Assembly: GCF_037996825.1 (NCBI RefSeq)
Contig: NZ_JBBNAC010000001.1
Coordinates: 248,001 to 312,000 of the forward strand
From: Bdellovibrio sp. BCCA
GTDB taxonomy: Bacteria > Bdellovibrionota > Bdellovibrionia > Bdellovibrionales > Bdellovibrionaceae
Direction: 5' to 3'
Length of the DNA stretch: 64,000 bases
The translations under genes were made by a program, and so were the position numbers. This document shows, piece after piece, positions 1-64,000 of the stretch (positions within the stretch are counted from its first letter, which is position 1; the number at the start of each line of letters is the position of its first letter). The notes under the pieces were generated by a model. It was not told where the DNA came from. It was given only the letters and a program-made list of their open reading frames with translations, and ran no database searches.

Positions 1-63
1 TGTTCTAATCTTGACGATGGTCGCAAAGTTCAAGGCTCTTTAATTCAAACCTCCAACAAGTAA
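1..63 (+). CDS. C-terminal fragment of an unidentified protein
   Basis: An open frame runs from the window edge and stops with TAA at 61-63. It encodes about 20 residues, ending ...GSLIQTSNK. Nothing in this tail identifies a family. It is read as the end of the gene upstream of secA because the frame is open to the edge and is followed by a gene-free gap. A fragment this short could also be chance. Confidence 0.4.
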   Translation, partial: CSNLDDGRKVQGSLIQTSNK

Positions 64-323
64 CGAGCACAGTCCAGGGACTGGTGACTGAGATGCGGAC
101 TGTTTAATCTGGTAGGAGTTGAAACATGGATGAGTCTGGTGAGGGCGCCAATAAATTCAATGCGTAACTTGTATTCGTATTTGAGTTCGTCAAGGTGGGC
201 TCTGCACGAATTTCGTCTTTGGTCCTGAAATTCATTTTCTCGAATGAAATCGAGTTAATGACGCGACTAGAAATCACCCCTTTGCTTGTCGCTAGCATGT
301 CTTTCAGTCTATTCTCATAGCCT
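64..323 (+). promoter_or_regulatory. secA upstream region with possible 13-codon leader ORF
   Basis: This is the gap before secA. A strong ribosome-binding site (AGGAG, 114-118) sits 7 nt before an ATG at 126 that opens a 13-residue frame (MDESGEGANKFNA, stop 165-167). A second ATG at 130 opens an overlapping frame of about 32 residues, but its spacing from the same site is poor. A short inverted repeat (CAGTCC/GGACTG) lies near 70-83. I see no convincing -35/-10 pair. A translated leader controlling secA is only a possibility. The reverse-strand frame across 104-460 looks like non-coding shadow because it runs into secA. Confidence 0.35.
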
Positions 324-2996
324 ATGGTTACACAAATTCTCACAAAAATGTTCGGAACGAAGCACGACCGTGAAATGAAAAAGATCCAACCAACGGTGGA
401 TCGTATCAATGCGCTAGAGCCTAAAATGGCAGCGCTCACGGATGAACAACTCAAAGCCAAGACGCCTGAATTTCAAGAGCGCCTTAGAAAAGGCGAAACA
501 GTTGATGACATCTTACCAGAAGCATTCGCGGTCTGCCGTGAAGCTGCGAAGCGCGTTTTGGGAATGCGCCACTACGACGTACAGTTGATCGGTGGTATCG
601 TTCTGAATCGTGGCAACATCGCCGAGATGAGAACCGGTGAAGGTAAAACACTTGTTGCAACTTTGCCTGTGTACTTGAATGCATTGACTGGAAAAGGCGT
701 TCACCTTGTTACGGTGAATGATTACCTTGTTCGTCGTGATGCCGAATGGATGGGCCGTCTTTACGGATGGTTGGGTCTTACAACAGGAATTATCGTTCAC
801 GGTTTGAACGACCAGCAACGTAAAGAAATGTACGCTTGCGATATCACGTACTGCACGAACAATGAACTTGGTTTCGACTATCTTCGCGATAACATGAAGT
901 TTGATTTGGCTGATTACGTTCAGCGCGGTCACTACTTTGCGATCGTGGATGAGTGTGACTCCATCCTTGTCGATGAAGCTCGTACGCCGCTCATCATTTC
1001 GGGTCCTGCGGAATCTTCCACTGATAAATATTACGCTGTGAACGCGATCATTCCGCAATTGAAGCGCGATGTTCACTTCACAATGGAAGAAAAAACGAAG
1101 ACAGCATCTTTGACGGATGAAGGTAACGCGAAGGTGGAAGAACTTATGGGTCTTTCCAACCTTTACGATCCACAAAACATCGAAATTCTTCACCACGTTT
1201 ACCAAGGTTTGAAGGCTTACTATCTTTACCGTCGCGACGTTGAATATATGATCAAAGATGGCGAAATCGTGATCGTGGATGAGTTCACAGGTCGTTTGAT
1301 GCCAGGTCGTCGTTGGAGTGATGGTCTTCACCAAGCTATCGAAGCTAAAGAAGGTGTCGAAGTTAAATCTGAAAACCAAACTTTGGCGACGATCACTTTC
1401 CAAAACTACTTCCGCATGTACGAAAAACTTTCGGGCATGACAGGTACAGCTGACACAGAAGCCGTGGAGTTCCAAAAAATCTACAAGCTTGATGTGAACG
1501 TGATCCCGACAAATAAACCAATCCAACGTAAAGACCAAGAGGACGTGGTTTATAAGTCTGAGAACGCAAAATACAAAGCGATCACAAAAGACATCAAAGA
1601 GCGTATCGCAAAAGGCCAGCCGATTCTCGTCGGTACAGAGTCTATTGAGAAATCAGAAGCTTTGAGCAACTTCCTTCGTAAAGAAGGTATCAAGCACGAA
1701 GTTCTGAACGCAAAACAACACGAACGTGAAGCGGAAATCGTCGCGCAAGCGGGTCGTAAAGGTGCCGTGACAATCGCAACAAATATGGCGGGTCGTGGTA
1801 CGGATATCATGCTGGGTGGTAACGCTGAGATGTTGGCAAAAGCGGCCGTTGGTAATGACGACTCTCCAGAATATCAAGAGATGTATCAAAAACTAAAACC
1901 ACAAGTGGAAGCAGAGCGTGCAGAAGTGCGTAGTCTTGGTGGTTTGTACATCATCGGTACGGAAAGACATGAATCTCGTCGTATCGACAATCAGCTTCGT
2001 GGTCGTTCCGGCCGTCAAGGGGACCCAGGGGAATCTCGTTTTTATCTTTCATTGGAAGATAAATTGATGAGAATCTTCAACGGCGAGCGCATCCAAAAAA
2101 TCATGGAAATGCTCAACATTCCTGAAGATGAACCAATCACTGCGAAAATGGTGACGAACGCGATCGAAGGCGCGCAACGCAAAGTTGAAGGACACAACTT
2201 CGACATTCGTAAAAACTTGATGGAGTACGACTCTGTCATGAATGCGCAAAGAAACGCGATCTACGGAATGCGCAGAAAAGTTCTTGAAGGCCAAGAAATC
2301 GAAAGAACAACATTGGATTGGTTGGGAGACGTGGTTTCAAGTCTTCTTGATACTTACATCCCTGAAGACGGTAAAAAAGAAGAGTGGAGTCTTGACGGAC
2401 TTAACAACTCTTTGGCGCAGACTTTCGGATTCAAAGTTGAATTTGAAAAAATGGCGATCAATTCAGAAACGGTGACGGACGCTGTGAAAAACGGCGTGAA
2501 AGAAGTCTTTGAACGTCAAAAATCTTCAATGGGTCCTTTCTTTGAACAAGTTCAAAAAATGATCTTGCTTCAAAGCATCGACAATCACTGGAAGAACCAC
2601 TTGTACGTGATCGATAAATTGAAAGAAGGTATCGGCCTTCGTGGTTACGCACAAAAAGATCCTTTGATTGAATACAAAAAAGAAGCTTTCAAAGCGTTTG
2701 AAACTTTGAATAACACAATCAAAAACGACGCCATTGAAAAAATCATGCGTGTTCAGCTTGTTGCTCAGCAATCTGAGGAGCAAGTTCTTGAAAGCCTTCG
2801 GCCCGAAGAGGCAGACTTAGATGAGTTAGATTATTCATCTCCTTCAGAGTCTGACATTGGGCACAGTTTGCCTGAGATGGAGACGGCTGAAGCTCCAACG
2901 CGTAAGATGACTTTCCAAAGCGGACCTCGTGATGATCGTCCGATGAACCGCGAAGAACGTCGTCGTTTGGATAAACAAGGTAAAGGAAAAAGATAA
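324..2996 (+). CDS. secA: Preprotein translocase ATPase SecA
   Basis: SecA is the cytoplasmic and membrane-associated ATPase that pushes unfolded preproteins through the SecYEG channel. The 890-residue product has the Walker A segment TGEGKT near residues 104-109, the DEAD-like segment [15 protein letters not shown], the second-motor signature NMAGRGTDI, and the helical scaffold and wing region. The tail is unusual. It ends [16 protein letters not shown] and has no cysteine cluster, so the zinc-binding SecB/phospholipid-contacting tail of many SecAs is absent. The ATG at 324 has no obvious Shine-Dalgarno site. An internal ATG at 348 is the alternative start, giving MFGTKHD. The next gene starts directly after the stop codon, so the two are probably co-transcribed and translationally coupled. 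Confidence 0.98.
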
Positions 2997-3839
2997 TTGA
3001 TCCCTTGTCCGAGTTGCCAGAAGCCGATAGAGATACTCGAGAAGCATATGGGGACCCTCTTCACGTGTCCCCACTGCAATGCGGTTTACTTTATCGATTG
3101 GAATGGGCAACCCGAGATGGCCGAGCACGAACCTGAACAAGTGCCCGAGCCAGAACTAGAACAAGAGATTGAAACTCCTGAGTCCTTTGAAGGCGGCACC
3201 GATTTCGAAGGTGGCGCCGACTTTCAATCAGGAACTTCTTTTGAAAATCCTCCACAACAAGATTACGCTTACACTCCTCCTGCGGGGGCGAGTGGTGTTG
3301 GCGAAGAGATGATTCCTCATCCCGAACCTGTTTTTAGTGGTGAGATCCCACAAAATATTCCTGATGAAATGACTCCTCCGGAAGATCCTTATCTTACTCC
3401 GGCAGAAGAAATTCCTCCGGGAACTGAAATTGAAACGCCCATGAATTATGAAGCGGAAGTTCCTGCGGAGTCAGAAACTCCGTATGATTTTAGTCAGACC
3501 TTGGATCGCATTCCTGAGGCTTTAACTCCATCTGGTACGACTGATAATGCTGATTTTTCTGACGTTACGGATTTCGCCAATGCAGATACGACTGCGGGAC
3601 CTTTAACGTATGCTGTGGTTATCGAAGGTATCGAATCCAGTCGTCTTCTAATGCAATTAAAAGAAGCCATGACGGACTCTCGTTTTGGTTGGGATGTGAA
3701 TGAACTTTTAAATCAAGTGGGCGGCGGCCGATTGGTGTTAAAAGGACTGTCTCCCGCTAAAGCCTCGGTGCTAATCAACCGAATTAAATATCTGCCGTTT
3801 AAAATTTCCTGGAGGCAGGATGTTCTCTCTGGTTCCTAA
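2997..3839 (+). CDS. Zinc-ribbon protein with acidic linker, coupled to secA
   Basis: The start is TTG, immediately after the secA stop codon. The purine-rich 3' end of secA (AAAGGAAAAAG) serves as its ribosome-binding site. The 280-residue product opens with a CxxC...CxxC zinc ribbon (Cys4, Cys7, Cys24, Cys27). A long Pro/Glu/Thr-rich, probably disordered acidic segment follows (about residues 40-195). A compact C-terminal domain of about 75 residues (LTYAVVIEGIESSRLL...) ends the protein. No signal peptide is visible, so it is probably cytoplasmic. The layout (N-terminal ribbon, low-complexity linker, folded tail) recalls MJ0042-type zinc-finger proteins of delta-proteobacteria. The function is unknown. 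Its position suggests a link to SecA, but that is inference. Confidence 0.85.
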   Translation: MIPCPSCQKPIEILEKHMGTLFTCPHCNAVYFIDWNGQPEMAEHEPEQVPEPELEQEIETPESFEGGTDFEGGADFQSGTSFENPPQQDYAYTPPAGASGVGEEMIPHPEPVFSGEIPQNIPDEMTPPEDPYLTPAEEIPPGTEIETPMNYEAEVPAESETPYDFSQTLDRIPEALTPSGTTDNADFSDVTDFANADTTAGPLTYAVVIEGIESSRLLMQLKEAMTDSRFGWDVNELLNQVGGGRLVLKGLSPAKASVLINRIKYLPFKISWRQDVLSGS

Positions 3840-4419
3840 GATTTTGTTGATCTCTTTGACAGTGGTTTCATTGGCGTTTGCCAATGAAGGTGGCGAGAAA
3901 AAAGAAGAAAGCAGCGGCGGGGAGCATGGAGCTCCGGCAGCAGCCCCTAAAGAAGTCAAATCCTCAGAAGAAACTTACGCCGTTGTTCAAGCCCGTGTTC
4001 AGGGGCTGGAGGCGAAAGTTCACGCCGGCGAAGCTGAAATTCAAAAGTTGATTCTAGAAAAACAACACACAACAGATCCTGAAAAAGTAAACGAGATCAT
4101 TCGTCAGATGATGGCTTTACATAAGGATGTTGCGAATACGCTCAAAGAATACGATCAACAACGTGCTCTTTTGAAATACCGTTATCCTGAAAAAGGCCAA
4201 GTCGAAAAAAGAGAATACGAACGCATCGAGCTTAAATCCATCGAAGATATGGAAACGCAGATGAGCTTGGGTTCCTCCGTGAAACGCACTTTAAAAAAAG
4301 TCCGTTCACAATATGGCGAGCCGGGTAAACATCACGAAGAGACCGCTTCTGAGTCGAAGCAAAAACAAGTCAAAGAACCACAACCGGGACTTATTGATCC
4401 GGTGATTTTGAAGAAATAA
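3820..4419 (+). CDS. Secreted coiled-coil protein, function unknown
   Basis: The gene overlaps the preceding one by 20 nt and has its own strong ribosome-binding site (TGGAGG) before the ATG. The 199-residue product has a classic signal peptide (MFSLVPKILLISLTVVSLAFA, cleavage after AFA). A Glu/Lys/Ala-rich low-complexity stretch follows, then a long heptad-rich helix (about residues 50-130) that should form a coiled coil, and a basic tail. It is probably periplasmic. No family is recognised. Together with secA and the zinc-ribbon gene it forms a three-gene operon. Confidence 0.85.
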   Translation: MFSLVPKILLISLTVVSLAFANEGGEKKEESSGGEHGAPAAAPKEVKSSEETYAVVQARVQGLEAKVHAGEAEIQKLILEKQHTTDPEKVNEIIRQMMALHKDVANTLKEYDQQRALLKYRYPEKGQVEKREYERIELKSIEDMETQMSLGSSVKRTLKKVRSQYGEPGKHHEETASESKQKQVKEPQPGLIDPVILKK

Positions 4420-4428
4420 TTTTCGATC

Positions 4429-4551
4429 CTAAAGATAAACGTACACAGCAATCAGAGTGATGATTATCGGTAATAAGAACGTGGCGCCAAGAACCCAAAG
4501 GGTTTTAGAGCGGGCTCTTTGTTCGTCATTTTCAATATTTTTTTCAGTCAT
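4429..4551 (-). CDS. Tiny single-pass membrane protein (40 aa)
   Basis: A 40-codon reverse-strand frame starts at ATG 4551-4549 and stops at 4431-4429. A purine-rich ribosome-binding site (AGAGGGAA) lies just upstream. The product has a charged N-terminus (MTEKNIENDEQRARSK) followed by a clean 22-residue hydrophobic helix (TLWVLGATFLLPIIITLIAV). That is the usual design of small inner-membrane proteins, with the N-terminus inside. It is convergent with the secA operon. The general shape recalls NapE/TorE-like small subunits but there is no real signature. Support comes from the ribosome-binding site and the composition. Confidence 0.6.
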   Translation of the reverse strand: MTEKNIENDEQRARSKTLWVLGATFLLPIIITLIAVYVYL

Positions 4552-4628
4552 GTTGTTCCCTCTGGCTTCTGTATATTTCAATTAGGCTGTAAAATCACTA
4601 CGAACTTGTAAGGTGCTCAAGGGGGGGC

Positions 4629-4657
4629 TTGACCCGGCATTTCAAAAAAAGTAGTAT
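4629..4657 (+). promoter_or_regulatory. Sigma70-type promoter for the rsgA leader transcript
   Basis: TTGACC (4629-4634) and TAGTAT (4652-4657) are separated by exactly 17 nt, close to the vegetative consensus. Transcription would start near 4664, about 25 nt before the leader ATG at 4690. This is the best promoter match seen by eye in the window. Confidence 0.7.
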
Positions 4658-4689
4658 GACCTTATCAATCCACAAACCAGGAGGGCTCG

Positions 4690-4743
4690 ATGATTGTCAC
4701 ATTCTTTAAATCAAACCACAGCTCTCTGGGTTTTCAGTTTTAA
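4690..4743 (+). CDS. 17-residue leader peptide upstream of rsgA
   Basis: A near-perfect ribosome-binding site (AGGAGGG) lies 5-6 nt before the ATG at 4690. The frame encodes MIVTFFKSNHSSLGFQF and stops with TAA at 4741-4743. It sits between a strong promoter and the rsgA-family gene and is too short to be a conventional protein. Codons 10-14 overlap the 5' arm of a downstream hairpin, which is the geometry expected of a leader peptide where ribosome position controls RNA folding. The peptide has no run of one amino acid, so stalling by an inhibitor or by the nascent chain is more likely than starvation-type attenuation. The function is inferred. Confidence 0.55.
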   Translation: MIVTFFKSNHSSLGFQF

Positions 4744-4805
4744 TTTCTCTTTAAAATTTTAAAATCTCAAATCCACGAGAGCTCCGCTTTTATTTTTAAT
4801 TTTTA
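4720..4805 (+). terminator. Possible attenuator hairpin in the rsgA leader
   Basis: AGCTCTC-TGG (4720-4729) pairs with CCA-c-GAGAGCT (4773-4783), ten base pairs with one bulge. A T-rich tract (4787-4805) follows, so the unit resembles an intrinsic terminator with a long AU-rich loop. The 5' arm lies inside the leader ORF, so a ribosome paused there would block the stem and let transcription reach rsgA. A separate 14-bp AT palindrome (4798-4811) lies just before the rsgA ribosome-binding site. The pairing is seen in the sequence. The regulatory role is inferred. Confidence 0.5.
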
Positions 4806-4826
4806 AAAATTATTTGGAGTTATTGC

Positions 4827-5915
4827 GTGAATTTATATTCAAAGCTCATCCCTTTGGGGTGGGACGTATTTTTTGAACAACAGTTAGAAAATTTAAACGA
4901 AGGATTTCAAGTCGGCCGCGTGATCAGCCAGGAACGCGAATTATATCGTGTGGCCTTTTCCGCAGAGGAAACCTCCTGGGCGCAGCTTTCAGGGCGCTTT
5001 CGCCATGATCATGAAATGTCGTCAGGATCTTTCCCTGCGGTCGGTGATTGGGTCGTTTGTAAGAATGAAGAGCAACAAGATCGAGCACTCATTCAACAAG
5101 TGCTCGACCGTCGTTCTTGTTTTTATCGCAAAGATCCGATGCAAGGTGTGCAAGTCGTGGCCTCGAACATGGACGTCGTTTTTATTGTGACCTCTATGAA
5201 TAGGGACATGAACTTAAAACGCTTGGATCGTTATCTCAGCATGGCTTGGGACAGTGGCGCCTCACCGGTTGTAGTTTTAAGCAAGATGGATCTGGCCGAA
5301 GACGCAGAAGCCCTTATTCAGGAACTTGAAAACACTTATGTCGGTATTCCGATTCATGGAGTGAGTGTTTTAAATCCTGAAACGTGCGAGGTTTTAAAAA
5401 CATATTTAAAACCAGGAAAAACCGTCGTGTTGATGGGTTCCTCAGGGGTTGGCAAATCCACTTTGACGAATTTCTTTTTAGGAGAAGAAATTATTAAAAC
5501 TCAAAGTGCCAGAGAAGATGACGATCGCGGCCGACATACAACGACGTCACGTTTTCTGTATCAACTACCAGAAGGCGCTCTTTTGATGGACACACCAGGG
5601 ATGAGGCAGCTCGCATTGGTAGATCAGGAAGAGGGTGTCGAAGGACTTTTTGAAGACATCGTAGAATTAGGTTCTTCATGTCGCTTCAGGGATTGTGCTC
5701 ATCATGGAGAACCAGGCTGCGCAATTCAAGCAGCTCTTGAAGACGGAACTTTGCAGGAAGACAGGTGGGAAAGTTATTTAAAACTGCAAAAGGAAGTCGC
5801 CTTCCAAGCTCGCAAAGAGGATAAAAACAAGTTCGCGGAAGATAAGAAAAAATGGAAGCAGATCAGTAAAGACCTGCGCGTCCGTTTAAAACAAAAAGGC
5901 CGGGGAAAAATTTAA
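4827..5915 (+). CDS. rsgA: Ribosome small-subunit-dependent GTPase A (RsgA family)
   Basis: RsgA GTPases bind the 30S subunit, act late in its maturation and are stimulated by it. The 362-residue product shows the family's circularly permuted GTPase order: an N-terminal OB-fold (about 25-100), the G4 motif SKMDL (about 153), then the P-loop GSSGVGKS (204-211), G2 Thr residues in RHTTTS, G3 DTPGM, and a C-terminal zinc module CRFRDCAHHGEPGC (Cys285, Cys290, His292 or His293, Cys298). A Lys/Arg-rich tail follows. The start is GTG with a TTGGAG site upstream. The gene is single, driven by the promoter at 4629 and preceded by a translated leader, an unusual arrangement for a ribosome-assembly factor. 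Whether a second rsgA exists elsewhere cannot be seen here. Confidence 0.92.
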   Translation: MNLYSKLIPLGWDVFFEQQLENLNEGFQVGRVISQERELYRVAFSAEETSWAQLSGRFRHDHEMSSGSFPAVGDWVVCKNEEQQDRALIQQVLDRRSCFYRKDPMQGVQVVASNMDVVFIVTSMNRDMNLKRLDRYLSMAWDSGASPVVVLSKMDLAEDAEALIQELENTYVGIPIHGVSVLNPETCEVLKTYLKPGKTVVLMGSSGVGKSTLTNFFLGEEIIKTQSAREDDDRGRHTTTSRFLYQLPEGALLMDTPGMRQLALVDQEEGVEGLFEDIVELGSSCRFRDCAHHGEPGCAIQAALEDGTLQEDRWESYLKLQKEVAFQARKEDKNKFAEDKKKWKQISKDLRVRLKQKGRGKI

Positions 5916-5925
5916 CCCCGGCCTT
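5896..5925. terminator. GC-rich hairpin at the end of rsgA
   Basis: A perfect 10-bp stem (AAGGCCGGGG/CCCCGGCCTT) spans the rsgA stop codon, which lies in the loop. On the plus strand only a weak T-run follows. On the minus strand the stem is followed by TTTTTG, so it would act better as a terminator for reverse transcripts. Confidence 0.45.
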
Positions 5926-6019
5926 CGGGCTCTTAAAAAATGCATCAAAACGAGACAAAAGGGAGTAGCGACCTTTAACGGATCCGAGTAAACTGGTAAC
6001 GTAGAAGGATGGGGGAACT

Positions 6020-6463
6020 ATGCTCCGATATTTGGCTATTCCTGTCGTTTTAATAGGGCTTCTAACGACAGCTTGTCAGACATCAATGCTCAAGCAGTTT
6101 TCAGAAGTAAAACCCGGCATGGAAAAAGACGATGTCCTGGATTTGATGGGAACTCCCACTCGCACGCAGCGCTATCATGGCAAAGACCGTTGGACCTACG
6201 TTTTCTATGACAAACGCATTCGCTTCGAAAAAGAAGTTCAATTCTTTGATGGCAGTGCTATTTACGTCGGTGATATTTCGCAACCGGAAGCCAATCGAAC
6301 AGCCGTTGCGATGGATACGACGAATGACGTTAAAAACAGAGAGATCGATGAGCAGATTGCTCGTGATGTAGAAAAGCACCGTCGCAGCTATGAAGAGTAT
6401 GAAGCACAAAGCAAAGGTGAGGATAAAGTCCGCTACGTTCCAAGTTTTGAACCCGTCCGCTAA
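6020..6463 (+). CDS. BamE/SmpA-OmlA-like lipoprotein
   Basis: The 147-residue protein starts with a lipoprotein signal peptide (lipobox LTTAC, acylated Cys about residue 19). It continues with the SmpA/OmlA-type fold seen in BamE: the segment FSEVKPGMEKDDVLDLMGTP, then an aromatic beta-region (DRWTYVFYD...). BamE-type proteins are accessory outer-membrane lipoproteins of the beta-barrel assembly machine, though many family members have other envelope roles. The C-terminal 50 residues are a charged helix not typical of E. coli BamE. It stands alone between rsgA and convergent genes, so assigning it as BamE itself is unsafe. Confidence 0.75.
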   Translation: MLRYLAIPVVLIGLLTTACQTSMLKQFSEVKPGMEKDDVLDLMGTPTRTQRYHGKDRWTYVFYDKRIRFEKEVQFFDGSAIYVGDISQPEANRTAVAMDTTNDVKNREIDEQIARDVEKHRRSYEEYEAQSKGEDKVRYVPSFEPVR

Positions 6464-6466
6464 TGA

Positions 6467-7120
6467 TTAGGGAGCTTTGATAACTAAAGGCTCTCCTAGA
6501 ACCGAGATCACTTCATAGCCATTAATACTTAAAACATCGTCTGGATTTTTTCCGTAGAACTTTACGCCGGTCCATGTCCACTCTGTGGGCCAAAACTCAA
6601 CGACATTTCGGAAAAAGACTTTTCCTTGCTCACGAGAGCCAGGAAGATCCACTGTGAATTCGTATTGTGACAAAGGGCTTTTTCCGATTTGCGAAAACGG
6701 AACGGGCAAAGCTTCGATATGCTCTTGGTCAGAACCTACAAGGCAAGGAGCTCGGACAACCATTTGAGGAATTTCACCAGAAAACGCAACACCTTCGGCC
6801 GAAAAAATCAAATCAACCGTAGGATATTCATCGCAGACAAAAACTTTGCTGCCGCTTTGGTTTTTCATCAAAAACAAACCTAAACGCACGCCGGGGCCCG
6901 CTGAAGTTTCCACAGCGGAAGCATCTTTTAGAACCTGATACTTAAAAGCTTTTTTAAATTCTTCAGGCGAAGCATTGGAAAGATCTTTGTCTTCCGCCGC
7001 TGTTTCACTTGCACTGCCATCAGTGGCAACGTGTCTTTTGGAAGAAAACTTCTTATCCAAAAAGAAAAGCGCCACAGGAAGTGCTACAAGAATTAGAATC
7101 AAGATTAGTTTTTTCTTCAT
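6467..7120 (-). CDS. Membrane-anchored periplasmic protein, unknown function
   Basis: The 217-residue protein has a single N-terminal hydrophobic anchor (KKKLILILILVALPVALFFL). A Ser/Glu/Asp-rich linker follows, then a folded domain with two cysteines (FVCDEYP and RAPCLVG) that could form a disulfide in the periplasm. No family is recognised. Its start codon lies 1 nt beyond the stop of the upstream metalloprotease lipoprotein gene, so the two are surely co-transcribed. A shared role in the envelope is inferred from that coupling. Confidence 0.8.
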   Translation of the reverse strand: MKKKLILILILVALPVALFFLDKKFSSKRHVATDGSASETAAEDKDLSNASPEEFKKAFKYQVLKDASAVETSAGPGVRLGLFLMKNQSGSKVFVCDEYPTVDLIFSAEGVAFSGEIPQMVVRAPCLVGSDQEHIEALPVPFSQIGKSPLSQYEFTVDLPGSREQGKVFFRNVVEFWPTEWTWTGVKFYGKNPDDVLSINGYEVISVLGEPLVIKAP

Positions 7121-7121
7121 C

Positions 7122-7763
7122 TCAATACTCGCATTTCAGTGTGTCTCGGTCTGCGGCAGTTAAGGTGTCTCTTTTAATAGCGCCATTGAGCACGGCCCAC
7201 ATTACGCTGGGAACGGTGCTTCGATGTTTCAGTCCTAAAACGTGTCCCAATTCGTGAATTAAAAGACTCTCCAAGTGAACATCATAGGGAGTTGTCGCAA
7301 CATCGCTAAAGTAATTAAAGTATTTATTGTCGACAGCAATATCGGCTTCATAAAGCTGATTGCTGCGCCAATAGAGATTTGTCAAAGCTTGCAGACTTTT
7401 TTGCGACTCTGGCCAATCCAGCATCCAGTGAATAGTGTTCATGGAATCTTTGGTCGCTTTTTCAGAAAGTGTGCTGGCCGTTCTTTCAAAACGGAACAAA
7501 GTCATTCCCGCAGCATCATTCCAGTGTTGGGCTGCACGCTGAAGAATGTCTTCGTATTCGGGCGCGAAACTTTTATGGAGTTCTAAAACAACCGGAATAT
7601 TTTTTTTCCAAGAAACGCGCTGCCCATAGGCATTTTGTACGAAACCGCAGTCAGATTCTGCGGCACTGGCCAAATGATCCTCATCTCCTGGGCCCAGCGT
7701 AGGTCCTTGCTGGCATGCGCATAAAGCCAACATAATAAAAGGAAGGATGAGGTATTTATACAT
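7122..7763 (-). CDS. Matrixin-like zinc metalloprotease lipoprotein
   Basis: The product is a lipoprotein (signal peptide with Cys about residue 17, LCAC) of 213 residues. Near the C-terminus it carries the metzincin zinc-binding motif HELGHVLGLKH (residues 170-180), with the three His ligands and the catalytic Glu. The Met-turn candidate SVMW follows. This matches peptidase family M10 (matrixin-like, ZnMc domain). No propeptide cysteine switch is obvious, although Cys39 lies before the catalytic domain. It is expected at the envelope facing the periplasm or exterior. It is first in a two-gene operon with the anchored protein at 6467-7120. Confidence 0.85.
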   Translation of the reverse strand: MYKYLILPFIMLALCACQQGPTLGPGDEDHLASAAESDCGFVQNAYGQRVSWKKNIPVVLELHKSFAPEYEDILQRAAQHWNDAAGMTLFRFERTASTLSEKATKDSMNTIHWMLDWPESQKSLQALTNLYWRSNQLYEADIAVDNKYFNYFSDVATTPYDVHLESLLIHELGHVLGLKHRSTVPSVMWAVLNGAIKRDTLTAADRDTLKCEY

Positions 7764-7896
7764 ACCTGTCAGTTTACACGAGTTCTCTTCGTATATCTTG
7801 CGGGATTTTTAAAGCTCGACGAAAGTTTTGTTCGATTTCAAACAGCCAACAGCTTTTTGTTTTGCAATCCGCCTGAAAGTCTTTTTAGATAGGGCC

Positions 7897-8742
7897 ATGT
7901 TAATGGAGTTGGTCTTTTCTTTTCTTCTGAACGTATGGAGCCATTTCCCGGAAGCGGATTCTTGGGCGGCTGAACATGTGGGAGGAATTGAAGCCGCGAC
8001 GGCCGAAATGGCATTTGAAGAGCAAATCCTTTGCAGTCTTGAGAATCAACGCCTGCTTTCTTACGACAATCGCTGGAAGAAAGAAGCTTCGCTCAAGGTT
8101 CCTGTTAAATGCCGCAAGAAGAATCAAAATGAATCTTACCAGCAGGTGGAGTTTCGCAGCCAAACGCTGCCAACTGGGCACGCTATGTTTGCGTGGGATC
8201 ATTCTGTAGAAATCAAAATCAAAGATCACGCCCCGTTTGTTCTCTATACACGCCAGGATAAAAAGTACGTAGGGGCTCACTCCACCGCCGGATGGTCGAT
8301 GTGGGTTGAGCGTAAAACCGGCAAGCTTCGCTATGAATGGAGTGATGCTAAGAAAAATCTGCATCTTCGTATGTTGGCAACGGTAGATATAAATCCAGTG
8401 AAGGGTAGCATTTCTGACGTGCGCAATTTGCACGGGCTCTTTGTTAAGAAAGAAAACGGCGCGGTTGTGAAAGCGGTAAAAATTTCTGGCGATTCAGAAG
8501 ATGGATTTAAACATATTTCCTACGAGAAAAATGAAAAAGGGTGGACGAAGACTTGTGAAAAATGTTCTTCAGAAAAATCCTGCAAGCATTCTGTGGATAA
8601 CTTAGGGGAAGAAAGCAAACTCAATTCGTTTGCCGATGTTTCTTCAAAGGAGTACCAAGAATTTTTGCTAAGGGGAACACCGCTGGCTTTTGTTAATGTG
8701 GAGCCTTCAGAGCTAGTGCCGCCGGTGGCTCCATATCGATAG
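7897..8742 (+). CDS. Secreted protein of unknown function
   Basis: The frame is open from a TTG at 7828, but the more plausible start is the ATG at 7897, or the one at 7903. That gives a hydrophobic N-terminus (MLMELVFSFLLNVWSHF...) resembling a signal peptide. The mature part (about 280 residues) is rich in Lys and aromatic beta-strand segments. It carries a small cysteine cluster near the end (TCEKCSSEKSCKHSV) that could bind metal or form disulfides. Neither a known domain nor a good ribosome-binding site is visible. It is convergent with the phospholipase D-like gene, whose stop lies 3 nt away. Confidence 0.7.
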   Translation: MLMELVFSFLLNVWSHFPEADSWAAEHVGGIEAATAEMAFEEQILCSLENQRLLSYDNRWKKEASLKVPVKCRKKNQNESYQQVEFRSQTLPTGHAMFAWDHSVEIKIKDHAPFVLYTRQDKKYVGAHSTAGWSMWVERKTGKLRYEWSDAKKNLHLRMLATVDINPVKGSISDVRNLHGLFVKKENGAVVKAVKISGDSEDGFKHISYEKNEKGWTKTCEKCSSEKSCKHSVDNLGEESKLNSFADVSSKEYQEFLLRGTPLAFVNVEPSELVPPVAPYR

Positions 8743-8744
8743 TT

Positions 8745-10949
8745 TTAGAAGTAAGAATCCGCCCAATCAATCAGAGTACCGTTAATCCAAGAAATTCTTT
8801 CTTGATTTGTGATCTTGCGACCCTGACGTAAGAAGTTCAGAATCTCTGTGCGTAATTCTTCGGCCGTTTTTTCATGAAGAATCAAAGCGCCACTTTCAGT
8901 GTCATGAATAAAACTGCGACGGTTTAAATTTACACTGCTTACAAAACTAAGCTTGCGATCAATCACGAGAAGCTTTGCATGCAGGATGGATTTTTCGTCC
9001 GTCCACTCGTAAATATCAACATTGCTTAGATGTCTATTCACGCCTTGCTTATTCACATCCTCTGCAATTTGCGGAGTTCCGTCGCCGGCTAAGTGAATAC
9101 GGGTCATGACTTTGACCTTCACACCTCTTTGCACGGCGCGGTCTAGGGCCGCACTGATCGCCACTGAAGGACGGAAGTAAGGAGTGGTAAGAAGGAGTTC
9201 TGACTGCGCAGAATCAATCATATTGATATAAAATCTTTCCAACTGATAACCGTCAAAGTAAGGCAAAGACATAATATGACGGACTAGTGGATACAACGTC
9301 GGTAACGACGTCAGACGACGAACTTGGTCTGCATCTGCAAGTTTTGGAACGTTCAGATTTGTTGATCTAAAACGTTGAGTTTCCGGATCGCGCATCCAGA
9401 AGGCCAACATCTGTGATGTTACAGATTTCACAAATTGATAACCACGCAGTTCAATCTCGAAATCGTTATAATAGATATATGCCTCTTCACCTTCGCCATA
9501 GTTTTTTAAATATTTATAAGCTTTATAAAAAGGCGTATCACTAAAGATATAAGAATCACGAATATTACGGCCACCCGTAATCAAGAAATTGGCACTTGGA
9601 TCTTTAGCCGAGTAGCCGATGATAAGCTTTGTGTGATTCACACGGTGAAACTTATCCAGCCAACCACCGTCGTGCCTTTCTGAAAGACGGTATTTGTAGT
9701 ATTGAACTTTGATATTCGGAACGCCGACTTGCAGCCATTCCAAAATATGTTTGTCTTTTTTCGTCATCGTGACTTCAGGAACCAGAATACGAACTTGCGT
9801 ACCGCGTTCGGCGTGGTAACGAAGAGCTCGTGCCATGATCATTCCGTAAAAGTCGGCAGAAAAATTCAGCGACGACACCCAAATGACGTCAAATTTCGGT
9901 GCTTTTGAAAAATCCAGCTCTGCCATCGGGTTTTTATCATTAAAGTCTTTACGCTTAAGACCTGATCCCGTGAGTGACATAACCTTGCGGTTCATAGAAA
10001 CGTAAGGATCACGCAGATTCACCATTTTTTCAAAAGACTGAGGACATGTCGTAAAGTTAAAATCCTGCTGCCAGAAAAAACTTGTCGGAGTATTGCCGAA
10101 GTTTCCTTCGGGACGCGCGCAAATATCGATTTGGTTTGTCAGCTTAATCCACTCAGGGGAAGCATCTGCTATATCGGCAAGCTCAAAACCATGAGTCCAC
10201 GTCGAAGAGACGTCAGGGTCATAGAATTTAAACTGGCAGTAGCTCACAGCCGAGGCGAACTTCACGCGCACTTTCTGACCGTTGACTTTGTTGTAGTACC
10301 AATTGAATTCGTAAACGCGACTGTGGCGTTCACTTGTAAAAAACAAAAAGCCGTCGTCATAGATAATATCGTTATTGCACTCAAGTCGCGCTTTTAAGTA
10401 TTTTTGCTGGCGATCGTCTCTGTCGCCAGCAAAGGGAGCCTCTGAACCCGCAGGTAGAAGATTTGCGAAACGCAAAGTATACGAATCGTAAAAGCGGTGT
10501 TCTAGCGGAAAAGGATTTCTTTTCGTTCCTAATTTGAAATCGGCCAGGTTCTTAACCTCCATCACTTCTTCTTTGTCAAAAAGACGGGGACGGAATGTCG
10601 CTTCAAACCATGGTCCCAAACCGGACCAGTCACGCAGTTGCAGTTTCGAAGAAAGTTGATTGACGTGAAACTGTCTTTCGCCCATCAATTTTTCCACTTG
10701 CTGACGAACCTTAGGGTCACGCAAAGCACTGCCATCAAAAAGAGTTTGATTGGTGGCTTCGCGCATTGTTTGAAAAGCTTGCTGGCTGGCACGCCAGTCG
10801 TTATTCCAATACTTTGAAAGTTCTAAATCAATTTCCTGAACGCGGTTGGCGCGATCGGCATCATACATTTCAGAACTCGGTGAGCGCTGAACGTTCGTGC
10901 AAGATAAAATTCCGAATGAAAATAGAAGTAGGAATAGACACCGTTTCAT
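8745..10949 (-). CDS. Phospholipase D-like lipoprotein
   Basis: The 734-residue product has a lipoprotein signal (FGILSC, Cys about 17) and two phospholipase D (HKD) half-sites. The C-terminal motif HAKLLVID (657-664) is complete and is followed by the SVNLNRRS segment. The N-terminal motif HTKLIIGY (439-446) keeps His and Lys but has Tyr where Asp is usual; GGRNIRD follows. PLD-superfamily proteins cleave or transfer phosphodiesters (phospholipids, cardiolipin synthesis, nucleic acids). The ~400-residue N-terminal extension matches nothing I recognise. The lipobox places it in the envelope. The substrate is unknown; membrane phospholipid is the natural guess. Confidence 0.85.
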   Translation of the reverse strand: MKRCLFLLLFSFGILSCTNVQRSPSSEMYDADRANRVQEIDLELSKYWNNDWRASQQAFQTMREATNQTLFDGSALRDPKVRQQVEKLMGERQFHVNQLSSKLQLRDWSGLGPWFEATFRPRLFDKEEVMEVKNLADFKLGTKRNPFPLEHRFYDSYTLRFANLLPAGSEAPFAGDRDDRQQKYLKARLECNNDIIYDDGFLFFTSERHSRVYEFNWYYNKVNGQKVRVKFASAVSYCQFKFYDPDVSSTWTHGFELADIADASPEWIKLTNQIDICARPEGNFGNTPTSFFWQQDFNFTTCPQSFEKMVNLRDPYVSMNRKVMSLTGSGLKRKDFNDKNPMAELDFSKAPKFDVIWVSSLNFSADFYGMIMARALRYHAERGTQVRILVPEVTMTKKDKHILEWLQVGVPNIKVQYYKYRLSERHDGGWLDKFHRVNHTKLIIGYSAKDPSANFLITGGRNIRDSYIFSDTPFYKAYKYLKNYGEGEEAYIYYNDFEIELRGYQFVKSVTSQMLAFWMRDPETQRFRSTNLNVPKLADADQVRRLTSLPTLYPLVRHIMSLPYFDGYQLERFYINMIDSAQSELLLTTPYFRPSVAISAALDRAVQRGVKVKVMTRIHLAGDGTPQIAEDVNKQGVNRHLSNVDIYEWTDEKSILHAKLLVIDRKLSFVSSVNLNRRSFIHDTESGALILHEKTAEELRTEILNFLRQGRKITNQERISWINGTLIDWADSYF

Positions 10950-11050
10950 TCTTTTTCATTCGGCTATCTATTGGGAAAAGTTTAGATTTTTAGTCGAGAA
11001 GTCTTGAATTGAGACGGGGAAATTTTGAGAAATATTCCGTGAAGTTCGCG

Positions 11051-11086
11051 CAAAGAGCCCGTGCTGTAGAAAGGTCGGGCTCTTTG
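11051..11086 (-). terminator. Hairpin downstream of the 11097-11621 gene
   Basis: An 11-bp perfect stem (CAAAGAGCCCG/CGGGCTCTTTG) lies just past the stop codon of the minus-strand gene. Only a short T-run follows on that strand, so it is a moderate terminator. Confidence 0.55.
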
Positions 11087-11096
11087 TGAAGAAATA

Positions 11097-11621
11097 TTAA
11101 TTATAGAAGTTCGCAATGTCGTCGTGATTACGAATGAAAGTCTTAAGATCTTTGGAAACATAACTTGTTTCGCGGATCACACCTTCAGTGCAAGAGTCCA
11201 ACGTCGACATGTTTTCGCCGTCAAAGTCACAAGCACTTGTGTCCCAAGCGCGCTCTGCATAAGCGATTTTGTAACCAACAAGATTGCTGCCTCTGAAAAT
11301 GCCGATGACTTCAGTTAACACCGTGTTGCCGTCAGCATAGAAGTCGCCTTCAAGAATCGTATCCGCCCAAATGTAAGATTGGCGGAAAGCGATTTTTTGA
11401 AGCGCGAGCATTTCCGTGTTTGAAAGAAACGCGGAATAATTTTTTCCGTTTTTATAGAGGACAGCTTCACGGAAAGGTTTTTGGCAAGTTTGCGCACAAG
11501 CCTCTTTGTACTTTTCAATCATGTCAGCAAATTGACGAGCGCCCACGAAATGTTGATCCGCTTGCGCATTCAAAGAAAGAGCAGTCACAGCCAGTGCGAA
11601 AATGAGAATTTTTTTGAACAT
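11097..11621 (-). CDS. Small periplasmic protein with cysteine pairs
   Basis: The 174-residue protein has a clear signal peptide (MFKKILIFALAVTALSLNAQA, cleavage after AQA). The mature domain contains four cysteines in two pairs (CAQTC and CDF...DSC), suggesting disulfides in the periplasm. No family is recognised. It has a good ribosome-binding site (AGGAGGC), stands alone and is followed by a hairpin terminator. Confidence 0.8.
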   Translation of the reverse strand: MFKKILIFALAVTALSLNAQADQHFVGARQFADMIEKYKEACAQTCQKPFREAVLYKNGKNYSAFLSNTEMLALQKIAFRQSYIWADTILEGDFYADGNTVLTEVIGIFRGSNLVGYKIAYAERAWDTSACDFDGENMSTLDSCTEGVIRETSYVSKDLKTFIRNHDDIANFYN

Positions 11622-11702
11622 ACGGCCTCCTAAAGGTCTCTTGGTATAAACCCACCAAACGCCGATGTATAATTCAAAATTTTTATGATATTATGCGTTT
11701 GT

Positions 11703-12560
11703 ATGAATGCTCCTCCGATAAAGCCCGAATTTTTGTTGTTAGGATTGGGGCCAATATTTGTGCTCTTTATTGTCGGCGAATATTTTTTCAGCCGTAAGAA
11801 TCATCCTGAGAGATTTGATTTAAAAGACATGGCGAATAACGCTGCGCTATCTTTGCTTCAACAAGGAGCCGAATTCTTGTTTCTTTTTATCAATTGGCTT
11901 TTCGTTGTGACACTTTATACAAATCTCTATGAGCGCGGTCTGCATCTTGTCCCGGAAAATATCAGTGCGCTGTGGTTTGTGGTGCTTTTTGTTGCGCAGG
12001 ATTTTCTTTATTATTGGTTTCATCGGGTAAGCCACAGAGTGCGCTGGTTCTGGTCAGCTCATGTCGCGCACCACTCTTCTGAATATCTGAACTTTTCCAC
12101 GGCCCTTCGCCAAAGTGTGCTGTATCCATTCACAGGCATGTGGATTTTCTGGCTGCCGTTGGCTTATTTGGGATTTAGTCCAGAGTGGATCACGTTTATC
12201 GTGTCACTGAATTTAGCCTATCAATTTTTCGTGCACACGCAGCTTGTGAAATCCTTAGGCCCCTTAGAATGGATTTTAAATACACCAAGCCATCATCGTG
12301 TGCACCATGCAAAGAACCCGCAATACATTGATAAGAACTATGCTGGAGTATTGATTATCTGGGATAAAATGTTTGGAACATTTGTGCCTGAAGAAGAAGC
12401 TTGCGTTTACGGTATTACTAAAAAAGTGAATTATCGAAATCCCTTTGAGTCAAACATGCGTGAGTTCATTGATATGTGCAAAGGGGCTCAACGAGCCCCA
12501 GGAATCACAAAAAAAATAAAACACTTCTTCGGTCCGCCCGAATGGAACGGCGAGGATTAA
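11703..12560 (+). CDS. Fatty acid hydroxylase / sterol desaturase family membrane protein
   Basis: The family uses a di-iron centre held by histidine clusters to hydroxylate or desaturate lipids. The protein has about four to five membrane helices and the full His pattern: HRVSH, HVAHH, and HHRVHH near the C-terminus. The frame is open from an ATG at 11685, but 11703 (MNAPPIKPEF) is as likely. No ribosome-binding site is seen for either. A TATAAT box at 11668-11673 would put the transcript start close to 11680, so the 5' leader must be very short or absent. The gene converges on the acyl ligase with a 4-nt overlap. Since bacterial members act on sterols, carotenoids or sphingolipid-like acyl chains, the substrate is open. 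Confidence 0.85.
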   Translation: MNAPPIKPEFLLLGLGPIFVLFIVGEYFFSRKNHPERFDLKDMANNAALSLLQQGAEFLFLFINWLFVVTLYTNLYERGLHLVPENISALWFVVLFVAQDFLYYWFHRVSHRVRWFWSAHVAHHSSEYLNFSTALRQSVLYPFTGMWIFWLPLAYLGFSPEWITFIVSLNLAYQFFVHTQLVKSLGPLEWILNTPSHHRVHHAKNPQYIDKNYAGVLIIWDKMFGTFVPEEEACVYGITKKVNYRNPFESNMREFIDMCKGAQRAPGITKKIKHFFGPPEWNGED

Positions 12561-14050
12561 AGAGCTGTTTCCGCAAGTTTGCGTTTTAAAATCTTTCCGC
12601 TATCACCTTTTGGCAATGACGGCAAAAACACAAAATGTTTTGGAATTTTAAATTTCGCTAAATTCTGTAAGCAGTGATTGTGAAGCTCATCCGCTGTTAG
12701 CGACGTATTACCTGCGACAACAAACGCTTTGCCAACTTCGCCCCACTTGTCATCAGGAACACCGATGACAGCGGCTTCAAGCACTTGAGGATGTTTGCGC
12801 AGGATTTGTTCTACTTCTGGAGGATACACGTTTTCTCCGCCAGAAATGAACATGTCTTTTTTGCGGCCCACAACATAGAAATAACCTTCAGAGTCGCGAC
12901 GAACCAGGTCTCCGGTATAAAGCCAGCCCTCTTTAATCGTCTCTTGAGTCGCTTTTTCATTGTGCCAGTAACCTTGCATGCACATCGGTCCGCGCAAAAC
13001 AAGTTCGCCCACTTCATTGTCACCCAGCTCACGGCCGTCGTTATCAACGACTTTCGCTTCGATATAAAAATTAGGAAAACCAATCGAACCGATTTTGCGA
13101 AGAGCGTCTTCCTCGTTTAAAGAAAACACATTCGGGCCAAACTCTGTCAGACCGTATCCTTGTCGAATCGGAATGCCTTTTTTGTCCCAAACTTTAATAA
13201 GTTCAATCGGCATCGGCTCGCCGCCGACGATGGCATAACGAACACTTTGTAAATTCGTTTTTTCGAAGATCGCAGAGCGCGCCATCATGTCCATTGTTGT
13301 CGGAACGCCAAACATGATCGTCGCTTTTTCTTGCTCGCTCAGAGTTAGAATTTGCTCGGCATCAAATTTCTTTAAGAACACAACCTTCGCACCACGATGG
13401 ATGAAAGGAGTCGTAAGAACATTCCAGCCGCCCGTGTGAAAGAACGGAAGGAAGATCACCGTGCAATCGGATTGAGAGATATTCAGTCGGAATGTGGTAT
13501 TGATGGAATTCCAGAAAAGCATTTTATACGTGAGGATCGCGCCCTTTGGAGAGCCTGTCGTGCCTGACGTATATAGAATCATCACAGGATCAGTTTCTTG
13601 AACATTGAATTTGTATTCAGAAGCTTCCGTCGTTTCAAGCTTCGTTGCAAAACTGTTTTCACCTTGTAAAAGAAGCTTTGCCGGATTCACAGACTTCGGA
13701 AGATTTTCAACGATTTCACGATAAGGCTCTTGGAACAAAATCAATTTCGGAGATGAATCCGTCATGATGTGATCCACCTCGCGCTGAGTGAGGCGGAAAT
13801 TCACCGGCACCATGATGGCGCCGAGCCTTTGTAAAGCGAAAAACAAAAACACATATTCAAGTTCGTTGGTGGCAAGAACGGCGACGCGGTCGCCTTTACA
13901 AATGCCGAATTCTTTATGCAAAAGGTGAGCGCCACGGTTGGCTAAATCAAAAAGTTTAGCGTAAGAAAATTCACGGCCCGTCTCGCCATCTTTAATAGCG
14001 ATGTTATTCGGAGAATAAAGTTTCCAGCGTTTTAGCCAATCTAGTTCCAT
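12557..14050 (-). CDS. AMP-dependent acyl ligase (fatty-acyl-CoA synthetase / OleC-like)
   Basis: The enzyme belongs to the ANL adenylating superfamily, which activates carboxylic acids with ATP to an acyl-AMP and usually passes them to CoA. The 497-residue protein shows the P-loop LYTSGTTGSPKG, the motif GYGLTEFG, GWLYTGDL, and the C-terminal hinge GRKKDMFISGGENVYP with the catalytic lysine in GDSGKILKRKL. Start and length fit medium/long-chain acyl-CoA ligases. It lies 13 nt downstream of the KAS III-like gene and is co-transcribed with it. OleC-type ligases, which act on beta-hydroxy acids, are relatives, so the neighbourhood makes that alternative worth testing. Confidence 0.9.
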   Translation of the reverse strand: MELDWLKRWKLYSPNNIAIKDGETGREFSYAKLFDLANRGAHLLHKEFGICKGDRVAVLATNELEYVFLFFALQRLGAIMVPVNFRLTQREVDHIMTDSSPKLILFQEPYREIVENLPKSVNPAKLLLQGENSFATKLETTEASEYKFNVQETDPVMILYTSGTTGSPKGAILTYKMLFWNSINTTFRLNISQSDCTVIFLPFFHTGGWNVLTTPFIHRGAKVVFLKKFDAEQILTLSEQEKATIMFGVPTTMDMMARSAIFEKTNLQSVRYAIVGGEPMPIELIKVWDKKGIPIRQGYGLTEFGPNVFSLNEEDALRKIGSIGFPNFYIEAKVVDNDGRELGDNEVGELVLRGPMCMQGYWHNEKATQETIKEGWLYTGDLVRRDSEGYFYVVGRKKDMFISGGENVYPPEVEQILRKHPQVLEAAVIGVPDDKWGEVGKAFVVAGNTSLTADELHNHCLQNLAKFKIPKHFVFLPSLPKGDSGKILKRKLAETAL

Positions 14051-14063
14051 AAATCACCCTCGG

Positions 14064-15068
14064 TTATGTGTCGTATCCCCACTCTAGGGCGAGAGCAGCC
14101 ATGCTCATACCACCGCCAGAACCCAACATAAAGACCAAATCACCTTTTTTCATTTTCTTCTGGTTGGCTGCGTCCGCAACGGCCATACCGATAGAAGCAG
14201 AGCCCGTGTAGCCATAGCGATCCATGATGTAATGAGCGCGATCGCGAGGAAGTTCTAATTTATCCAAAGTTTCATAAATGCTCTGAACGTTAAATTGAGT
14301 GATAAAGAAATGTTTGATGTCTTGAGGTTTTTTATTCAAACGATCCAGCAACATTCCCGTTAGGCGTGGCCAGTGAATGCCGTTTGTCTCTGGCGGAATG
14401 CGTTTTGGGAAAGCCAACAAGTGACCTTTGTTTTCAATCACATTGTGAGTAACAGGTTGGGCAGAACCTCCGGCATAAATCCCCATGTAGTCATGGTATT
14501 GGCCGTCAGTGTACATTTGGCTGTCGATAAATCCGGTGCCGTCTTTAGAAGGTTGAAGAATCACAGCCCCCGCACCATCTGCAAACAACGAAGCGATTTT
14601 GTAATCGTCGAAGTTCAAATATTTACTCATGGCATAGGCACCAACAACTAACACGTTTTTGTATTTGCTATCCGCTGCAATATATTTAGAAGCGATATCA
14701 CAACCGACAACAAAACCCGCACACGCTGTATTAATGTCATAAGTACCGGCGTTCGCGGCTCCCATGCGATAAGCAACAACAGAGGCTGTTGAAGGGGAGA
14801 GATAATCAGGTGTGTCTGTAGAGACAATAATAAGATCAAGATCCTTGGCTGTGATGCCCGCTTTTTTCATCGCTTCTTCCGCAGCAGGAATGATGAGATC
14901 TGAAGTGCGTTGATCTTCCGTCATCCAACGGCGCTCGCGAATATTTCTTTGCTCGCTTAAGAAAGTTCCGATGTCTTTTTTGTAAAGATCGTTGAAATAT
15001 TGATTGGAAATGACTCGCTCGGGCGCGTACATTCCGGTTCCTACGATTGTCGCTTTTTGTCTATTCAT
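14064..15068 (-). CDS. KAS III (FabH)-like thiolase-fold protein lacking catalytic His and Asn
   Basis: The 334-residue product aligns over its length with beta-ketoacyl-ACP synthase III. The acyl-accepting cysteine is present (NTACAGF, Cys116). In FabH the motifs PHQAN and GNTSAAS supply the His and Asn needed for decarboxylative condensation. Here they read ITQFN and GYTGSAS, so His becomes Thr257 and Asn becomes Tyr287. The glycine-rich C-terminal loop (LGSGGGMSMAALALEW) is kept. This suggests an acyltransferase or a non-decarboxylating condensation rather than a housekeeping KAS III, as known for other FabH-like transferases. It has a good ribosome-binding site (AAAGGAAAT) and leads the operon with the acyl ligase. 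Confidence 0.88.
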   Translation of the reverse strand: MNRQKATIVGTGMYAPERVISNQYFNDLYKKDIGTFLSEQRNIRERRWMTEDQRTSDLIIPAAEEAMKKAGITAKDLDLIIVSTDTPDYLSPSTASVVAYRMGAANAGTYDINTACAGFVVGCDIASKYIAADSKYKNVLVVGAYAMSKYLNFDDYKIASLFADGAGAVILQPSKDGTGFIDSQMYTDGQYHDYMGIYAGGSAQPVTHNVIENKGHLLAFPKRIPPETNGIHWPRLTGMLLDRLNKKPQDIKHFFITQFNVQSIYETLDKLELPRDRAHYIMDRYGYTGSASIGMAVADAANQKKMKKGDLVFMLGSGGGMSMAALALEWGYDT

Positions 15069-15084
15069 CGTTATATTTCCTTTT

Positions 15085-15186
15085 GAGCCTATTTAAAAAG
15101 GCCAGCTGACTGCGTTACTCGTCGTCGGCGTACAAGGAGTACGCTTTCCTCCTCGTGCCTTGCATCTGGCCTTTTTAAATAGGCTC
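15085..15186. repeat. 102-bp palindromic (REP/MITE-like) element
   Basis: Two perfectly complementary 21-nt arms (15085-15105 and 15166-15186; outer end GAGCC..., inner end ...GCCAG) enclose 60 nt. Inside them is a smaller hairpin GCGTAC/GTACGC (15129-15145) and GC-rich CGTCGTCGG. The element lies between two divergent genes, so it is not a terminator for either. It would form a large cruciform, or a structured 5' leader of the KAS III-like mRNA. The shape is that of REP or miniature inverted-repeat elements, which are usually multicopy. Only one copy is visible here. Confidence 0.65.
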
Positions 15187-15320
15187 ACGATTTCGCTAAT
15201 CTACAAAGCATTTTTCGGCTTTTGGCAAGAAAAGAAATATTGAGTATTTGCTCTATTCACAGAGCGAAAAAGTCCGATTTCCTTTGACGGCACCGGGGCT
15301 TGTCGGGGTAAGCCCGTTAT

Positions 15321-16070
15321 ATGAAAAATATTAATTTCGATTTTAAAAATAAAAATGCCATCGTTACTGGAGGAGCTTCCGGTATCGGTTTTCAAATCAC
15401 ACAAAACTTTTTAGAAGCCGGTGGAAATGTTTCTATCTGGGATTATTCTGAACAAGCTTTGCAAAACGCCAAAAAAGAATTTTCAAAATTTGGTGAGCAA
15501 GTTCACATTGCACAAGTCGATGTAACAAATCGTGATTCCGTTGCGAAAGCAGCGGCTTCTCTTCCATGGGCTGTGGATATTCTTGTGAATAACGCCGGTA
15601 TCACTCGCGATAAATCTTTTGCGAAGATGGCGCCTGAAGATTGGGATGCGGTGATCAGCACAAACCTAACGGGTCTTTTCAACGTTACGAAAACGTTATT
15701 GGAAAAATTCAACGCATCTTCAAATAGTAAACGCATCATCAACATCTCTTCTGTTGTGGGTCTTTACGGAAACTTTGGTCAAACGAATTACGCCGCTGCA
15801 AAATCAGGCGTGATCGGTATGACGAAAACTTGGGGCAAAGAATTGGGTCGCAAAGGCTTTACTTCAAATGCCATTGCTCCAGGCTTCATTAGAACAGCGA
15901 TGACAAACGCAATGCCTAAAGAGGTTATCGACTCTATGGCAGCCAAAGTTCCCGTGGCACGCCTTGGGGAAACTGAAGATATTGCAAACGCATGTTTGTT
16001 CTTGGCAAGTGAACAGGCTGGCTATATTAACGGCGCAGTCATCAGCGTCGACGGCGGTATTGTTCTATAA
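15321..16070 (+). CDS. SDR-family 3-oxoacyl reductase (FabG-like)
   Basis: This is a classical short-chain dehydrogenase of 249 residues: cofactor motif TGGASGIG (about 17-24), NNAG (about 90), catalytic Ser in NISSVVG, and YxxxK in NYAAAKSG. Asp in the IWDYS segment after the second strand suggests NAD(H) rather than NADP(H). FabG/PhaB-type enzymes reduce 3-oxoacyl-ACP or -CoA to the 3-hydroxy form. A short hairpin (GGGCTT/AAGCCC, 15296-15315) sits directly before the ATG. It is first of three genes transcribed away from the KAS III/ligase pair, so a shared acyl pathway is likely. Confidence 0.9.
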   Translation: MKNINFDFKNKNAIVTGGASGIGFQITQNFLEAGGNVSIWDYSEQALQNAKKEFSKFGEQVHIAQVDVTNRDSVAKAAASLPWAVDILVNNAGITRDKSFAKMAPEDWDAVISTNLTGLFNVTKTLLEKFNASSNSKRIINISSVVGLYGNFGQTNYAAAKSGVIGMTKTWGKELGRKGFTSNAIAPGFIRTAMTNAMPKEVIDSMAAKVPVARLGETEDIANACLFLASEQAGYINGAVISVDGGIVL

Positions 16071-16091
16071 AATTCTTTAGGGGGAATTTTT

Positions 16092-17093
16092 ATGAAATCT
16101 CTGATTCTGGCTACTTTGGTTGTTTGCTCCGGTTTGTTCGTTTCAATGGAGTCTCTCGCGAAAGCAGAAGCCTTTAAGGGTTTCGTGGCAATTTCTCCGC
16201 AAAAAGAATTGTACGTTGATTATGTGCCTGCTGAAGGTCAGAAGCCGACGGTCATTTTGATCAACGGTCTTACTTACAGCACTCGTCAATGGGATAGCTT
16301 CACAGAAGCTCTTGTTGCAAAAGGCATTGGTGTTTTCCGCTATGATCCTATCGGACAAGGACAAACACTTTTAAAGTATGCGCCGATTTTGGAAGTGATT
16401 CCTTTTCAGAATCAAGTTCAAGATTTGAAAGCACTTTTGACTAAAATGAATTTTAAAGGCCCTTTTAATTTAGTTGGGCTATCCTACGGTGGCGGCATTG
16501 CCGCAGGCTTTGCCGCTGCTTATCCAAACCTTGTGAAGAATCTGGTCATGATGGCGCCGTTCACGCGTCCTCTTGATGGCACAGATAATTGGATCAAGGC
16601 GCAGATCTGGGCGACTCGTCAGATTTTCCCGTTCAACAAAATGTCAGACGATGATTTGTATGATTATTATCTTCACCAAATCGTGTATGCGACATATCCG
16701 CAAGCAGAGCCGATTGTTTTAGAAAATCCGTTCAAGCTTGAGGCGACTTATCGTTTGGTGCAAGGGATTCGCAAAGCTCGTCCTATTGATCAAACAGCCT
16801 CTATTCCTGCGCGCGCCTTGCACTTGATGATCGCTCGTCAAGATCAGTACATCAACACCAGCGTTCTTGATGAATACTGGGATGCGGTTCCGATGGAAGC
16901 TCGTGCAAGCCGTCTATATATCAACGGTTCTGAACACAAAATGGTGGAAGCAGTTCCTAATTTCACAGCGGCTTGGGTTTACGAAATCGTGACTGGGAAT
17001 AAAAAACTTTTCAAAGGTCAGGATTTCGAAGGTTATCCATTCCGTGGTGAAGTTCGCTCTGGAAATGACGAAATCAAGGTAGGTCGCGAATGA
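16092..17093 (+). CDS. Secreted alpha/beta hydrolase
   Basis: The 333-residue protein has a signal peptide (MKSLILATLVVCSGLFVSMESLAKA) and an alpha/beta-hydrolase core. It carries the oxyanion segment LINGL, the nucleophile elbow GLSYGGG (Ser), a late acid region (ARQDQY) and His in GSEHKMVE. It should act in the periplasm as an esterase, lipase or related enzyme. A ribosome-binding site (TAGGGGGAA) lies before the ATG. The downstream hydrolase gene overlaps its stop by 4 nt (ATGA), showing translational coupling. Export sets it apart from its cytoplasmic neighbours. Confidence 0.85.
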   Translation: MKSLILATLVVCSGLFVSMESLAKAEAFKGFVAISPQKELYVDYVPAEGQKPTVILINGLTYSTRQWDSFTEALVAKGIGVFRYDPIGQGQTLLKYAPILEVIPFQNQVQDLKALLTKMNFKGPFNLVGLSYGGGIAAGFAAAYPNLVKNLVMMAPFTRPLDGTDNWIKAQIWATRQIFPFNKMSDDDLYDYYLHQIVYATYPQAEPIVLENPFKLEATYRLVQGIRKARPIDQTASIPARALHLMIARQDQYINTSVLDEYWDAVPMEARASRLYINGSEHKMVEAVPNFTAAWVYEIVTGNKKLFKGQDFEGYPFRGEVRSGNDEIKVGRE

Positions 17094-17866
17094 TTCACTT
17101 TGAAGTCAAAGAAGGTTTAGTTCCTGAAGATGTTTTCTTTATTCACGGAAATCTGTCTTCGAATCGTTGGTGGTATCCTTCTGAAGAGATTTGGAAAAAG
17201 GGTGCTGCTGGGAAGGACTACAAAGGGGCTTTGATCTATGCGGAGTTTCGCGGTTGCGGTAAGAGCACGCCTCCTAAAGACGCGAGCGAAGTGAATTTGC
17301 ACACTTTTGCTGATGACTTTATTTCTGTAATCAAGAAGTCAGGCCGTGGTCCAATGCATGTCGTTGGGCATTCCACCGGGGGTCTAATTGCAGCTTTGAT
17401 GATGGCCAAAGAACCCGGTCTTTTTAAGAAGGCTGTTTTACTGGACCCTGTCGGAGCGCAAGGTGTTACGTTTGATCGCTCGATGATTGCGGCCTTTGAG
17501 CAGATGAAACAAGACAAGAATCTGACAGCGGCAGTGATCGGTTCTACGATTCATAATAATAATCCTGAGACGGATTTCTTTAAACAAGTTGTTGTAGAAG
17601 ATGCGTTTCACGCAGTGAAAACTGTGGGCCACTGGGTCCTTGAAGCCCTTGATGGGCTTGATATTCGTGCAGATATGAAAAAAGTGAACAATGAAGTTCT
17701 GGTTCTTCACGGCGAACACGACAAACTCTTGTCGATGGATGAATCGAAGGCTTTGGCGAGTCTTTTTTCTCGAGGAAAATTTCAGGTTATTGAAGGTCAA
17801 GGCCACTGCGCCAACGTGGAATCTCCTGAAAAGTTTGTGAACATCACTCGCGGTTATCTTTTCTAA
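17090..17866 (+). CDS. Cytoplasmic alpha/beta hydrolase
   Basis: This 258-residue alpha/beta hydrolase has no signal peptide. Its motifs are the oxyanion segment FFIHGNLSS, the nucleophile elbow GHSTGG (Ser), an acid in LHGEHDKLL and His in GQGHCANVE. Family members include esterases, C-C bond hydrolases, and OleB-type beta-lactone decarboxylases of the haloalkane dehalogenase branch. The sequence alone does not choose. It overlaps the previous gene by ATGA and ends the operon at a strong terminator. Confidence 0.87.
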   Translation: MIHFEVKEGLVPEDVFFIHGNLSSNRWWYPSEEIWKKGAAGKDYKGALIYAEFRGCGKSTPPKDASEVNLHTFADDFISVIKKSGRGPMHVVGHSTGGLIAALMMAKEPGLFKKAVLLDPVGAQGVTFDRSMIAAFEQMKQDKNLTAAVIGSTIHNNNPETDFFKQVVVEDAFHAVKTVGHWVLEALDGLDIRADMKKVNNEVLVLHGEHDKLLSMDESKALASLFSRGKFQVIEGQGHCANVESPEKFVNITRGYLF

Positions 17867-17906
17867 CTCATCTTGGCGCATAGCGTCGCAATTAAGTATC
17901 TCGACG

Positions 17907-17941
17907 GTGTCGGCGTAATTAGTTGCCGACACTCGGGTTTT
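17907..17941 (+). terminator. Intrinsic terminator after the hydrolase operon
   Basis: An 8-bp GC-rich stem (GTGTCGGC/GCCGACAC, 17907-17932) with a 10-nt loop is followed by TCGGGTTTT. It separates the hydrolase genes from the cytochrome oxidase operon. Confidence 0.7.
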
Positions 17942-18011
17942 ACGTTAGTTAGAACAATACATTACAATATTGTGACAAAACTATTTTGCGTCCCCTAGGG
18001 AGTGCCAACCT

Positions 18012-18548
18012 ATGTCTGAAAATAGAGATGAATATAATCGCGCTGGTTTGATTGCATTTGCTTTCTCCATGGCGTTTTGCCTTGCCTTCTTCTTCTACCT
18101 TGTTGTTGTGAACAAGGGTGTGGATCTTGCGGAAAACGTAGTTGATCCGAACGCACCAGTTGCTGAAGGAGCTGCTCCGGCTTTCGATATCACTCAAGTA
18201 AAAGAACCTTGGGTTTCTACTCCTGAGCTTGTTGCTTACGGTGAAAAGCTTTTCAAAACAAACTGTGCTATGTGCCACGGTGAAAAAGGTCTCGGTGATG
18301 GTGCTGCCGGTGCGGCTTTGAACCCAAAACCTCGTAACCTTGTTGAAGGTAAGTGGACTCAAGGTGAAGGCGTGATTGCTCACTTTAAAGTTCTTCAGAA
18401 CGGTATCAAAGGTTCTTCAATGGCTTCTTACGCTCACTTCAAGCCGGCAGACCGTTGGGCCCTTGTATGGTACATCGATTCTATCACTAATAATAAATCT
18501 AAAGACGATCCTGCTAAAGTTGCTGAGTTTGCAAAAACAGCACAATAA
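18012..18548 (+). CDS. Membrane-anchored cytochrome c
   Basis: The 178-residue protein has one N-terminal membrane helix (about 12-35), an Ala/Pro-rich linker, and a class I cytochrome c domain with heme site CAMCH (Cys85, Cys88, His89). A probable axial Met lies in the GSSMASYAHF segment. It is first in the caa3 oxidase operon, so it likely delivers electrons to that oxidase or receives them from an upstream quinol-oxidising complex. A stretch before the gene with TTGTGACA may hold the promoter, but the match is weak. Confidence 0.92.
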   Translation: MSENRDEYNRAGLIAFAFSMAFCLAFFFYLVVVNKGVDLAENVVDPNAPVAEGAAPAFDITQVKEPWVSTPELVAYGEKLFKTNCAMCHGEKGLGDGAAGAALNPKPRNLVEGKWTQGEGVIAHFKVLQNGIKGSSMASYAHFKPADRWALVWYIDSITNNKSKDDPAKVAEFAKTAQ

Positions 18549-18561
18549 TTAGGGATTTAAA

Positions 18562-19440
18562 ATGCGAAACAGTAAGCTTGTTTTGAAAATGAAAACAATG
18601 GGAACGGCTCTCTCTGCAGTCGTTCTCGTTTTGTTTTCATTGAATGCACAAGCTTATGACGGACAGCCTGCGCCGATGGTCGCTAACGAGCAACCGAAGG
18701 AACTTGCAGGTGTCGGCATTGATGAAAAGCTCGGCGGAAAAATCGATCTTTCACTTAAGGTGAAAGACGATAACGGCCAAGAAGTGACTTTGGGTTCTTT
18801 CTTCGATGGCAAGCACCCTGTGATTCTTTCTCCAGTTTATTTTTCTTGCCCAGGTCTTTGCAATTTCCATTTGAACGGTCTGACAGACGCTTTGCGATTG
18901 ATGGACCAAAATTGGACGGTAGGAAAGAAGTATAAAATTCTTTCTGTGAGTTTTGACTCAAAAGAGACTCCCGACTTGGCTGCCAAGAAAAAAGAGACTT
19001 ACATGAAGCTGTATGAGCGCCCTGAAGCCGCACAAGGCTGGCACTTTATCACAGCGGATGAAGCGACAGTTCAAACGCTGACGAAGTCTTTGGGATTTAA
19101 ATTTAAGTGGGACGAAAAAGCTCAAGAGTGGGCACATGCTTCTGCGGCGGTGATCATCACTCCTGACGGAACAATCTCACGTTATTTGCCAGGGATTATG
19201 TTTAATCCTCAGGACATTAAGCTTGCGTTGAACGAAGCTGCTGATGGAAAAATCGGAAGTTTCGTTGAGCACCTGGTGCTTTATTGTTTTAAGTATGACC
19301 CACAACAGAGCAAGTACACTTTAGCGGCCTTCAATGTGATGAAGATCGGTGGAGCGTTGATGGTTCTGGTGATGGTTTTATGGTTATTGCCGATTTACAT
19401 CCGCTCTCGCAGAGCGAAGACCAAGTCGGCGGGGAGATAA
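18562..19440 (+). CDS. SCO1/SenC-family copper chaperone
   Basis: SCO proteins insert copper into the CuA site of oxidase subunit II. The 292-residue product has an N-terminal signal or anchor segment, a thioredoxin-fold domain with the copper motif CPGLC (Cys96, Cys100), and the distal His in WAHASA. A second membrane helix (about 258-280) with a basic tail follows, an extension many SCOs lack. It lies 13 nt after the cytochrome c gene and 6 nt before subunit II, exactly where its client is made. Confidence 0.93.
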   Translation: MRNSKLVLKMKTMGTALSAVVLVLFSLNAQAYDGQPAPMVANEQPKELAGVGIDEKLGGKIDLSLKVKDDNGQEVTLGSFFDGKHPVILSPVYFSCPGLCNFHLNGLTDALRLMDQNWTVGKKYKILSVSFDSKETPDLAAKKKETYMKLYERPEAAQGWHFITADEATVQTLTKSLGFKFKWDEKAQEWAHASAAVIITPDGTISRYLPGIMFNPQDIKLALNEAADGKIGSFVEHLVLYCFKYDPQQSKYTLAAFNVMKIGGALMVLVMVLWLLPIYIRSRRAKTKSAGR

Positions 19441-19446
19441 AAGTAC

Positions 19447-20403
19447 ATGATGTGGTTTAATTTAGCGAAGGCCCAATCCTTCATGCCCACACAAGCAACC
19501 GAGATTGCAAAGCAGGTAGACAATCTTTATGGTTTCTTGTTGATCACAAGCTTCATTGCCTGCGTTCTTGTTATCGGTGGGATGATCTACTTCGTTTGGA
19601 AGTATCGTCGTAAAACTCCAGATGACAAAACTGCCTACATCTCTCACAACACTTTCTTGGAGTTCTTGTGGTCATTCATTCCACTTGTGATCTTCCTCGC
19701 GGTGTTTGCTTGGGGTTGGTACATCTATCACGACATGCGCACAATGCCGAAGAACGCTCTAGAAATTAACGTTCTTGGTAAACAATGGGCGTGGGAAATC
19801 GAATACAAAAACGGTTACAAAACCGTGAATGAAGTTGTTGTTCCAATTGGACAAGATGTAAAACTTCTTTTGACTTCGAACGACGTGATCCACTCTTTCT
19901 TCGTTCCATCTTTCCGTATTAAACAAGACGCCGTTCCGGGTCGTTACACAGCTTTGTGGTTCCGCGCGGATAAATTGGGTGACTTCCACATCTTCTGTAC
20001 AGAGTACTGCGGAACTTCTCACTCGGGCATGATCGGTAAGTTGAAAGTCGTTTCTCGCGAAGATTTCGACAAATACCTAGAGCAAGGCCAGGAAGAAAGA
20101 AATCTTCCTCTTTCCAAAAAAGGTGAAAAACTTTTTGCGGTGAAAGCTTGTGCTTCTTGCCACTCTGTTGATTCTCCTGCGGTTAAAGTCGGTCCTTCTT
20201 TGTTCAAGAAATTCGGCACAGAAGAGACGATCGATGACGGTGCAAAAATCATGGTGGATGAAAACTACATCCGCGAATCGATTCTTGAGCCGAACAAACA
20301 TATCGTAAAAGGTTTCCCTAAAGGTGTTATGCCAACATTCCAGGGTCAGTTAAACGAAAATGAACTCAGCGCGCTTGTTGAGTACATCAAGGAATTGAAA
20401 TAA
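19447..20403 (+). CDS. ctaC: Cytochrome c oxidase subunit II, caa3 type with fused cytochrome c
   Basis: Subunit II accepts electrons and passes them to heme a. The 318-residue protein has two N-terminal membrane helices, the cupredoxin domain with CuA ligands (Cys184 and Cys188 in CTEYCGTSHSGM plus the earlier His in DVIHSFF), and a C-terminal cytochrome c domain with CASCH (Cys235, Cys238, His239). The fused cytochrome defines a caa3 oxidase. It begins MMW, either ATG being possible. Subunit I starts 11 nt later. Confidence 0.96.
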   Translation: MMWFNLAKAQSFMPTQATEIAKQVDNLYGFLLITSFIACVLVIGGMIYFVWKYRRKTPDDKTAYISHNTFLEFLWSFIPLVIFLAVFAWGWYIYHDMRTMPKNALEINVLGKQWAWEIEYKNGYKTVNEVVVPIGQDVKLLLTSNDVIHSFFVPSFRIKQDAVPGRYTALWFRADKLGDFHIFCTEYCGTSHSGMIGKLKVVSREDFDKYLEQGQEERNLPLSKKGEKLFAVKACASCHSVDSPAVKVGPSLFKKFGTEETIDDGAKIMVDENYIRESILEPNKHIVKGFPKGVMPTFQGQLNENELSALVEYIKELK

Positions 20404-20414
20404 GGAGCGCACCT

Positions 20415-22025
20415 ATGGCTACAAATTCAGCTCATCACGGTGACAACTATATTAATCACGAAAAAGGCCTCTGGTCTTGGTTAACGACTGTTGACCATAA
20501 ACGTATCGGCCTTATGTACATGATCACGGTTATGTTCTTCTTCCTTGTCGGTGGAATCATGGCCTTGCTTCTTCGTTTGGAACTTTTCGCTCCAAATACC
20601 GCAGCAAACGTGGGTCAAGTTTTGAAAAACGGCGACGTATACAACCAAGTCCTTACTTATCACGGTGCGATCATGGTCTTCATGGTTATCGTTCCTGGTA
20701 TTCCGGCGATCTTGGGTAACTTCTTCTTGCCTCTGCACATCGGAGCAAAAGACGTGGCCTTCCCGAAAATCAACTTGGCAAGCTGGTACTGCTTTATGGC
20801 GGGTGCGGCTCTTGCGATTTTGACTTTCTTCTTTAAGAAAATCGATACAGGTTGGACGTTCTACACTCCTTACTCAATCAGAACTGGAACTGCGACAGTG
20901 ATGATGGTGCTTGGTGCCTTCATCATGGGTATGTCTTCTGTATTGACGGGTTTGAACTTCATCGTAACGGTTCACAAATTAAGAGCTCCTGGCATGACAA
21001 TGCACAGAATGCCTTTGTTCGTGTGGGCGCTTTACTCAACAGCGATCTTGCAATTGTTGGCAACGCCAGTTCTTGCAATCACATTGTTGTTGTTGGCGGC
21101 TGAGAAATTGTTCGGTGTTGGTATCTTCGATCCAGCATTGGGCGGTGACCCGGTATTGTTCCAACACTTCTTCTGGTTCTACTCGCATCCTGCGGTTTAC
21201 ATCATGATCATTCCTGCGATGGGTGTTGTGTCTGAATTAATCACAACATTCTCTCGCAAAGTGATCTTCGGTTACACTGCGATTGCTTACTCTTCACTAG
21301 GTATTGCAGCGGTTTCCTTCTTCGTTTGGGGTCACCACATGTTCGTATCTGGTCAGTCAGCAACAGCAGGTATCTTGTTCTCTTTCATCACGATGCTGGT
21401 GGGGGTTCCAACGGCGATCAAGATGTTCAACTGGGTAGCAACTTTGTACAAAGGCTCTGTGTCTTTTGATTCTCCAATGTTGTTTGCTTTGGGCTTCTTG
21501 TTCTTGTTCGCGATCGGTGGTGTGACAGGTATCATGCTTGCAACTCTTCCAATCGACGTTCACTTCCACGATACATACTTCGTCGTAGCTCACTTCCACT
21601 ATGTGATGGTGGGTGGTACTTTGATGGCGTTGATGGGTGGTTTCTACTACTGGTTCCCGAAAATGTTCGGAAAGATGTTCAACGAAACGACAGCGCGTTT
21701 GTCTTTCGTATTCATCTTCGTTGGTTTCAACGTGACATTCTTCCCTCAATTCATCTTGGGTGCGATGGGTATGCCACGTCGTTACTTCGATTACATCCCG
21801 GCTTACGAAACTTTGAATAAGGTTTCAACTGTCGGATCTTGGTTGATTCTAACTGGTTTCTTGTTCGGTCTTTGGACTATCGTTCAAGGGATCAGAAAAG
21901 GTGAGAAGGCTCCAATGAATCCTTGGAGATCTAAAACGTTGGAGTGGCAAACGGCTTCTCCTCCTCCTCACGATAACTTTGCGGTTGAACCGATTGTAAC
22001 AGCGGGGCCATATGAGTACAGATAA
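20415..22025 (+). CDS. ctaD: Cytochrome c oxidase subunit I, type A2
   Basis: The catalytic heme-copper subunit reduces O2 and pumps protons. It has 536 residues and about 12 membrane helices. Heme and CuB ligands are seen in TYHGAIM, YSHPAVY (residues 256-262), GHHMFVSG and the heme pair HDTYFVVAHFHY. The position that is Glu in A1 oxidases (GHPEVY) is Ala here, with Tyr-Ser two residues earlier in the YSHP pattern. That is the hallmark of A2-type oxidases such as those of Thermus and Rhodothermus. The next gene overlaps its end by 14 nt. Confidence 0.97.
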   Translation: MATNSAHHGDNYINHEKGLWSWLTTVDHKRIGLMYMITVMFFFLVGGIMALLLRLELFAPNTAANVGQVLKNGDVYNQVLTYHGAIMVFMVIVPGIPAILGNFFLPLHIGAKDVAFPKINLASWYCFMAGAALAILTFFFKKIDTGWTFYTPYSIRTGTATVMMVLGAFIMGMSSVLTGLNFIVTVHKLRAPGMTMHRMPLFVWALYSTAILQLLATPVLAITLLLLAAEKLFGVGIFDPALGGDPVLFQHFFWFYSHPAVYIMIIPAMGVVSELITTFSRKVIFGYTAIAYSSLGIAAVSFFVWGHHMFVSGQSATAGILFSFITMLVGVPTAIKMFNWVATLYKGSVSFDSPMLFALGFLFLFAIGGVTGIMLATLPIDVHFHDTYFVVAHFHYVMVGGTLMALMGGFYYWFPKMFGKMFNETTARLSFVFIFVGFNVTFFPQFILGAMGMPRRYFDYIPAYETLNKVSTVGSWLILTGFLFGLWTIVQGIRKGEKAPMNPWRSKTLEWQTASPPPHDNFAVEPIVTAGPYEYR

Positions 22026-22674
22026 CATTAAGCACACCCATTCAGCTCACGTTTCGCACCACTTTAAAGATGCGAATCAAGAGTACGATGCTGGTAAACA
22101 AGGTATTTGGTTGTTCATGGTTACCGAGATCCTCATGTTCGGAGCGATCTTGGTAGGCTACGCGATCTTCCACAACATCTATCCTGAGATGTTTGCTGAA
22201 GGCGCGAAGTATTTGGACTGGAGATTGGGATTCGTGAACACTCTTGTTCTGATCTTCTCTTCATTCACAATGGCGATTTCGATTTCTTTCATCCAGAAGA
22301 ACCAAACAAAGAATGCGACAATCGCTTTGGCGACGACAGTTCTTTGCGGTGCGATCTTCATGTGTATCAAGTACTACGAATACACGCATAAGTTCCACAT
22401 GGGTCTTTTCCCGGGTCACTTGTTGGACATCGCGAAAGTTCACCCTGAGCATGCAAACCTTGGTATGTACTTTGGTTTCTATTTTGCGATGACGGGTCTT
22501 CACGGTATCCACGTGTTGATCGGTATGGGTTTGATCACTTGGCTTTTGATCAGAACTATCCGTGGCGATTTCCACTCTCAATACTGGTTGCCTGTAGAAG
22601 GTGTCGGTATTTTCTGGCATATCGTCGACTTGATCTGGATCTTCCTGTTCCCTCTTCTCTATTTGGTGGGGTAA
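22012..22674 (+). CDS. ctaE: Cytochrome c oxidase subunit III
   Basis: The 220-residue membrane protein has about five helices and the conserved subunit III features: KQGIWLFMVTEILMFGA, the internal HKFHMGLFPGH, GLHGIHVLIGMG, and the C-terminal YWLPVEGVGIFWHIVDLIWIF pattern. It stabilises the proton-pumping core. It starts inside the end of ctaD and is followed 3 nt later by subunit IV. Confidence 0.95.
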   Translation: MSTDNIKHTHSAHVSHHFKDANQEYDAGKQGIWLFMVTEILMFGAILVGYAIFHNIYPEMFAEGAKYLDWRLGFVNTLVLIFSSFTMAISISFIQKNQTKNATIALATTVLCGAIFMCIKYYEYTHKFHMGLFPGHLLDIAKVHPEHANLGMYFGFYFAMTGLHGIHVLIGMGLITWLLIRTIRGDFHSQYWLPVEGVGIFWHIVDLIWIFLFPLLYLVG

Positions 22675-22677
22675 TCA

Positions 22678-23016
22678 ATGGCGAATCATAATTCAAACAA
22701 CGAAGCTAACGTTCTTCATCCGCACATCACACCCATGTCGACTTACCTTAAAGTCGCTGGTGCTTTGTTCGGTTTGACTTTCTTGACGGTGATCGCGCAT
22801 CACTTCAACGCGCAATTGGGTGCTTTCGCAGCTCCGATCGCGTTCTTGATCGCGGCTGTTAAAGCGACATTCGTATTGTTGTATTTCATGCACTTGAAAG
22901 ACGACACAAATATGAATCGTGCGATCTTCGCGACAGGTTTCTTCTTCCTAATTGTTCTTCTCCTCTTTAGCGTTGTGGACATCGTTACACGCGTTGTTGA
23001 GGTAAGTCCTCTATAA
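22678..23016 (+). CDS. ctaF: Cytochrome c oxidase subunit IV
   Basis: The 112-residue protein has three membrane helices and the typical COX4_pro-type segment KATFVLLYFMHLKDD. A His-rich N-terminus (HPHITPMSTYLK) precedes the first helix. It is a small accessory subunit of the oxidase, 3 nt after ctaE and 4 nt before ctaB. Confidence 0.9.
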   Translation: MANHNSNNEANVLHPHITPMSTYLKVAGALFGLTFLTVIAHHFNAQLGAFAAPIAFLIAAVKATFVLLYFMHLKDDTNMNRAIFATGFFFLIVLLLFSVVDIVTRVVEVSPL

Positions 23017-23020
23017 GACC

Positions 23021-23899
23021 GTGTTAAGAATTTACGCGGATCTTACTAAGTTTGGCATAGTCGTGTTCTCGGTCCTTGCGGGATTGGCCGGCTATGCCAC
23101 CGGTTTTCAAATCGAACACACTTTTGACTGGAAAATCTTTTTAGAGACCTTGGCGGGGATTTATTTCCTAAGTTCGGGTTCTTTGGCTTTGAATCAAGTT
23201 CAAGAGTGGAAGCTCGATCAAAAAATGCCTCGTACAGCAAAACGTCCGATTGCTGCTGGAAAAATCAAACCAGCTGCTGCGGGTATCTTGGCCGTGAGCT
23301 TTATCGTTGTCGGTTTGAATTTCCTTTTCACACTTCAACCTGTTGCAGGTTGGGTGGGATTGTTCTGCGTTTTTCTTTATAATATTGCTTACACGATGTT
23401 TTGGAAAAGACGTTGGGTGTTTGCCGCCGTTCCGGGGGCCATTCCGGGCGCTTTGCCAGTGACCATCGGATACGCAGTTGCGAATCCCGATATCTTTAAT
23501 CCTGAATCTTTGTATTTATTCTTGATCATGTTCTTATGGCAGATGCCGCACTTCTGGATTTTGGCGATCAAGTTTAAAGATGACTACGCTAAAGGCGGAA
23601 TCCCCACTTTGCCGGTCGCTTTGGGAATGCAAAGAACTTTATTCCATGTAGGTCTTTATACATTCGTGTACGTTGGAGTTGCATTGGCAGCACCGATGTT
23701 CGTGCACGCAAGTTGGATGTTTATCCTTCTAACTTTCCCATTCTGTTTTAAAGTCATGCAGGAATTTTATCGCTACTACAAATCCAACGGCACTGAACGC
23801 TGGTTGGCTTTTTTCATGTGGCTTAATATTTCGATGTTGGTCTTCATCACGATTCCCGTGATCGACAAATGGAATTTCCTTTTTATCCATTCTAATTAG
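23021..23899 (+). CDS. ctaB: Protoheme IX farnesyltransferase (heme O synthase)
   Basis: This membrane prenyltransferase converts heme B to heme O, the precursor of heme A for the oxidase. The start is GTG at 23021. The 292-residue protein has about nine helices. It keeps the UbiA-superfamily Asp motif in altered context (NQVQEWKLDQKMPRTAKRPI), the loop YTMFWKRR, and LWQMPHFWILAIKFKDDY. No heme A synthase gene (ctaA) occurs in this operon or window, so that step must be encoded elsewhere. Confidence 0.93.
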   Translation: MLRIYADLTKFGIVVFSVLAGLAGYATGFQIEHTFDWKIFLETLAGIYFLSSGSLALNQVQEWKLDQKMPRTAKRPIAAGKIKPAAAGILAVSFIVVGLNFLFTLQPVAGWVGLFCVFLYNIAYTMFWKRRWVFAAVPGAIPGALPVTIGYAVANPDIFNPESLYLFLIMFLWQMPHFWILAIKFKDDYAKGGIPTLPVALGMQRTLFHVGLYTFVYVGVALAAPMFVHASWMFILLTFPFCFKVMQEFYRYYKSNGTERWLAFFMWLNISMLVFITIPVIDKWNFLFIHSN

Positions 23900-23901
23900 G
23901 C

Positions 23902-24171
23902 GCTCTCGCCAGGGCTGAGATCCCTGATTCGCTTTGCCCGGGATTTTTAGTCCCGACCTTAGTCCTATGTTACTTGTTGGGATTTAGGTTGCGGCAAAGT
24001 TATTAAAGAGCTTTTAGCTTCGCGATAATTGTCAGAATGAGAAGAATAATTATCAACAGAGCTTTAGTGATGCGTAAAATACGCCGAATAGTACGTAACT
24101 GGTGGTTACGCATATCGGACCTCCTTTGTGTTTCGGACAAAGGGATCACTCACAGCGGATCTGGCGAGAGC
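23902..24171. repeat. Long-range 11-bp inverted repeat around a tiny gene
   Basis: GCTCTCGCCAG (23902-23912) is repeated in inverse as CTGGCGAGAGC (24161-24171), flanking the 36-codon gene at 24003-24113. Within the left part are two weak hairpins (CAGGG/CCCTG at 23910-23926 and CGGGA/TCCCG at 23939-23955). No other gene is seen in 23900-24002. Confidence 0.4.
24003..24113 (-). CDS. 36-residue hydrophobic basic peptide
   Basis: The frame runs from ATG 24113-24111 to TAA 24005-24003, with an exact consensus ribosome-binding site (AAAGGAGGT) 5 nt upstream. The peptide begins with a basic stretch (MRNHQLRTIRRILRITK), continues with an uninterrupted hydrophobic helix (ALLIIILLILTII) and ends AKLKAL. 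It should insert in the inner membrane. Such architecture is shared by small membrane regulators and by type I toxin peptides. Nothing here decides between them. It lies downstream of the maiA-like gene in the same direction, with a hairpin between. Confidence 0.65.
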   Translation of the reverse strand: MRNHQLRTIRRILRITKALLIIILLILTIIAKLKAL

Positions 24172-24183
24172 AGAGATCCGCTG
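24153..24183. terminator. 10-bp hairpin between the maiA-like gene and the tiny ORF
   Basis: CAGCGGATCT (24153-24162) pairs perfectly with AGATCCGCTG (24174-24183). On the minus strand, the direction of both flanking genes, no T-run follows. On the plus strand TTGCATTTTT follows. It may be an mRNA processing or stability element rather than a true terminator. Confidence 0.4.
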
Positions 24184-24216
24184 TTGCATTTTTAGGGCCT
24201 GAATTTTTCGATTGAT

Positions 24217-24873
24217 CTACTTCTTAAATTCTTCCGGTGTATCGATTTGTTTGAATGGATGAGCTTTTTGGAAAGCTTCAAGTTTGTTGCAGTTTTCACT
24301 GATCTTTACCAGAGTTGGGTAAGGTGAAAGGTCCACCTTAAAGCGTTGGCAAGTCACGAGCTGTGGAATCAAGAAAAGATCCGCCATCGTGACTTGGTTG
24401 CCGAAACTGTACGTGCCCGAAAATTCCTTAAGTGTTGATTCTAAAGTCTCGAGTCCTTGAGTCGCCCAGTGCTTAAACCACTCTTCTTTTTGTTCTTGAG
24501 TGTAACCGTGATGGGTCTCCATGTACTTCAAAGTTTTTAAATTCCCCATTGGGTGCATAAAGGAATTAATCACCTCACACACTTGGCGAATGCGTGCTTT
24601 GAGGTAAACATCTTTGGGGAAAAGCGCTGGTTCGGGGAAAACTTCATCGAGATATTCCATGATCGCAAAAGATTCTGGAATCGCTTTACCGTTATGAACG
24701 AGTGTTGGAACCCCTCCAAGAGGATTGATTTTTAGATATTCCGGAGAGCGCTGTTCTGCTTTCAAAAGATTGACGGGCTTGTATTCAAAGTCGAGGCCCT
24801 TTATGTGCATTGCCAGACGAACACGGTAGGAAGTGGAACTTCGAAAATAGTTGTAAAGTACCATAGACGCCAT
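24217..24873 (-). CDS. maiA: Maleylacetoacetate isomerase / zeta-class glutathione S-transferase
   Basis: The 218-residue protein has an N-terminal thioredoxin-like GST domain with the zeta signature SSTSYRVRLA (Ser in the glutathione site) and the PLGGVPTL cis-proline segment. An all-helical C-terminal domain follows. Zeta GSTs isomerise maleylacetoacetate to fumarylacetoacetate in tyrosine breakdown. An FAH-family hydrolase, the next enzyme, lies 1.4 kb away at 26282, which supports that role. No homogentisate dioxygenase is seen in the window. Confidence 0.87.
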   Translation of the reverse strand: MASMVLYNYFRSSTSYRVRLAMHIKGLDFEYKPVNLLKAEQRSPEYLKINPLGGVPTLVHNGKAIPESFAIMEYLDEVFPEPALFPKDVYLKARIRQVCEVINSFMHPMGNLKTLKYMETHHGYTQEQKEEWFKHWATQGLETLESTLKEFSGTYSFGNQVTMADLFLIPQLVTCQRFKVDLSPYPTLVKISENCNKLEAFQKAHPFKQIDTPEEFKK

Positions 24874-24945
24874 ATACGCTCCTATAAAGGCTGCTTTCGA
24901 TGGCTCATTATTTCACTTGTGTTTGCTCAGTCAAAGGACTTTTCA

Positions 24946-25671
24946 GTGCCGAATAGATTTATCTTTTCGCTGCGTTTTTCAACGAAGGTGTTTTTTAAAC
25001 TTGGAATTTTAGCATTGGCGATGATTCTGTTTATGACGCTCTTCCGATTGAATCTGTATTTTCTTTCGGTTTTTCATGCGACACCTGATGCTGTCTTTAC
25101 CGAAATTGCGCAGTCGTTTATTGCGGGCTTCCGTTTTGATCTTTTAATCTTTGGATTTCTTTTTATTCCTCTTTATTTCGTTATTCTTTTGCAGACTCTG
25201 ACGGAAAAATGGCCTCGCTCGATGTTTGCAGCTTACAAGGTTTATTTTGTCGGCGTGTGGTTTTTAATTTGTACTTTGACGTTTATCGATTATTTCCACT
25301 TCGCGCGCCACGGTGTTCGCATGCGCTTTAATGATTACATGGCGTGGACACCTGATGTCTTATTGGAGCAAGCTCGCGGTTTGCAGCAAAACCAAGTGTG
25401 GATTTTTTGTATTATCACAGTGATGCTTTTCAGCCTGGGCTACATGCTGACAAAAAGTATCAAGTTCGGAGAATGGAAAGACGAATACTCTCCGCATCCT
25501 GGTTCAAAACTTGAAACAGTATTGCGCATTTTGCTTCCGTTGATCGTTATTGTTTTGGCCGCTCGTGGTACAGTCGAACCGCATCATTTAGCTTTGGAGC
25601 ACAGCGAAGTGTCGACAATAAAGGCTATAAACGAAATGGCTCTTAATGCTGTGTGGTGTTTTGATAAATAA
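24946..25671 (+). CDS. LtaS-like membrane domain lacking the sulfatase domain
   Basis: The chosen start is the GTG at 24946, 7 nt after an AAAGGA site. An in-frame ATG at 24805 would overlap the divergent maiA gene and adds non-conserved residues. The 241-residue product has about five membrane helices. It ends with a periplasmic segment (RGTVEPHHLALEHSEVSTIKAINEMALNAVWCFDK) that resembles the linker leading into the catalytic domain of lipoteichoic-acid-synthase/phosphoglycerol-transferase-type sulfatases. It stops there, and no sulfatase domain follows in any frame before the next gene. It is either a remnant or a stand-alone membrane module. Confidence 0.7.
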   Translation: MPNRFIFSLRFSTKVFFKLGILALAMILFMTLFRLNLYFLSVFHATPDAVFTEIAQSFIAGFRFDLLIFGFLFIPLYFVILLQTLTEKWPRSMFAAYKVYFVGVWFLICTLTFIDYFHFARHGVRMRFNDYMAWTPDVLLEQARGLQQNQVWIFCIITVMLFSLGYMLTKSIKFGEWKDEYSPHPGSKLETVLRILLPLIVIVLAARGTVEPHHLALEHSEVSTIKAINEMALNAVWCFDK

Positions 25672-25729
25672 AATAAAATGTGGGACTATTTGAAAGCCTT
25701 TTTAAGAAGGCATTGTGAAGGAGTTTAGA

Positions 25730-26272
25730 ATGAAAAAGTTGGCTCTAGCATTAGTGGCTGCTGTAGGAATGATGTCTTCTGCTGCGTTGGCGGATATCGA
25801 TTACGGTTTAGAAGTAGGAATCCGTCAGCAATCTGGTGACGTGGATGGCGCTTCTACAAAATCTCAAATGGGTATGCAGTTTGGTGCGACGGCGCACTTT
25901 CCAATTTCTGGTGCTTGGCACCTAAGAACGGGAATGCTTTACACGCAAAGACCTTTGACTGTTGAAGGTGTAACAGACAACAAAATCACAATGAACTACC
26001 TCGATATTCCGGTGGCATTGATGTACAAATTCGAAGAATACGCAGGTGTTTTTGCCGGTGTTTCTTTGGGTTTGAATCTTGATAAAAACGCAGACGTTGG
26101 AACTGTGAACGACGTGAAGTCTCCATTGATTCCGCTTTTGATCGGTGCGAGCTTCAAGTTCGCTCCAAACTTGGGTGCGACGTTGTACTATGAAAGCGCT
26201 AGCGGTGAAGCAGCGGAAGGTTTGAAAAACTACCGTGCTGTCGGCGCCAACTTGATGATCACTTTTGACTAA
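25730..26272 (+). CDS. Small outer-membrane beta-barrel protein
   Basis: The ATG at 25730 follows an AAGGAG site. The upstream GTG at 25715 lacks one. The 180-residue product has a signal peptide (MKKLALALVAAVGMMSSAALA). A series of alternating amphipathic strands with aromatic girdle residues follows, typical of eight-stranded OmpA/PorT-type barrels (about 160 mature residues), ending in LMITFD. It is probably an outer-membrane barrel of unknown specificity. The FAH-family gene begins 9 nt downstream. Confidence 0.82.
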   Translation: MKKLALALVAAVGMMSSAALADIDYGLEVGIRQQSGDVDGASTKSQMGMQFGATAHFPISGAWHLRTGMLYTQRPLTVEGVTDNKITMNYLDIPVALMYKFEEYAGVFAGVSLGLNLDKNADVGTVNDVKSPLIPLLIGASFKFAPNLGATLYYESASGEAAEGLKNYRAVGANLMITFD

Positions 26273-26281
26273 GGATAAGAC

Positions 26282-27262
26282 GTGAAACTAGGTTCTTTAA
26301 AATCCCCGCAAAGTTTAGACGGGGAGCTTTGTGTGGTCAGCCGTGATTTAAAAACGGCTGTCAAAGCGACGCACATTTCTGCAAATTTGCGCGAGGCTTT
26401 GGAGCATTGGAAAGAAAAAGAAGCTTCTTTGCAAAAGCTCTACACAGATCTGAATGAGGGAAAAGCGGCGAATGCTTTTCCTGTTGATGAAAAAAACTTT
26501 CACTCAGCACTTCCGCGCACGTGGCTTTTTGCTGATGGTTCGGCTTTCATCTATCATATCAAACTTGTACGTATGGCTCGTAAAGCTCCACTTCCAGAGA
26601 CATTGGAAACAGTGCCTTTGATGTATCAAGGTGAGTGTGGTCAATTCCTGGCGCCGACGGAAGATATTCCGCAAAGGGATTTCTCTCACGGAACAGACTT
26701 CGAAGGTGAAGTGGGAGTAGTGACTGATTTTGTTCCGATGGGTGTAACGCCAGAGGAAGCTCTTAAGTACATTCGTTTGTTTGTGCTCATTAACGACGTT
26801 TCATTGCGCGGTTTGATTCCTGAAGAATTGGCGCAAGGTTTTGGTTTCTTCCAAAGTAAACCAGCTTCAGCACTTTCTCCATTTGCAGTCACGGCTGATG
26901 AGCTAGGCGAAGCCTGGAAGGGCGGACGTATTCACTTGCCACTGGAAGTGAATTACAACGGTCAATTCTTTGGTAAAGCCAACGCAGGTGCAATGCACTT
27001 TCACTTTGGTCAGTTGATTGCTCATGCGGCGAAGACAAGAAATTTAGCAGCTGGCTCTGTGATCGGAAGTGGAACTGTTTCCAATGAAAGTCATGACAAG
27101 GGTTCAAGCTGCTTAGCTGAAAAACGTATGATTGAACAAATTGAAACGGGATCTATCAAAACCCCGTTCATGAAGTCCGGTGATACGGTGGAAATGCAAA
27201 TGCTCAATGAAAAAGGACAGAGCATTTTTGGAAAGATCTCTCAAAAAGTAAAGGCCGTTTAA
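26282..27262 (+). CDS. Fumarylacetoacetate hydrolase family protein
   Basis: The start is GTG at 26282 after an AAGGATAAG site. The 326-residue protein has the FAH fold signature. Metal-binding acids lie in GTDFEGEVGVV and the later NDVSLRG. Conserved segments FGFFQSKPASALSPFA and the C-terminal GSGTVSNES follow. Enzymes of this family hydrolyse fumarylacetoacetate or related 2,4-diketo acids. With the zeta GST nearby, tyrosine/homogentisate breakdown is the likeliest pathway. A palindromic terminator overlaps its end. Confidence 0.87.
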   Translation: MKLGSLKSPQSLDGELCVVSRDLKTAVKATHISANLREALEHWKEKEASLQKLYTDLNEGKAANAFPVDEKNFHSALPRTWLFADGSAFIYHIKLVRMARKAPLPETLETVPLMYQGECGQFLAPTEDIPQRDFSHGTDFEGEVGVVTDFVPMGVTPEEALKYIRLFVLINDVSLRGLIPEELAQGFGFFQSKPASALSPFAVTADELGEAWKGGRIHLPLEVNYNGQFFGKANAGAMHFHFGQLIAHAAKTRNLAAGSVIGSGTVSNESHDKGSSCLAEKRMIEQIETGSIKTPFMKSGDTVEMQMLNEKGQSIFGKISQKVKAV

Positions 27263-27277
27263 AACGGCCTTTTTCTT
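27252..27277. terminator. Bidirectional terminator between FAH and sodC
   Basis: A 19-nt perfect palindrome (AGGCCGTTT/AAACGGCCT around a single A) is followed by TTTTCTTTT on the plus strand and preceded by A-rich sequence on the other. It serves both convergent genes. Confidence 0.8.
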
Positions 27278-27279
27278 TT

Positions 27280-27864
27280 CTATAAAGCTTCGATCACTCC
27301 GCAAGCGGCGCGGGGGCCGGAGTTTCCAGCTGGTTGTGATTTCAAATCATCTTTGTCATTGTGAATGATAATGGCTTTTCCCAAGATACTGTGAGGTCCT
27401 GGTTTTACTGTAAGACCATCGACAATAATTATGGCGTTGGCTTTGCCTTTCGTATCGGCCATAAGATTTCCTAAATCTCCGGCATGACGTTTTTTTGCGT
27501 CTTTAGAATCTAAAGAACCGTGACTGCCGTGGCCTGGATTAAAGTGTCCGCCTGCAGAAGAAAAATCTGCTTTAGAGCAATCTCCGACTTCATGAATGTG
27601 AAAGCCGTGAGGTCCTGGTTTCAGACCTTCCACCATCGTTTCAATTTTTACGGCGTCGCCGTCTTCGCTAAAGTGCACAATACCTTTTACCTTCGAGTTG
27701 ATGGAAGGCTTAAGAACAGCTTGAGCTTTTGTTGCTGCAACAGGAGTTGCAGTAGGCGTCGTGGTTGTTTGAGAAGGTGCTGTACCATTTTCTGATTTTT
27801 TATGGAACTGAGCACACGCACTTAAAGCCACTGTGACAAAGGTGGCAAGAATCAGATTCTTCAT
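27280..27864 (-). CDS. sodC: Cu/Zn superoxide dismutase lipoprotein
   Basis: SodC removes periplasmic superoxide. The 194-residue protein has a lipoprotein signal (LSACA) and a Thr/Ala/Pro-rich linker. The SOD domain has metal ligands in HGFHIHEVGDC and GGHFNPGHGSHG, the bridging region RHAGDLGN, the C-terminal ligand in IIIHNDKDD, and the disulfide partner in PRAACGVI. It is anchored to the envelope by lipid. A Dps-type gene lies just beyond, in keeping with oxidative-stress defence. Confidence 0.95.
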   Translation of the reverse strand: MKNLILATFVTVALSACAQFHKKSENGTAPSQTTTTPTATPVAATKAQAVLKPSINSKVKGIVHFSEDGDAVKIETMVEGLKPGPHGFHIHEVGDCSKADFSSAGGHFNPGHGSHGSLDSKDAKKRHAGDLGNLMADTKGKANAIIIVDGLTVKPGPHSILGKAIIIHNDKDDLKSQPAGNSGPRAACGVIEAL

Positions 27865-27920
27865 GAAGTCTCCTCTTTTAGTAATATGGGAGTAGTTTAC
27901 TCCTCTTCAGAAAGAAGTCA

Positions 27921-28043
27921 TTACCGATTCGAAAGATAAGTCAGAAGTCCTACAACAATGAAGGTCGTCAGGTAGAAAAATAATACGGCTCGACCCAGAC
28001 GGATTTTCGGGGCAAGCAGCGCGCGTGTTTGCAGCGTTGTCAT
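27921..28043 (-). CDS. Tiny single-pass membrane protein (40 aa)
   Basis: The ATG at 28043-28041 follows a strong AAGGAGGG site, and the stop is at 27923-27921. The peptide has a basic N-terminal part with a predicted amphipathic stretch (MTTLQTRALLAPKIRLGR), a hydrophobic helix (AVLFFYLTTFIVVGLLTYL) and a short polar end. It lies between sodC and dps, divergent from dps. Its function is unknown. It is included because the ribosome-binding site and membrane composition are both strong. Confidence 0.6.
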   Translation of the reverse strand: MTTLQTRALLAPKIRLGRAVLFFYLTTFIVVGLLTYLSNR

Positions 28044-28056
28044 AATGCCCTCCTTA

Positions 28057-28123
28057 ATATGTCAATTATCTCACAAGTAGCCAGAACCGAACCAATAGAT
28101 AATATCTAAGTGACATATAGATA
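28057..28123. promoter_or_regulatory. Divergent dps promoter region with repeats
   Basis: The region holds an inverted pair ATATGTCA (28057-28064) and TGACATAT (28111-28118), a small palindrome AGATAATATCT (28097-28107), and a direct repeat ATAGATAA at 28095-28102 and 28116-28123, two helical turns apart. These are plausible sites for an oxidative-stress or iron regulator. No known box is matched exactly. Confidence 0.4.
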
Positions 28124-28140
28124 AATCACTGGAGGAATCT

Positions 28141-28590
28141 ATGAACATGAACTCGACCAGAACAGTGCAGACGTTGTCGAAAACTCTTTCCGAAGAATAC
28201 GTTTTGATGTTGAAGACACAAAACTTTCATTGGAACGTGGAAGGACCTTTGTTCTTTTCTTTACATAACCTGTTTGAGTCTCAATACAAGAGTCTAGGAG
28301 AGAATGCCGATACCGTCGCGGAAACCATTCGTGCGTACGGAGCTAAAGCCCCGGGAAGTTTTCGTGATTTTTTAAAGACCGCTCTGATCGATGAAGCGCC
28401 ATCTGACGTTATTACCGCTCACCAAATGATTGAGATTTTAAACAAGGATCATTTGGCCATGGCCGCACGTCTTAAAGAGCATCATGAAGAAGCGGAGAAG
28501 TCAGGCGACACACATGCCGTTGTCGTCTACGAGGATCTGATCTCTTTTCATGAGAAAGCCGCGTGGATGATTCGTAGCCATAGGGCATAA
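28141..28590 (+). CDS. dps: Dps-family ferritin-like protein
   Basis: Dps proteins form 12-subunit shells that oxidise and store iron and protect DNA. The 149-residue four-helix protein shows the ferroxidase-site pattern NFHWNVEGPLFFSLHNLFESQY followed by ENADTVAETIRAYG. The ribosome-binding site GGAGG precedes the ATG at 28141. The N-terminal tail is short with few lysines, so direct DNA binding is not assured. Confidence 0.93.
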   Translation: MNMNSTRTVQTLSKTLSEEYVLMLKTQNFHWNVEGPLFFSLHNLFESQYKSLGENADTVAETIRAYGAKAPGSFRDFLKTALIDEAPSDVITAHQMIEILNKDHLAMAARLKEHHEEAEKSGDTHAVVVYEDLISFHEKAAWMIRSHRA

Positions 28591-28644
28591 ACAGATGACA
28601 CACAAGTGATTCGCCGAGGAAGCTTGAAGGGACAAGGAGTTCCT

Positions 28645-31600
28645 ATGTTAAGCTTCCTCTTTTCTTTTCTATTTTCGGTTTCTTTTGCTCAAGAAAAAGT
28701 GCAGGTGAAAACCGTCACTCCGCAGGGATTTGTGAAATCAGTCAGCCAGGTTCGTATTGAGTTTTCACAGCCTATGGTTCGCTTTGGTGACATTAAGCTG
28801 GACGCTCCCGCAACAAGTGAGTGTTTTAAAAACGGACAGGGTCGTTGGATTGACACGCGCAATTGGGTCTATGACTTCAATGAAGCTCTACCGGGGGGAG
28901 CGGCATGTACAATTTCGGCGATGGGGAAAAATTACAGTTTTAATACAGGTGGTCCGCATATTAAAGAAACCTTCCCACTTCGCTATCGTCCGATTGATCC
29001 AGAGCAAAGCTTTGTTCTTTTTGTAGATTCTCCGGTGAAAAAAGAATCCATCAATGACGGCGTTTATTTTGTTGTTGAAGGATTGGGTGATCGTATTCCT
29101 GCAAAAGCTTTAGGGGACAGCGAAGCGAAGAAAATCAAGGAAGCGGCTCAACAAGAGTACATCTACGAAAAAGACAGTTTTAAAGGAGATTACGTTGTCG
29201 TAAAAGCAGACCGCGCTTTTGCTCCTGGTTCTCATGTGAGCCTTGTGTGGTCTAAAAAAGTTCAGTCAGCATCAGGTGCTTCTTCAAAAGAAGATGAAGT
29301 GATTGAGTTCACAGTAGCGGAATCTTTTAAGGCTGAATTTAGTTGCGAGCGTGAAGCGCCGGAAAAACCTTGTATCCCACTTTTGCCAATGCGTTTGTCG
29401 TTTTCGAGTCCCATCTCCGTTAAAGATGCCAAAGCTATTTATCTGGAAGACGCCGGTAAAAAGAAAATCCTTGTGACAAATATGGATGGCGAATCTTCTT
29501 TAAAGGAACGAATCAGCTATTTGGAATTTAAAGGTCCTTTCGCGCAGAACGGAACTTACAAGTTGATGATCCCGTCAGATATTAAAGATGAAGATGGACG
29601 TAGGCTTTCAAATGAGTCCCAGTTTCCTCTGACAATTAAAACTGGAGAGAACCCTTCACTTTTAAAGTTCGCAGCGAACTTCGGTATTGTAGAGGCCGGG
29701 CCTGAAGCCGCGATGGCTGTAACTTTGCGTCGTGTGGAAAAAAATATCCAGACGAAATTCTTTGGTTGGTCTGGAAAAATTGAAGCAAATAATTTTAAAG
29801 AAATTCTAAAAAATCTAAACGAGATCAATCGCAATCCTACAGGAGACACTCGTTTAAGCACTTGGAAGAACTTGCCAGTGCAAAAGATGCAGGTACAAAA
29901 ACCTAATAAGGCTGCAGAGACAGAAGTCGTAGGTATCCCTCTTAAAAAATCAGGCTTCTATATTGTTGAAATGGAAAGTCCTCTTTTAGGACAAAGTCTT
30001 CTGGATAAAAAAGCTCCTTTCTTTGTTCGTTCTGCTGCTTTGGTGACGGATATGGCTGTGCATGTGAAATACAGCAATAACGAAGCTTGGGTGTGGGTGA
30101 CGGAACTTAAAAGTGCGAAGGTCGTTCCTGGCGCTGCAGTAAAAATCTATGACGTCACTGGTAATGTGGTAGCGCAGGCAACGACCGATGCCAAAGGTCT
30201 TGCTTATGTTCAGTTCAAAAAATCTTTAATGGATTGGCCACGCAATAACGAAGGCTCGTTCTATGATGGCTTTTTTGCCGTTGCAGAAAAAGGAGATGAC
30301 TTTAGCTTTACGCACTCTTCGTGGGATAAAGGTATCGAGTCATGGCGTTATCAACTGGGAATGAGCGATTCTTCGTCTTCTTTGATGGGGCACGCGATTT
30401 TGGATCGCACTCTATTAAAACCTGAAGAAACTCTTTCTGCGAAAATTGTTTTGAGAAAAGTTCAAAGCAAAGGCTTAGGATTGCCTTCCGAAAAAGAATG
30501 GCCAACGACTTTAAATCTATCTCACGATTCGGGTTTGCAATCGTTTAAGCTGCCTTTGCAGTGGGATAAGAAAAAAGGTGTGGCTCTTTTGAAATGGACT
30601 TCGCCAGCAGGAGTGAAGATGGGACGCTGGACGCTGACGCTTGAAAAGCAGACGCCCGCCTTGTCCCTGTCTGTCGGAGAATTTGCGATCGAAAGCTTCC
30701 GTGTCCCTTTGATTCAAGTGCGTTTGCAAAGTGCGACACCGTCATTTGTTTTGGAAAAAAATATTCCGATCCAAATCAGTGGCACTTATTTTTCGGGCGG
30801 ACCGACAGTGGATCTTCCAATGAAGATGCGTTGGAGTGTTGAGCCTAGTTATTTCAACCCTGAGGACGACGACTTCCAGGATTTTACTTTTGCCAATGGC
30901 GGAGTGAAAGAAGGTCTTTTCCGTTCTGGTGAAGATGAGGGGGTACGTCACATTCCGCAAAGTGGAGTTGAGAATTTTCAACTCAATAAGCAAGGTGCTT
31001 ATCAAGTCGATGTCAAAAATCTTAAATACGGAGCAGGGCCACAAAAACTTCGCACTGAAGCCGAATATAAAGATCCTAATGGTGAAATTCAAAGTGTGAT
31101 TCGTTCGTTCACAATGTGGCCTTCGTCAGTTGTTTTGGGAATTAAGGCGAAATCATGGTGGGCCACGCCGAATTTTGTTGAGTTTGATGTGGTCGCTTTA
31201 GATCTTCTGCAAAAGCCTTTAAAAGGGCAGAAAGTGACAGTCGATCTTTATACCAGCCGTTATTACTCACATCGCAAACGCTTGGTCGGGGGCTTTTATG
31301 CGTACGAAGACTTCCGTGAATACAAAAAAATCGGAGAGCTTTGCAGTGGTGAAACGAACTCAAAAGGTGTCTTTAACTGCGCCGGAAAATCCAAAGTCAG
31401 CGGCTCTGTTCTTGCGGTTGTGACGACGAAAGATTCTCAAGGAAGGCAAAGCATTGCCAATGTGAATCAGTGGATTGTAAAACCGGGAGAAACTCAGTGG
31501 TTTGGATCTGAGGACAATGACCGAGCTGATTTAATTCCGTTCAAAAAAACTTACGAGCCTGGAGAGGTTGCAGAGTTTCAATTGCGCACACCGTTTCCGG

Positions 31601-34107
31601 AAGCAAAAGTGTTAGTCACAGTAGAAAGAGACACTGTTCTTTACTCTGAAGTGATTGATGTCAAAGGGGATCGTCCGGTTATTCGCGTACCGATTAAAAA
31701 AGAGTATGCACCGAACGTTGTTGTTTCTGCTTTTGCAATTCGTGGACGTTTAAATGATCCAAAACCTACGGCCCTTGTCGATCTTGGAAAACCTGCCTTC
31801 AAGCTTGGTATGACCAATATCAAGGTCGGTTGGAAGGAAAATACTTTAAAAGTCACAGTGAACACAGATCGCAAGACTTATAAAGCGCGCGAAAAGTCTC
31901 TGGTGACTGTCAGTGTGAAGGATGCCAGTGGCAAACCCGCTGCAAAAGGTGAAGTCGCTTTGGTGGCTGTGGACGAAGGACTTCTTGAACTTCGTGATAA
32001 TCACTCTTGGGATATTCTTAGTGCCATGATGCGTATGCGTCCTCACACATTGTCTATGGCGACGGCTCAATCCTTGGTGATCGGTAAAAGACACTTTGGT
32101 TTAAAAGCAGTTCCTATCGGTGGTGACGGTGGCGGAGCCCTTCGCCGTGAACTCTTTGATACGTTGTTGTATTGGAATCCATCAGTGACTCTCAATGCTC
32201 AAGGTCAGGCCAAAGTTGAAATTCCTCTGAATGACTCAACAACAAGTTTTAGAATCGTGGCTGTGGCTCTTCAGGGGGCCGATCAATTCGGTACAGGATG
32301 GACTTCGATTCAATCGTCCCAGGATTTGATGATATTGCCGGGACTTTCTGGTGTTACGCGCGAGGGTGATGATTTCCTTGCGGGCTTCACGATCCGCAAC
32401 GCTTCTAAAGAAATGCAAAACTTGGATTTAAGTTTGAATGTGACGCCAAAGATGGAAGGTCTCACAGTTCAGAAGATGCGCTTAAATCCTGGAGAAGCTA
32501 AGGAAGTGCATTGGAAGATTCGGGCGCCTCAAGCGGGTTCGCTCGAATACGTGATGACGGCGAAAAATGAGAAGGGAAAAACTTTGGATGAAATTAAAAA
32601 AGTCCAAAAAGTTTTACCAGTTCGTGTTGCCCGTATCTATCAAAGTGAATGGGGTTCTTGGCCTGATTTTAATAGACTCGCTTTACAACAGCCTGCAGGA
32701 GCAGAAGCAAATAAAAGTTCCGTTGTTGTTGAACTTTCGGAAGGCTTAGGCGGCTCTCAAGCAGGAATCAAAGAATTCTGGAAAAACTATGAATACACTT
32801 GCTTAGAACAACAGGTCTCAAGAGCTATTTCTTTAAATGATAAGAAGCTGTGGCAGAAGATTGAATCTAAATTGAACGTTTATTTAGACAGCAATGGTCT
32901 TCTTCGCTATTTCCCAAGCTCTTACTCTAAAGGAAGTGTGAATCTGACCGCGTACGTTTTAACAATTGCCCATGAAGCGGGTTTCAAGTTTACCGAAGAA
33001 ACTGAGAACCGCATGCTCGAAGCTTTAAATTCCTACGCAGAAGGAAAGCTGAAGGAAGAGACTGATGTCAGTCGAGCAGATGACACGCTTAAAAAAATCA
33101 CAGCTTTTGAAGCGTTGTCTCGCTTCCGTCGTCTGAATATTGATCTTTTGACTTCCATTGATGAGCAGGGAAATCAGTGGCCGCTGTATACTCTCGTAGA
33201 GTGGTATCAAATCCACCTGTGGGAAAAGAATATTCCGCAAAGAGAAAAGAAAATTGCGGACCTTGAAGCTCTTTTGCGAAGTCGTTTTTATTTCTCAGCA
33301 AAACGTTTGCAACTTAAGAACGAAGAGCGCGAAAGCATGCCATGGTTGATGCGTGATTCGGAAAGCTCGATCTTAAGACTGATTCTGGCAACAATGTCAG
33401 AGCCTTCATGGAAGTCTGATACACCACGTCTGTATCAAGGAGTTCTGTCTCGTCAAAAAGACGGAGCTTGGTATATGACGACGGATAATGCCTGGGGTTC
33501 TCTAACAATGAGAAAAGTCCAAGCCGCTTATTCTAAAGAAAAAGTTCAAGGTACATTCCAAGTGAATTTAGGATCGGAAAAAGCAACGCATGATTGGTCG
33601 AAAGGAAGTTCTGCGATCTTTGAACTTCCATGGAAAGAAAAAGAAGCGCAAGTTCAGCTTGAACAAAAAGGTGCTGGCAAACCATGGGTCACGGTTTCGG
33701 CGAAAGCGGCGACTCCTGTGACGAAAGCAACCTTTGCGGGATTTAAAGTAGAAAAAACAGTGAGTCCTGTGGAACAAAAAACCAAAGGTGTGTGGAGTGT
33801 AGGAGACGTTGCAAAGATTAAATTAAAAATCACATCACAGGCTCCGCAGACATGGGTTGTCGTTGAAGATCCAGTCCCAGGAGGAGCGACTGTGTTGCAA
33901 AGTTCTTGGGCGACGGCCGTGGAAAGAAAAGAAGAGCTTATCCGCTTCTATTTCTCTTGGTTTACGCCGGATAATCAGGAAATCGAATATACGGTGCGCT
34001 TTAATCAAGCAGGTAATTATGTATTACCTGTGACACGGGTTGAGGCGATGTACAGCCCAGATCTTTTTGCTGAACTTCCCGAAAGTTCATGGACGGTGAA
34101 AGAGTGA
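28645..34107 (+). CDS. Bacterial alpha-2-macroglobulin (protease trap)
   Basis: The protein is very large (1820 residues) with a signal peptide ending FSVSFAQ. The ATG at 28645 follows AAGGAG. An upstream in-frame GTG at 28606 is less likely. It has the serial MG beta-domains of bacterial A2M and the thioester motif CLEQ (Cys1386) within YEYTCLEQQVSRA. The C-terminal macroglobulin-complement region follows. A2Ms trap attacking proteases through a bait region and the reactive thioester. Unlike E. coli YfhM it has no lipobox, so it may be free in the periplasm. PBP1C follows with a 4-nt overlap, the classical pairing of cell-wall repair and protease defence. Confidence 0.94.
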   Translation: MLSFLFSFLFSVSFAQEKVQVKTVTPQGFVKSVSQVRIEFSQPMVRFGDIKLDAPATSECFKNGQGRWIDTRNWVYDFNEALPGGAACTISAMGKNYSFNTGGPHIKETFPLRYRPIDPEQSFVLFVDSPVKKESINDGVYFVVEGLGDRIPAKALGDSEAKKIKEAAQQEYIYEKDSFKGDYVVVKADRAFAPGSHVSLVWSKKVQSASGASSKEDEVIEFTVAESFKAEFSCEREAPEKPCIPLLPMRLSFSSPISVKDAKAIYLEDAGKKKILVTNMDGESSLKERISYLEFKGPFAQNGTYKLMIPSDIKDEDGRRLSNESQFPLTIKTGENPSLLKFAANFGIVEAGPEAAMAVTLRRVEKNIQTKFFGWSGKIEANNFKEILKNLNEINRNPTGDTRLSTWKNLPVQKMQVQKPNKAAETEVVGIPLKKSGFYIVEMESPLLGQSLLDKKAPFFVRSAALVTDMAVHVKYSNNEAWVWVTELKSAKVVPGAAVKIYDVTGNVVAQATTDAKGLAYVQFKKSLMDWPRNNEGSFYDGFFAVAEKGDDFSFTHSSWDKGIESWRYQLGMSDSSSSLMGHAILDRTLLKPEETLSAKIVLRKVQSKGLGLPSEKEWPTTLNLSHDSGLQSFKLPLQWDKKKGVALLKWTSPAGVKMGRWTLTLEKQTPALSLSVGEFAIESFRVPLIQVRLQSATPSFVLEKNIPIQISGTYFSGGPTVDLPMKMRWSVEPSYFNPEDDDFQDFTFANGGVKEGLFRSGEDEGVRHIPQSGVENFQLNKQGAYQVDVKNLKYGAGPQKLRTEAEYKDPNGEIQSVIRSFTMWPSSVVLGIKAKSWWATPNFVEFDVVALDLLQKPLKGQKVTVDLYTSRYYSHRKRLVGGFYAYEDFREYKKIGELCSGETNSKGVFNCAGKSKVSGSVLAVVTTKDSQGRQSIANVNQWIVKPGETQWFGSEDNDRADLIPFKKTYEPGEVAEFQLRTPFPEAKVLVTVERDTVLYSEVIDVKGDRPVIRVPIKKEYAPNVVVSAFAIRGRLNDPKPTALVDLGKPAFKLGMTNIKVGWKENTLKVTVNTDRKTYKAREKSLVTVSVKDASGKPAAKGEVALVAVDEGLLELRDNHSWDILSAMMRMRPHTLSMATAQSLVIGKRHFGLKAVPIGGDGGGALRRELFDTLLYWNPSVTLNAQGQAKVEIPLNDSTTSFRIVAVALQGADQFGTGWTSIQSSQDLMILPGLSGVTREGDDFLAGFTIRNASKEMQNLDLSLNVTPKMEGLTVQKMRLNPGEAKEVHWKIRAPQAGSLEYVMTAKNEKGKTLDEIKKVQKVLPVRVARIYQSEWGSWPDFNRLALQQPAGAEANKSSVVVELSEGLGGSQAGIKEFWKNYEYTCLEQQVSRAISLNDKKLWQKIESKLNVYLDSNGLLRYFPSSYSKGSVNLTAYVLTIAHEAGFKFTEETENRMLEALNSYAEGKLKEETDVSRADDTLKKITAFEALSRFRRLNIDLLTSIDEQGNQWPLYTLVEWYQIHLWEKNIPQREKKIADLEALLRSRFYFSAKRLQLKNEERESMPWLMRDSESSILRLILATMSEPSWKSDTPRLYQGVLSRQKDGAWYMTTDNAWGSLTMRKVQAAYSKEKVQGTFQVNLGSEKATHDWSKGSSAIFELPWKEKEAQVQLEQKGAGKPWVTVSAKAATPVTKATFAGFKVEKTVSPVEQKTKGVWSVGDVAKIKLKITSQAPQTWVVVEDPVPGGATVLQSSWATAVERKEELIRFYFSWFTPDNQEIEYTVRFNQAGNYVLPVTRVEAMYSPDLFAELPESSWTVKE

Positions 34108-36131
34108 AGAAAAAAAATTTCATTTGTTCATTAGCAGCTATTTTAGGGGGAGGCGCTCTTTGTGTGGGCGCGTTCTTCCAGACCAATCCTGCAATTGAAT
34201 CGTTTGAAAATGTAAAATCGTCGTACCGAAGTTCCGAATTGTTTCTTTTAGATCGAGACGGAAAACCTTTACATCAGTGGCGGCAAAATACCCGTGAACG
34301 TACTTTTATGTGGAGTGCGCTTAAGGATATTTCTCCGGCAATGATTTCGGCTGTTTTGAAATCCGAAGATCAGAATTTTTATGAGCACAGTGGTGCCGAT
34401 AGCAAAGCTTTGATTGCAAGCTTATACCAACGCCTTTTCAAAAATTCATCTCGTGGAGGCAGTACGATCACGATGCAGGTACTTAAGCTCACCACGACAG
34501 ATAAAAAAGTCTATCAGGGTGTTACGGGAAAGCTCAGACAAATTGTCGCTGCTTACAAGCTAGAGTCACAATGGACAAAAGAGCAAATTCTTGAAGCGTA
34601 TTTAAATTTAGTCCCTTTCCGAGGCGAATACCGCGGACTGAGCAGTATTTCGTGGACGCTTTTTGATAAAAGACCTCAGGGTTTAACTTTAAAAGAGGCA
34701 ACACTTCTTTCTGTTTTAATTCGCTCACCGAATGCAAAGCCCCCAGAGTGGGCGCAAAGAGCTTGCTGGCAAGAGCCTTCGTTATGCGCAGAATTTCAAG
34801 CTAGCATAGCAGAGCTGGTGCAAAAATCCGCGGCCCCGCTTTCACAGCAGTACGCTTTGCATTTAGCACAGAAACTCAGCTCAACAGGTGCGCACGGCGA
34901 AGTTATCACGAGTCTACAAAAAGATTTGCAAGTTTATGCTCAAGAAATCATAGCATCACAGCTCCGCAGTCTTGAAAGTCAAAACGTACACAACGCTGCC
35001 GTTCTGGTGATTGAAAATAAAACGGGTCAAGTGTGGGCATACATCAGCAGCGAGGGAAGTGATAAGAAATCTTCTTATGTCGATGGAATTCAAGCTCTTC
35101 GTCAGGCGGGGTCGACGCTCAAACCGTTCTTGTATGCGACAGCGTTTGAAAAAAATCTTCTCCATGCTGAGTCTTGGATTGAGGATTCCGCAGTGGATAT
35201 TGTTTTTGATCGGGGAGTTTACAAGCCACAAAATCACGACAGACAGTTTTACGGTTGGGTGAAAGTAAAAACGGCCTTGGCGTCTTCGCTTAATGTTCCG
35301 GCCGTGAAAGTGTTTAAGCTTCTTAATGACGATTCTTTTTGGTCCAAACTTAAAGACATGAACTTTCGTGAGCTTAAAGAGCCAGACCATTATGGACCCG
35401 CATTGGCTCTCGGTGTGGCTGATGTGACATTGGAAGATCTCACACAAGCTTATAGAACTTTGGCGCAAAAAGGGGTTTATTCTCCTTTGCGTTTTGATTT
35501 AAAAACAGACAGCACAAACGAGAAAAGAATATTCACCGAAGAAAGTGCCAAAGAAGTGGCGCAGATTATTTCACAAAGTGAAAACCGCGCTTTGGGATTT
35601 GGTTTAGATTCTGCCTTGTCACTGCAAGGGGCGTCGGTAAAAACAGGCACAAGCAAAGACATGCGTGACAACTGGTGTGTCGGTTTTAATTCGCGCTTCA
35701 CCGTCGGTGTTTGGGTTGGCAATTTCTCAGGTGAGCCGATGTGGAATGTAATGGGTATTAGCGGCGCTGCGCCCATCTGGAAAAAAGTGATGGAGTGGCT
35801 TTACGAAAAGTATCCAGATACGGAAGTTTCACTTGCTCCTGTTGCGCAAAATAAAACAAATAAGGCACCTCAAGTGTATCCAAATGCGCGTATCGTTTAT
35901 CCGCAAGATGGCATGGTGCTCGCTTTAGATCCGGCGATTCCGTCTGTGAATCAAAAGATGCCTCTTTTGGTTGAGGGTCCCAAAGCACACACGCTTCACT
36001 GGAAAATTGATGGCAAAAGCAAAGTCTCGGCCCATCAAGCGTATCTGTGGACGCCTTCGCTTGGAAAACACACCTTTGAGCTCTATCAAGACAATGAGCT
36101 CAAAGGATCTGTTCAAGTTCTAGTGAAATAA
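34104..36131 (+). CDS. pbpC: Penicillin-binding protein 1C
   Basis: This is a bifunctional peptidoglycan synthase anchored by one N-terminal helix. The GTG at 34104 overlaps the A2M stop as GTGA and gives MKKKNFICSL. An in-frame ATG at 34089 is the alternative. The GT51 domain carries the catalytic Glu in SEDQNFYEHSGAD. The transpeptidase has GSTLKP (SxxK), SSLN (SxN) and KTGTS (KTG). The C-terminal BiPBP_C domain starts near RIVYPQDG. PBP1C pairs with A2M in many Gram-negatives. It ends 1 nt before the convergent OsmC gene. Confidence 0.95.
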   Translation: MKKKNFICSLAAILGGGALCVGAFFQTNPAIESFENVKSSYRSSELFLLDRDGKPLHQWRQNTRERTFMWSALKDISPAMISAVLKSEDQNFYEHSGADSKALIASLYQRLFKNSSRGGSTITMQVLKLTTTDKKVYQGVTGKLRQIVAAYKLESQWTKEQILEAYLNLVPFRGEYRGLSSISWTLFDKRPQGLTLKEATLLSVLIRSPNAKPPEWAQRACWQEPSLCAEFQASIAELVQKSAAPLSQQYALHLAQKLSSTGAHGEVITSLQKDLQVYAQEIIASQLRSLESQNVHNAAVLVIENKTGQVWAYISSEGSDKKSSYVDGIQALRQAGSTLKPFLYATAFEKNLLHAESWIEDSAVDIVFDRGVYKPQNHDRQFYGWVKVKTALASSLNVPAVKVFKLLNDDSFWSKLKDMNFRELKEPDHYGPALALGVADVTLEDLTQAYRTLAQKGVYSPLRFDLKTDSTNEKRIFTEESAKEVAQIISQSENRALGFGLDSALSLQGASVKTGTSKDMRDNWCVGFNSRFTVGVWVGNFSGEPMWNVMGISGAAPIWKKVMEWLYEKYPDTEVSLAPVAQNKTNKAPQVYPNARIVYPQDGMVLALDPAIPSVNQKMPLLVEGPKAHTLHWKIDGKSKVSAHQAYLWTPSLGKHTFELYQDNELKGSVQVLVK

Positions 36132-36539
36132 TTAGATATCGTAGTGGAAGACAACAGGAAGTTGCAGCTCTGGGTGAAGGCTTAGCTTCACGGGGCAATT
36201 TAAAGCAATCGTCTCAAGTTTCTTACGATAATCGTGCGGCACACTTTGCGGAAGATGCAAAGTCACTGTGAGTTTGGCAATACGACGGGGACTTGCGTGC
36301 ATTTCTTTTTCAACACTCACGCGAGAACCTTTGAGCTCAACGCCATCTTTATCTGCGGCGATCGACATGACTGTAAGCATGCAGCTTCCAGTCGCAGCCC
36401 CAACCAGATCTGTGGGAGAAAAGAGTTCGCCTTTTCCATTGTTGTCTTTGGGAGCATCAGTACCGATATGGGCACCTGAAGGCTCATGCGTGATTTCGCA
36501 ATGTTTTTGGCCTTGATAAACGGCGGACATTTTAACCAT
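36132..36539 (-). CDS. OsmC-family peroxiredoxin-like protein
   Basis: The 135-residue OsmC/Ohr-fold protein has a conserved first cysteine in TGSCMLTVM and a second in ALNCPVKL. Family members reduce organic hydroperoxides with this Cys pair. It lies 9 nt after the receiver-domain gene on the same strand, making it the fourth member of the HPt-kinase-receiver operon. It has its own AGGAG site. The link between a peroxidase-like enzyme and a phosphorelay is unusual. Confidence 0.9.
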   Translation of the reverse strand: MVKMSAVYQGQKHCEITHEPSGAHIGTDAPKDNNGKGELFSPTDLVGAATGSCMLTVMSIAADKDGVELKGSRVSVEKEMHASPRRIAKLTVTLHLPQSVPHDYRKKLETIALNCPVKLSLHPELQLPVVFHYDI

Positions 36540-36548
36540 GAAAAACTC

Positions 36549-37055
36549 CTAATTCGAGGACGATGACATCTCTTCGATGATTTTGCGCAAGCGCATCTCA
36601 GAAGATTTAGACATGTCCGTGTAGATCTTGCGAAGGTGACTGGAGCGGACCGGATCGTTTTTAGAAGCTTTCATTTCACGGCCGAATTTCAAAGCGGCAC
36701 AAACACTTTCGATAACCAATTTTCGTTTTGAATCTTTGGTGATAAAATCAAAAGCGCCCAATGAAAGAGCTTCGAGAGCGCGGGAGTGATCACCATGAGC
36801 TGTCAAAACCACGAACGGTGTCATCTGTCCCAAAGAACGAACATAAGCTAAAAATTTAAGTCCGTTCATTTGCGGCATTTCGATATCGGAAAGAATGGTA
36901 TCGAACTCTTGAGATTTCACGTATTGCAAAGCTGCAGCTCCGTTTTCAGCTTCAACAATCTCGTCGACGAATTCTTTTAAGAAGTGCTTAAGGAGCTCAC
37001 GAATATCGGCGTCGTCTTCAACAATCAGTAGACGGCTTTTTTCTTCTGTGCCCAT
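36549..37055 (-). CDS. Response regulator, receiver domain only
   Basis: The 168-residue protein has a receiver domain (about 8-125) with acidic pocket E13-D14-D15, phosphoacceptor Asp57 (LSDIEMP), the Thr switch in VLTAH and Lys in FITKD. The remaining ~40 residues are a charged helix without a DNA-binding or enzyme domain. It probably acts by protein contact or as a phosphorelay intermediate. Spaced 9 nt from both neighbours, it should receive phosphate from the HPt protein or the adjacent hybrid kinase. Confidence 0.93.
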   Translation of the reverse strand: MGTEEKSRLLIVEDDADIRELLKHFLKEFVDEIVEAENGAAALQYVKSQEFDTILSDIEMPQMNGLKFLAYVRSLGQMTPFVVLTAHGDHSRALEALSLGAFDFITKDSKRKLVIESVCAALKFGREMKASKNDPVRSSHLRKIYTDMSKSSEMRLRKIIEEMSSSSN

Positions 37056-37064
37056 GAAGTCCTC

Positions 37065-40000
37065 CTATAATGAGTAGCGATTGATCACTCCTAACAACGT
37101 ATCCTTTTTGAAAGGTTTGGCGATATGATCGTCACAACCCGCACGCAAGGATTTTTGTCGGTCCTCAGAAAGGGCGTGAGCAGTTAGCGCGATGATCGGA
37201 GTGTGTTGTTTGTGGTTTTCATCTTCCCACTTACGAATCTTATCCGTCGCCGCATACCCATCCATTTCTGGCATTTGCACGTCCATAAAGACGATATCAA
37301 ACTGCCCTGACTTTATCTTATCTATAGCTTCAAGTCCATTCTCAGCTTCAATAATTTCGTAAGGACCGTTTTTGAGGTAGTGCGTGAAGAGAGTGCGATT
37401 GTCTTCCGTGTCATCGGCGATCAAGATGCGAATTTTTTTATCGGGGTCGCGTTGTTTGTAGGGAAGGAAGTCCATCTCTCCCCCATGCAGGTGAAGAGGT
37501 TTGTGAGTGACAGGGTTGTAGACCTGTTCACGATAAGGAATAGTGAAAAAGAACGTGGTTCCCATGTTTTCGCGGCTCTTAAACCAGATTTGCCCCCCCA
37601 TAAGCTCAACAAGACTCTTGGAAATGGCAAGGCCCAGTCCAGTTCCGCCATAACGTCGAGTGATGGAGCTGTCAGCCTGCGAGAATTTTTGGAAAATCAA
37701 ATGCTGCTTGTTTGAAGGAATTCCGACGCCGGAATCGCTCACACTCACCATGAGTGTGTCCTTTTTTGACGGATTTTTACTCACGGAAACTCGGATGTAG
37801 CCCGTTTCGGTGAATTTTAAAGAGTTGCTGACAAGATTGATCAGAACTTGTCTTAACTTATTTGGATCCCCCATAAGGTATGGAGAAATTCCCGCAGTCA
37901 TTTCAAAGGAATAGTTAATTCCTTTTTCCAAAGCGCGAGGCTTCATCATTTCTTCGACATCAATCATCAGTTTCTTCAAATCAAAAGGAATATTTTCGAT
38001 AGAGACTTCACCGGCCTCAATTTTCGACAGATCCAAAATATCATTGATCAGGGCCATTAAAACTTCACCAGCTTTGCAAAAGATAGTGACGTAATATTGT
38101 TGGTCCTGATTTAGTTTTGTTTCTTTTAAAAGCTCCGCCATCCCCATGATGGCATTCATGGGTGTACGGATTTCGTGGCTCATACGCGCAAGAAATTCGG
38201 ATTTGGCCTGTGAGGATTTCAAGGCATCATTTTTAGCAGCAATCAAAGATTGCTCTACGCGGCGAAGTTCTGTGATGTCTTGAGTTGTACCATACATAAA
38301 TAATGGATTTCCATAGTCGTCGTATTCGGTGCGACCTTGCGCACGAACCCAGATGATGTCTCCGGTGTCTTTCTTTTTTAAACGGAAATCTAAGTTAAAA
38401 GGCTGGATATTTTGGTGAGCCTCATGAAGGGCGTCATCAAAAATCTCAAGGTCTTCAGAAAGTATCAGCGACCGAAACAGCTCAAAGGTAGGAAGAGTTG
38501 TGGCCGGATCCAGTCCCAATATGTGAAACTCCTCTTCAGACCAAAGACATTTTCCCGTGGAAATATCCCAACGGAAGGAGCCGGTTTTTGAAAGAGACTG
38601 TGACTCTTTCAAAAGTTCCTCTTTGAGTTTGAGTTCCTTTTCGATCTCTTTTTTCCAGCGAATATCCCGTCCCACGACAACTAAAGTGGGATGGGAGTTC
38701 TTGGAATTTTTTAAAAGAGCCCAGGAAAGATCCAGAGGAATTTTTTCTCCAGAAATTTTCTTAAGCGTGCCTTCCATCGAAAGGGCTTGCGTGCTTTCGC
38801 TGTGTTCTAACGATGAAAGAATTTGTGAGTAGTCCGTATCGATCCACATCTGCAAATCCGTGCCTTTGAGAGAAGCAGCGGCAAGACCTAACATCTCGGA
38901 GGCCGCAGGATTAAGGTCACGAATCAGAATGTGAACTTTATCTTCGACGGAGTGGCTGATTTCAACAACAAAGAACGCTTCGTGAATGGATTGCACCGTG
39001 TTTTCTAAAAAGTCTTTTTGTGTCTTGATTTCTGAAAGTTGACGGGAAACTTCGTGAAAATGGTCCGACAGACTTTTGAATTCACCTCTTTGTTCCGGAA
39101 GCTTTTCAGAAAAATCCAATGAAGCTAATTTTTGAAGACCTTGATTTAAAGACTGCAAGGGTTGAAACATACGGCGTGAGAAAATATATGCTGACGCCAA
39201 GGCCAGCGCACCAATAACCAAAATAAAAAGAACCAAAGGAAGAATCTTATTTGTTAAAGGAACCAAGGCTTCTTGAGCGCTGACCTTTGCAATAATAATC
39301 CATTCGGTGTTTCCCGGCAGAACTGCTTTACCGACCGACTGCACGGCTTTGTTCCCAGCATAGTCCGTTGTTGTTTCAATGATGTCATGATTCTGTAAAT
39401 AATTTTTTAAATCGTCTTGGGGAAGTCCAATGCTCAAAGCCGTGGAGTGACTGCGACGGACAAGTTCCGCGTTGTTTACTGAAGATTCGTGCTTTTGGTA
39501 GCTGCTTAGAAACTTATCGGGACTTTCAAAGAAAGCTCGGGCGTTGTTGCGCATCAATCCGTCGCTTCCAAAGGCAACAACCTCGCCGGTTTTTCTTAAC
39601 CCTAAACTTTCCCAATCGTGTTGGTTGCTCAAAATGTCGTCGACACGTTCAATGGGAATTTGAAACACCAGAGTGCCAATATAACTGGATTGAGAAAAAA
39701 GCGGAGTCACCAGAAATCCGACGGGCAAACTCCAAAAATGTGTCAGCGGAGAAAAATCAAAAAACTTAGTGGCTCCTTGTGAAGCATTCATTGACCAGCG
39801 AAATGCTTGTGCCAGACGTGAGTTTGCAAAAGTGCCCGAGAGCAGATTTGCTCCCATATCCAATTCTTTTTTGACCGTATAAACGACGTTTCCCTGAGGA
39901 TCTATCAGAATCACATCACTGAGTTCCAAACGGTTCCACAGTGACGTCATAGAGGGATGAAGAAGTTCATGACTTTTAAAGTAAGATAAAGAACGGTTTG

Positions 40001-40454
40001 AAGATTTAATAACTTCGTGAGGCATTTTATTTTGAGCGACGGCTTCTTGAATAAAATGAGCTTGAAGAAAAACTGCACTAGGAGACATTTGTCCGAGAAC
40101 TCTTGAAAGTTCAGAAACTTCGGGATTGTTGTTGGCGCGAATAATGATGGATCGCCAGGCACTTTCGCTTCCGTGACTGCGCAGCCAGGCGCGAATTTGT
40201 TCCTGATCTCGGGCTGAGTGTTGAAAAAACTCTCTCAGAGATTTTTTTTCCGCCGTCGTAAGAAGGGAATCATTTAAATAAGAAAAATCTTTTTGCAGCT
40301 CTTTGGTTTTAAACTGCCGGATTTGAATCAATTTTTCTTGGGTGCCTTCCAGTAATGAAGAAACACCCATTTGATAACCAACGATTCCCGCCACCAGCAG
40401 TGTACCTAAAACAAGGGACGCGGTAAAAAGGAAAAGGCGGCTCCGATGAGTCAT
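37065..40454 (-). CDS. Hybrid sensor histidine kinase (Cache-HAMP-PAS-PAS-HK-REC)
   Basis: The 1129-residue inner-membrane sensor has one helix near 6-27 and a large periplasmic domain (about 30-400, Cache-like). A second helix lies about 405-428, followed by a HAMP-like segment. Two PAS domains follow (about 480-610 and 620-740, the second of PAS_3 type with FRWDISTGKCLWSEEEF). The HisKA box has His760 (RMSHEIRTPMN). The ATPase domain (NLVSNSLKF, DSGVGIP, GGTGLGLAI) precedes a C-terminal receiver (MDVQMPEMDG). It would pass phosphate His-Asp internally, then to the HPt protein encoded 9 nt upstream. The ligand is unknown. A PhnD-like lipoprotein is encoded divergently nearby. Confidence 0.95.
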   Translation of the reverse strand: MTHRSRLFLFTASLVLGTLLVAGIVGYQMGVSSLLEGTQEKLIQIRQFKTKELQKDFSYLNDSLLTTAEKKSLREFFQHSARDQEQIRAWLRSHGSESAWRSIIIRANNNPEVSELSRVLGQMSPSAVFLQAHFIQEAVAQNKMPHEVIKSSNRSLSYFKSHELLHPSMTSLWNRLELSDVILIDPQGNVVYTVKKELDMGANLLSGTFANSRLAQAFRWSMNASQGATKFFDFSPLTHFWSLPVGFLVTPLFSQSSYIGTLVFQIPIERVDDILSNQHDWESLGLRKTGEVVAFGSDGLMRNNARAFFESPDKFLSSYQKHESSVNNAELVRRSHSTALSIGLPQDDLKNYLQNHDIIETTTDYAGNKAVQSVGKAVLPGNTEWIIIAKVSAQEALVPLTNKILPLVLFILVIGALALASAYIFSRRMFQPLQSLNQGLQKLASLDFSEKLPEQRGEFKSLSDHFHEVSRQLSEIKTQKDFLENTVQSIHEAFFVVEISHSVEDKVHILIRDLNPAASEMLGLAAASLKGTDLQMWIDTDYSQILSSLEHSESTQALSMEGTLKKISGEKIPLDLSWALLKNSKNSHPTLVVVGRDIRWKKEIEKELKLKEELLKESQSLSKTGSFRWDISTGKCLWSEEEFHILGLDPATTLPTFELFRSLILSEDLEIFDDALHEAHQNIQPFNLDFRLKKKDTGDIIWVRAQGRTEYDDYGNPLFMYGTTQDITELRRVEQSLIAAKNDALKSSQAKSEFLARMSHEIRTPMNAIMGMAELLKETKLNQDQQYYVTIFCKAGEVLMALINDILDLSKIEAGEVSIENIPFDLKKLMIDVEEMMKPRALEKGINYSFEMTAGISPYLMGDPNKLRQVLINLVSNSLKFTETGYIRVSVSKNPSKKDTLMVSVSDSGVGIPSNKQHLIFQKFSQADSSITRRYGGTGLGLAISKSLVELMGGQIWFKSRENMGTTFFFTIPYREQVYNPVTHKPLHLHGGEMDFLPYKQRDPDKKIRILIADDTEDNRTLFTHYLKNGPYEIIEAENGLEAIDKIKSGQFDIVFMDVQMPEMDGYAATDKIRKWEDENHKQHTPIIALTAHALSEDRQKSLRAGCDDHIAKPFKKDTLLGVINRYSL

Positions 40455-40463
40455 AAACTCCTG

Positions 40464-40775
40464 TTACATAGACACGTAATGAATCTCAACGTTCAGAAAG
40501 TGTATTCTCATTTGCTTTACCAAATCCTTCAGTGGAGTTGCATCGTTCGCTTTCGCCGCTTTTTCCATTTGCGCCGCTAAATTGCTTAACTCGTTAAAAC
40601 CATAGCCCGCCGCTGCTCCTTTGATTTTGTGAGCAAGCTGTGCAATGGCGACAAGATCATTCTTCTCCACAAGCTGCTCTAGAGACTCGATATCTTTTTT
40701 TCGATTCTCAACAAATTGTGGAATCAGATCCTGCAAATCAGCATCTATTTCGACCTTCACTTTTGGCATTTCCAT
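40464..40775 (-). CDS. HPt phosphotransfer protein
   Basis: The 103-residue all-helical protein carries the HPt motif AHKIKGAAAGYGF with the phosphorylatable His. It should shuttle phosphate between the hybrid kinase receiver and the stand-alone receiver encoded downstream. It is first in the operon, with an AAGGAG site before the ATG. The full phosphorelay set (kinase, HPt, receiver) in one operon makes the assignment firm. Confidence 0.93.
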   Translation of the reverse strand: MEMPKVKVEIDADLQDLIPQFVENRKKDIESLEQLVEKNDLVAIAQLAHKIKGAAAGYGFNELSNLAAQMEKAAKANDATPLKDLVKQMRIHFLNVEIHYVSM

Positions 40776-40895
40776 GGACTCCTTATGCTCGATAAACCCT
40801 CACGTATACAAAGTATTTTAGTTTAGAAGAGTGTTTATTGCATACATTTAATAACGAGAGTAAATTCAAGAACATATATTCCAGGAGAAAGTCTT

Positions 40896-41789
40896 GTGGT
40901 GAAGAAAATACTCATCATCATGTCCTCGTGTTTCTTGTTGTCGTGCACTACAGAAAAGCAACTCGGAAACAAAGAAAATCCCATCCATTTCGCTCTTGTG
41001 CCTGGCCAAGATAGCGCTGTCTTGATGGAGAATGGAAAGATTTTAGAACAGTGGATTTTCCAGCAGACGGGTCTGTACGTAAAAGTGCAAGTGCCCGTGA
41101 GTTTCATTGCCGTTGTTGAGGCCTTGGGGTCTCAACGAGTGGACGGCGCGATTATGAATACGTTTGGTTATATCCTCGCTCATGATAAATATGGAGCGCG
41201 TGCTCGACTCATGGGTGCGAATTTGGGAGTTTCTGAATATCGCGGCCAGATCATCACAAAGAATCCTAAAATTAAAACCCTGCAAGATCTGAACGGAAAA
41301 AAATTCGCGTTTGTCGACCCTGCATCCACCTCGGGATATATTCTCGCGGCAAAAATGCTTAAGGATGAAAACGTGAAGCTGGGTGAAGTGATTTTTGCGG
41401 GAAAGCATGACAGCGTCGTAACCATGGTCTACCAGGGACGGGTCGATGCAGGGGCCACTTATCACACGCCGGATGAAAACGGTGAGCCTCAAGATGCTCG
41501 TCTTCTTGTTAAAGCCCAGTATCCTGACGTTTTTGAAAAAATACGAATCCTAAAAACAACCGATCCTATTCCCAGTGAGCCGGTGGTTTTTAGAAAGGAT
41601 TTTCCTAAAGAGTTGGAAGAGAAGATTATCGCTGCTTTGAAATCTTTCTCTTCAACTCCCGAGGGAGCCAAAGCGCTTAAAAAACTTTATCATCTGACGG
41701 GTTTTAAGGACTGCACGGACAAAGACTATGACCGAGTTCGCAAGATCCTTCTAGATCTCGGAAAAAAGGTCCAGGATCTGGTCAAATAG
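40896..41789 (+). CDS. PhnD-like solute-binding lipoprotein
   Basis: The start is GTG (or the next GTG) after CAGGAG. The 297-residue protein has a lipobox (FLLSC) and the type 2 periplasmic-binding fold of phosphonate/phosphite-binding proteins, including FVDPASTSGYILAAKML and the late DPIPSEPVVFRKD. No ABC permease or ATPase gene is nearby, so a transport role is doubtful. It diverges from the HPt-kinase operon, so it could be the periplasmic ligand sensor for that kinase. This is inference from position. Confidence 0.87.
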   Translation: MVKKILIIMSSCFLLSCTTEKQLGNKENPIHFALVPGQDSAVLMENGKILEQWIFQQTGLYVKVQVPVSFIAVVEALGSQRVDGAIMNTFGYILAHDKYGARARLMGANLGVSEYRGQIITKNPKIKTLQDLNGKKFAFVDPASTSGYILAAKMLKDENVKLGEVIFAGKHDSVVTMVYQGRVDAGATYHTPDENGEPQDARLLVKAQYPDVFEKIRILKTTDPIPSEPVVFRKDFPKELEEKIIAALKSFSSTPEGAKALKKLYHLTGFKDCTDKDYDRVRKILLDLGKKVQDLVK

Positions 41790-41794
41790 TGTCT

Positions 41795-41943
41795 TTAAAT
41801 GGGCCTGGCACGGCGGTCCTTGATAAATTCATCAGTTTCATGTTTAATACATTTATGCGCCATGCAACGTCTAAAAATCCTATTCTGAGATTTTGTTGCA
41901 GCAGAAAATTTCTGCTGACGGCCGCTTAGTTTCTTTTTTTCAT
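41795..41943 (-). other. Possible small protein requiring a -1 frameshift at A7
   Basis: On the minus strand ATG (41943-41941) is followed by seven A residues and quickly stops. If the reading frame slips -1 on the A-run, it continues for about 49 residues to TAA at 41797-41795. The shifted product is basic with CMAHKC and ends DEFIKDRRARPI. The conserved-looking part has its own ATG at 41863 (22 residues). No good ribosome-binding site is seen. It may be a decayed gene, a programmed frameshift or chance. Confidence 0.25.
41899..41917. promoter_or_regulatory. Palindrome upstream of rnk
   Basis: CAGCAGAAA and TTTCTGCTG flank one A, a near-perfect 19-bp inverted repeat about 75 bp before the rnk start. 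It could be an operator or a leader hairpin. No T-run follows. Confidence 0.4.
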
Positions 41944-41992
41944 CCTAAAATTTTAAATCTCATTACACACCATCTCTCTTAAGGAGGATTGT

Positions 41993-42397
41993 ATGACCAC
42001 AGAAAATCGCATTTTTATTACAGATCAAGATTATCACCGTTTAACTGCTTTAGTTTCTCAAGTGGAAGGCCAGTGGGCAGAAGCTTTAGAAGAAGAGCTG
42101 AGTCGTGCCAATGTGATTTCGCAAAAAGAAATCCCCCGCGACATTGTGACGATGAATTCTCGCGTAAAATTTTTAGATGAATCAACAGGAACAGAGAGCG
42201 AAATGACATTGGTGTATCCGCAGGACGCTAAACTGGAAGAAGGACGTATTTCTATTCTGGCTCCGGTGGGTATCGCTTTGTTGGGACTAAGCGCTGGACA
42301 ATCTATCAATTGGAAAATGCCTAATGGTGCGACGAAAAAACTTAAAGTGCAGGAAGTTGTTTATCAGCCGGAAGCTTCTGGACAGTTTGAGCTTTAA
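41993..42397 (+). CDS. rnk: Rnk-type nucleoside diphosphate kinase regulator
   Basis: The 134-residue protein has a short N-terminal coiled region and the GreA/GreB C-terminal FKBP-like fold (VYPQDAKLEEGRISILAPVGIALLGLSAGQSI) that defines Rnk. Rnk binds RNA polymerase like Gre factors and affects nucleotide pools. A strong AAGGAGG site lies before the ATG. It converges on the next gene with a 4-nt overlap. Confidence 0.92.
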   Translation: MTTENRIFITDQDYHRLTALVSQVEGQWAEALEEELSRANVISQKEIPRDIVTMNSRVKFLDESTGTESEMTLVYPQDAKLEEGRISILAPVGIALLGLSAGQSINWKMPNGATKKLKVQEVVYQPEASGQFEL

Positions 42398-42780
42398 TCG
42401 CGCAATTCAACGCAAATGAGCCCACGGCGTTCGGAATTTTTATTATAAGTCGCGTGGAACTCTCTGGAGCCTTGGCTATAAGAGAGTTGCGCGTCGACGC
42501 GAAGAGTGGGTGAATACCACAATTGCACGTAGGTTTGATTGTCTAAAAGCGGAATCTGATAAACTTTTGTTGGAGTGCTTTCGGTGACAATAAAATTCTG
42601 AATCAAATCGACTTTTCCCAATTCCATATTGGCAGCCGTATCGAAATATTTCTTCATACGGATTGAAGAAAATCCGTGAGGATCTTCTTCAAAGCGACAC
42701 GTGTACACCGAGCTTTCGTCAGCCAGAGCTGTCGCACTCAATAATGAAACAACAAAAAAGAAATGCATGAAGAATCTCAT
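42394..42780 (-). CDS. Small secreted protein of unknown function
   Basis: The 128-residue product has a signal peptide (MRFFMHFFFVVSLLSATALA; the start may be Met5). A predicted all-beta mature part follows with two cysteines (YTCRF and LICVEL) at its ends, probably a disulfide. No family is recognised. It is probably periplasmic and stands alone. Confidence 0.75.
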   Translation of the reverse strand: MRFFMHFFFVVSLLSATALADESSVYTCRFEEDPHGFSSIRMKKYFDTAANMELGKVDLIQNFIVTESTPTKVYQIPLLDNQTYVQLWYSPTLRVDAQLSYSQGSREFHATYNKNSERRGLICVELRD

Positions 42781-42916
42781 ACATTTCTTATCGAATTTCG
42801 CCTGAAGGACTTAACGACGGGACGCTGGTCTATAGACTAGAAAAATATATAAGGGCTGAGATTATGCATTTTGACTCTTACTTCCGCGCGCCTCATGCTC
42901 ACAGATGAGGTGAACT

Positions 42917-43897
42917 ATGCGCGTGATTGATATGAAAAATCCTGGTGACCCTGAAGTTCTCTACGTTCGTGAGCGTCCTCGCCCTGAACCAGCAGCCCAT
43001 GACGTATTAATTGAAGTGCACGCGGCAGGCATCAATCGTCCTGACTGTGCTCAACGTCAGGGAACTTATCCGCCGCCTCCAGGAGCTTCCGATATTTTAG
43101 GATTGGAAGTTGCGGGGATAGTTGTCACCTGTGGATCTCAAGTTTCTCGTTGGAAAGTCGGTGACCGCGTGTGTGCACTGATCTCAGGAGGAGGATATGC
43201 CGAATATGTTGCAGCTCCCGAAGGGCAGTGTCTGCCAATTCCGAAAGATTTCGATATGATTCACGCAGCTGCCTTGCCGGAAACTTTTTTTACCGTGTGG
43301 ACGAATGTTTTTGAAAGTGGGCGACTGCAAAAAGGTGAAAGCATCTTAGTTCATGGCGGGTCAGGTGGAATAGGTACAACTGCAATTCAAATGGCGCACA
43401 CCCTGGGAGCAAAAGTTTTTACAACTGTCGGAAAGAAAGAATCTGTGGCTCCCTGTAAAGCTTTGGGTGCTGACCGAGTGATTCTTTATAAAGAAGAAGA
43501 TTTTGTGACGGCTATTAAAGAAACGACTCAGGGCCGCGGTGTGGACGTGATTCTGGATATGGTTGGCGGAGATTATTTTATCCGCAATATTGAAGCTCTC
43601 GCGCCCTTGGGCCGACTGGTGCAGATAGCAACGATAAAAGGAACTCATGTCGAATTGGATTTAAGAAAAATGATGTTTAAGCGTTTAACTTTGACGGGTT
43701 CCACGTTGCGTGCGCGCTCCGTGGAAGAAAAAACGCGTATTGCCCAGGCTCTTGAGAAAAATATCTGGCCGCTTTTAAATCAAGGTCACATGAAGCCTGT
43801 GATTTATAAAACATTTCCCCTAGAACAAGCGCGTGAGGCTCACGAGTTAATGGAATCCAGTGCCCACACAGGTAAAATTGTTTTAGTCGTTAAATAG
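42917..43897 (+). CDS. NAD(P)H:quinone oxidoreductase (PIG3-type MDR)
   Basis: The 326-residue zinc-free medium-chain reductase has the PIG3/QOR pattern: GINRPDCAQRQGTYPPPPGASDILGLEVAG, then the NADPH-binding loop HGGSGGIGTTAIQMA (about 145-160). It reduces quinones or enals using NADPH. It has a GAGGTG site before the ATG at 42917. Its end overlaps the convergent regulator gene by 8 nt. A 10-bp palindrome GTCTATAGAC (42828-42837) lies upstream. Confidence 0.9.
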   Translation: MRVIDMKNPGDPEVLYVRERPRPEPAAHDVLIEVHAAGINRPDCAQRQGTYPPPPGASDILGLEVAGIVVTCGSQVSRWKVGDRVCALISGGGYAEYVAAPEGQCLPIPKDFDMIHAAALPETFFTVWTNVFESGRLQKGESILVHGGSGGIGTTAIQMAHTLGAKVFTTVGKKESVAPCKALGADRVILYKEEDFVTAIKETTQGRGVDVILDMVGGDYFIRNIEALAPLGRLVQIATIKGTHVELDLRKMMFKRLTLTGSTLRARSVEEKTRIAQALEKNIWPLLNQGHMKPVIYKTFPLEQAREAHELMESSAHTGKIVLVVK

Positions 43898-44615
43898 TGT
43901 CAAAAACCCCTTGAGGAGTAACCGCTATAAGTGCTGTGAAGCTTTTAAGCTCTTGCTTGCTCAAAGTGAGCTCTTCACTTTCAGAATCCTGAACGGCTTC
44001 ATCTAAAACTTTGGAAAGTTTTTTAAGAAGATTTTGATAGGATTCTTGAGAGACCTTCATGGAAACCAGACGATGCAAAGAACTGTCGCATTTACCCGAA
44101 AGGGCTCGGTGCAAGGTCAGTTCAGACCACTCCTTGTTAAGAGTGCTAGCTAATTTAGATTTGTCAGACCATTTAAATTTACCGACGTGCTTTGCGCGGT
44201 ACACGCCTTTGCGAGCTATGAGTAAATTCAACGAAACCAAACGATCCAAAATCTTTTTTAACTCGGCTTTTGTTAGATGTTGAAGACTTTCGATTTCGTG
44301 AGGCTCATACTTTTCAATCACAATACGCCAGTAGACGGCAAGCAAGCTGCGGTTTTTTAACAGCGCCTCTTCCTGCTGAGTTGTTAGAACGACTTCTGAA
44401 ATTGATGTTCTTTCTGACAGAGAAAAAAGTTGGCCAGGCAAGATTCCTAGACAGTCGCATATCTGTAGGACCCGACGAAAAGAAATGTCTTTGGCGTTGA
44501 GCATTTTTTTGACTCCGGACTCTGTCATTTTCAATTGCTCAGCTAAATCCAGATAAGTCACGCCTCGCGCTTTAAGGGCTTTTTTGATGGCAGAAAGGTA
44601 TTGCGAGTGTTCCAT
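43890..44615 (-). CDS. HTH regulator, Bdellovibrio-type two-domain
   Basis: The 241-residue protein starts with an XRE-type helix-turn-helix (about 12-65: YLDLAEQLKMTESGVKKMLNAKDISFRRVLQICDCLGI). A helical C-terminal region of about 170 residues follows, resembling the DUF4423/TIGR02147 kind common in predatory delta-type bacteria, including a winged-helix-like segment (LTKAELKKILDRLVSLNLL). It diverges from the M24 peptidase gene with a long palindrome between, so autoregulation and control of that gene are likely. Confidence 0.85.
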   Translation of the reverse strand: MEHSQYLSAIKKALKARGVTYLDLAEQLKMTESGVKKMLNAKDISFRRVLQICDCLGILPGQLFSLSERTSISEVVLTTQQEEALLKNRSLLAVYWRIVIEKYEPHEIESLQHLTKAELKKILDRLVSLNLLIARKGVYRAKHVGKFKWSDKSKLASTLNKEWSELTLHRALSGKCDSSLHRLVSMKVSQESYQNLLKKLSKVLDEAVQDSESEELTLSKQELKSFTALIAVTPQGVFDTI

Positions 44616-44635
44616 GGCCGTCTCCTGGGGTTCTT

Positions 44636-44662
44636 AAAAAGTACCTAAATAAGGTACTTTTT
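44636..44662. promoter_or_regulatory. Palindromic operator between HTH regulator and peptidase
   Basis: AAAAAGTACCT (44636-44646) and AGGTACTTTTT (44652-44662) are perfect inverse arms separated by 5 nt. The palindrome lies 21 nt from one start codon and 45 nt from the other, between divergent genes, so it cannot be a terminator for either. It is the natural binding site of the adjacent HTH regulator. Confidence 0.65.
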
Positions 44663-44706
44663 AATACTTTATTTAGAAAATTGTATCTTATACCTATACT
44701 CAAGAA

Positions 44707-45981
44707 ATGGAAACAATGATTTATCAAAAAAGACGACAAGAATTAGGTTTAAAATACTCTCGAACGCTTTTTGTGATTTCTTCTGGAGATGAAGCGATGA
44801 GATCACATTCTGTAGCGTATCGACATAAGACGGCGGGGGACTTTTATTACCTCACTGGTGTTCATCTTCTTGGGGCGGTTCTCTTAGTTATTGGAAAAAA
44901 AACGTATTTTCTTTCGGATGCCAATGAGGCCACCGCTGTTTGGGATGACGGACATTCGTTAACAGCCGCGGATAAAGAAAAATTGCAAGACGTGAACTTT
45001 GAAAGTGTGGATAAACTTGCGGATATCATTCACAGCCATGCAAATGATTTCGATAGAGTTGCCTTGGCGATAGGACGCAATCAAAAGATAGATCAGACTC
45101 TTTTGAATACAATTTCTTATGAGAGTCGCCATCGCGGTCGTGTTTCTAATTTACCGTTAGCTCTTTGTGACTCGCGAACTCTTATTGGTACGATGAGGCT
45201 TGTTAAAGACAACCACGAGATTTCGCTAATGAAGGAAGCGGGTCACAGATCGTCTTTGGTGCACAGAGAGCTGATAAAGCAAAACTTTGTGAGAAAGTCC
45301 GAACGTGAGGTTGTAAGCTGGATTGAATCCCAATTCATGGCGCAAGGGATGCCGTGGACAGCTTATGAAAGTATCGCTGGCGCCGGTGAAAGATCGACGA
45401 TCTTGCATGCCAGAGGAACGGATCGAATTCTTAACGAAGGTGAAATTGTTCTGATCGACGCCGGTGGGGAGTATCAAGGATATTGCGCCGATATTACGCG
45501 TGTTCTTCCGGTCGGGAAAAAATTTTCCGCTGAGCAAAAGACGATCTATCAAATCGTTTTAGATGCACAAAAAGCGGTTCTGGAAAATGTGAAGTCTGGA
45601 GTGACTTTAAAAAATTTGCACGAGATTGCTTTAATGCATCTTTCAGAGGGACTGCTTAAGATTGGATTTGCGAAAGACACCATTCAGGAGAAGCTTGGCA
45701 AGTTTATGCCGCATTCAACGTCTCATTGGATTGGCTTGGACGTTCATGATCCTTCTTCTTATGTGGATGATTCGGGAAATGCTTTAAAGCTGGCAGAAGG
45801 TATGTGCTTCACCGTGGAGCCAGGCCTTTACTTCCGCGAAGGAATCGGAGCGCCTTCGCAGTATTTAGGTATCGGTGTGCGTATCGAAGATGACGTTGTC
45901 GTGACAGCTACAGGAGCAGAACTTTTAACGTCCGTTCCTAAAGAAATATCAGAGATTGAAGAATTAAGAGCGGGTTTGTAG
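44707..45981 (+). CDS. pepP: Xaa-Pro aminopeptidase (M24B)
   Basis: The 424-residue dinuclear metallopeptidase has an N-terminal creatinase-like domain and a pita-bread catalytic domain. Ligands are seen in LIDAGGEYQGYCADITRV (two Asp), the His in HSTSHWIGLDVHD, Glu in TVEPG and Glu in GVRIEDDVVV. It releases N-terminal residues preceding proline. It is cytoplasmic. The start ATG has no strong ribosome-binding site. It faces the HTH regulator across a palindrome. Confidence 0.92.
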   Translation: METMIYQKRRQELGLKYSRTLFVISSGDEAMRSHSVAYRHKTAGDFYYLTGVHLLGAVLLVIGKKTYFLSDANEATAVWDDGHSLTAADKEKLQDVNFESVDKLADIIHSHANDFDRVALAIGRNQKIDQTLLNTISYESRHRGRVSNLPLALCDSRTLIGTMRLVKDNHEISLMKEAGHRSSLVHRELIKQNFVRKSEREVVSWIESQFMAQGMPWTAYESIAGAGERSTILHARGTDRILNEGEIVLIDAGGEYQGYCADITRVLPVGKKFSAEQKTIYQIVLDAQKAVLENVKSGVTLKNLHEIALMHLSEGLLKIGFAKDTIQEKLGKFMPHSTSHWIGLDVHDPSSYVDDSGNALKLAEGMCFTVEPGLYFREGIGAPSQYLGIGVRIEDDVVVTATGAELLTSVPKEISEIEELRAGL

Positions 45982-46869
45982 CCCGCTCGCAAATCGATAA
46001 AATTCTTGAGCTGACGGGGAAAGACCTCCTGAGGGCAAAGCCCAACGAAACATTCGAATCATTTTTAAGTCGGGCAATGGTACTGTGGTGATTTTCCCCA
46101 AAGCCATTTCATTTTGTACGGAAATGCGAGATAAAAATGAAACGCCTAATTCCGCAGCGACGGCCGATTTAATGGCACCGGCGCTTCCCATCTCAACCAC
46201 TTCTTTAAAGTTCTTAATAGAGATGTTTCTTTTTTTAAATTCTCTTTCAATAATAGAGCGCGTGCCGGAGCCTGGTTCACGCATCAGTAATGGATAATTT
46301 AAAATATCTGGCGTTTTGCGAATGCTGGGTACCCACGCTGAAGGAACGACTAAAACCAATTCATCTTCAAGAAAAGGTTCCAAGTGAACAGAGGCCGCTC
46401 TCGCATGTCCTTCCACCAGACCCAGGGGAGCATGCTCTTCACGGACGAGATCTAAAACTTCTTCCGTGTTTTGAACCCGCAAGGAAACTTGAACTAGAGG
46501 ATAACGCTTTTTAAAATCAGAAAGCAGAGAAGGCAAAACATAATCCGCAATTGTTGTGCTCGCGGCGATCATCAGCTTTCCTTTAGGCTCGTGTCCGCCT
46601 TCAATGTCTTGAACGGCATTGTTAATCAGAGAAAAAATTTGTTTTGCTTTGTCGTGAAACTTTTGTCCCTTTGCTGTCAATTCCACACCCTTTACAGAGC
46701 GCTTAAAAAGCTGAACGCCCAGAGCTTCCTCAAGCTGACGAATGTGCGAGGTCACGGACGGTTGTGAAATATGAAGGCTTTTGGCAGCGGCAGAAACTCG
46801 TCCCGCCTCCGCAACAGCGAGAAAGGTGGAAAGAAGCTCAGGATTAAAACGGAAATCATAGTTATTCAT
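45964..46869 (-). CDS. LysR-family regulator
   Basis: The start is taken at the ATG 46869 (MNNYDFRFNPELLSTFLAVAEAG). The frame continues upstream to 46980 but would cross the promoter of the divergent gene. The 301-residue product has the LysR winged helix (SVTSHIRQLEEALGVQLFKR) and a periplasmic-binding-like effector domain. It diverges from a YeiH-type transporter gene, which is the arrangement of YeiE and YeiH in E. coli. A 19-bp palindrome sits just upstream of its start. It overlaps the end of pepP by 18 nt. Confidence 0.9.
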   Translation of the reverse strand: MNNYDFRFNPELLSTFLAVAEAGRVSAAAKSLHISQPSVTSHIRQLEEALGVQLFKRSVKGVELTAKGQKFHDKAKQIFSLINNAVQDIEGGHEPKGKLMIAASTTIADYVLPSLLSDFKKRYPLVQVSLRVQNTEEVLDLVREEHAPLGLVEGHARAASVHLEPFLEDELVLVVPSAWVPSIRKTPDILNYPLLMREPGSGTRSIIEREFKKRNISIKNFKEVVEMGSAGAIKSAVAAELGVSFLSRISVQNEMALGKITTVPLPDLKMIRMFRWALPSGGLSPSAQEFYRFASGLQTRS

Positions 46870-46880
46870 GATAAAAAATA

Positions 46881-46899
46881 ATATCAGAAATTCTGATAT
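46881..46899. promoter_or_regulatory. LysR operator palindrome
   Basis: ATATCAGAA and TTCTGATAT flank one A, giving a perfect 9-1-9 palindrome 12 nt upstream of the LysR ATG. The geometry suits LysR autoregulation and divergent control of the YeiH operon. Confidence 0.65.
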
Positions 46900-46968
46900 G
46901 ATATAAGGTAATAATATTAGTATTTGTGATAATTGTGAGTGAATATTGAAGCAAGTAAAGAGGTTTGT

Positions 46969-47907
46969 ATGCTCGCTCAAATACTTATCCCCGCCGTCGC
47001 TCTTTTGTGTCTAGCCCCTTTTGTTTCTTCCGGTGTCGCGCTCTTAGCCGGCGTTGTTCTGGCGTTGTGGCTCGGAAACCCTTATCTTGATAAAACACGT
47101 AAAATCACGCACTCCCTTTTAGGTCTGTCTGTTATGGGAATGGGGGCCGGGATGAATCTAGAGGTCATCGGTAAAGTGGGTTTGCAGGGAGTTGGCTACA
47201 CCGTTGCGGGCATTTCATTGGCTCTCGGTATGGGCGTTGTTTTAGGAAAACTCTATAAAACAGAAAAAGACACCTCCGTTTTGATTACCGTAGGCACGGC
47301 TATTTGCGGAGGCAGTGCCATTGCTGCCGTGGCTCCTGTTATCAAGGCAAAACATCATGAAGTGTCTGTGGCGTTAGGAACTGTTTTCATGTTGAATGCG
47401 GTGGCGCTGTTTATCTTCCCTCCGCTTGGGCACTTCTTTCATTTGTCGCAGACGCAGTTTGGTCTGTGGAGTGCACTTGCCATTCATGACACAAGTTCTG
47501 TAGTGGGAGCGTCGATGCAGTATGGGGCTGAGGCTCTGCAAGTTGGCACAACAGTGAAACTGGCGCGCGCTTTGTGGATCGTTCCTGTAGCGTTTTTTGT
47601 TGGCTACCTTTATTCCAAACAAAACGATGCAGGTCCTCGTCAAAAAGGGAAGAAGCCTTGGTTCATTTTGGGCTTTTTAATTGCCGCGGCTCTTGTAACT
47701 TGGATTCCGAGCCTTCAACCTGTAGGACATGTCGTGAATGAAGTCGCAAAAAGAATGCTGGTGTTAACTTTGTTTCTAATTGGGTTAAGCCTGACTCGCG
47801 ATACTGTCCGCAGTGTTGGTGTAAAACCTTTTCTTCAAGGTGTTTCCCTTTGGATTGTGGTTGCAAGTGGAACTTTAGGCGCTATCCTTTTAGGATGGAT
47901 TCATTAA
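46969..47907 (+). CDS. yeiH: YeiH-family (UPF0324) putative sulfite/anion exporter
   Basis: The start is the ATG at 46969. A GTG at 46939 is also in frame but lacks support. The 312-residue membrane protein has about ten helices. The conserved features of the YeiH family are present, including GMGAGMNLEVIGKVG, TAICGGSAIAAVAPVI and HDTSSVVGASMQYG. The family is annotated as putative sulfate/sulfite exporters. In E. coli it is paired with LysR regulator YeiE. It leads a three-gene operon. Confidence 0.88.
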   Translation: MLAQILIPAVALLCLAPFVSSGVALLAGVVLALWLGNPYLDKTRKITHSLLGLSVMGMGAGMNLEVIGKVGLQGVGYTVAGISLALGMGVVLGKLYKTEKDTSVLITVGTAICGGSAIAAVAPVIKAKHHEVSVALGTVFMLNAVALFIFPPLGHFFHLSQTQFGLWSALAIHDTSSVVGASMQYGAEALQVGTTVKLARALWIVPVAFFVGYLYSKQNDAGPRQKGKKPWFILGFLIAAALVTWIPSLQPVGHVVNEVAKRMLVLTLFLIGLSLTRDTVRSVGVKPFLQGVSLWIVVASGTLGAILLGWIH

Positions 47908-47918
47908 AGGATTTAAAA

Positions 47919-48653
47919 ATGTTTAAAGTTCTTTTGTTTTCAGTTTTGACTTCACTCACTGCTCAAGCAGAAACAACTCTTCAAGTGTTTGGTCCTGGCG
48001 GTCCGGCTCCGGCAATGAAAGCTTGTGCCGCCGCTTTTGAAAAAGAAAAAGGAATCAAAGTCAACGTGACATCAGGTCCTTTAGAGAAATGGTTGGGACA
48101 AGCTGAAACTGCGGATGTGTTTTATTCAGGCTCTGAAAATATGATGGACTCTTTTGCAGAGAAGATTCCTAATCTGGATGCACAGACAATAGAGACTCAC
48201 TATTTAAGGCCCTCCGCTATTTTGGTTCGCCCTAAAAATCCAAAGAAGATTCGCGGCATCAAGGATCTGGTTGAAAAACCTTTGAAAGTCATAGTTGTCA
48301 ATGGTGCGGGACAAGTGGGCATGTGGGAAGATATTGTTGGCGGACTTAAAAGTGCCAAAGCTTTAAATAAATTTCGCGCGAATATTGTTTTTGCCGCAAA
48401 AAATACCGGCGATGCTGAAAAGACATGGAAAGAAGATCCGTCCATTGATGCTTGGCTTGTATTTAATATCTGGGGAACACGCAATCTGGAAATCGCAGAG
48501 ATTATTCCTACAGAGAAAAATCTGACAATCTACCGTTCTAGTGGAACGGCCCTTTCTAAGTCGACAAAACAAAAAGAAGCCGCTTTGCAGTTTATTGGTT
48601 TTGTAAAATCCAAAGAGTGCCGCAAATCTTTTGAAAAAGAAGGTTGGTTCTAA
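47919..48653 (+). CDS. Periplasmic solute-binding protein (type 2, ModA-like)
   Basis: The ATG at 47919 gives a signal peptide (MFKVLLFSVLTSLTAQAET). The ~220-residue mature domain resembles the ModA/SBP_bac_11 group: FGPGGPAPAMKACAAAFEKEKGIKV, then YSGSENMMDSF, and the late IYRSSGTALSKSTKQKEAALQFIGFVKS. Such proteins bind small oxyanions or carboxylates. No ABC partner is present. Placement 11 nt after YeiH suggests it supplies or senses the YeiH substrate. Confidence 0.85.
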   Translation: MFKVLLFSVLTSLTAQAETTLQVFGPGGPAPAMKACAAAFEKEKGIKVNVTSGPLEKWLGQAETADVFYSGSENMMDSFAEKIPNLDAQTIETHYLRPSAILVRPKNPKKIRGIKDLVEKPLKVIVVNGAGQVGMWEDIVGGLKSAKALNKFRANIVFAAKNTGDAEKTWKEDPSIDAWLVFNIWGTRNLEIAEIIPTEKNLTIYRSSGTALSKSTKQKEAALQFIGFVKSKECRKSFEKEGWF

Positions 48654-48659
48654 AAAAGC

Positions 48660-49226
48660 ATGGCATGGTGGACTTGGGTAGCGCCTTTCGTTTTGGCGTT
48701 TGTCGCAAAAGTTTTGAGCTACCATTTTTTTTACTACGATGGATTTTTCTACGTCTATGGATCTTACGTCGTCTGTTTGCCATTATACTTTTTGTGGGGA
48801 CCACGAGTTTTTCCAGGTCAACTTCTTGCGGAAGTTCTGACTTCAAATATCGTAGGCATTCGCGAGCCTGATATCATCTTCTTGCACGGTCTTGCTAATG
48901 CCGTGAAACCGCTTTTAGGTTATTACCTTTTTATCTGGCTTGGCGGTTGGAAAAGAAAAGAAACCATTGATCGTAATTTAATTTTTTTATTTGGAACGCT
49001 TTTAATTGCGACCTCCATTGCCAATTACGTTCTTGTCGGATTTCGTGTTGGCGTTGGTGATGTGACAGCAGGACAACTGCTGCCAAGAATTTTGAAGCAA
49101 ACCTTGCGAGATTGTTTGTGGGGTTATTTCGTTAGCTATCAGGTTTTAAACTGGCTGGGACCGAAGCTTCGCCCTTACAATTTGTCTCGCTGGCCCCCGG
49201 ATATCGCGAAAAATCCTTTAGAGTGA
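48660..49226 (+). CDS. Small polytopic membrane protein, MASE1-like segment
   Basis: The 188-residue protein has about five membrane helices. The middle part (WGPRVFPGQLLAEVLTSNIVG...LHGLANAVKPLLGYYLF) recalls the MASE1 sensory membrane domain, but no signalling output domain follows. It starts 6 nt after the solute-binding gene and is presumably the third member of the YeiH operon. Its end overlaps the convergent TonB receptor gene by 9 nt. The function is unknown. Confidence 0.75.
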   Translation: MAWWTWVAPFVLAFVAKVLSYHFFYYDGFFYVYGSYVVCLPLYFLWGPRVFPGQLLAEVLTSNIVGIREPDIIFLHGLANAVKPLLGYYLFIWLGGWKRKETIDRNLIFLFGTLLIATSIANYVLVGFRVGVGDVTAGQLLPRILKQTLRDCLWGYFVSYQVLNWLGPKLRPYNLSRWPPDIAKNPLE

Positions 49227-51290
49227 TGCACTCATACTGAGATAAATGTTACGAGCTTCTCCGGGATACAGATAAATATGTCCGTACTGAGTTGGCGATT
49301 CTTTCCAGTAACGTTGATCAGTGATATTATCCACCGACAGCCGCCACAGCATTTTCATATCATCCCAAGTGTGAGCGTAAGAAGCTCCCAGATCCCAACG
49401 AGTCCACGCTGGAAGCATGATGCTATTGTCAGCAAGTACGGCACGCTCTCCTTCGTGAGATAGGCGTGTGTTTAAAGAAAGACCTTTGATTTCAAGAACT
49501 TTATAACCTAACTGCAGGCGAGCTGTTTGCTCTGGGACGTTGACGGGCTTTTTTCCGTTGAGATTTTTATCAAGAACACTATCTTTGCGAATGGCCTCGA
49601 GTTTCATTAAGGAGGTATTTATATCCCATCGTTCCCACTGTGAAGAAATTTGTGCTTCAAAGCCTTTGTGCTCAGCTTCGCCGTCAACTTGATAGCTGGG
49701 TTTCTGATCAATGACTTGAGGACGTGTGATTTGGAAAGCGGCGACATTCCAGTTGAGCTCTTTGCCTCCACGAAGTCCCACTTCGATTTGCTTGCTAACT
49801 ACATCGGGAACAAATTCTCCACGGTGGTCATAACCGTCTTTGTTGGGAGTGACATAAGACTCCAGTCCCTGACCATAACTTGCATAGGTTAAAACATTTT
49901 CAAAATCATAAGAAAGAGCTACCCATGGCGTGGCAAAATTTTGTGTGTAAGAAAGAGCGCGTGATCCATCCGTACGGAAGCTTCCGCGGTTTAAGTTTGT
50001 ATAACGAAGGCCCAACCAACTTTTCCATTTGCCCCACTGAGAGGTATCGGACAAAAAGAGTTCATAATTGGAAGTATCTCGATTGGTGTTTTCGTCATTC
50101 AAAACCGGATTCGCTGTGCCGATGCCGGTGCCTTGGACATTGCCCGTGCCTGCATAATTGTAAGCTTGTTTTTGAAAGTGCTCTCGCATAGAGCTGCCCA
50201 CTATTCCGACGGAAATTTGATGTTGAAAGGCACCCGTTACGACACTGCCTTGGAGAGCGGTTTTTGCTGCATAAGTTTTGCGGCTTTCATTTTCACTGCG
50301 ATAATCATAAAGGTCATACGTTCCATCAGAGCAATAGCGATCATAGTTATTCTCAGCGCTACATCCGAAAGGGTAAGCCAAGCGGTCACTGGTGGAAAGA
50401 TCTTGAGCACCCGCGATCACAGTCCAACTCCACGGGGCTGACAGATTTTTGGTAAATTTCATCGTGCCGGTGAGGCCCTTAAACTCCACAGGTTCAGTCC
50501 AGGGTTGATTATTTAAATTCAAAGTTGGATCTGCCGGATCGGGAAGTTTATTTCCTAAGAGACTGAATCCGGCTTGGCTTGGTTGCGATCTTTCTGACCA
50601 TTCGATTTCTGCTTCAATAAGATTGTTATTATCCAAACGCCAATCGCCCGCTAAAGCCACAAGAGTTCGTTGACCAGAAGTTTTCTTGAGCTGTGGTTCT
50701 AGATTTTCGTGTGCAAGGTTGACCCGATAGCCAAATTTTTTATTTTCACTTCGTCCGCCGAGATCAGCAGCCGTTAACAAATTTCCTCGTTCACTGACTT
50801 CAGTGTTTAGAATTCGTAGAGGTTTTTCCGTGGGTCGTTTTACGATATAGTTCACCATTCCTCCTGGTGAAGCAGCGCCGGCCTGAATGCCACTAAGCCC
50901 TTTTAAAATTTCAATGCGTTCTTTGTTATCAAGACCGATCGACGTTTCCGCACTGATAGGAAGGCCTTCTCTTAAAAAATTATAACGATTTTCAAGAGTG
51001 AAGCCGCGCACGGAAAGGTAATCCCAGTATCCCGTGGCATTGTAGCTATCTGTGGTTGAAGCGTCTATCAATGTGACATCAGAAAGACGGTGAAAGCCGT
51101 TGTCTGCCATTTCCTTTGAAGAAATAGAAATGGATGAAAGAGGAAGTTCTTTTTCGGGAGTGTCATTAAATCCAGAAACGTCCAGCGAGACAAGATCAGT
51201 GGATTCTGTAATTCGGATCGTTGAAATTTCCGATTGTGCACTTGCAAACGAAGTGTGGAGCAAAAGAACAAGCAATAATTTTTTTCCCAT
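49218..51290 (-). CDS. TonB-dependent receptor, probable thiamine-compound importer
   Basis: The 690-residue outer-membrane receptor has a signal peptide (KLLLVLLLHTSFASA), a plug domain (about 50-155, with YWDYLSVRGFTLENR and the GLSGIQAGAASPGGMVNY segment), and a 22-strand barrel ending in an aromatic C-terminus. By sequence it resembles siderophore receptors. However, a TPP riboswitch lies directly upstream, which points to uptake of thiamine or a thiamine precursor, as known for riboswitch-linked TonB receptors in other Gram-negatives. The start codon is under the control of the switch's Shine-Dalgarno hairpin. No TonB or ExbBD gene is nearby. Confidence 0.92.
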   Translation of the reverse strand: MGKKLLLVLLLHTSFASAQSEISTIRITESTDLVSLDVSGFNDTPEKELPLSSISISSKEMADNGFHRLSDVTLIDASTTDSYNATGYWDYLSVRGFTLENRYNFLREGLPISAETSIGLDNKERIEILKGLSGIQAGAASPGGMVNYIVKRPTEKPLRILNTEVSERGNLLTAADLGGRSENKKFGYRVNLAHENLEPQLKKTSGQRTLVALAGDWRLDNNNLIEAEIEWSERSQPSQAGFSLLGNKLPDPADPTLNLNNQPWTEPVEFKGLTGTMKFTKNLSAPWSWTVIAGAQDLSTSDRLAYPFGCSAENNYDRYCSDGTYDLYDYRSENESRKTYAAKTALQGSVVTGAFQHQISVGIVGSSMREHFQKQAYNYAGTGNVQGTGIGTANPVLNDENTNRDTSNYELFLSDTSQWGKWKSWLGLRYTNLNRGSFRTDGSRALSYTQNFATPWVALSYDFENVLTYASYGQGLESYVTPNKDGYDHRGEFVPDVVSKQIEVGLRGGKELNWNVAAFQITRPQVIDQKPSYQVDGEAEHKGFEAQISSQWERWDINTSLMKLEAIRKDSVLDKNLNGKKPVNVPEQTARLQLGYKVLEIKGLSLNTRLSHEGERAVLADNSIMLPAWTRWDLGASYAHTWDDMKMLWRLSVDNITDQRYWKESPTQYGHIYLYPGEARNIYLSMSASL

Positions 51291-51293
51291 GGG

Positions 51294-51312
51294 TTCTCCT
51301 ATGGCAGGAGAA
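51294..51312 (-). promoter_or_regulatory. Shine-Dalgarno sequestering hairpin of the TPP switch
   Basis: On the minus strand TTCTCCT (51312-51306) pairs perfectly with AGGAGAA (51300-51294) across a 5-nt loop. The second arm is the receptor's ribosome-binding site, 3 nt before the ATG. This implies translational control: the ligand-bound aptamer would favour the closed hairpin. Confidence 0.75.
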
Positions 51313-51329
51313 AGTCATGGCAACACCAT

Positions 51330-51415
51330 TACTTGCTTCCCTGCGCGAGCATTATCTCTTTCAGGTTCAAAGGGTGTTTCTCAGCCATCAATTTCTTGAT
51401 AGCACCCCTAGCTTT
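51330..51415 (-). ncRNA. TPP (THI-box) riboswitch
   Basis: Read on the minus strand, the region shows the TPP aptamer in order. GCTAGGGGTGCT begins the aptamer. The hairpin ATCAA-gaaa-TTGAT follows, then GGCTGAGAAACACCC with the conserved CUGAGA, then GAACCTGA. AGATAATGCTCGCGCAGGGAAGC closes the P4/P5 arm. These are the invariant TPP-binding elements. It is upstream of a TonB-dependent receptor gene, whose Shine-Dalgarno site lies in an adjacent hairpin. Confidence 0.93.
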
Positions 51416-51556
51416 CAGGCATGGGTTATGTGGCAAGTTTAAAGCCCAGTCAAATAATATTTCGGCCGAAGGTCTTTTGCCAGGAGGCAAGGGTTGGAGT
51501 TTTGCTTTTTTATCCAAGGGAGCAGAGAATGGAAGTACAAAAGAGGAGTTGTTCTT

Positions 51557-51835
51557 ATGGAAATACAAAGAATCCAGGACAAAAAGTTTAGCGCCCAAGT
51601 GGAAGGCGGTGAAGCCGTTCTTCTTTATCGTCGCGGTCCACAGAACTCCATGGATATTCTTGGAGTCGAGGTTCCGCCACCGGCTCGCGGAAAAAATGTT
51701 GCAGATCAGCTGATGCGCGAAGCTTTACGCAAAGCCAAGGAGGAGCACGTAAAAGTGATTGCAAGCTGCTCTTACGCTGAAAGCTGGTTTGATAGACATC
51801 CTGAAGAAGAAGACATCATCTTTCATAACGAATGA
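51557..51835 (+). CDS. YjdJ-type GNAT acetyltransferase-like protein
   Basis: The ATG at 51557 follows an AAGAGGAG site. The 92-residue product is a minimal GNAT fold of the YjdJ group. It has YRRGPQNSMDILGVEVPPPARGKNVADQLMREALRKAKEEHVKVIASCSYAESWFDRHPE, with the acetyl-CoA loop RGKNVA and the conserved CSYAESW segment. Such single-domain proteins have no known substrate. It is convergent with the MFS gene, 1 nt apart. Confidence 0.85.
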   Translation: MEIQRIQDKKFSAQVEGGEAVLLYRRGPQNSMDILGVEVPPPARGKNVADQLMREALRKAKEEHVKVIASCSYAESWFDRHPEEEDIIFHNE

Positions 51836-53071
51836 TTAATGCGCCATGATTCCGGTGTCTTCGGGGCCCACTTCTACTTTGTGGGAAATTTTTCTTGTTC
51901 CCCATACAAGTGTTCCTAGAGCTAAAAGTGAAGACACTGTGAAAATCGCTGCAATTGGTAAAAGCTGTTGAGCCTTTAAAATTCCAACGCTGACAGAAGC
52001 CAAAGCTCCGATTCCCATCTGTAAAAATCCGACAAGAGCAGAGGCGCTTCCTGCGTTTTTCGCAAAAGGTGCCAAAGCTAAAGCCGCGGCGTTGGGATTT
52101 GCAAGGCCTGCGCAAGAAAGATAGCAGAATAAAATTCCAATAGTGCCCGCAATTCCATACCATCCACTTAAAGCTCCAGCGAAAAACGCAAAACCCATCA
52201 GAGTGAGTCCGCCCAAAGCCGCTAGCAGAACTTTTTCATTGCTGAATTTGCGCAGCAAAACGATGTTAAACTGGCTGGCTCCGATAAATCCCGCAGCTAA
52301 TAAAGCAAAGATCCATCCGTAAACTTGCTCGCTGACTTTAAAGATCTCCATAAAAATTGTTGGGGAGGCTGCAAGATAAACGAAAAGCCCGGAGAACGCT
52401 AAAGCCCCTGCTACTGAGTATGTGTAAAACTGTGGATCTTTGATGATTGAAAGATAATTTTTTAAAATGAGTCCCGGATGCAACGAATGAGATTTGTCAG
52501 GCTCGTATCCGTGCGGCAAATAGAAAATCGAAATGCCTAACATTAAAACGCCAATCACAGTGAGTACGACAAAAACAGACTGCCATCCAAACGCCGTTGC
52601 AAGATAACCACCGGCTGTCGGAGCCAGAAGCGGGGAAACGCCCAGAATCAGCATAAGCAAAGAAAAAACTTTCGCACTTTCTTTGGGCGAAAAGAAATCG
52701 CGCACCATAGCCATTGCCGCGACATTCGCAGCGCAACCACCAAGTGCTTGAATGAAACGGAAGGCAACAAGTGTATCGACGGAATGAGAAGTTAAGCAGC
52801 CGATGGTCGCTAAAATATAAACGAGAAGACCAATATACAAAGGCTTTTTACGACCGAATCGATCTAGCAGGGGTCCGTAGAAAAGTTGACCGACAGCAAG
52901 ACCTACGAAATAACTTGAAAGAGATAAAGACACTTCAGCAACGCTCGTATGCAGGCTCTCTGCCATCTTCGGGAATGCCGGCAGATACATGTCGATAGAA
53001 AAAGGACTTAGAGCTGTGAGTGCTCCTAGAACTAGGATCAAAGAAAAATTGCTATGTTTAGTGGAATTCAA
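51836..53071 (-). CDS. Bcr/CflA-family multidrug efflux MFS transporter
   Basis: The protein has 12 predicted helices. It carries the Bcr/CflA signature near the N-terminus (LSPFSIDMYLPAFPKMA), the MFS loop GPLLDRFGRKKPLY, and the motif C region GVSPLLAPTAGGYL. It exports drugs such as chloramphenicol, bicyclomycin or sulfonamides with proton antiport. The start is set at TTG 53071 because GAGG lies 6 nt upstream. A GTG at 53083 is the alternative. A palindrome lies upstream at 53101. Confidence 0.9.
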   Translation of the reverse strand: MNSTKHSNFSLILVLGALTALSPFSIDMYLPAFPKMAESLHTSVAEVSLSLSSYFVGLAVGQLFYGPLLDRFGRKKPLYIGLLVYILATIGCLTSHSVDTLVAFRFIQALGGCAANVAAMAMVRDFFSPKESAKVFSLLMLILGVSPLLAPTAGGYLATAFGWQSVFVVLTVIGVLMLGISIFYLPHGYEPDKSHSLHPGLILKNYLSIIKDPQFYTYSVAGALAFSGLFVYLAASPTIFMEIFKVSEQVYGWIFALLAAGFIGASQFNIVLLRKFSNEKVLLAALGGLTLMGFAFFAGALSGWYGIAGTIGILFCYLSCAGLANPNAAALALAPFAKNAGSASALVGFLQMGIGALASVSVGILKAQQLLPIAAIFTVSSLLALGTLVWGTRKISHKVEVGPEDTGIMAH

Positions 53072-53100
53072 GAAGGACCTCACGCGCGTGCGGTTTGAAT

Positions 53101-53125
53101 TAATGTAACTTTTATAGATACATTA
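53101..53125. promoter_or_regulatory. Palindrome upstream of the MFS efflux gene
   Basis: TAATGTA (53101-53107) and TACATTA (53119-53125) form an inverted repeat with an 11-nt spacer, as in TetR or MarR operators. No such regulator gene is adjacent. It lies 18 nt before the GTG at 53083 and 30 nt before the TTG at 53071. Confidence 0.5.
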
Positions 53126-53274
53126 ATAGACAGTGTCAACAACTATTTTGGACTCTCGTCGGGATCGTTGGCTTTGCGAACAGAAAATATTCAATTTCTC
53201 GAATGAAAGAGGGCTAAAATTTCGACAGTTTTTTCAACAGTAAAGCACGGTGATTTTCTGCCGATGCGGTACTT

Positions 53275-53979
53275 ATGAAAAACACCACATACAAAATCAC
53301 AATTTTAATGGCTAGTTTACTAATCACAAACACAGCGTGCTCGATGGCGCAAAGACCACCGACGACTTCGGATTCGTCTTCAAATTCTTCGACGGAAACT
53401 CCTCAGCCACCATCGACATCTGTAGACCCTCTACGTGAAGTGATCCCCCTCTGGGAGAGCAAAACATCCAAAGGAAAAGAGTGGACGGCTCACGTTGATC
53501 GCGAGTTGGATAAGCTTGGACAAAATTTATTAGACGTTATTCCAGCAGATGCGAGTTTGTTTTGTCCGAAATACAAAAATCTCTCTTATGCTCAACGCAA
53601 ACAGTACTGGACGTTTTTGATTTCTTCGATGGTTCGTTTTGAGAGTAATTTCAACACCAATTCTTCGTACACAGAATCATTCACAGACAGCAGCGGCAAA
53701 CGCGTTGTCAGTCGAGGCCTTTTGCAAATCTCAATTGAAAGCGGCAATGCCTATGGTTGCGGATTTAAAACAGCGCAAGACCTTCATGATCCATTAAAAA
53801 ATTTAAGCTGTGGTGTTCGTATCTTAGACCGTTGGGTCGGTCGCGATGGGCGTATCGCAGGTAAAGTGAGTGATGCTTGGAGAGGTGGGGCGCGTTATTG
53901 GTCTGTACTGCGTGCGGGCGATAAAACTTCGTATAAATCCATTGTGAGTTGGAGCCAGAATCTTTCAATTTGCAAGTAA
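53275..53979 (+). CDS. Lytic transglycosylase-like lipoprotein
   Basis: The 234-residue protein has a lipoprotein signal (TNTACS) and a Ser/Thr/Pro-rich linker. A lysozyme-like SLT domain follows with the catalytic Glu candidate in VRFESNFN and the downstream GLLQIS motif of transglycosylases. It should cleave peptidoglycan glycan strands from the outer-membrane side. Cysteines in the late region (YGCGF, LSCGV, SICK) may form disulfides. No strong ribosome-binding site is seen. Confidence 0.85.
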
Positions 53980-54022
53980 ACCAAGAACAGGTATTGTTGA
54001 TCCATCTCTAAAGGAGTTTGCA

Positions 54023-54526
54023 ATGGCGAAAATCACACTTAAAGGAAATGCAGTCAATACATCGGGTCAACTTCCTGAAAAAGGATCTGCAGCAAAAGAT
54101 TTTAAACTCGTGAAAAACGATTTGTCTGAAGTGACATTGTCTTCTTACGCGGGAAAGAAAAAAGTTCTTAATATTTTTCCAAGCGTTGATACAGGAACTT
54201 GTGCAGCCTCAGTAAGAAAATTCAATCAAGAAGCGGCAAAGCTTAACAACACTGTTGTTTTGAATATCTCTGCAGATCTTCCATTTGCGCAAGCTCGCTT
54301 CTGCGGTGCTGAAGGTATCAAAAACTGCGAGACGATTTCTTCTTTCAGAAGCTCTTTCGGTAAAGACTGGGGTTTGCAGATCGAGGATTCTCCTTTGGCG
54401 GGTCTTCTTTCCAGAGCGGTTGTAACACTTTCTGAAGACAACAAGGTTCTATACTGTGAACAAGTGTCTGAAATCGTAAATGAACCAAACTACGAAGCGG
54501 CTTTGGCTTCCGTTGTTGGTAAATAG
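54023..54526 (+). CDS. tpx: Thiol peroxidase
   Basis: Tpx is an atypical 2-Cys peroxiredoxin that reduces alkyl hydroperoxides, usually periplasmic or cytoplasmic. The 167-residue product shows the peroxidatic Cys in [15 protein letters not shown] and the resolving Cys in RFCGAEGI, at the normal spacing, plus the conserved LLSRAVVTL segment. No signal peptide is seen. An AAAGGAG site lies 8 nt before the ATG. A terminator follows. Confidence 0.96.
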
Positions 54527-54537
54527 ATTTTCAAAAG

Positions 54538-54568
54538 AACCGCGCGGATGAAAGCGTCCGACGCGGTT
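54538..54568 (+). terminator. Terminator after tpx
   Basis: AACCGCG (54538-54544) pairs with CGCGGTT (54562-54568), with an inner CGGA/TCCG pair, followed by TGATTTTCTT. Confidence 0.7.
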
Positions 54569-54576
54569 TGATTTTC

Positions 54577-54864
54577 TTATTCCTCATGCATCATTTTATC
54601 GTGCATCATCATTGGACAACCTTCTTTTCCCATGTCCTTGCATGACGTTTTCATTTCAGCCCGACAATCATTGACAGCTTTATTGGAGCGCAGACACGTC
54701 GCCATATTTTCGTGCATCTTCGCCATATTTTCACGTTGAGTGGTCGTCCACTCCATCTTCTCCATTTTTCCCATTTTTGTTTTTGAGCTTTTATCTCCCG
54801 CCGCGTGAGCAAATGAACCGCTAAGAGAAACTGCCAATACAGTTGCAAAGAAAATGATTTTCAT
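54577..54864 (-). CDS. Met/His/Cys-rich small periplasmic protein
   Basis: The 95-residue protein has a signal peptide (cleavage after FAHA) and a mature part rich in Met, Lys and His. It has four cysteines (TCLRSN, DCRAEM, SCKD, GCPM) and ends MMMHDKMMHEE. The composition suggests copper or other soft-metal binding, or a small disulfide-rich stress protein. No family is recognised. It is transcribed alone with a GGATG-type site. Confidence 0.75.
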   Translation of the reverse strand: MKIIFFATVLAVSLSGSFAHAAGDKSSKTKMGKMEKMEWTTTQRENMAKMHENMATCLRSNKAVNDCRAEMKTSCKDMGKEGCPMMMHDKMMHEE

Positions 54865-54968
54865 ACTTCATCCTTTCAAAAAAATTTGTTTTAAAAAAAG
54901 ATTAAATCTGTCTTTTAGAAAAAGAAGAGCTAAGTAAGAAAAATGAAAAAATGCAAAAGCGGATTGTG

Positions 54969-55868
54969 CTAATCGACGTAATCGTTCATCAAGCCTTGCA
55001 CCCAATCCATAAAGAGTTGCACACGTTTGGCAAGATTTCGACGGTGAGGATAGACCAGAGACACGGGCATTGGTTCCGCGCGCAACTTAGGAAGAACCTC
55101 GATGAGTTTTTCCTCTTTGAGTAAAGATTTTACGCCAACCACCGGCACCTGAATGATTCCCATGCCTGCCAGGCAGGCCGACGTGTAAGCATCAGTATTG
55201 TTAACGGCAACGGAGCCTTTCATTTTTATAGTTCGATATTTTTCGCCATCAAAATACTCAAATCCATCAGGTTTTGAACCCAGAATCGGAACATAATGGA
55301 TCAGTTTGTGGTTCGTTAAATCTTCAAGTTTTTTGGGTCGTCCATTTTTTTCCAAATAGGTGGGACTTGCACAGTTGATAAGAGTAAGTTTTCCAAGAGG
55401 CCTTGCGATCAAACCGGAGTCATTGAGATGACCAACGCGAATGACACAGTCAAAGCCTTCACGGATAAGGTCTACTCTTCTGTCAGAACAGCTAAATTCG
55501 ATCTCGACATTTGGATACTTATCCATAAATTCCGGCATTCGAGGCAGAACAAGACTCCTTGCGATTCCGACTCCCATATCTACGCGAATTCTTCCGGTTA
55601 CACTGCCTGAGTTTTTGCGAAACATGGACTCGGTTTCTTCCACATCGGCCAAAAGATCTTTGCAGCGCTCATAAAAGCTTAATCCATCTTGAGTCATTTG
55701 AACTTTTCGTGTCGTTCGATGCAAGAGCCGCACGCCTAAAGAGGATTCCAACTGCTGGATGTTCGTTGAAACGGTGGCTTTTGGTACGCTCAGGCTTTCA
55801 GCTGCTTTCGTAAAGCTTTCTAGCTCAGCCACGCGAACGAAAATTTGCATGCTATTGAATCGGTCCAT
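54969..55868 (-). CDS. LysR-family regulator
   Basis: The 299-residue protein has the LysR N-terminal winged helix (FTKAAESLSVPKATVSTNIQQLESSLGVRLLHR) and effector-binding domain, in the group that often regulates a divergent oxidoreductase. It faces an SDR reductase gene 121 nt away, with an inverted repeat next to its start. Confidence 0.92.
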   Translation of the reverse strand: MDRFNSMQIFVRVAELESFTKAAESLSVPKATVSTNIQQLESSLGVRLLHRTTRKVQMTQDGLSFYERCKDLLADVEETESMFRKNSGSVTGRIRVDMGVGIARSLVLPRMPEFMDKYPNVEIEFSCSDRRVDLIREGFDCVIRVGHLNDSGLIARPLGKLTLINCASPTYLEKNGRPKKLEDLTNHKLIHYVPILGSKPDGFEYFDGEKYRTIKMKGSVAVNNTDAYTSACLAGMGIIQVPVVGVKSLLKEEKLIEVLPKLRAEPMPVSLVYPHRRNLAKRVQLFMDWVQGLMNDYVD

Positions 55869-55885
55869 AAGACTTCCTCTGGGAT

Positions 55886-55904
55886 TGTTCAGATTTAATG
55901 AACA
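55886..55904. promoter_or_regulatory. Putative LysR operator
   Basis: TGTTCA (55886-55891) and TGAACA (55899-55904) are inverse arms with a 7-nt spacer, 18 nt upstream of the LysR start. The T-N11-A arrangement suits LysR binding. Confidence 0.5.
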
Positions 55905-55989
55905 GTGTAGTCAAAAAATCCATATTTATCAAACTTTTCGGAATAGCTAAAATAAACTCGTAACAGTGAATGAACAAAAGGAGATCTTT

Positions 55990-56742
55990 ATGAAAATCGC
56001 ATTGGTTACAGGGGCAAGTCGAGGTTTGGGGAGAAGTGCGGCTTTGGCGCTCGCTCAAAGAGGTGTAGACGTTATTCTTACTTATAACAGTAAAAAGAAG
56101 GAGGCCGAAGAAGTAGTGGCCGAGATCAAGAAGCTGGGCCGCAAAGCCGTTGCTTTGCAGTTAGATGTTTCAAAGAGTTCCACCTTCACAGGTTTTGCAA
56201 AATCCATTCAAGAAGTTTTGCTGACTCACTGGAGCGCAAAAAATTTTGATTATCTGGTAAATAACGCGGGCATTGGTATCAATGCATCGTTTGCAGAAAC
56301 CACGGAAGAACAATTTGATGAACTGATGAATATTCATTTGAAAGGACCATTCTTTCTGACGCAAAAACTTTTACCTCTTATGAACGACGGAGGAAGAATT
56401 ATTAACTTTTCCTCCGGCTTAGCGCGCTTTGCTTTGCCAGGGTACGCCGCTTACGGCGCCATGAAGGGTGCTATCGAAGTTTTAACTCGATATATGGCAA
56501 AAGAATTAGGAACTCGCGGTATTACGGTTAATGTCATCGCTCCAGGACCTATCGCGACTGATTTTGGAAATGGAAAAGTCAGAGACGACAAAAACATCAA
56601 CAACTTTTTAGCTTCGCAGACTCCATTGGGACGAGTTGGCGTGGCAGAAGATATTGGCCCTTTGGTGGCGCACCTTTTGTCTGATGAAACCAGATGGATG
56701 ACAGCTCAGAGAATCGAAGCTTCAGGCGGAATTTTTATTTAA
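55990..56742 (+). CDS. SDR-family oxidoreductase
   Basis: The ATG at 55990 follows AAGGAGA. The 250-residue classical SDR has TGASRGLG, NNAG, the catalytic Ser in NFSSGLARF, YxxxK in YAAYGAMKG, and the terminal GG-containing EASGGIF. The cofactor loop (TYNSKKK) with positive charge suggests NADPH. The substrate is unknown. It is controlled, probably, by the divergent LysR. Its end overlaps the convergent Rrf2 gene by 4 nt. Confidence 0.9.
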   Translation: MKIALVTGASRGLGRSAALALAQRGVDVILTYNSKKKEAEEVVAEIKKLGRKAVALQLDVSKSSTFTGFAKSIQEVLLTHWSAKNFDYLVNNAGIGINASFAETTEEQFDELMNIHLKGPFFLTQKLLPLMNDGGRIINFSSGLARFALPGYAAYGAMKGAIEVLTRYMAKELGTRGITVNVIAPGPIATDFGNGKVRDDKNINNFLASQTPLGRVGVAEDIGPLVAHLLSDETRWMTAQRIEASGGIFI

Positions 56743-57224
56743 CGTCGCGAAGACAGCCACTCGGCACTGCGCTGAAGAATTTCTTGAGGCACGGTTTCAG
56801 TCACTTCTTTGGCAAGTATTTCCAGAGTGATAGACTGAAGCTCTTTTCTCCAGGCATCGTCAGCGCGGTTCATGGCTTGCGCGACCACGCAGACACCTGA
56901 AATTTTGTCGGACTTTTTTAAGCAGGGATTATTTTTACGAATCTCCATGCAATTAAAAGTCCGACGTCGGCCTTCAACGGCCTCTACGATATCTAAAAAA
57001 GAAATATCTTTGGGATGTTTTGCAAGTCGATAACCACCTGTCGGGCCGAGTGTTGTTTGCACAAGGCCCGCTTGCGCCAAAGATTGCAGAGCTTTGGAAA
57101 GATATTCCTTCGGAACTCCATGAAACTCCGCCAGGTCTTTGGTTGAAATGTACTGATCCGGAGGAAGTCCCGTTAGCACACTGCAACAATGAAGAGCCCA
57201 TTCGACCTGATTGCGAAGTACCAT
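56739..57224 (-). CDS. Rrf2-family transcriptional regulator (probable Fe-S sensor)
   Basis: The 161-residue Rrf2-type winged helix (STKDLAEFHGVPKEYLSKALQSLAQAGLV, GPTGGYRLA) carries three cysteines (Cys92, Cys101, Cys112), the arrangement that binds an Fe-S cluster in IscR, NsrR and RsrR relatives. It should sense redox or nitric oxide stress. Its ATG overlaps the stop of the AhpD-like gene (TAATG), so they are co-translated. A long palindrome precedes that operon and is its likely target. Confidence 0.9.
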   Translation of the reverse strand: MVLRNQVEWALHCCSVLTGLPPDQYISTKDLAEFHGVPKEYLSKALQSLAQAGLVQTTLGPTGGYRLAKHPKDISFLDIVEAVEGRRRTFNCMEIRKNNPCLKKSDKISGVCVVAQAMNRADDAWRKELQSITLEILAKEVTETVPQEILQRSAEWLSSRR

Positions 57225-57703
57225 TATACCAATCCTATTTTATCCACTCCGAAAATTTTATCTAGGGAGCCGGGTTTGTTTCTGAAGGCCACGCCGAAGC
57301 GATTCCACATGTTTATAATACCGATTGCAAAGGTCAAATCAGAAAGTTCTTTTTCAGAGAAGAAAGTGCGAGCTTTGTCGAACTCCGCATCTTCAACACC
57401 TTTGGAGTTAAAGCGAGTCAGTAATTCAGCCCACTCCAATGCGGCTTTCTCTTTCTCGGTAAACAAATTGGATTCATGCCATATCGACAAATGATGGATG
57501 CGCAGTTCCCGTTCACCTAAAGTGCGGGCCTCTTTGATGTGAAGATCTAAGCAGAACAAACAACCATTGAGTTGAGAGACGCGAATTTTCACTAGCTCAA
57601 TCAAACTGCGATCAATGGAATAATTTTTTTGCGTTTCACTGAGTGCAAGTAAGCTTTGATATGCTTCTGAAGACAACTGTGGATAGTTTAAACGAATGCT
57701 CAC
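57224..57703 (-). CDS. AhpD/carboxymuconolactone decarboxylase-family protein
   Basis: The 159-residue all-helical protein has the AhpD-type active-site CxxC and His (NGCLFCLDLHIKEA, Cys48, Cys51, His55). It resembles the alkylhydroperoxidase group rather than the decarboxylases. It probably reduces peroxides using the CxxC pair. It is first in an operon with the Rrf2 regulator. Its promoter region contains a 27-nt near-perfect palindrome. Confidence 0.9.
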   Translation of the reverse strand: MSIRLNYPQLSSEAYQSLLALSETQKNYSIDRSLIELVKIRVSQLNGCLFCLDLHIKEARTLGERELRIHHLSIWHESNLFTEKEKAALEWAELLTRFNSKGVEDAEFDKARTFFSEKELSDLTFAIGIINMWNRFGVAFRNKPGSLDKIFGVDKIGLV

Positions 57704-57722
57704 GGCAGACCTCTTTCTGTTA

Positions 57723-57749
57723 ATTAAGGATATTATATGTCCTTAATTG
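57723..57749. promoter_or_regulatory. Rrf2 operator palindrome
   Basis: AATTAAGGA (57723-57731) and TCCTTAATT (57741-57749) are perfect inverse arms. Extending inward gives 12-nt arms with one mismatch around TAT. The site overlaps the likely promoter of the AhpD-like/Rrf2 operon, so repression by the Rrf2 protein is expected. Confidence 0.65.
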
Positions 57750-57918
57750 GGCATGACGCAAGGTCTTCTTTATTTACTCGTAACGTACTAATTTTATTAA
57801 ATATTTATATATCATTTCGATTTTCGGTTGTTTGTGTTTTTGCAATAAAAGGTCTATATGCAACTTAAATGTTGCATATTTATAGTTACAAGTTATTATG
57901 CATCCAGGAGGTTGCGTA

Positions 57919-58371
57919 ATGGAAAATCGTATTGAAAAAAAGATTGAACTCAAAGCTCCTGTTGCCCGAGTTTGGAAAGCTCTTACGGATCACCGTGAAT
58001 TTGGTGAATGGTTTCGCGTAAAAATTGAAACTCCTTTTGTAGCTGGCAAACCGGCCGTGGGGCGCATCTTGTATCCGGGTTATGATCATCTAAAGTGGGA
58101 AGTCATCATCCAAAAAGTGGAGCCAGAAAGATATTTTTCCTTCACTTGGCATCCTTACGCTGTAGAGTCGGACATTGATTATTCAAAAGAAACTCCGACT
58201 CTTGTGGAATTTCATCTGGAAAAAACTGCCCGCGGAACGCTGCTGACGGTGACAGAGTCTGGTTTTGAAAAAATACCTGCAGATCGACGTGCGTTGGCGT
58301 TCAGAATGAACGACGGCGGATGGGCTGAGCAAATGAAAAATATTGAGGCTTATCTTGCGCAGAAATCATAG
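57919..58371 (+). CDS. AHSA1/SRPBCC-family protein
   Basis: The ATG at 57919 lies 7 nt after AGGAGG. An upstream in-frame ATG at 57898 is less likely. The 150-residue SRPBCC (START-like) fold has the AHSA1 pattern IELKAPVARVWKALTDHREFGEWF and a long C-terminal helix (GWAEQMKNIEAYLAQ). Such proteins bind hydrophobic ligands or assist chaperones. It overlaps the ArsR regulator gene by 17 nt, the common ArsR-AHSA1 pairing. Confidence 0.9.
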   Translation: MENRIEKKIELKAPVARVWKALTDHREFGEWFRVKIETPFVAGKPAVGRILYPGYDHLKWEVIIQKVEPERYFSFTWHPYAVESDIDYSKETPTLVEFHLEKTARGTLLTVTESGFEKIPADRRALAFRMNDGGWAEQMKNIEAYLAQKS

Positions 58372-58675
58372 CGCTGCTGAAGTTTTTGCGGCTTTAGGAG
58401 ACGAAACGCGCCTTTATCTGGTGAAAAAACTCATCGACGGTGAATCGCATTCGATTTCAGACCTTGCGGAGAATTCAAAAATCACTCGGCAGGCTGTCAC
58501 GAAGCACTTGCGTGTTCTTCAGGATGTGGGACTTGTGAAAAGCACCCGTTTAGGACGAGAAACTCTTTTTGAACTGGACGCTCGTCCGCTTCGCGATATG
58601 CAAGAATATTTGAATTTGATCTCAAGCCAATGGGATGAATCTCTTCATCGTCTAAAGGCTTTCGTTGAAAGTTAA
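58355..58675 (+). CDS. ArsR-family regulator
   Basis: The start is probably TTG at 58355, 6 nt after GAGG. An upstream TTG at 58343 is the alternative. The 106-residue winged helix has the ArsR signature EVFAALGDETRLYLVKKLIDGESHSISDLAENSKITRQAVTKHLRVL. It lacks the metal-binding ELCVCDL cysteines, so it does not sense arsenic in the classical way. It overlaps the AHSA1 gene and likely regulates that operon. It abuts the convergent OsmC gene. Confidence 0.88.
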   Translation: MRRNHSAAEVFAALGDETRLYLVKKLIDGESHSISDLAENSKITRQAVTKHLRVLQDVGLVKSTRLGRETLFELDARPLRDMQEYLNLISSQWDESLHRLKAFVES

Positions 58676-59116
58676 CTATTCAAAATGAACCTGATCTTCG
58701 GCCACTTTTTCGTTGTTAACGTGAACGGTGTAATAGATTGGGCAAGCTTTGGAAAGCATGGCTGCGGTTCCGCTGTACTGATGAGTTGAACGCTTGGCCG
58801 CTTCAATGACCTTGGCGGGATCTACAGAGGCTCCGTTTACAAAATAGCTCAAATCAATACGTGAAAAGACTTTGGGATGTTTGTCGGTCAAAGGAGCTTT
58901 TGCTTCCAACTCAAGACTGTCATAAGTCACTTGGAACTTTGCCAATAAGTCGATGACGTCGGTGCCGGTGCAACCGCAGAGAGCTGAAAGAATAAGTTCT
59001 TTGGGTGACGGACCTTGGGCCTTCACCTCTGGCGGAGTCACATCGATGTCTCCGTGCATTCCTCGAACGTCAAATTGGAAATGGTGTCCGTCTAGTTTTT
59101 TTATTCTTGCCCGCAT
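58676..59116 (-). CDS. OsmC-family protein
   Basis: The chosen start is ATG 59116 (MRARIKKLDGHHF), preceded by GAGGGAC. The frame continues upstream to 59158, but those residues lack a ribosome-binding site. The 146-residue OsmC-like protein has the two redox cysteines in ALCGCTGTDVIDLL and SKACPIYYT. It likely reduces hydroperoxides. It is the second OsmC homologue in the window, and distinct from the one at 36132. Confidence 0.88.
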   Translation of the reverse strand: MRARIKKLDGHHFQFDVRGMHGDIDVTPPEVKAQGPSPKELILSALCGCTGTDVIDLLAKFQVTYDSLELEAKAPLTDKHPKVFSRIDLSYFVNGASVDPAKVIEAAKRSTHQYSGTAAMLSKACPIYYTVHVNNEKVAEDQVHFE

Positions 59117-59172
59117 AAGTCCCTCTCTAGGGAAAGTTTGAATGAAGTTGGGAAACATGTAAAAATATTTTC

Positions 59173-60900
59173 ATGTTTCTTGTGACATATTGTTCAATCA
59201 TCCTGACATTAGTTCTCTGTGCCGTCCTGGCTGTAAAGATCTGGCCCTATAGACGATCTTTTTTGCATCGAGTTCTTTTGGTCAATCAGGTTATCTACGT
59301 CCTTTGGATGTTCTTGCTTTTACTTATCTTCGTTGTTGATGATTTCGAGACGCGAGCATTTTTAACGAAACTTCGCCCTGTCTTGGTGGCAATTGTGCCG
59401 CCGAATTGGTTTTTGATGGCATGGGTTGTCTTTTATCGGGAACACTGGGAGAGGTGGAAAAAATGGACATTTCTTCTTTATGTCATTCCTGTTCTTACCA
59501 TCGTTTTTTCGATTGCAGCTCTGCTAAATCTTCCGTTTGCAGGGAACCTAATACTTTATAATTTTGCCGAAATGCCTGGAAACTTCGGTTTTCTCCGTTA
59601 CAGCTTCGGTCCGATTATGTTTATTTTCCTGAAGTATTCCATCTTCTGTTTGGCAGGAATCTATATTTTTTATTTTCTCACAATCTTTCAGAAGAAAGGT
59701 GTGATGCGAAGATACGCCATTCTTTTTGCCCTGGGCGGATTGTTTCATATTAGCAAAGAGATTTACGCTCGCTACATCATCAAAGACATGTTCATGATGC
59801 AATTAAGTTCGGCATATGCATGGCCAATGGCTTTCATGTTCTATTTTGTTGTGACTCGTTTGGAATTCTTAGACATCAAGACTTTGGCGCAAGAACGTGT
59901 GTTTAAAGATCTACCCAGTCCCGTGATCACTTTGACCGCGCGAGGGGAGCTTTGGGATTTGAATCACGCGGCTTACCAGCTTTTGAATTTACATAATCGA
60001 GATCTTGGCAAGCCGGCCCGAAATTATAAAACTCTCGAAAAAATCATGGAAAATCCTGATACGGTAGAGATTTCCGATAAAACTTATCAGATTTTCTATC
60101 ACGGCATTAAAGATTCCACCGGAGAACATAAAGCTTCGGTTTACGTCTTAAATGACGTGGATCGAATCATGGAACTGTATCGAGATTTGGAAGAAAGTAA
60201 CGCGATCTTGCGCGAACTCAACACCGAGATTCTGCGAATGACGGATTTCAACCGTCGCATCCAGGCCGTTCTTTCTCACGACATGACGGGAGCCTTATCC
60301 TCGGTCAATATTCTTTTGCGTAACACTCGTGAGCTTGCGGAAGAAAAACAGCAGCAGGACTTGGTTTCGAAGTTGGAAACAATTCAGCAGGCAAACTATG
60401 GAGCTGTTTTGCTTTTAAGAAATATTCTGGCTTGGACTCAAGACGAAGACCATCTTGAGACGCAAGATCTTGAAGCTTGTTTGGATGCGGCTTGGTCGCA
60501 ATTGTCGCCGCAGACCTTGCAAAAAAATATACAATTGCAAAAAACAATTCCTACGAAAGGTCTCAGTGTTAAGTGTTCTCGCTTTGCGATCGAATCTATC
60601 TTTAGAAACCTTTTATCCAATGCCATCCGTTACAGCCCGTCACAGTCACTCATTGAAGTTTCATTGTTCGCCAGAGAGAACTTCGTAGAGATCCTGATTG
60701 CCGATAAAGGAAGGGGTATGACGGCAGAAACAGTAAACCAAATTCTCAACCGGGGCCGCCAAAAGCAAATCGGTGAGGAGGGTTTTGGCTTGGGTATGAA
60801 CTTCACTTTAGGGTTTATCGAAAAGATCCATGGGCAGATTTCTATCGATTCGAGCATTGATCACGGTACGACTGTAAGAGTTTTGTTGCCGACGTCCTAA
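59173..60900 (+). CDS. Histidine kinase with 7TM sensor and PAS domain
   Basis: The 575-residue kinase has a seven-helix N-terminal membrane sensor (about 5-230, histidine-kinase 7TM type). A PAS-like domain (about 245-340) follows, then a short coiled linker and the HisKA box with His369 (VLSHDMTGALSS). The ATPase domain has NLLSNAIRYS, ADKGRGM and GFGLGM. No response regulator is next to it, so its partner is elsewhere. It has no strong ribosome-binding site and is divergent from the OsmC gene. Confidence 0.93.
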   Translation: MFLVTYCSIILTLVLCAVLAVKIWPYRRSFLHRVLLVNQVIYVLWMFLLLLIFVVDDFETRAFLTKLRPVLVAIVPPNWFLMAWVVFYREHWERWKKWTFLLYVIPVLTIVFSIAALLNLPFAGNLILYNFAEMPGNFGFLRYSFGPIMFIFLKYSIFCLAGIYIFYFLTIFQKKGVMRRYAILFALGGLFHISKEIYARYIIKDMFMMQLSSAYAWPMAFMFYFVVTRLEFLDIKTLAQERVFKDLPSPVITLTARGELWDLNHAAYQLLNLHNRDLGKPARNYKTLEKIMENPDTVEISDKTYQIFYHGIKDSTGEHKASVYVLNDVDRIMELYRDLEESNAILRELNTEILRMTDFNRRIQAVLSHDMTGALSSVNILLRNTRELAEEKQQQDLVSKLETIQQANYGAVLLLRNILAWTQDEDHLETQDLEACLDAAWSQLSPQTLQKNIQLQKTIPTKGLSVKCSRFAIESIFRNLLSNAIRYSPSQSLIEVSLFARENFVEILIADKGRGMTAETVNQILNRGRQKQIGEEGFGLGMNFTLGFIEKIHGQISIDSSIDHGTTVRVLLPTS

Positions 60901-60936
60901 AATTATCGTGAGATATAGAAAAGGAGACTTTTCATC

Positions 60937-61329
60937 ATGAAAGCCAAACTGCCACTGATTGCACGTATTCTTTTGGGTCTGATCTTTTTTGTATTCGGCC
61001 TAGCGGGACTTTTTAATTTGATCCCACCTCCACCAGATCTTCCAGAGCGTCTTATGACTTTCAATACAGGTCTCGCTGCTTCCGGTTACTTCTTCGTACT
61101 TTTGAAGCTTACAGAAAGTATTTGTGGTCTTCTTCTTTTAATAGGTTGGTTTGTGCCGTTGGCCCTCGTGGTTCTTGCGCCGATTGTGTTGAACATTTTC
61201 CTTGTTCACTCATTCATGGCACCAAGTGGAGTTCCCTTGGCTCTTGTCATCGGACTTTTGCTGATTTATCTCGCGTTCTTTGCTCAACCTTACTCTGCAA
61301 CCGTAAAACAGTTGTTTAAGCGTAAATAG
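60937..61329 (+). CDS. DoxX-family membrane protein
   Basis: The 130-residue protein has four membrane helices and the DoxX opening LIARILLGLIFFVFGLAGLFNLI. DoxX-type proteins are linked in other bacteria to redox or quinone-related membrane complexes, but the exact role is unsettled. A strong AAAGGAGA site precedes the ATG. It may be co-transcribed with the kinase 36 nt upstream. It ends at a strong terminator. Confidence 0.87.
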   Translation: MKAKLPLIARILLGLIFFVFGLAGLFNLIPPPPDLPERLMTFNTGLAASGYFFVLLKLTESICGLLLLIGWFVPLALVVLAPIVLNIFLVHSFMAPSGVPLALVIGLLLIYLAFFAQPYSATVKQLFKRK

Positions 61330-61350
61330 TTTTAAGCAAATGAAATGAAG

Positions 61351-61380
61351 AAGGCACGGGTTTCTGTGCCTTTTTATTTT
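61351..61380. terminator. Bidirectional terminator between DoxX and HxlR genes
   Basis: AAGGCAC (61351-61357) pairs with GTGCCTT (61366-61372), followed by TTTATTTTT on the plus strand. Preceding A residues make it usable on the minus strand too. Confidence 0.75.
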
Positions 61381-61823
61381 TCTAAGTAGTCTTTCACAAT
61401 GGCTTCGCCACGAAGGACTTTTTCGCGGACCTCAGAGCTAATTTTTCGATTGTTTTTTTTGATAAGCTCTACCAGTTTCGGAATACGGTGAGCTTCGGAA
61501 CGTCGATCATACTTGGCACTCCATAAAACCATTTCAAATAACAGTGGAATTAAGTCCAAACCTTTTTCCGTTAGGGAATAGGAATCTTTTCTGGCATCTT
61601 CTGCACTGGGTTCTTTTTTTAGAATGCCGTTTTCCAGAAGCTGCTCTAAGCGAGAGGCAAGAATATTCGTGGCAAATCCCTCTTCGGATTTAAGAAATTC
61701 GCCATAAGTTCTTTTTCCTCGAAAGACGATGTCTCTAAGAATAAGAAGAGTCCACTTGTCACCAAAGGCTTCCAGTCCAAAGTTGATCGGACAGTGAGAG
61801 CGCAATTGTTTCTTTTTTACCAT
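61374..61823 (-). CDS. HxlR-family regulator
   Basis: The 149-residue winged-helix protein has the HxlR/MarR-like signature (FGDKWTLLILRDIVFRGKRTYGEFLKSEEGFATNILASRLEQLLENGIL) and the conserved N-terminal Cys (SHCPINF). HxlR regulators often use that Cys to sense electrophiles or oxidants. It diverges from an SRPBCC gene with a small palindrome between. Confidence 0.9.
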   Translation of the reverse strand: MVKKKQLRSHCPINFGLEAFGDKWTLLILRDIVFRGKRTYGEFLKSEEGFATNILASRLEQLLENGILKKEPSAEDARKDSYSLTEKGLDLIPLLFEMVLWSAKYDRRSEAHRIPKLVELIKKNNRKISSEVREKVLRGEAIVKDYLEK

Positions 61824-61846
61824 GTTGAGACTAGTTTAGGAAATTC

Positions 61847-61863
61847 ACTTGCAAAAAGCAAGT
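61847..61863. promoter_or_regulatory. HxlR operator candidate
   Basis: ACTTGC (61847-61852) and GCAAGT (61858-61863) flank AAAAA, located between the HxlR and SRPBCC start codons. The short, AT-spaced arms suit HxlR-type binding. Confidence 0.5.
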
Positions 61864-61899
61864 AAAATATCTTACCTTCAAAATATGAAGGAGTTATCT

Positions 61900-62358
61900 A
61901 TGGCAAATATTATTCATAGAGTCGGTATTAAGGCGCAGGTTCACGATGTTTATAAAGCATTGACGACATTAGAAGGTCTTTCCAATTGGTGGACACGCGA
62001 AGTTTCTGGAGCTGCAGAAGAAGGTAAAGAAATCGTCTTTGTCTTCAAAACTCCTTCAGGGGAAGTGAAGGGCTCTATGCGTATGAAAGTGATGAAACAG
62101 TCTCAAGATCGTACAGTGCAGTGGCGTTGTACAGAAGGTCCGGCGGAGTGGATCGGCACAGACATTACGTTTGATCTTTCCCAAGAAGGTGAATACGCCA
62201 TCGTTCTTTTCGGTCACCGTAATTGGAAAGAAGAAGTCGAGTTCATGGGTCACTGTAGTACAAAGTGGGCGATCTTTATGATGAGCCTTAAGGACCTCAT
62301 TGAAAAAGGCAAAGGTCAGCCTTCACCTATTGATGTGAAGATTGATAACTGGAATTAA
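61900..62358 (+). CDS. SRPBCC/AHSA1-like protein
   Basis: The ATG at 61900 follows GAAGGAG. In-frame upstream codons lie in the promoter area. The 152-residue START-like protein begins IIHRVGIKAQVHDVYKALTTLEGLSNWWTREVSG and ends with a long C-terminal helix. It belongs to the AHSA1/polyketide-cyclase-like group of lipid-binding proteins. It is divergent from an HxlR regulator that probably controls it. It is a second, distinct AHSA1-type gene after the one at 57919. Confidence 0.88.
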   Translation: MANIIHRVGIKAQVHDVYKALTTLEGLSNWWTREVSGAAEEGKEIVFVFKTPSGEVKGSMRMKVMKQSQDRTVQWRCTEGPAEWIGTDITFDLSQEGEYAIVLFGHRNWKEEVEFMGHCSTKWAIFMMSLKDLIEKGKGQPSPIDVKIDNWN

Positions 62359-62360
62359 AA

Positions 62361-62389
62361 AAGGAAGGAGAACTTTCCTCTCCTTCCTT
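62361..62389. terminator. Terminator hairpin between convergent genes
   Basis: AAGGAAGGAGA (62361-62371) pairs with TCTCCTTCCTT (62379-62389). On the minus strand it is followed by TTTTTT, so it best terminates the downstream convergent gene. Confidence 0.7.
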
Positions 62390-62397
62390 AAGTCTTG

Positions 62398-63003
62398 TTA
62401 CTTTACGATCTGCGCACAGGAAGAATCGTCAACTTTCGTTACGATAGTTTTCGTTCGCTGTGCGTTTTGTTCTCCGATACCATGCAGATTCAAAATCTCG
62501 TAGTAATCATCGGCTTTCATGCAAACCGCCGTTGAGCTGTCCATCACACCATTTGGATATTTCCAGAAATAAGATTGAGCATCGACAGTCGTGATTTCAT
62601 AGTGGATAAGTCCGTCGCTCGGTAGAGATTGTTTCCATTGATTTAAAGCATCAGCGCAAATAGCTGGAGTTGCATCGTAAACTCCGGGGTCTCTGGGAAG
62701 GTGAGCTGATAGACCTAATCCATAATCAGAATAATTTAAAGCATTTGGTGCTAAGAGCGGGAAAACGACACGGAATCGACATTGATGTCCTGGAATTTCA
62801 TCGACCGTGTCGGCGCCGCAGTCATAAGATGTATCTGGATCGCAAGCAGGTGGGCGCCATTCAACAGTAAACGACGCCTGTATTTCACCTTGAGCAAAAG
62901 TGCCCGTCTTGCGTGAAACAACAATTGTTTCCGCAGCAAAAGCCGAATGCGAAAACGAGATCGCTAGTAAAAAAATTGTGAGAGTGGATTGTTTGTAAGA
63001 CAC
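62398..63003 (-). CDS. Secreted cysteine-rich protein, unknown function
   Basis: The GTG at 63003, 5 nt after AGGAGG, gives a signal peptide (MSYKQSTLTIFLLAISFSHSAFAAET). The frame is open further upstream to 63105, but that part lacks a start signal. The 201-residue product has about six cysteines in the mature part (CDPDTSYDCGADT, HQCRF, AICADAL, AVCMKA, SSCAQI), a disulfide-rich pattern. No domain is recognised. It is probably periplasmic. Confidence 0.75.
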   Translation of the reverse strand: MSYKQSTLTIFLLAISFSHSAFAAETIVVSRKTGTFAQGEIQASFTVEWRPPACDPDTSYDCGADTVDEIPGHQCRFRVVFPLLAPNALNYSDYGLGLSAHLPRDPGVYDATPAICADALNQWKQSLPSDGLIHYEITTVDAQSYFWKYPNGVMDSSTAVCMKADDYYEILNLHGIGEQNAQRTKTIVTKVDDSSCAQIVK

Positions 63004-63225
63004 AGAAACCTCCTGGCAAATGCCGTTAATGAGGTTTCTTTCATCCTTTGATTTTTGCGGATCTGGCCGGGAAAGAAACGGCAAGACATCCAGATCCAAC
63101 ATCAAATTCGTGATCCTTATACCCTAGGCGCCATTTTAATGAAATAGGGTTCTGCGGAGCGCTGAAAACAATTCAACTTTGTAGCGAACAAAGGGTATTG
63201 TTAAAGTCATCTGTGGAGCTAACTT

Positions 63226-63639
63226 ATGAAAAAAACTGACTCATCTAAAGACCTTTCTCCTGCAAAAATGATCGACGCAAGAATCAAAGAACTTGGTGAC
63301 TGGCGCGGTAAAATGCTGAGTCAAATCCGCAAAATCGTTAAAGCGGCTGAGCCGGATATTGTTGAAGAGTGGAAGTGGAGAGGGGTTCCCGTGTGGGAAT
63401 ACAATGGGATCATCTGCACTGGTGAAACCTATAAGAGTGTCGTGAAGATGACTTTTGCCAAAGGCGCTTCTTTGAAAGATCCTTCGGGACTTTTCAACTC
63501 AAGTCTTGAAGGTAATACAAGACGCGCAATTAATTTTAAAGAGAGTGACAAGATCAATGAAAAAGCCTTGAAGGCTCTTATTAAAGAAGCCGTGACTCTG
63601 AATTCCACAAAAAAATCCAAAGCCAAAGCTACTAAATAA
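63226..63639 (+). CDS. DUF1801-family protein
   Basis: The 137-residue cytoplasmic protein has the DUF1801/YdhG-like pattern: RKIVKAAEPDIVEEWKWRGVPVWEYNGIICTGETYKSVVKMTFAKGASLKDPSGLFNS. The fold is known but the role is not. A Lys/Ala-rich tail follows. A weak GTGGAG site lies before the ATG. It abuts the convergent DoxX-like gene. Confidence 0.88.
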   Translation: MKKTDSSKDLSPAKMIDARIKELGDWRGKMLSQIRKIVKAAEPDIVEEWKWRGVPVWEYNGIICTGETYKSVVKMTFAKGASLKDPSGLFNSSLEGNTRRAINFKESDKINEKALKALIKEAVTLNSTKKSKAKATK

Positions 63640-64000
63640 TTAGAACGGTTTTAAAACAAGTCGGCCATAGGCGATGAACGCGCAGATGGCTACAACGACA
63701 AGCCAGTAAACCATTGGACCAAAATTTCCTTCGTCGGAAGCAAGGTGCAACCCGCAGAAGAGAAGCATTTCGGCTGCGATGATGATTGCACCCACAGAAG
63801 CTGAAATTCCCCACGACTTATTTAAGACAGGAAGAATTAAAAGCACGCTGCAAATAAGTTCAAGAATGGCCATTCCCATCCAAACTCCAGAGGGAATTGC
63901 TTTTAGGGACGGCATTGTTTGTTCTGCAGAATGCGAAAACTTCCACACAGCACCAACGGCTGTATGTAGAGCTAAAAGAACCTGAAGAATCCATAAGAAA
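63640..64000 (-). CDS. DoxX-like membrane protein, N-terminus beyond the window
   Basis: The frame runs to the window edge without a certain start. The readable part begins FLWILQVLLALHTAVGAVWKF, matching the first helix of DoxX-like proteins (PF13564 type). About three more helices follow. The internal GTG at 63948 is unlikely to be the true start because the first helix lies upstream of it. It is the second DoxX-like gene in the window. Confidence 0.8.
   Translation of the reverse strand, partial: FLWILQVLLALHTAVGAVWKFSHSAEQTMPSLKAIPSGVWMGMAILELICSVLLILPVLNKSWGISASVGAIIIAAEMLLFCGLHLASDEGNFGPMVYWLVVVAICAFIAYGRLVLKPF

Follow-up and report, generated by a model that had tools for sequence, protein, structure and literature searches.

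A predicted ermC-type leader-peptide attenuator upstream of a gene of a distinct RsgA subfamily in Bdellovibrio sp. BCCA

RsgA is usually regarded as a housekeeping 30S assembly factor, and the locus analyzed here raises the question of whether a gene of this family in Bdellovibrio sp. BCCA is governed by a leader peptide. The window, i.e., the whole stretch of 64,000 nucleotides that was analyzed (positions 248,001 to 312,000 of contig NZ_JBBNAC010000001.1), carries the features collected in Table 1. A sequence-only reading of this DNA had described a promoter, a 17-residue ORF behind a strong ribosome-binding site, and a hairpin that overlaps the end of the ORF and is followed by a T-rich run and rsgA, and all of these elements are present as described. 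In the hairpin, AGCUCUCUGG (4720-4729) pairs with CCA.C.GAGAGCU (4773-4783) through 10 base pairs, with C4776 bulged. The promoter match alone is close to chance (2 found versus 1.6 expected; shuffle p of about 0.06), although identical -35 and -10 hexamers recur at an identical distance to the leader in close relatives (L003 to L005).

Table 1. Leader region and downstream gene, in window positions
Feature	Position	Strand	Details or basis
Promoter, sigma-70-type, TTGACC-17-TAGTAT	4629..4657	+	TTGACC 4629-4634, spacer 17 nt, TAGTAT 4652-4657
Segment 1, contains leader ribosome-binding site GGAGGG 4680-4685	4674..4687	+	Minimum-energy fold, swap test
Leader ORF, 17 codons, MIVTFFKSNHSSLGFQF then TAA	4690..4743	+	Read directly
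Segment 2, AGCUCUCUGG, leader codons 11-14	4720..4729	+	Partner is either segment 1 or segment 3
Segment 3, CCACGAGAGCUCCG	4773..4786	+	Segment 2 partner 4773-4783; segment 4 partners 4774-4777 and 4780-4786
Segment 4, contains rsgA ribosome-binding site UGGAGUU 4815-4821 and, at the start codon, CGUG 4826-4829	4815..4829	+	
RsgA-family GTPase, 362 aa, RsgA2 subfamily	4827..5915	+	GTG start; Pfam, TIGR00157, tree, AlphaFold model

Around this region, a 40-aa ORF with a ribosome-binding site (MTEKNIENDEQRARSKTLWVLGATFLLPIIITLIAVYVYL, 4429-4551, minus strand) diverges from the leader; it probably encodes a single-helix membrane protein, and a profile search gave no family match for it. A gene whose small, lipoprotein-like product contains a BamE domain lies immediately 3' of rsgA (6020-6463), a TPP riboswitch scoring 63 bits was found at 51321-51419 on the minus strand, and PADLOC returned no defence-gene match.

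The minimum-energy fold of the predicted transcript (z of -2.8) does not contain the reported hairpin. In this fold the region of the leader ribosome-binding site, 4674-4687, is paired with 4720-4733 (helix 1:2), while 4780-4786 (AGCUCCG) is paired with the rsgA ribosome-binding site at 4815-4821 (UGGAGUU) and 4774-4777 with CGUG at 4826-4829 across the GTG start codon (helix 3:4). The 2:3 hairpin, with its loop of 43 nt, is an alternative to both: segment 2 alternates between segments 1 and 3 as partners, such that 1:2 plus 3:4 and 2:3 are mutually exclusive. This pairing of the hairpin arms with the two ribosome-binding sites is the key part of the locus and had been overlooked in the sequence-only reading. 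The four-segment arrangement is the geometry of an ermC-type translational attenuator. In ermC, which encodes a 23S rRNA methyltransferase, a short leader ORF precedes four segments that pair as 1:2 and 3:4 in the OFF state and as 2:3 in the ON state, and the output is release of the ribosome-binding site. Two scans of the window clade found no terminator-like site between the leader ORF and the gene, and an intrinsic terminator at the hairpin was rejected for this clade. It is thus well supported that 2:3 is the ON-state helix rather than a terminator, and that the output is release of the rsgA ribosome-binding site.

Among the 30 RsgA loci fetched as a first set, the window locus included, 21 had matching segments upstream of rsgA together with a leader ORF behind a strong ribosome-binding site, and this conservation argues that the architecture did not arise by chance. 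Leader and stem are therefore shared with relatives, the opposite of what would have spoken against the sequence-only reading. The leader and switch recur before rsgA across the genus and the order, and relatives keeping the switch also keep the short ORF intact. The exact start motif GGAGGGCNNATGATTGT occurred 10 times in 141 genomes of the order, always at rsgA leaders, and a covariance model of the region gave 20 matches, at most one per genome, of which 17 lie at rsgA; the remaining three are weak (E of 0.004 to 0.009) and of uncertain place, strong matches being confined to rsgA. An element shared with other genes was rejected on these counts.

Pairing of all three helices was maintained in divergent lineages despite changed segment sequences. 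Helix 2:3 reads AGCUCUC/GAGAGCU in the window, AAGGGCCU/AGGCCCUU at L112 and GGUCUCCG/CGGAGACC at L137, and helix 3:4 reads AGCUCC/GGAGUU in the window, CCUUAAGUU/AACUUAAGG at L016 and CCUUUAGUA/UACUAAAGG at L124. Swapping partners between lineages weakened helix 1:2 (p = 2e-8), helix 2:3 (p = 2e-7) and helix 3:4 (p = 1e-5; n = 30). Mutually exclusive 2:3/3:4 pairing exceeded that of dinucleotide-shuffled spacers (p ≤ 0.05) in 28 of 50 Bdellovibrionota loci. Within the genus, 77 to 85% of cells pair in register versus 32 to 68% when slid, and compensatory changes are few; column covariation is weak and uninformative there because the helices hardly vary. Thus, of the compensatory changes proposed as a check on the stem, the swaps between lineages gave evidence for all three helices, whereas covariation within the genus did not. 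The geometry is tight across loci, segment 2 starting about 20 to 30 nt past the AUG, with about 16 to 20 nt between its end and that of the stop codon.

The peptide behaves differently from the RNA. GCUCUC is kept while its frame shifts between neighbouring clades, yielding SSL, ALL or GSP, and leaders across the phylum have little in common beyond a frequent MIV start. Beyond that start, the check for conserved leader residues that the sequence-only reading had suggested found divergence: around segment 2 it is the RNA that is conserved and not the peptide. A peptide-specific arrest motif is therefore unlikely, and it was rejected because the leaders differ too much. Local resemblances were seen, namely NRR(M/I)ALRLS in the leaders of three members of the order (L025, L027, and L028) and SPSVYR in Planococcus leaders (upstream regions of L042, L068, and L077).

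Ribosome occupancy was simulated by masking, for each leader codon, an assumed footprint of -16 to +14 nt from the P-site codon and refolding the RNA. The rsgA ribosome-binding site opened with the P site at codons 1 to 5 and was closed when no ribosome was present and when the P site lay at about codon 6 or beyond, the last codon included. Over 31 loci the mean unpaired probability was 0.23 at codons 1 to 5, compared with 0.13 without a ribosome and 0.11 at the last codon, and at the window locus it fell from 0.14 at codons 1 to 3 to 0.00 from codon 6, such that the opening in silico is partial both in the window and on average. The early-minus-late difference in opening was significant against shuffled spacers (p = 5e-10; 40 loci). 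With the assumed footprint, the effective stall is thus predicted to lie between the start codon and codon 5, with which the spacing of segment 2 is consistent. Pausing at codons 10 to 17, which had been proposed as the inducing position, fails in this simulation, as a ribosome there masks segment 2 and rsgA stays closed.

On the basis of these comparisons and the folding model, we propose, with a probability of roughly 0.75, that a leader-peptide translational attenuator of ermC geometry with a general early-arrest trigger controls an RsgA-subfamily GTPase acting on the small subunit. When no ribosome is on the leader, segment 2 would be bound to segment 1, and when the leader is translated normally to its stop codon, segment 2 would be masked; in both cases 3:4 would form and segment 3, lying on segment 4, would conceal the rsgA start codon together with its ribosome-binding site. 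A ribosome that arrests on the leader start codon or no further than about codon 5 would cover segment 1 and leave segment 2 free, which would then form the 2:3 helix with segment 3 and expose the rsgA ribosome-binding site. The trigger would most likely be general early arrest, caused by inhibitors of initiation or early elongation or by defective or starved ribosomes, and not peptide specific, and the GTPase, once made, would act on the small subunit as RsgA does. Comparison and computation speak for conservation of the ORF, for the alternative helices, for the behaviour predicted under masking and for the association with the subfamily described below; we infer leader translation, the trigger, induction and the physiological role, together with the response to ribosome stress or inhibitors that the sequence-only reading had suggested. 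Its notion of a leader-peptide attenuator before an RsgA-family gene has therefore held with respect to conservation, statistics and folding, but not with respect to the hairpin as terminator, the stall position or the identity of the gene as an ordinary rsgA.

The gene product contains a Pfam RsgA_GTPase domain (3e-49) and reached 157 bits with TIGR00157, above the curated cut-off of 100, but scored 188 bits with NF008931, the E. coli-type RsgA equivalog, below the cut-off of 360. The P-loop GSSGVGKS and the zinc-binding Cys/His residues are invariant alignment columns, PDB sequence matches of the product are RsgA, and the best structural matches of its AlphaFold model (pLDDT of 81) are RsgA on the 30S. 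In a rapidly built tree, which contained one aberrant row (L054), the branch dividing the subfamily, for which we introduce the name RsgA2, from ordinary RsgA had an SH-aLRT of 99 and a length of 0.64. An N-terminal xG[WFLY] motif is present in at least 68 of 110 subfamily members versus none of 27 ordinary copies, and many RsgA2 members have a basic C-terminal tail. Judged by these comparisons, the window gene represents a distinct RsgA subfamily and not the ordinary housekeeping RsgA.

Of 23 genomes belonging to other phyla, 20 encode an ordinary RsgA in addition to RsgA2, and the Clostridia-like genome G380 has two RsgA2 copies (C52:16532-17593 and C6:54220-55278) plus an ordinary RsgA. In the genus of the window, RsgA2 is the sole RsgA found, and profile search found no RsgA at all in 7 of 24 genomes (G004, G011, G013, G017, G018, G020, and G021). 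A 50-residue RsgA match in G011 (C6:428435-428584; E of 2e-6) may be a remnant.

Under a rule demanding an ORF with a ribosome-binding site of at least 6 matching bases, with gene starts assigned by a simple rule, a leader ORF precedes RsgA2 at 42 of 66 loci of its own phylum (Fisher p = 2e-14) and at 27 of 80 in other phyla (p = 4e-7), where sampling was shallower than for Bdellovibrionota, versus none of 48 ordinary rsgA controls, a few of which were counted twice, and about 1% of shuffles. RsgA2 genes without a leader under this strict rule thus number 24 of 66 within the phylum and form the majority in other phyla. At Clostridia-like loci, a copy of GGAGGG in the leader rivals the ribosome-binding site of the gene for CCCUCC. 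In seven Bacillales loci (L042, L043, L045, L050, L068, L077, and L092) an intrinsic terminator has a 5' arm that pairs with the leader (p ≤ 0.02), and by their sequences these versions follow the same logic through transcription attenuation. Somewhat short of an even chance, in our estimate, RsgA2 would be a widespread small-subunit GTPase that translation stress induces, equivalent for the 30S to HflXr and the ARE-ABCF proteins, held in many phyla under leader attenuators that work by ribosome-binding-site release or anti-termination, and protecting or repairing the 30S when initiation or early elongation is blocked.

The same switch could instead sense 30S maturity, with immature subunits at low RsgA activity slowing initiation or early elongation on the leader and thereby creating a homeostatic feedback on rsgA. 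Such a feedback would suit a genus in which RsgA2 is the sole RsgA found, and an initiation defect would take effect in the zone where stalling is predicted; we nevertheless consider it unlikely, given the coexistence with ordinary RsgA in most of the other-phylum genomes, the lack of such a leader at ordinary rsgA genes, and the genus genomes missing RsgA entirely. That the leader and its structure are passive, with rsgA translation either constitutively coupled or constantly low, is very improbable: three mutually exclusive helices are kept in divergent lineages and transcription-attenuator versions exist in Bacillales, even though a leader went undetected at many RsgA2 genes. Hardly any weight can be given to nascent-chain arrest at codons 10 to 17 by a specific peptide combined with termination at the 2:3 hairpin, which would fit a short ORF followed by a hairpin and T-rich run and the transcription attenuators of some Bacillales, but conflicts with the lack of a terminator-like site in the window clade, the variable peptides and shifting frame of segment 2, and the closed state computed for ribosomes at these codons. 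Equally implausible is a temperature- or protein-sensing 5' structure (e.g., RsgA acting on its own leader) with an incidental ORF: an AU-rich structure does sequester the rsgA ribosome-binding site, but the ORF and its strong ribosome-binding site are kept wherever the switch is kept, segment 2 lies inside the ORF with constant spacing to the start codon, and neither the leader nor any of 20 related loci matched an Rfam family.

The proposed early-arrest attenuator resembles ermC in its short leader ORF with its own ribosome-binding site, its four segments and its ribosome-binding-site output, which opens here in silico and partially; it differs in its target, an RsgA-family GTPase, in its nonconserved peptide and in its predicted stall at codons 1 to 5. 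In a paper that also mentions ermC-type attenuation, the HflX homolog HflXr (lmo0762) of Listeria monocytogenes is controlled by transcription attenuation through a 14-codon leader with an RLR motif, and antibiotic resistance was demonstrated (PMC6310831). In both systems, the gene for a homolog of a housekeeping GTPase of the ribosome is placed behind a short leader ORF whose RNA has alternative structures; however, HflXr acts on 70S recycling, whereas the window clade would combine a 30S-type GTPase with a translational output, and the RLR motif is absent from the window leader. At E. coli topAI-yjhQ, tetracycline and retapamulin arrest ribosomes at the start codon of the toiL uORF (PMC12121999). 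There too a leader ORF governs access to a downstream ribosome-binding site, but the pairing spans the whole uORF and any stall induces, in contrast to the early stalls alone that are predicted to induce here. For the ARE-ABCF genes vmlR and cplR (PMC9226507 and PMC10201436, cited in PMC12121999), start-codon arrest in the leader is the trigger, and an antibiotic role has been demonstrated. Ribosome-factor genes are again under leader attenuation, and vmlR combines the transcription and translation attenuation that are split between clades here, although the products are ABCF proteins and not 30S GTPases.

Two further reports concern RsgA proteins and antibiotics. In Streptomyces coelicolor, the RsgA paralog SCO6149 needs WblC and tetracycline for its expression, unlike the other copy (PMC7157823); control there is by a transcription factor, and we compare SCO6149 as an RsgA paralog and not as a placed RsgA2 member. 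B. subtilis without its ordinary RsgA (CpgA) is modestly more sensitive to chloramphenicol and linezolid (PMC12445079). The sequence-only reading knew of no leader-peptide control of RsgA, and our search of the open-access literature, in which subscription papers could be missed, likewise found no paper on an RsgA with a leader ORF. No mention of the locus was found in the main text of the B. bacteriovorus HD100 transcriptome paper.

In this model, the gene most likely encodes a 30S GTPase that is inducible and turned on when ribosomes arrest early. The association of RsgA2 with leaders spans several phyla, involves two modes of output and yields the sharp prediction of induction by arrest between the start codon and codon 5. 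If this is true, many bacteria would carry an inducible 30S factor, with a whole RsgA subfamily under leader-peptide attenuation, which would suggest an unrecognised layer of translation-inhibitor tolerance or small-subunit quality control.

Follow-up and report, generated by a model that had tools for sequence, protein, structure and literature searches.

A TPP riboswitch, placed as such by its sequence and thus predicted to bind TPP, precedes the gene of a TonB-dependent receptor on the minus strand of the 64,000-nucleotide stretch of Bdellovibrio DNA analysed here (the window), and this arrangement most likely serves a cell unable to make vitamin B1 that takes up the vitamin only when short of it. 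Specifically, we consider it highly probable that TPP represses translation of the receptor, and that the receptor imports an intact thiamine compound, which is then handled by a ThiBPQ-type ABC transporter and ThiL. Ample thiamine pyrophosphate would lead the riboswitch to repress receptor translation, whereas low TPP would leave the receptor Shine-Dalgarno sequence (SD) exposed and the receptor would be made. Driven by TonB, the receptor would then bring in the compound (thiamine, TMP or TPP) through the outer membrane; passage through the inner membrane would fall to a ThiB-PQ-type ABC transporter, whose genes lie elsewhere in the genome, and ThiL would phosphorylate TMP to TPP.

Scanning of the whole 64-kb window with Rfam cmscan returned a single match above gathering, namely the TPP aptamer RF00059 (63.1 bits, gathering 54.3, E 4.9e-10), with model positions 1-105 all matched. 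The initial annotation had reported all THI-box elements on the minus strand and had proposed this covariance search as a check; both the identity and the completeness of the element were thereby borne out, and the span originally given (51294-51415) corresponds to the aptamer minus its first 4 nt, plus the SD hairpin. A genome-wide search showed that the riboswitch of the receptor is the only one of its class in the 4.0-Mb genome. Alignment of 23 aptamer sequences further uncovered changes on both sides in 5 of the 17 consensus pairs, all of them in P3, while 11 of the remaining 12 pairs were invariant, which renders the helices other than P3 nearly constant. Two promoter-like sites were scored on both strands of the leader region, with 0.3 expected, and they carry no indication of function; the one just upstream of the aptamer is listed together with the other features in Table 1.

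Table 1. Coordinates of the features described in the text (window positions, except for the last row, where positions refer to the loci named)
Feature	Position	Strand	Basis
TPP riboswitch aptamer (THI element, RF00059)	51321-51419	minus	covariance score, single genomic copy, P3 covariation
Anti-SD strand UUCUCCU, expression platform	51306-51312	minus	sequence; fold and shuffle control
Receptor Shine-Dalgarno AGGAGAA	51294-51300	minus	sequence; pairs with 51312-51306, probability 0.99
TonB-dependent receptor (690 aa), predicted to import thiamine compounds across the outer membrane	49218-51290	minus	ORF, TIGR01783, Plug, riboswitch-linked orthologs
Possible sigma-70-type promoter CTGGCA-18-TATTAT	51454-51483	minus	just 5' of the aptamer; weak, consensus match only
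Divergent ThiL-like kinases (G008, G015, G025, G018)	L073 5061-6074, L074 4946-5968, L075 4707-5747, L076 909-1922		

We then considered how the aptamer could act on the receptor gene. The separate 7-bp hairpin described earlier as hiding the receptor SD proved real: the mean paired probability of the SD in the leader was 0.99, whereas 300 dinucleotide-shuffled versions of this leader averaged 0.61 and 0.7% of them reached 0.99. ViennaRNA folding of the window leader yielded energies of -51.8 kcal/mol for the free RNA, -46.7 kcal/mol with the aptamer forced and -38.5 kcal/mol with an anti-sequestor forced, and the SD hairpin was closed in both the free and the aptamer-forced folds. The only anti-sequestor found for this leader, made of the anti-SD strand and the aptamer 3' strand, gained no support, as 34% of the shuffles performed equally well and the structure was less stable. 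Closure of the SD hairpin in these two folds, together with an anti-sequestor no better than shuffles, counts against our main reading. The two closed folds would suit a riboswitch that is a relic in this species, whose aptamer still folds but which no longer switches or whose SD hairpin stays closed at any TPP concentration, and so would the genus member that carries the receptor without a switch (G022, below); nevertheless, covariation in P3, near invariance of the other helices and an aptamer score that still amounts to 63.1 bits all speak against it, and we regard such a relic as very unlikely.

Comparison of 19 genus leaders, with that of the window's genome (G000) among them, revealed two architectures. 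In nine leaders of a direct type (G006, G008, G009, G013, G014, G016, G017, G019 and G020), the AGGGAA at the 3' end of the aptamer (AGGAAA in G014) lies 10-11 nt 5' of the AUG and most likely doubles as the receptor SD, judging from its position; TPP binding should therefore block translation in these cases. The other ten leaders, including that of the window, are of a hairpin type, with an aptamer-to-AUG distance of 52-88 nt. In all ten, the last hairpin of the minimum-energy fold takes in the SD or the start, wholly or partly, and the linker is more stable than the shuffle mean (z from -1.2 to -5.0). SD pairing was matched by fewer than 5% of the shuffles in two of them (G000 and G011), and a strong anti-sequestor was evident in two (G011, with 1.4% of shuffles as good, and G024, with 0.2%); none of the other eight, the window's included, had a strong one. 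That only two of the ten leaders stand out in each of these respects counts against our main reading. A translational output, as originally proposed for this locus, is thus well supported across the genus by leader anatomy, whereas folding did not establish an ON structure for the window's leader. That a single aptamer-receptor pair comes with two kinds of expression platform is a modest new point.

Transcription-terminating TPP riboswitches exist, and termination instead of SD masking would be an alternative output. However, no intrinsic-terminator-like site was found on the minus (coding) strand between 51250 and 51560, the single such site of the leader region being located on the opposite strand, and the 10-11 nt that separate AGGGAA from AUG in 9 of the 19 leaders are too short for a terminator. 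The E. coli tbpA riboswitch, which modulates both translation and mRNA levels according to passages of PMC11487190, lends this alternative some weight, and Rho-dependent effects in the leader are possible; control by termination is nonetheless very improbable in our judgement. A mini-ORF (AUG GUG UUG CCA UGA, 51329-51315, minus strand) was also noticed in the window leader. It starts 13 nt past the aptamer AGGGAA and its stop codon lies just 5' of the anti-SD strand, and a ribosome translating it could melt that hairpin; inspection by eye showed a comparably spaced AUG in just one other hairpin-type leader (G005), so the mini-ORF may be due to chance.

To place this pair in its phylogenetic context, class genomes were searched for both elements. 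TPP matches were found in 34 of 143 genomes, and within the genus the aptamer was present in 19 of 24 genomes, always above gathering and always with a receptor ortholog directly 3' of it; the 18 receptors other than the window's share 43-61% identity with it. Conversely, of the 141 class genomes searched for the receptor, 20 gave a match (E<=1e-30), every one in the window's genus, and 19 of these 20 have the riboswitch upstream. The exception is G022 (L077, G022:C47), in which the receptor directly follows another gene and no aptamer occurs within the G022 sequence covered, an arrangement that counts against our main reading, while G015, G018, G021 and G025 have neither element. B. bacteriovorus kdesi (NZ_CP102930.1, locus L087) also carries the aptamer, at 61.8 bits. 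Genes flanking the window receptor recurred near the receptor in only one of the 18 other genus loci (two genes, in G005), in a comparison that disregarded weak LysR-type regulator matches beyond the genus. The surroundings are thus hardly conserved, and aptamer and receptor are what stays together. As for candidate partners next to the gene, the downstream 188-aa membrane protein, the ModA-like protein and the upstream MFS protein were discarded, being near the receptor in none of the 18 other loci. The 188-aa membrane-like protein (48660-49226, plus strand) is convergent with the receptor, overlaps its 3' end by 9 bases and yielded no Pfam or NCBIfam match; it adjoins the ModA-like binding protein (47850-48653) and a YeiH-type transporter (46939-47907).

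The remaining 15 TPP matches of the class lie outside the genus. Six of them head operons that start with what we take, from its motifs, to be a ThiM-like protein, and ThiE and/or ThiL family matches were found inside such operons of G046, G039 and G112. Another four (G090, G115, G127 and G136) precede permease and ATPase transporter operons resembling the ThiB type, two (G045 and G054) head a probable ECF-type transporter, one (G072) a TonB-dependent receptor other than the window's, and the genes behind those of G067 and G070 were left unassigned.

The gene controlled in the window starts thirty nt 3' of the aptamer, and its product is a TonB-dependent receptor by both its Plug domain (PF07715, 38.7 bits against a cut-off of 23.9) and its whole-protein family score. 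The latter exceeds the cut-off of TIGR01783, 'TonB-dependent siderophore receptor' (247.1 versus 223.5 bits), and the best solved relatives of the protein are the siderophore receptors FemA, BauA and FhuA; the resemblance to siderophore receptors noted at the outset is therefore genuine, and this family score counts against our main reading. It could mean that the cargo is a ferric siderophore, or some other chelate, with the TPP switch tuning an iron function to vitamin status. TIGR01783 is, however, a broad subfamily, and one riboswitch-linked relative in Burkholderiales (L086) falls just below its cut-off (220.5 bits). The link to the TPP aptamer is kept across two phyla, the tested thiamine synthesis genes (ThiC, ThiE and TPK) are missing, and BT2390, a TPP-switched receptor of Bacteroides, matters for thiamine use as judged by its deletion in passages of PMC5613172. 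With this evidence in hand, iron or chelate import appears highly implausible, and thiamine import remains our preferred reading. We therefore suggest that annotation as 'siderophore receptor' be changed, since a vitamin importer is more likely both in Bdellovibrio and in several Burkholderiales.

The second phylum emerged from a scan of a genome collection, which returns close relatives only and is not a census. Its seven receptor relatives comprised that of B. bacteriovorus kdesi and six from Burkholderiales, that is, Rubrivivax, Leptothrix, Aquabacterium (two), Ideonella and a record named Beta proteobacterium AAP65, which share 43-45% identity with the window's receptor over nearly full length. 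The aptamer lies above gathering upstream of four of the six (L081, L082, L085 and L086) and just below it at L083 (52.8 bits). At L084 (Aquabacterium terrae, about 2620-2800), inspection by eye disclosed an aptamer split by an inserted repeat near the P4/P5 strands, which Rfam missed. All six Burkholderiales relatives thus have the aptamer, one of them by eye only, and the recurrence of TPP-switched receptors of this family in that order strengthens the earlier proposal of thiamine import. Mean aptamer identity between the genus and five Burkholderiales loci was 0.77 (95 pairs, L084 left out), versus 0.58 when the genus was compared with 14 further TPP aptamers from the class (266 pairs). Within this comparison set, the figures are consistent with switch and receptor having been inherited together; a receptor tree did not settle the direction of transfer.

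We further inventoried the thiamine genes of the 24 genus genomes. ThiC (with G112 as positive control), thiamine pyrophosphokinase (TPK) and PnuC/PnuT were detected in none of them, which discards PnuT as the inner-membrane partner, and none encodes a full-length ThiE. Matches to PF02581 (ThiE) were rejected as partial and below cut-off, except for that of G024 (28.3 versus 27), and the one in the window's genome, located in a 332-aa frame, is presumably a nitronate-monooxygenase-like barrel. The check for thi biosynthesis genes suggested in the initial annotation hence revealed no ThiC, ThiE or TPK in this genome. All 24 genomes encode TPP-dependent enzymes (PF02779, with three matches in the window's genome) and a ThiB-type binding protein above cut-off. 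In the window's genome, the ThiB-type gene heads a permease/ATPase operon (G000:C1:562192-565296) that is 30-54% identical to riboswitch-controlled ABC operons of other families. Its product scored 203.7 bits with TIGR01254 (cut-off 93.4) and stayed below the stricter TIGR01276 thiB (196.7 versus 317.15), and among solved structures the thiamine-binding protein 2qry comes closest (E 2.7e-51). The ThiP model TIGR01253 gave only weak matches, below cut-off.

ThiL was found above cut-off in 20 of the 24 genomes, including an NCBIfam ThiL in that of the window. Receptor and ThiL co-occur in 19 genomes, with the receptor alone in one (G008), ThiL alone in one (G021, 88% complete) and neither in three (Fisher p = 0.008, kinship ignored); G008, with riboswitch and receptor and with ThiL below cut-off, counts against our main reading. 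In each of G008, G015, G025 and G018, the genomes with no ThiL above cut-off, a divergent kinase resembling ThiL is encoded (about 340 aa, 100-116 bits against a cut-off of 184). Its gene neighbourhood is unlike that of the ThiL gene in the window's genome, and these kinases possibly replace ThiL in the four genomes. The four PF01636 matches of the window's genome were dismissed as ThiK candidates, as by NCBIfam they resemble AmgK, the serine/threonine protein kinase PRK11768 (which we take to be SrkA), an APH(6)-like protein and UbiB, and no thiK model matched them at 1e-5.

This inventory bears directly on the substrate. ThiE is what couples the pyrimidine and thiazole halves, so in its absence imported half-molecules would be useless, which disfavours precursor import. 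Likewise, the lack of TPK and of a recognisable ThiK, together with retention of ThiL, points to TMP (or TPP directly) as the entering form. ThiBPQ takes thiamine, TMP and TPP. A table in PMC10881298 lists these three substrates, and thiamin and TPP appear as such in passages of PMC11487190. The best reading of the gene content is thus import of intact thiamine compounds, probably phosphorylated. Of the two cargoes initially envisaged, thiamine or a precursor, the former agrees better with the apparent absence of ThiC, ThiE and TPK and the presence of a ThiB-type ABC transporter, ThiL and TPP-dependent enzymes; that the inventory indicates intact thiamine phosphates is likewise a modest new point. 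An incomplete thiamine pathway is also a feature of the B. bacteriovorus model iCH457, as stated in a passage of PMC7529429. The broader scenario, in which the predator lives on thiamine phosphates of its prey (TMP/TPP via the receptor, ThiBPQ and ThiL) and, in addition, switch and receptor passed between Bdellovibrio and Burkholderiales as a single cassette, is put forward tentatively and, as a whole, is rather doubtful.

Pairing of TPP switches with TonB-dependent receptors is already known, and the Bdellovibrio pair is a further case of the TPP-riboswitch receptors of the omr1/OMthi type, to which it is assigned by its conserved riboswitch control and not by sequence alignment with BT2390 or omr1. 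OMthi (BT2390) of Bacteroides thetaiotaomicron is a TPP-riboswitch-controlled TonB-dependent thiamine transporter, as demonstrated by deletion, and shares with the window's locus an aptamer ahead of the receptor and thiamine transport, predicted in our case (PMC5613172, in part). In passages of the same source BT2390 accompanies TPP-switched biosynthesis and pnuT operons, whereas ThiC, ThiE and PnuT were not detected in the window's genome and the receptor is its sole TPP-switched gene. Passages of PMC10881298 and PMC2771747 (citing Rodionov et al. 2002) describe TonB-dependent transporters predicted for thiamin, omr1 among them, for which outer-membrane uptake was likewise predicted from a riboswitch, or from pnuT linkage; unlike these, the Bdellovibrio/Burkholderiales clade is not named in those passages. 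The TPP riboswitch of E. coli tbpA (thiBPQ) is a translational OFF switch that masks the SD and governs thiamine import, the mode of action proposed here, although it controls an inner-membrane ABC transporter (PMC11487190, in the passages concerned), whereas the ABC operon of the window's genome lacks a TPP aptamer. The main text of the TPP-regulon analysis PMC3766115, as far as available, mentions neither Bdellovibrio nor TonB nor omr, and the titles and abstract openings of the open-licence literature yielded no paper on the Bdellovibrio switch-receptor pair. The pair offers a concrete, testable uptake route for a vitamin apparently beyond the biosynthetic capacity of predatory Bdellovibrio, and expression of the receptor gene would report how much prey vitamin the predator can reach. 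Finally, a TPP aptamer also precedes the TonB-dependent receptor of G072 (L045), a member of another family of the order; this receptor, whose AUG is located 15 nt past AGGAAA, gave no BLAST match to that of the window at 1e-3.
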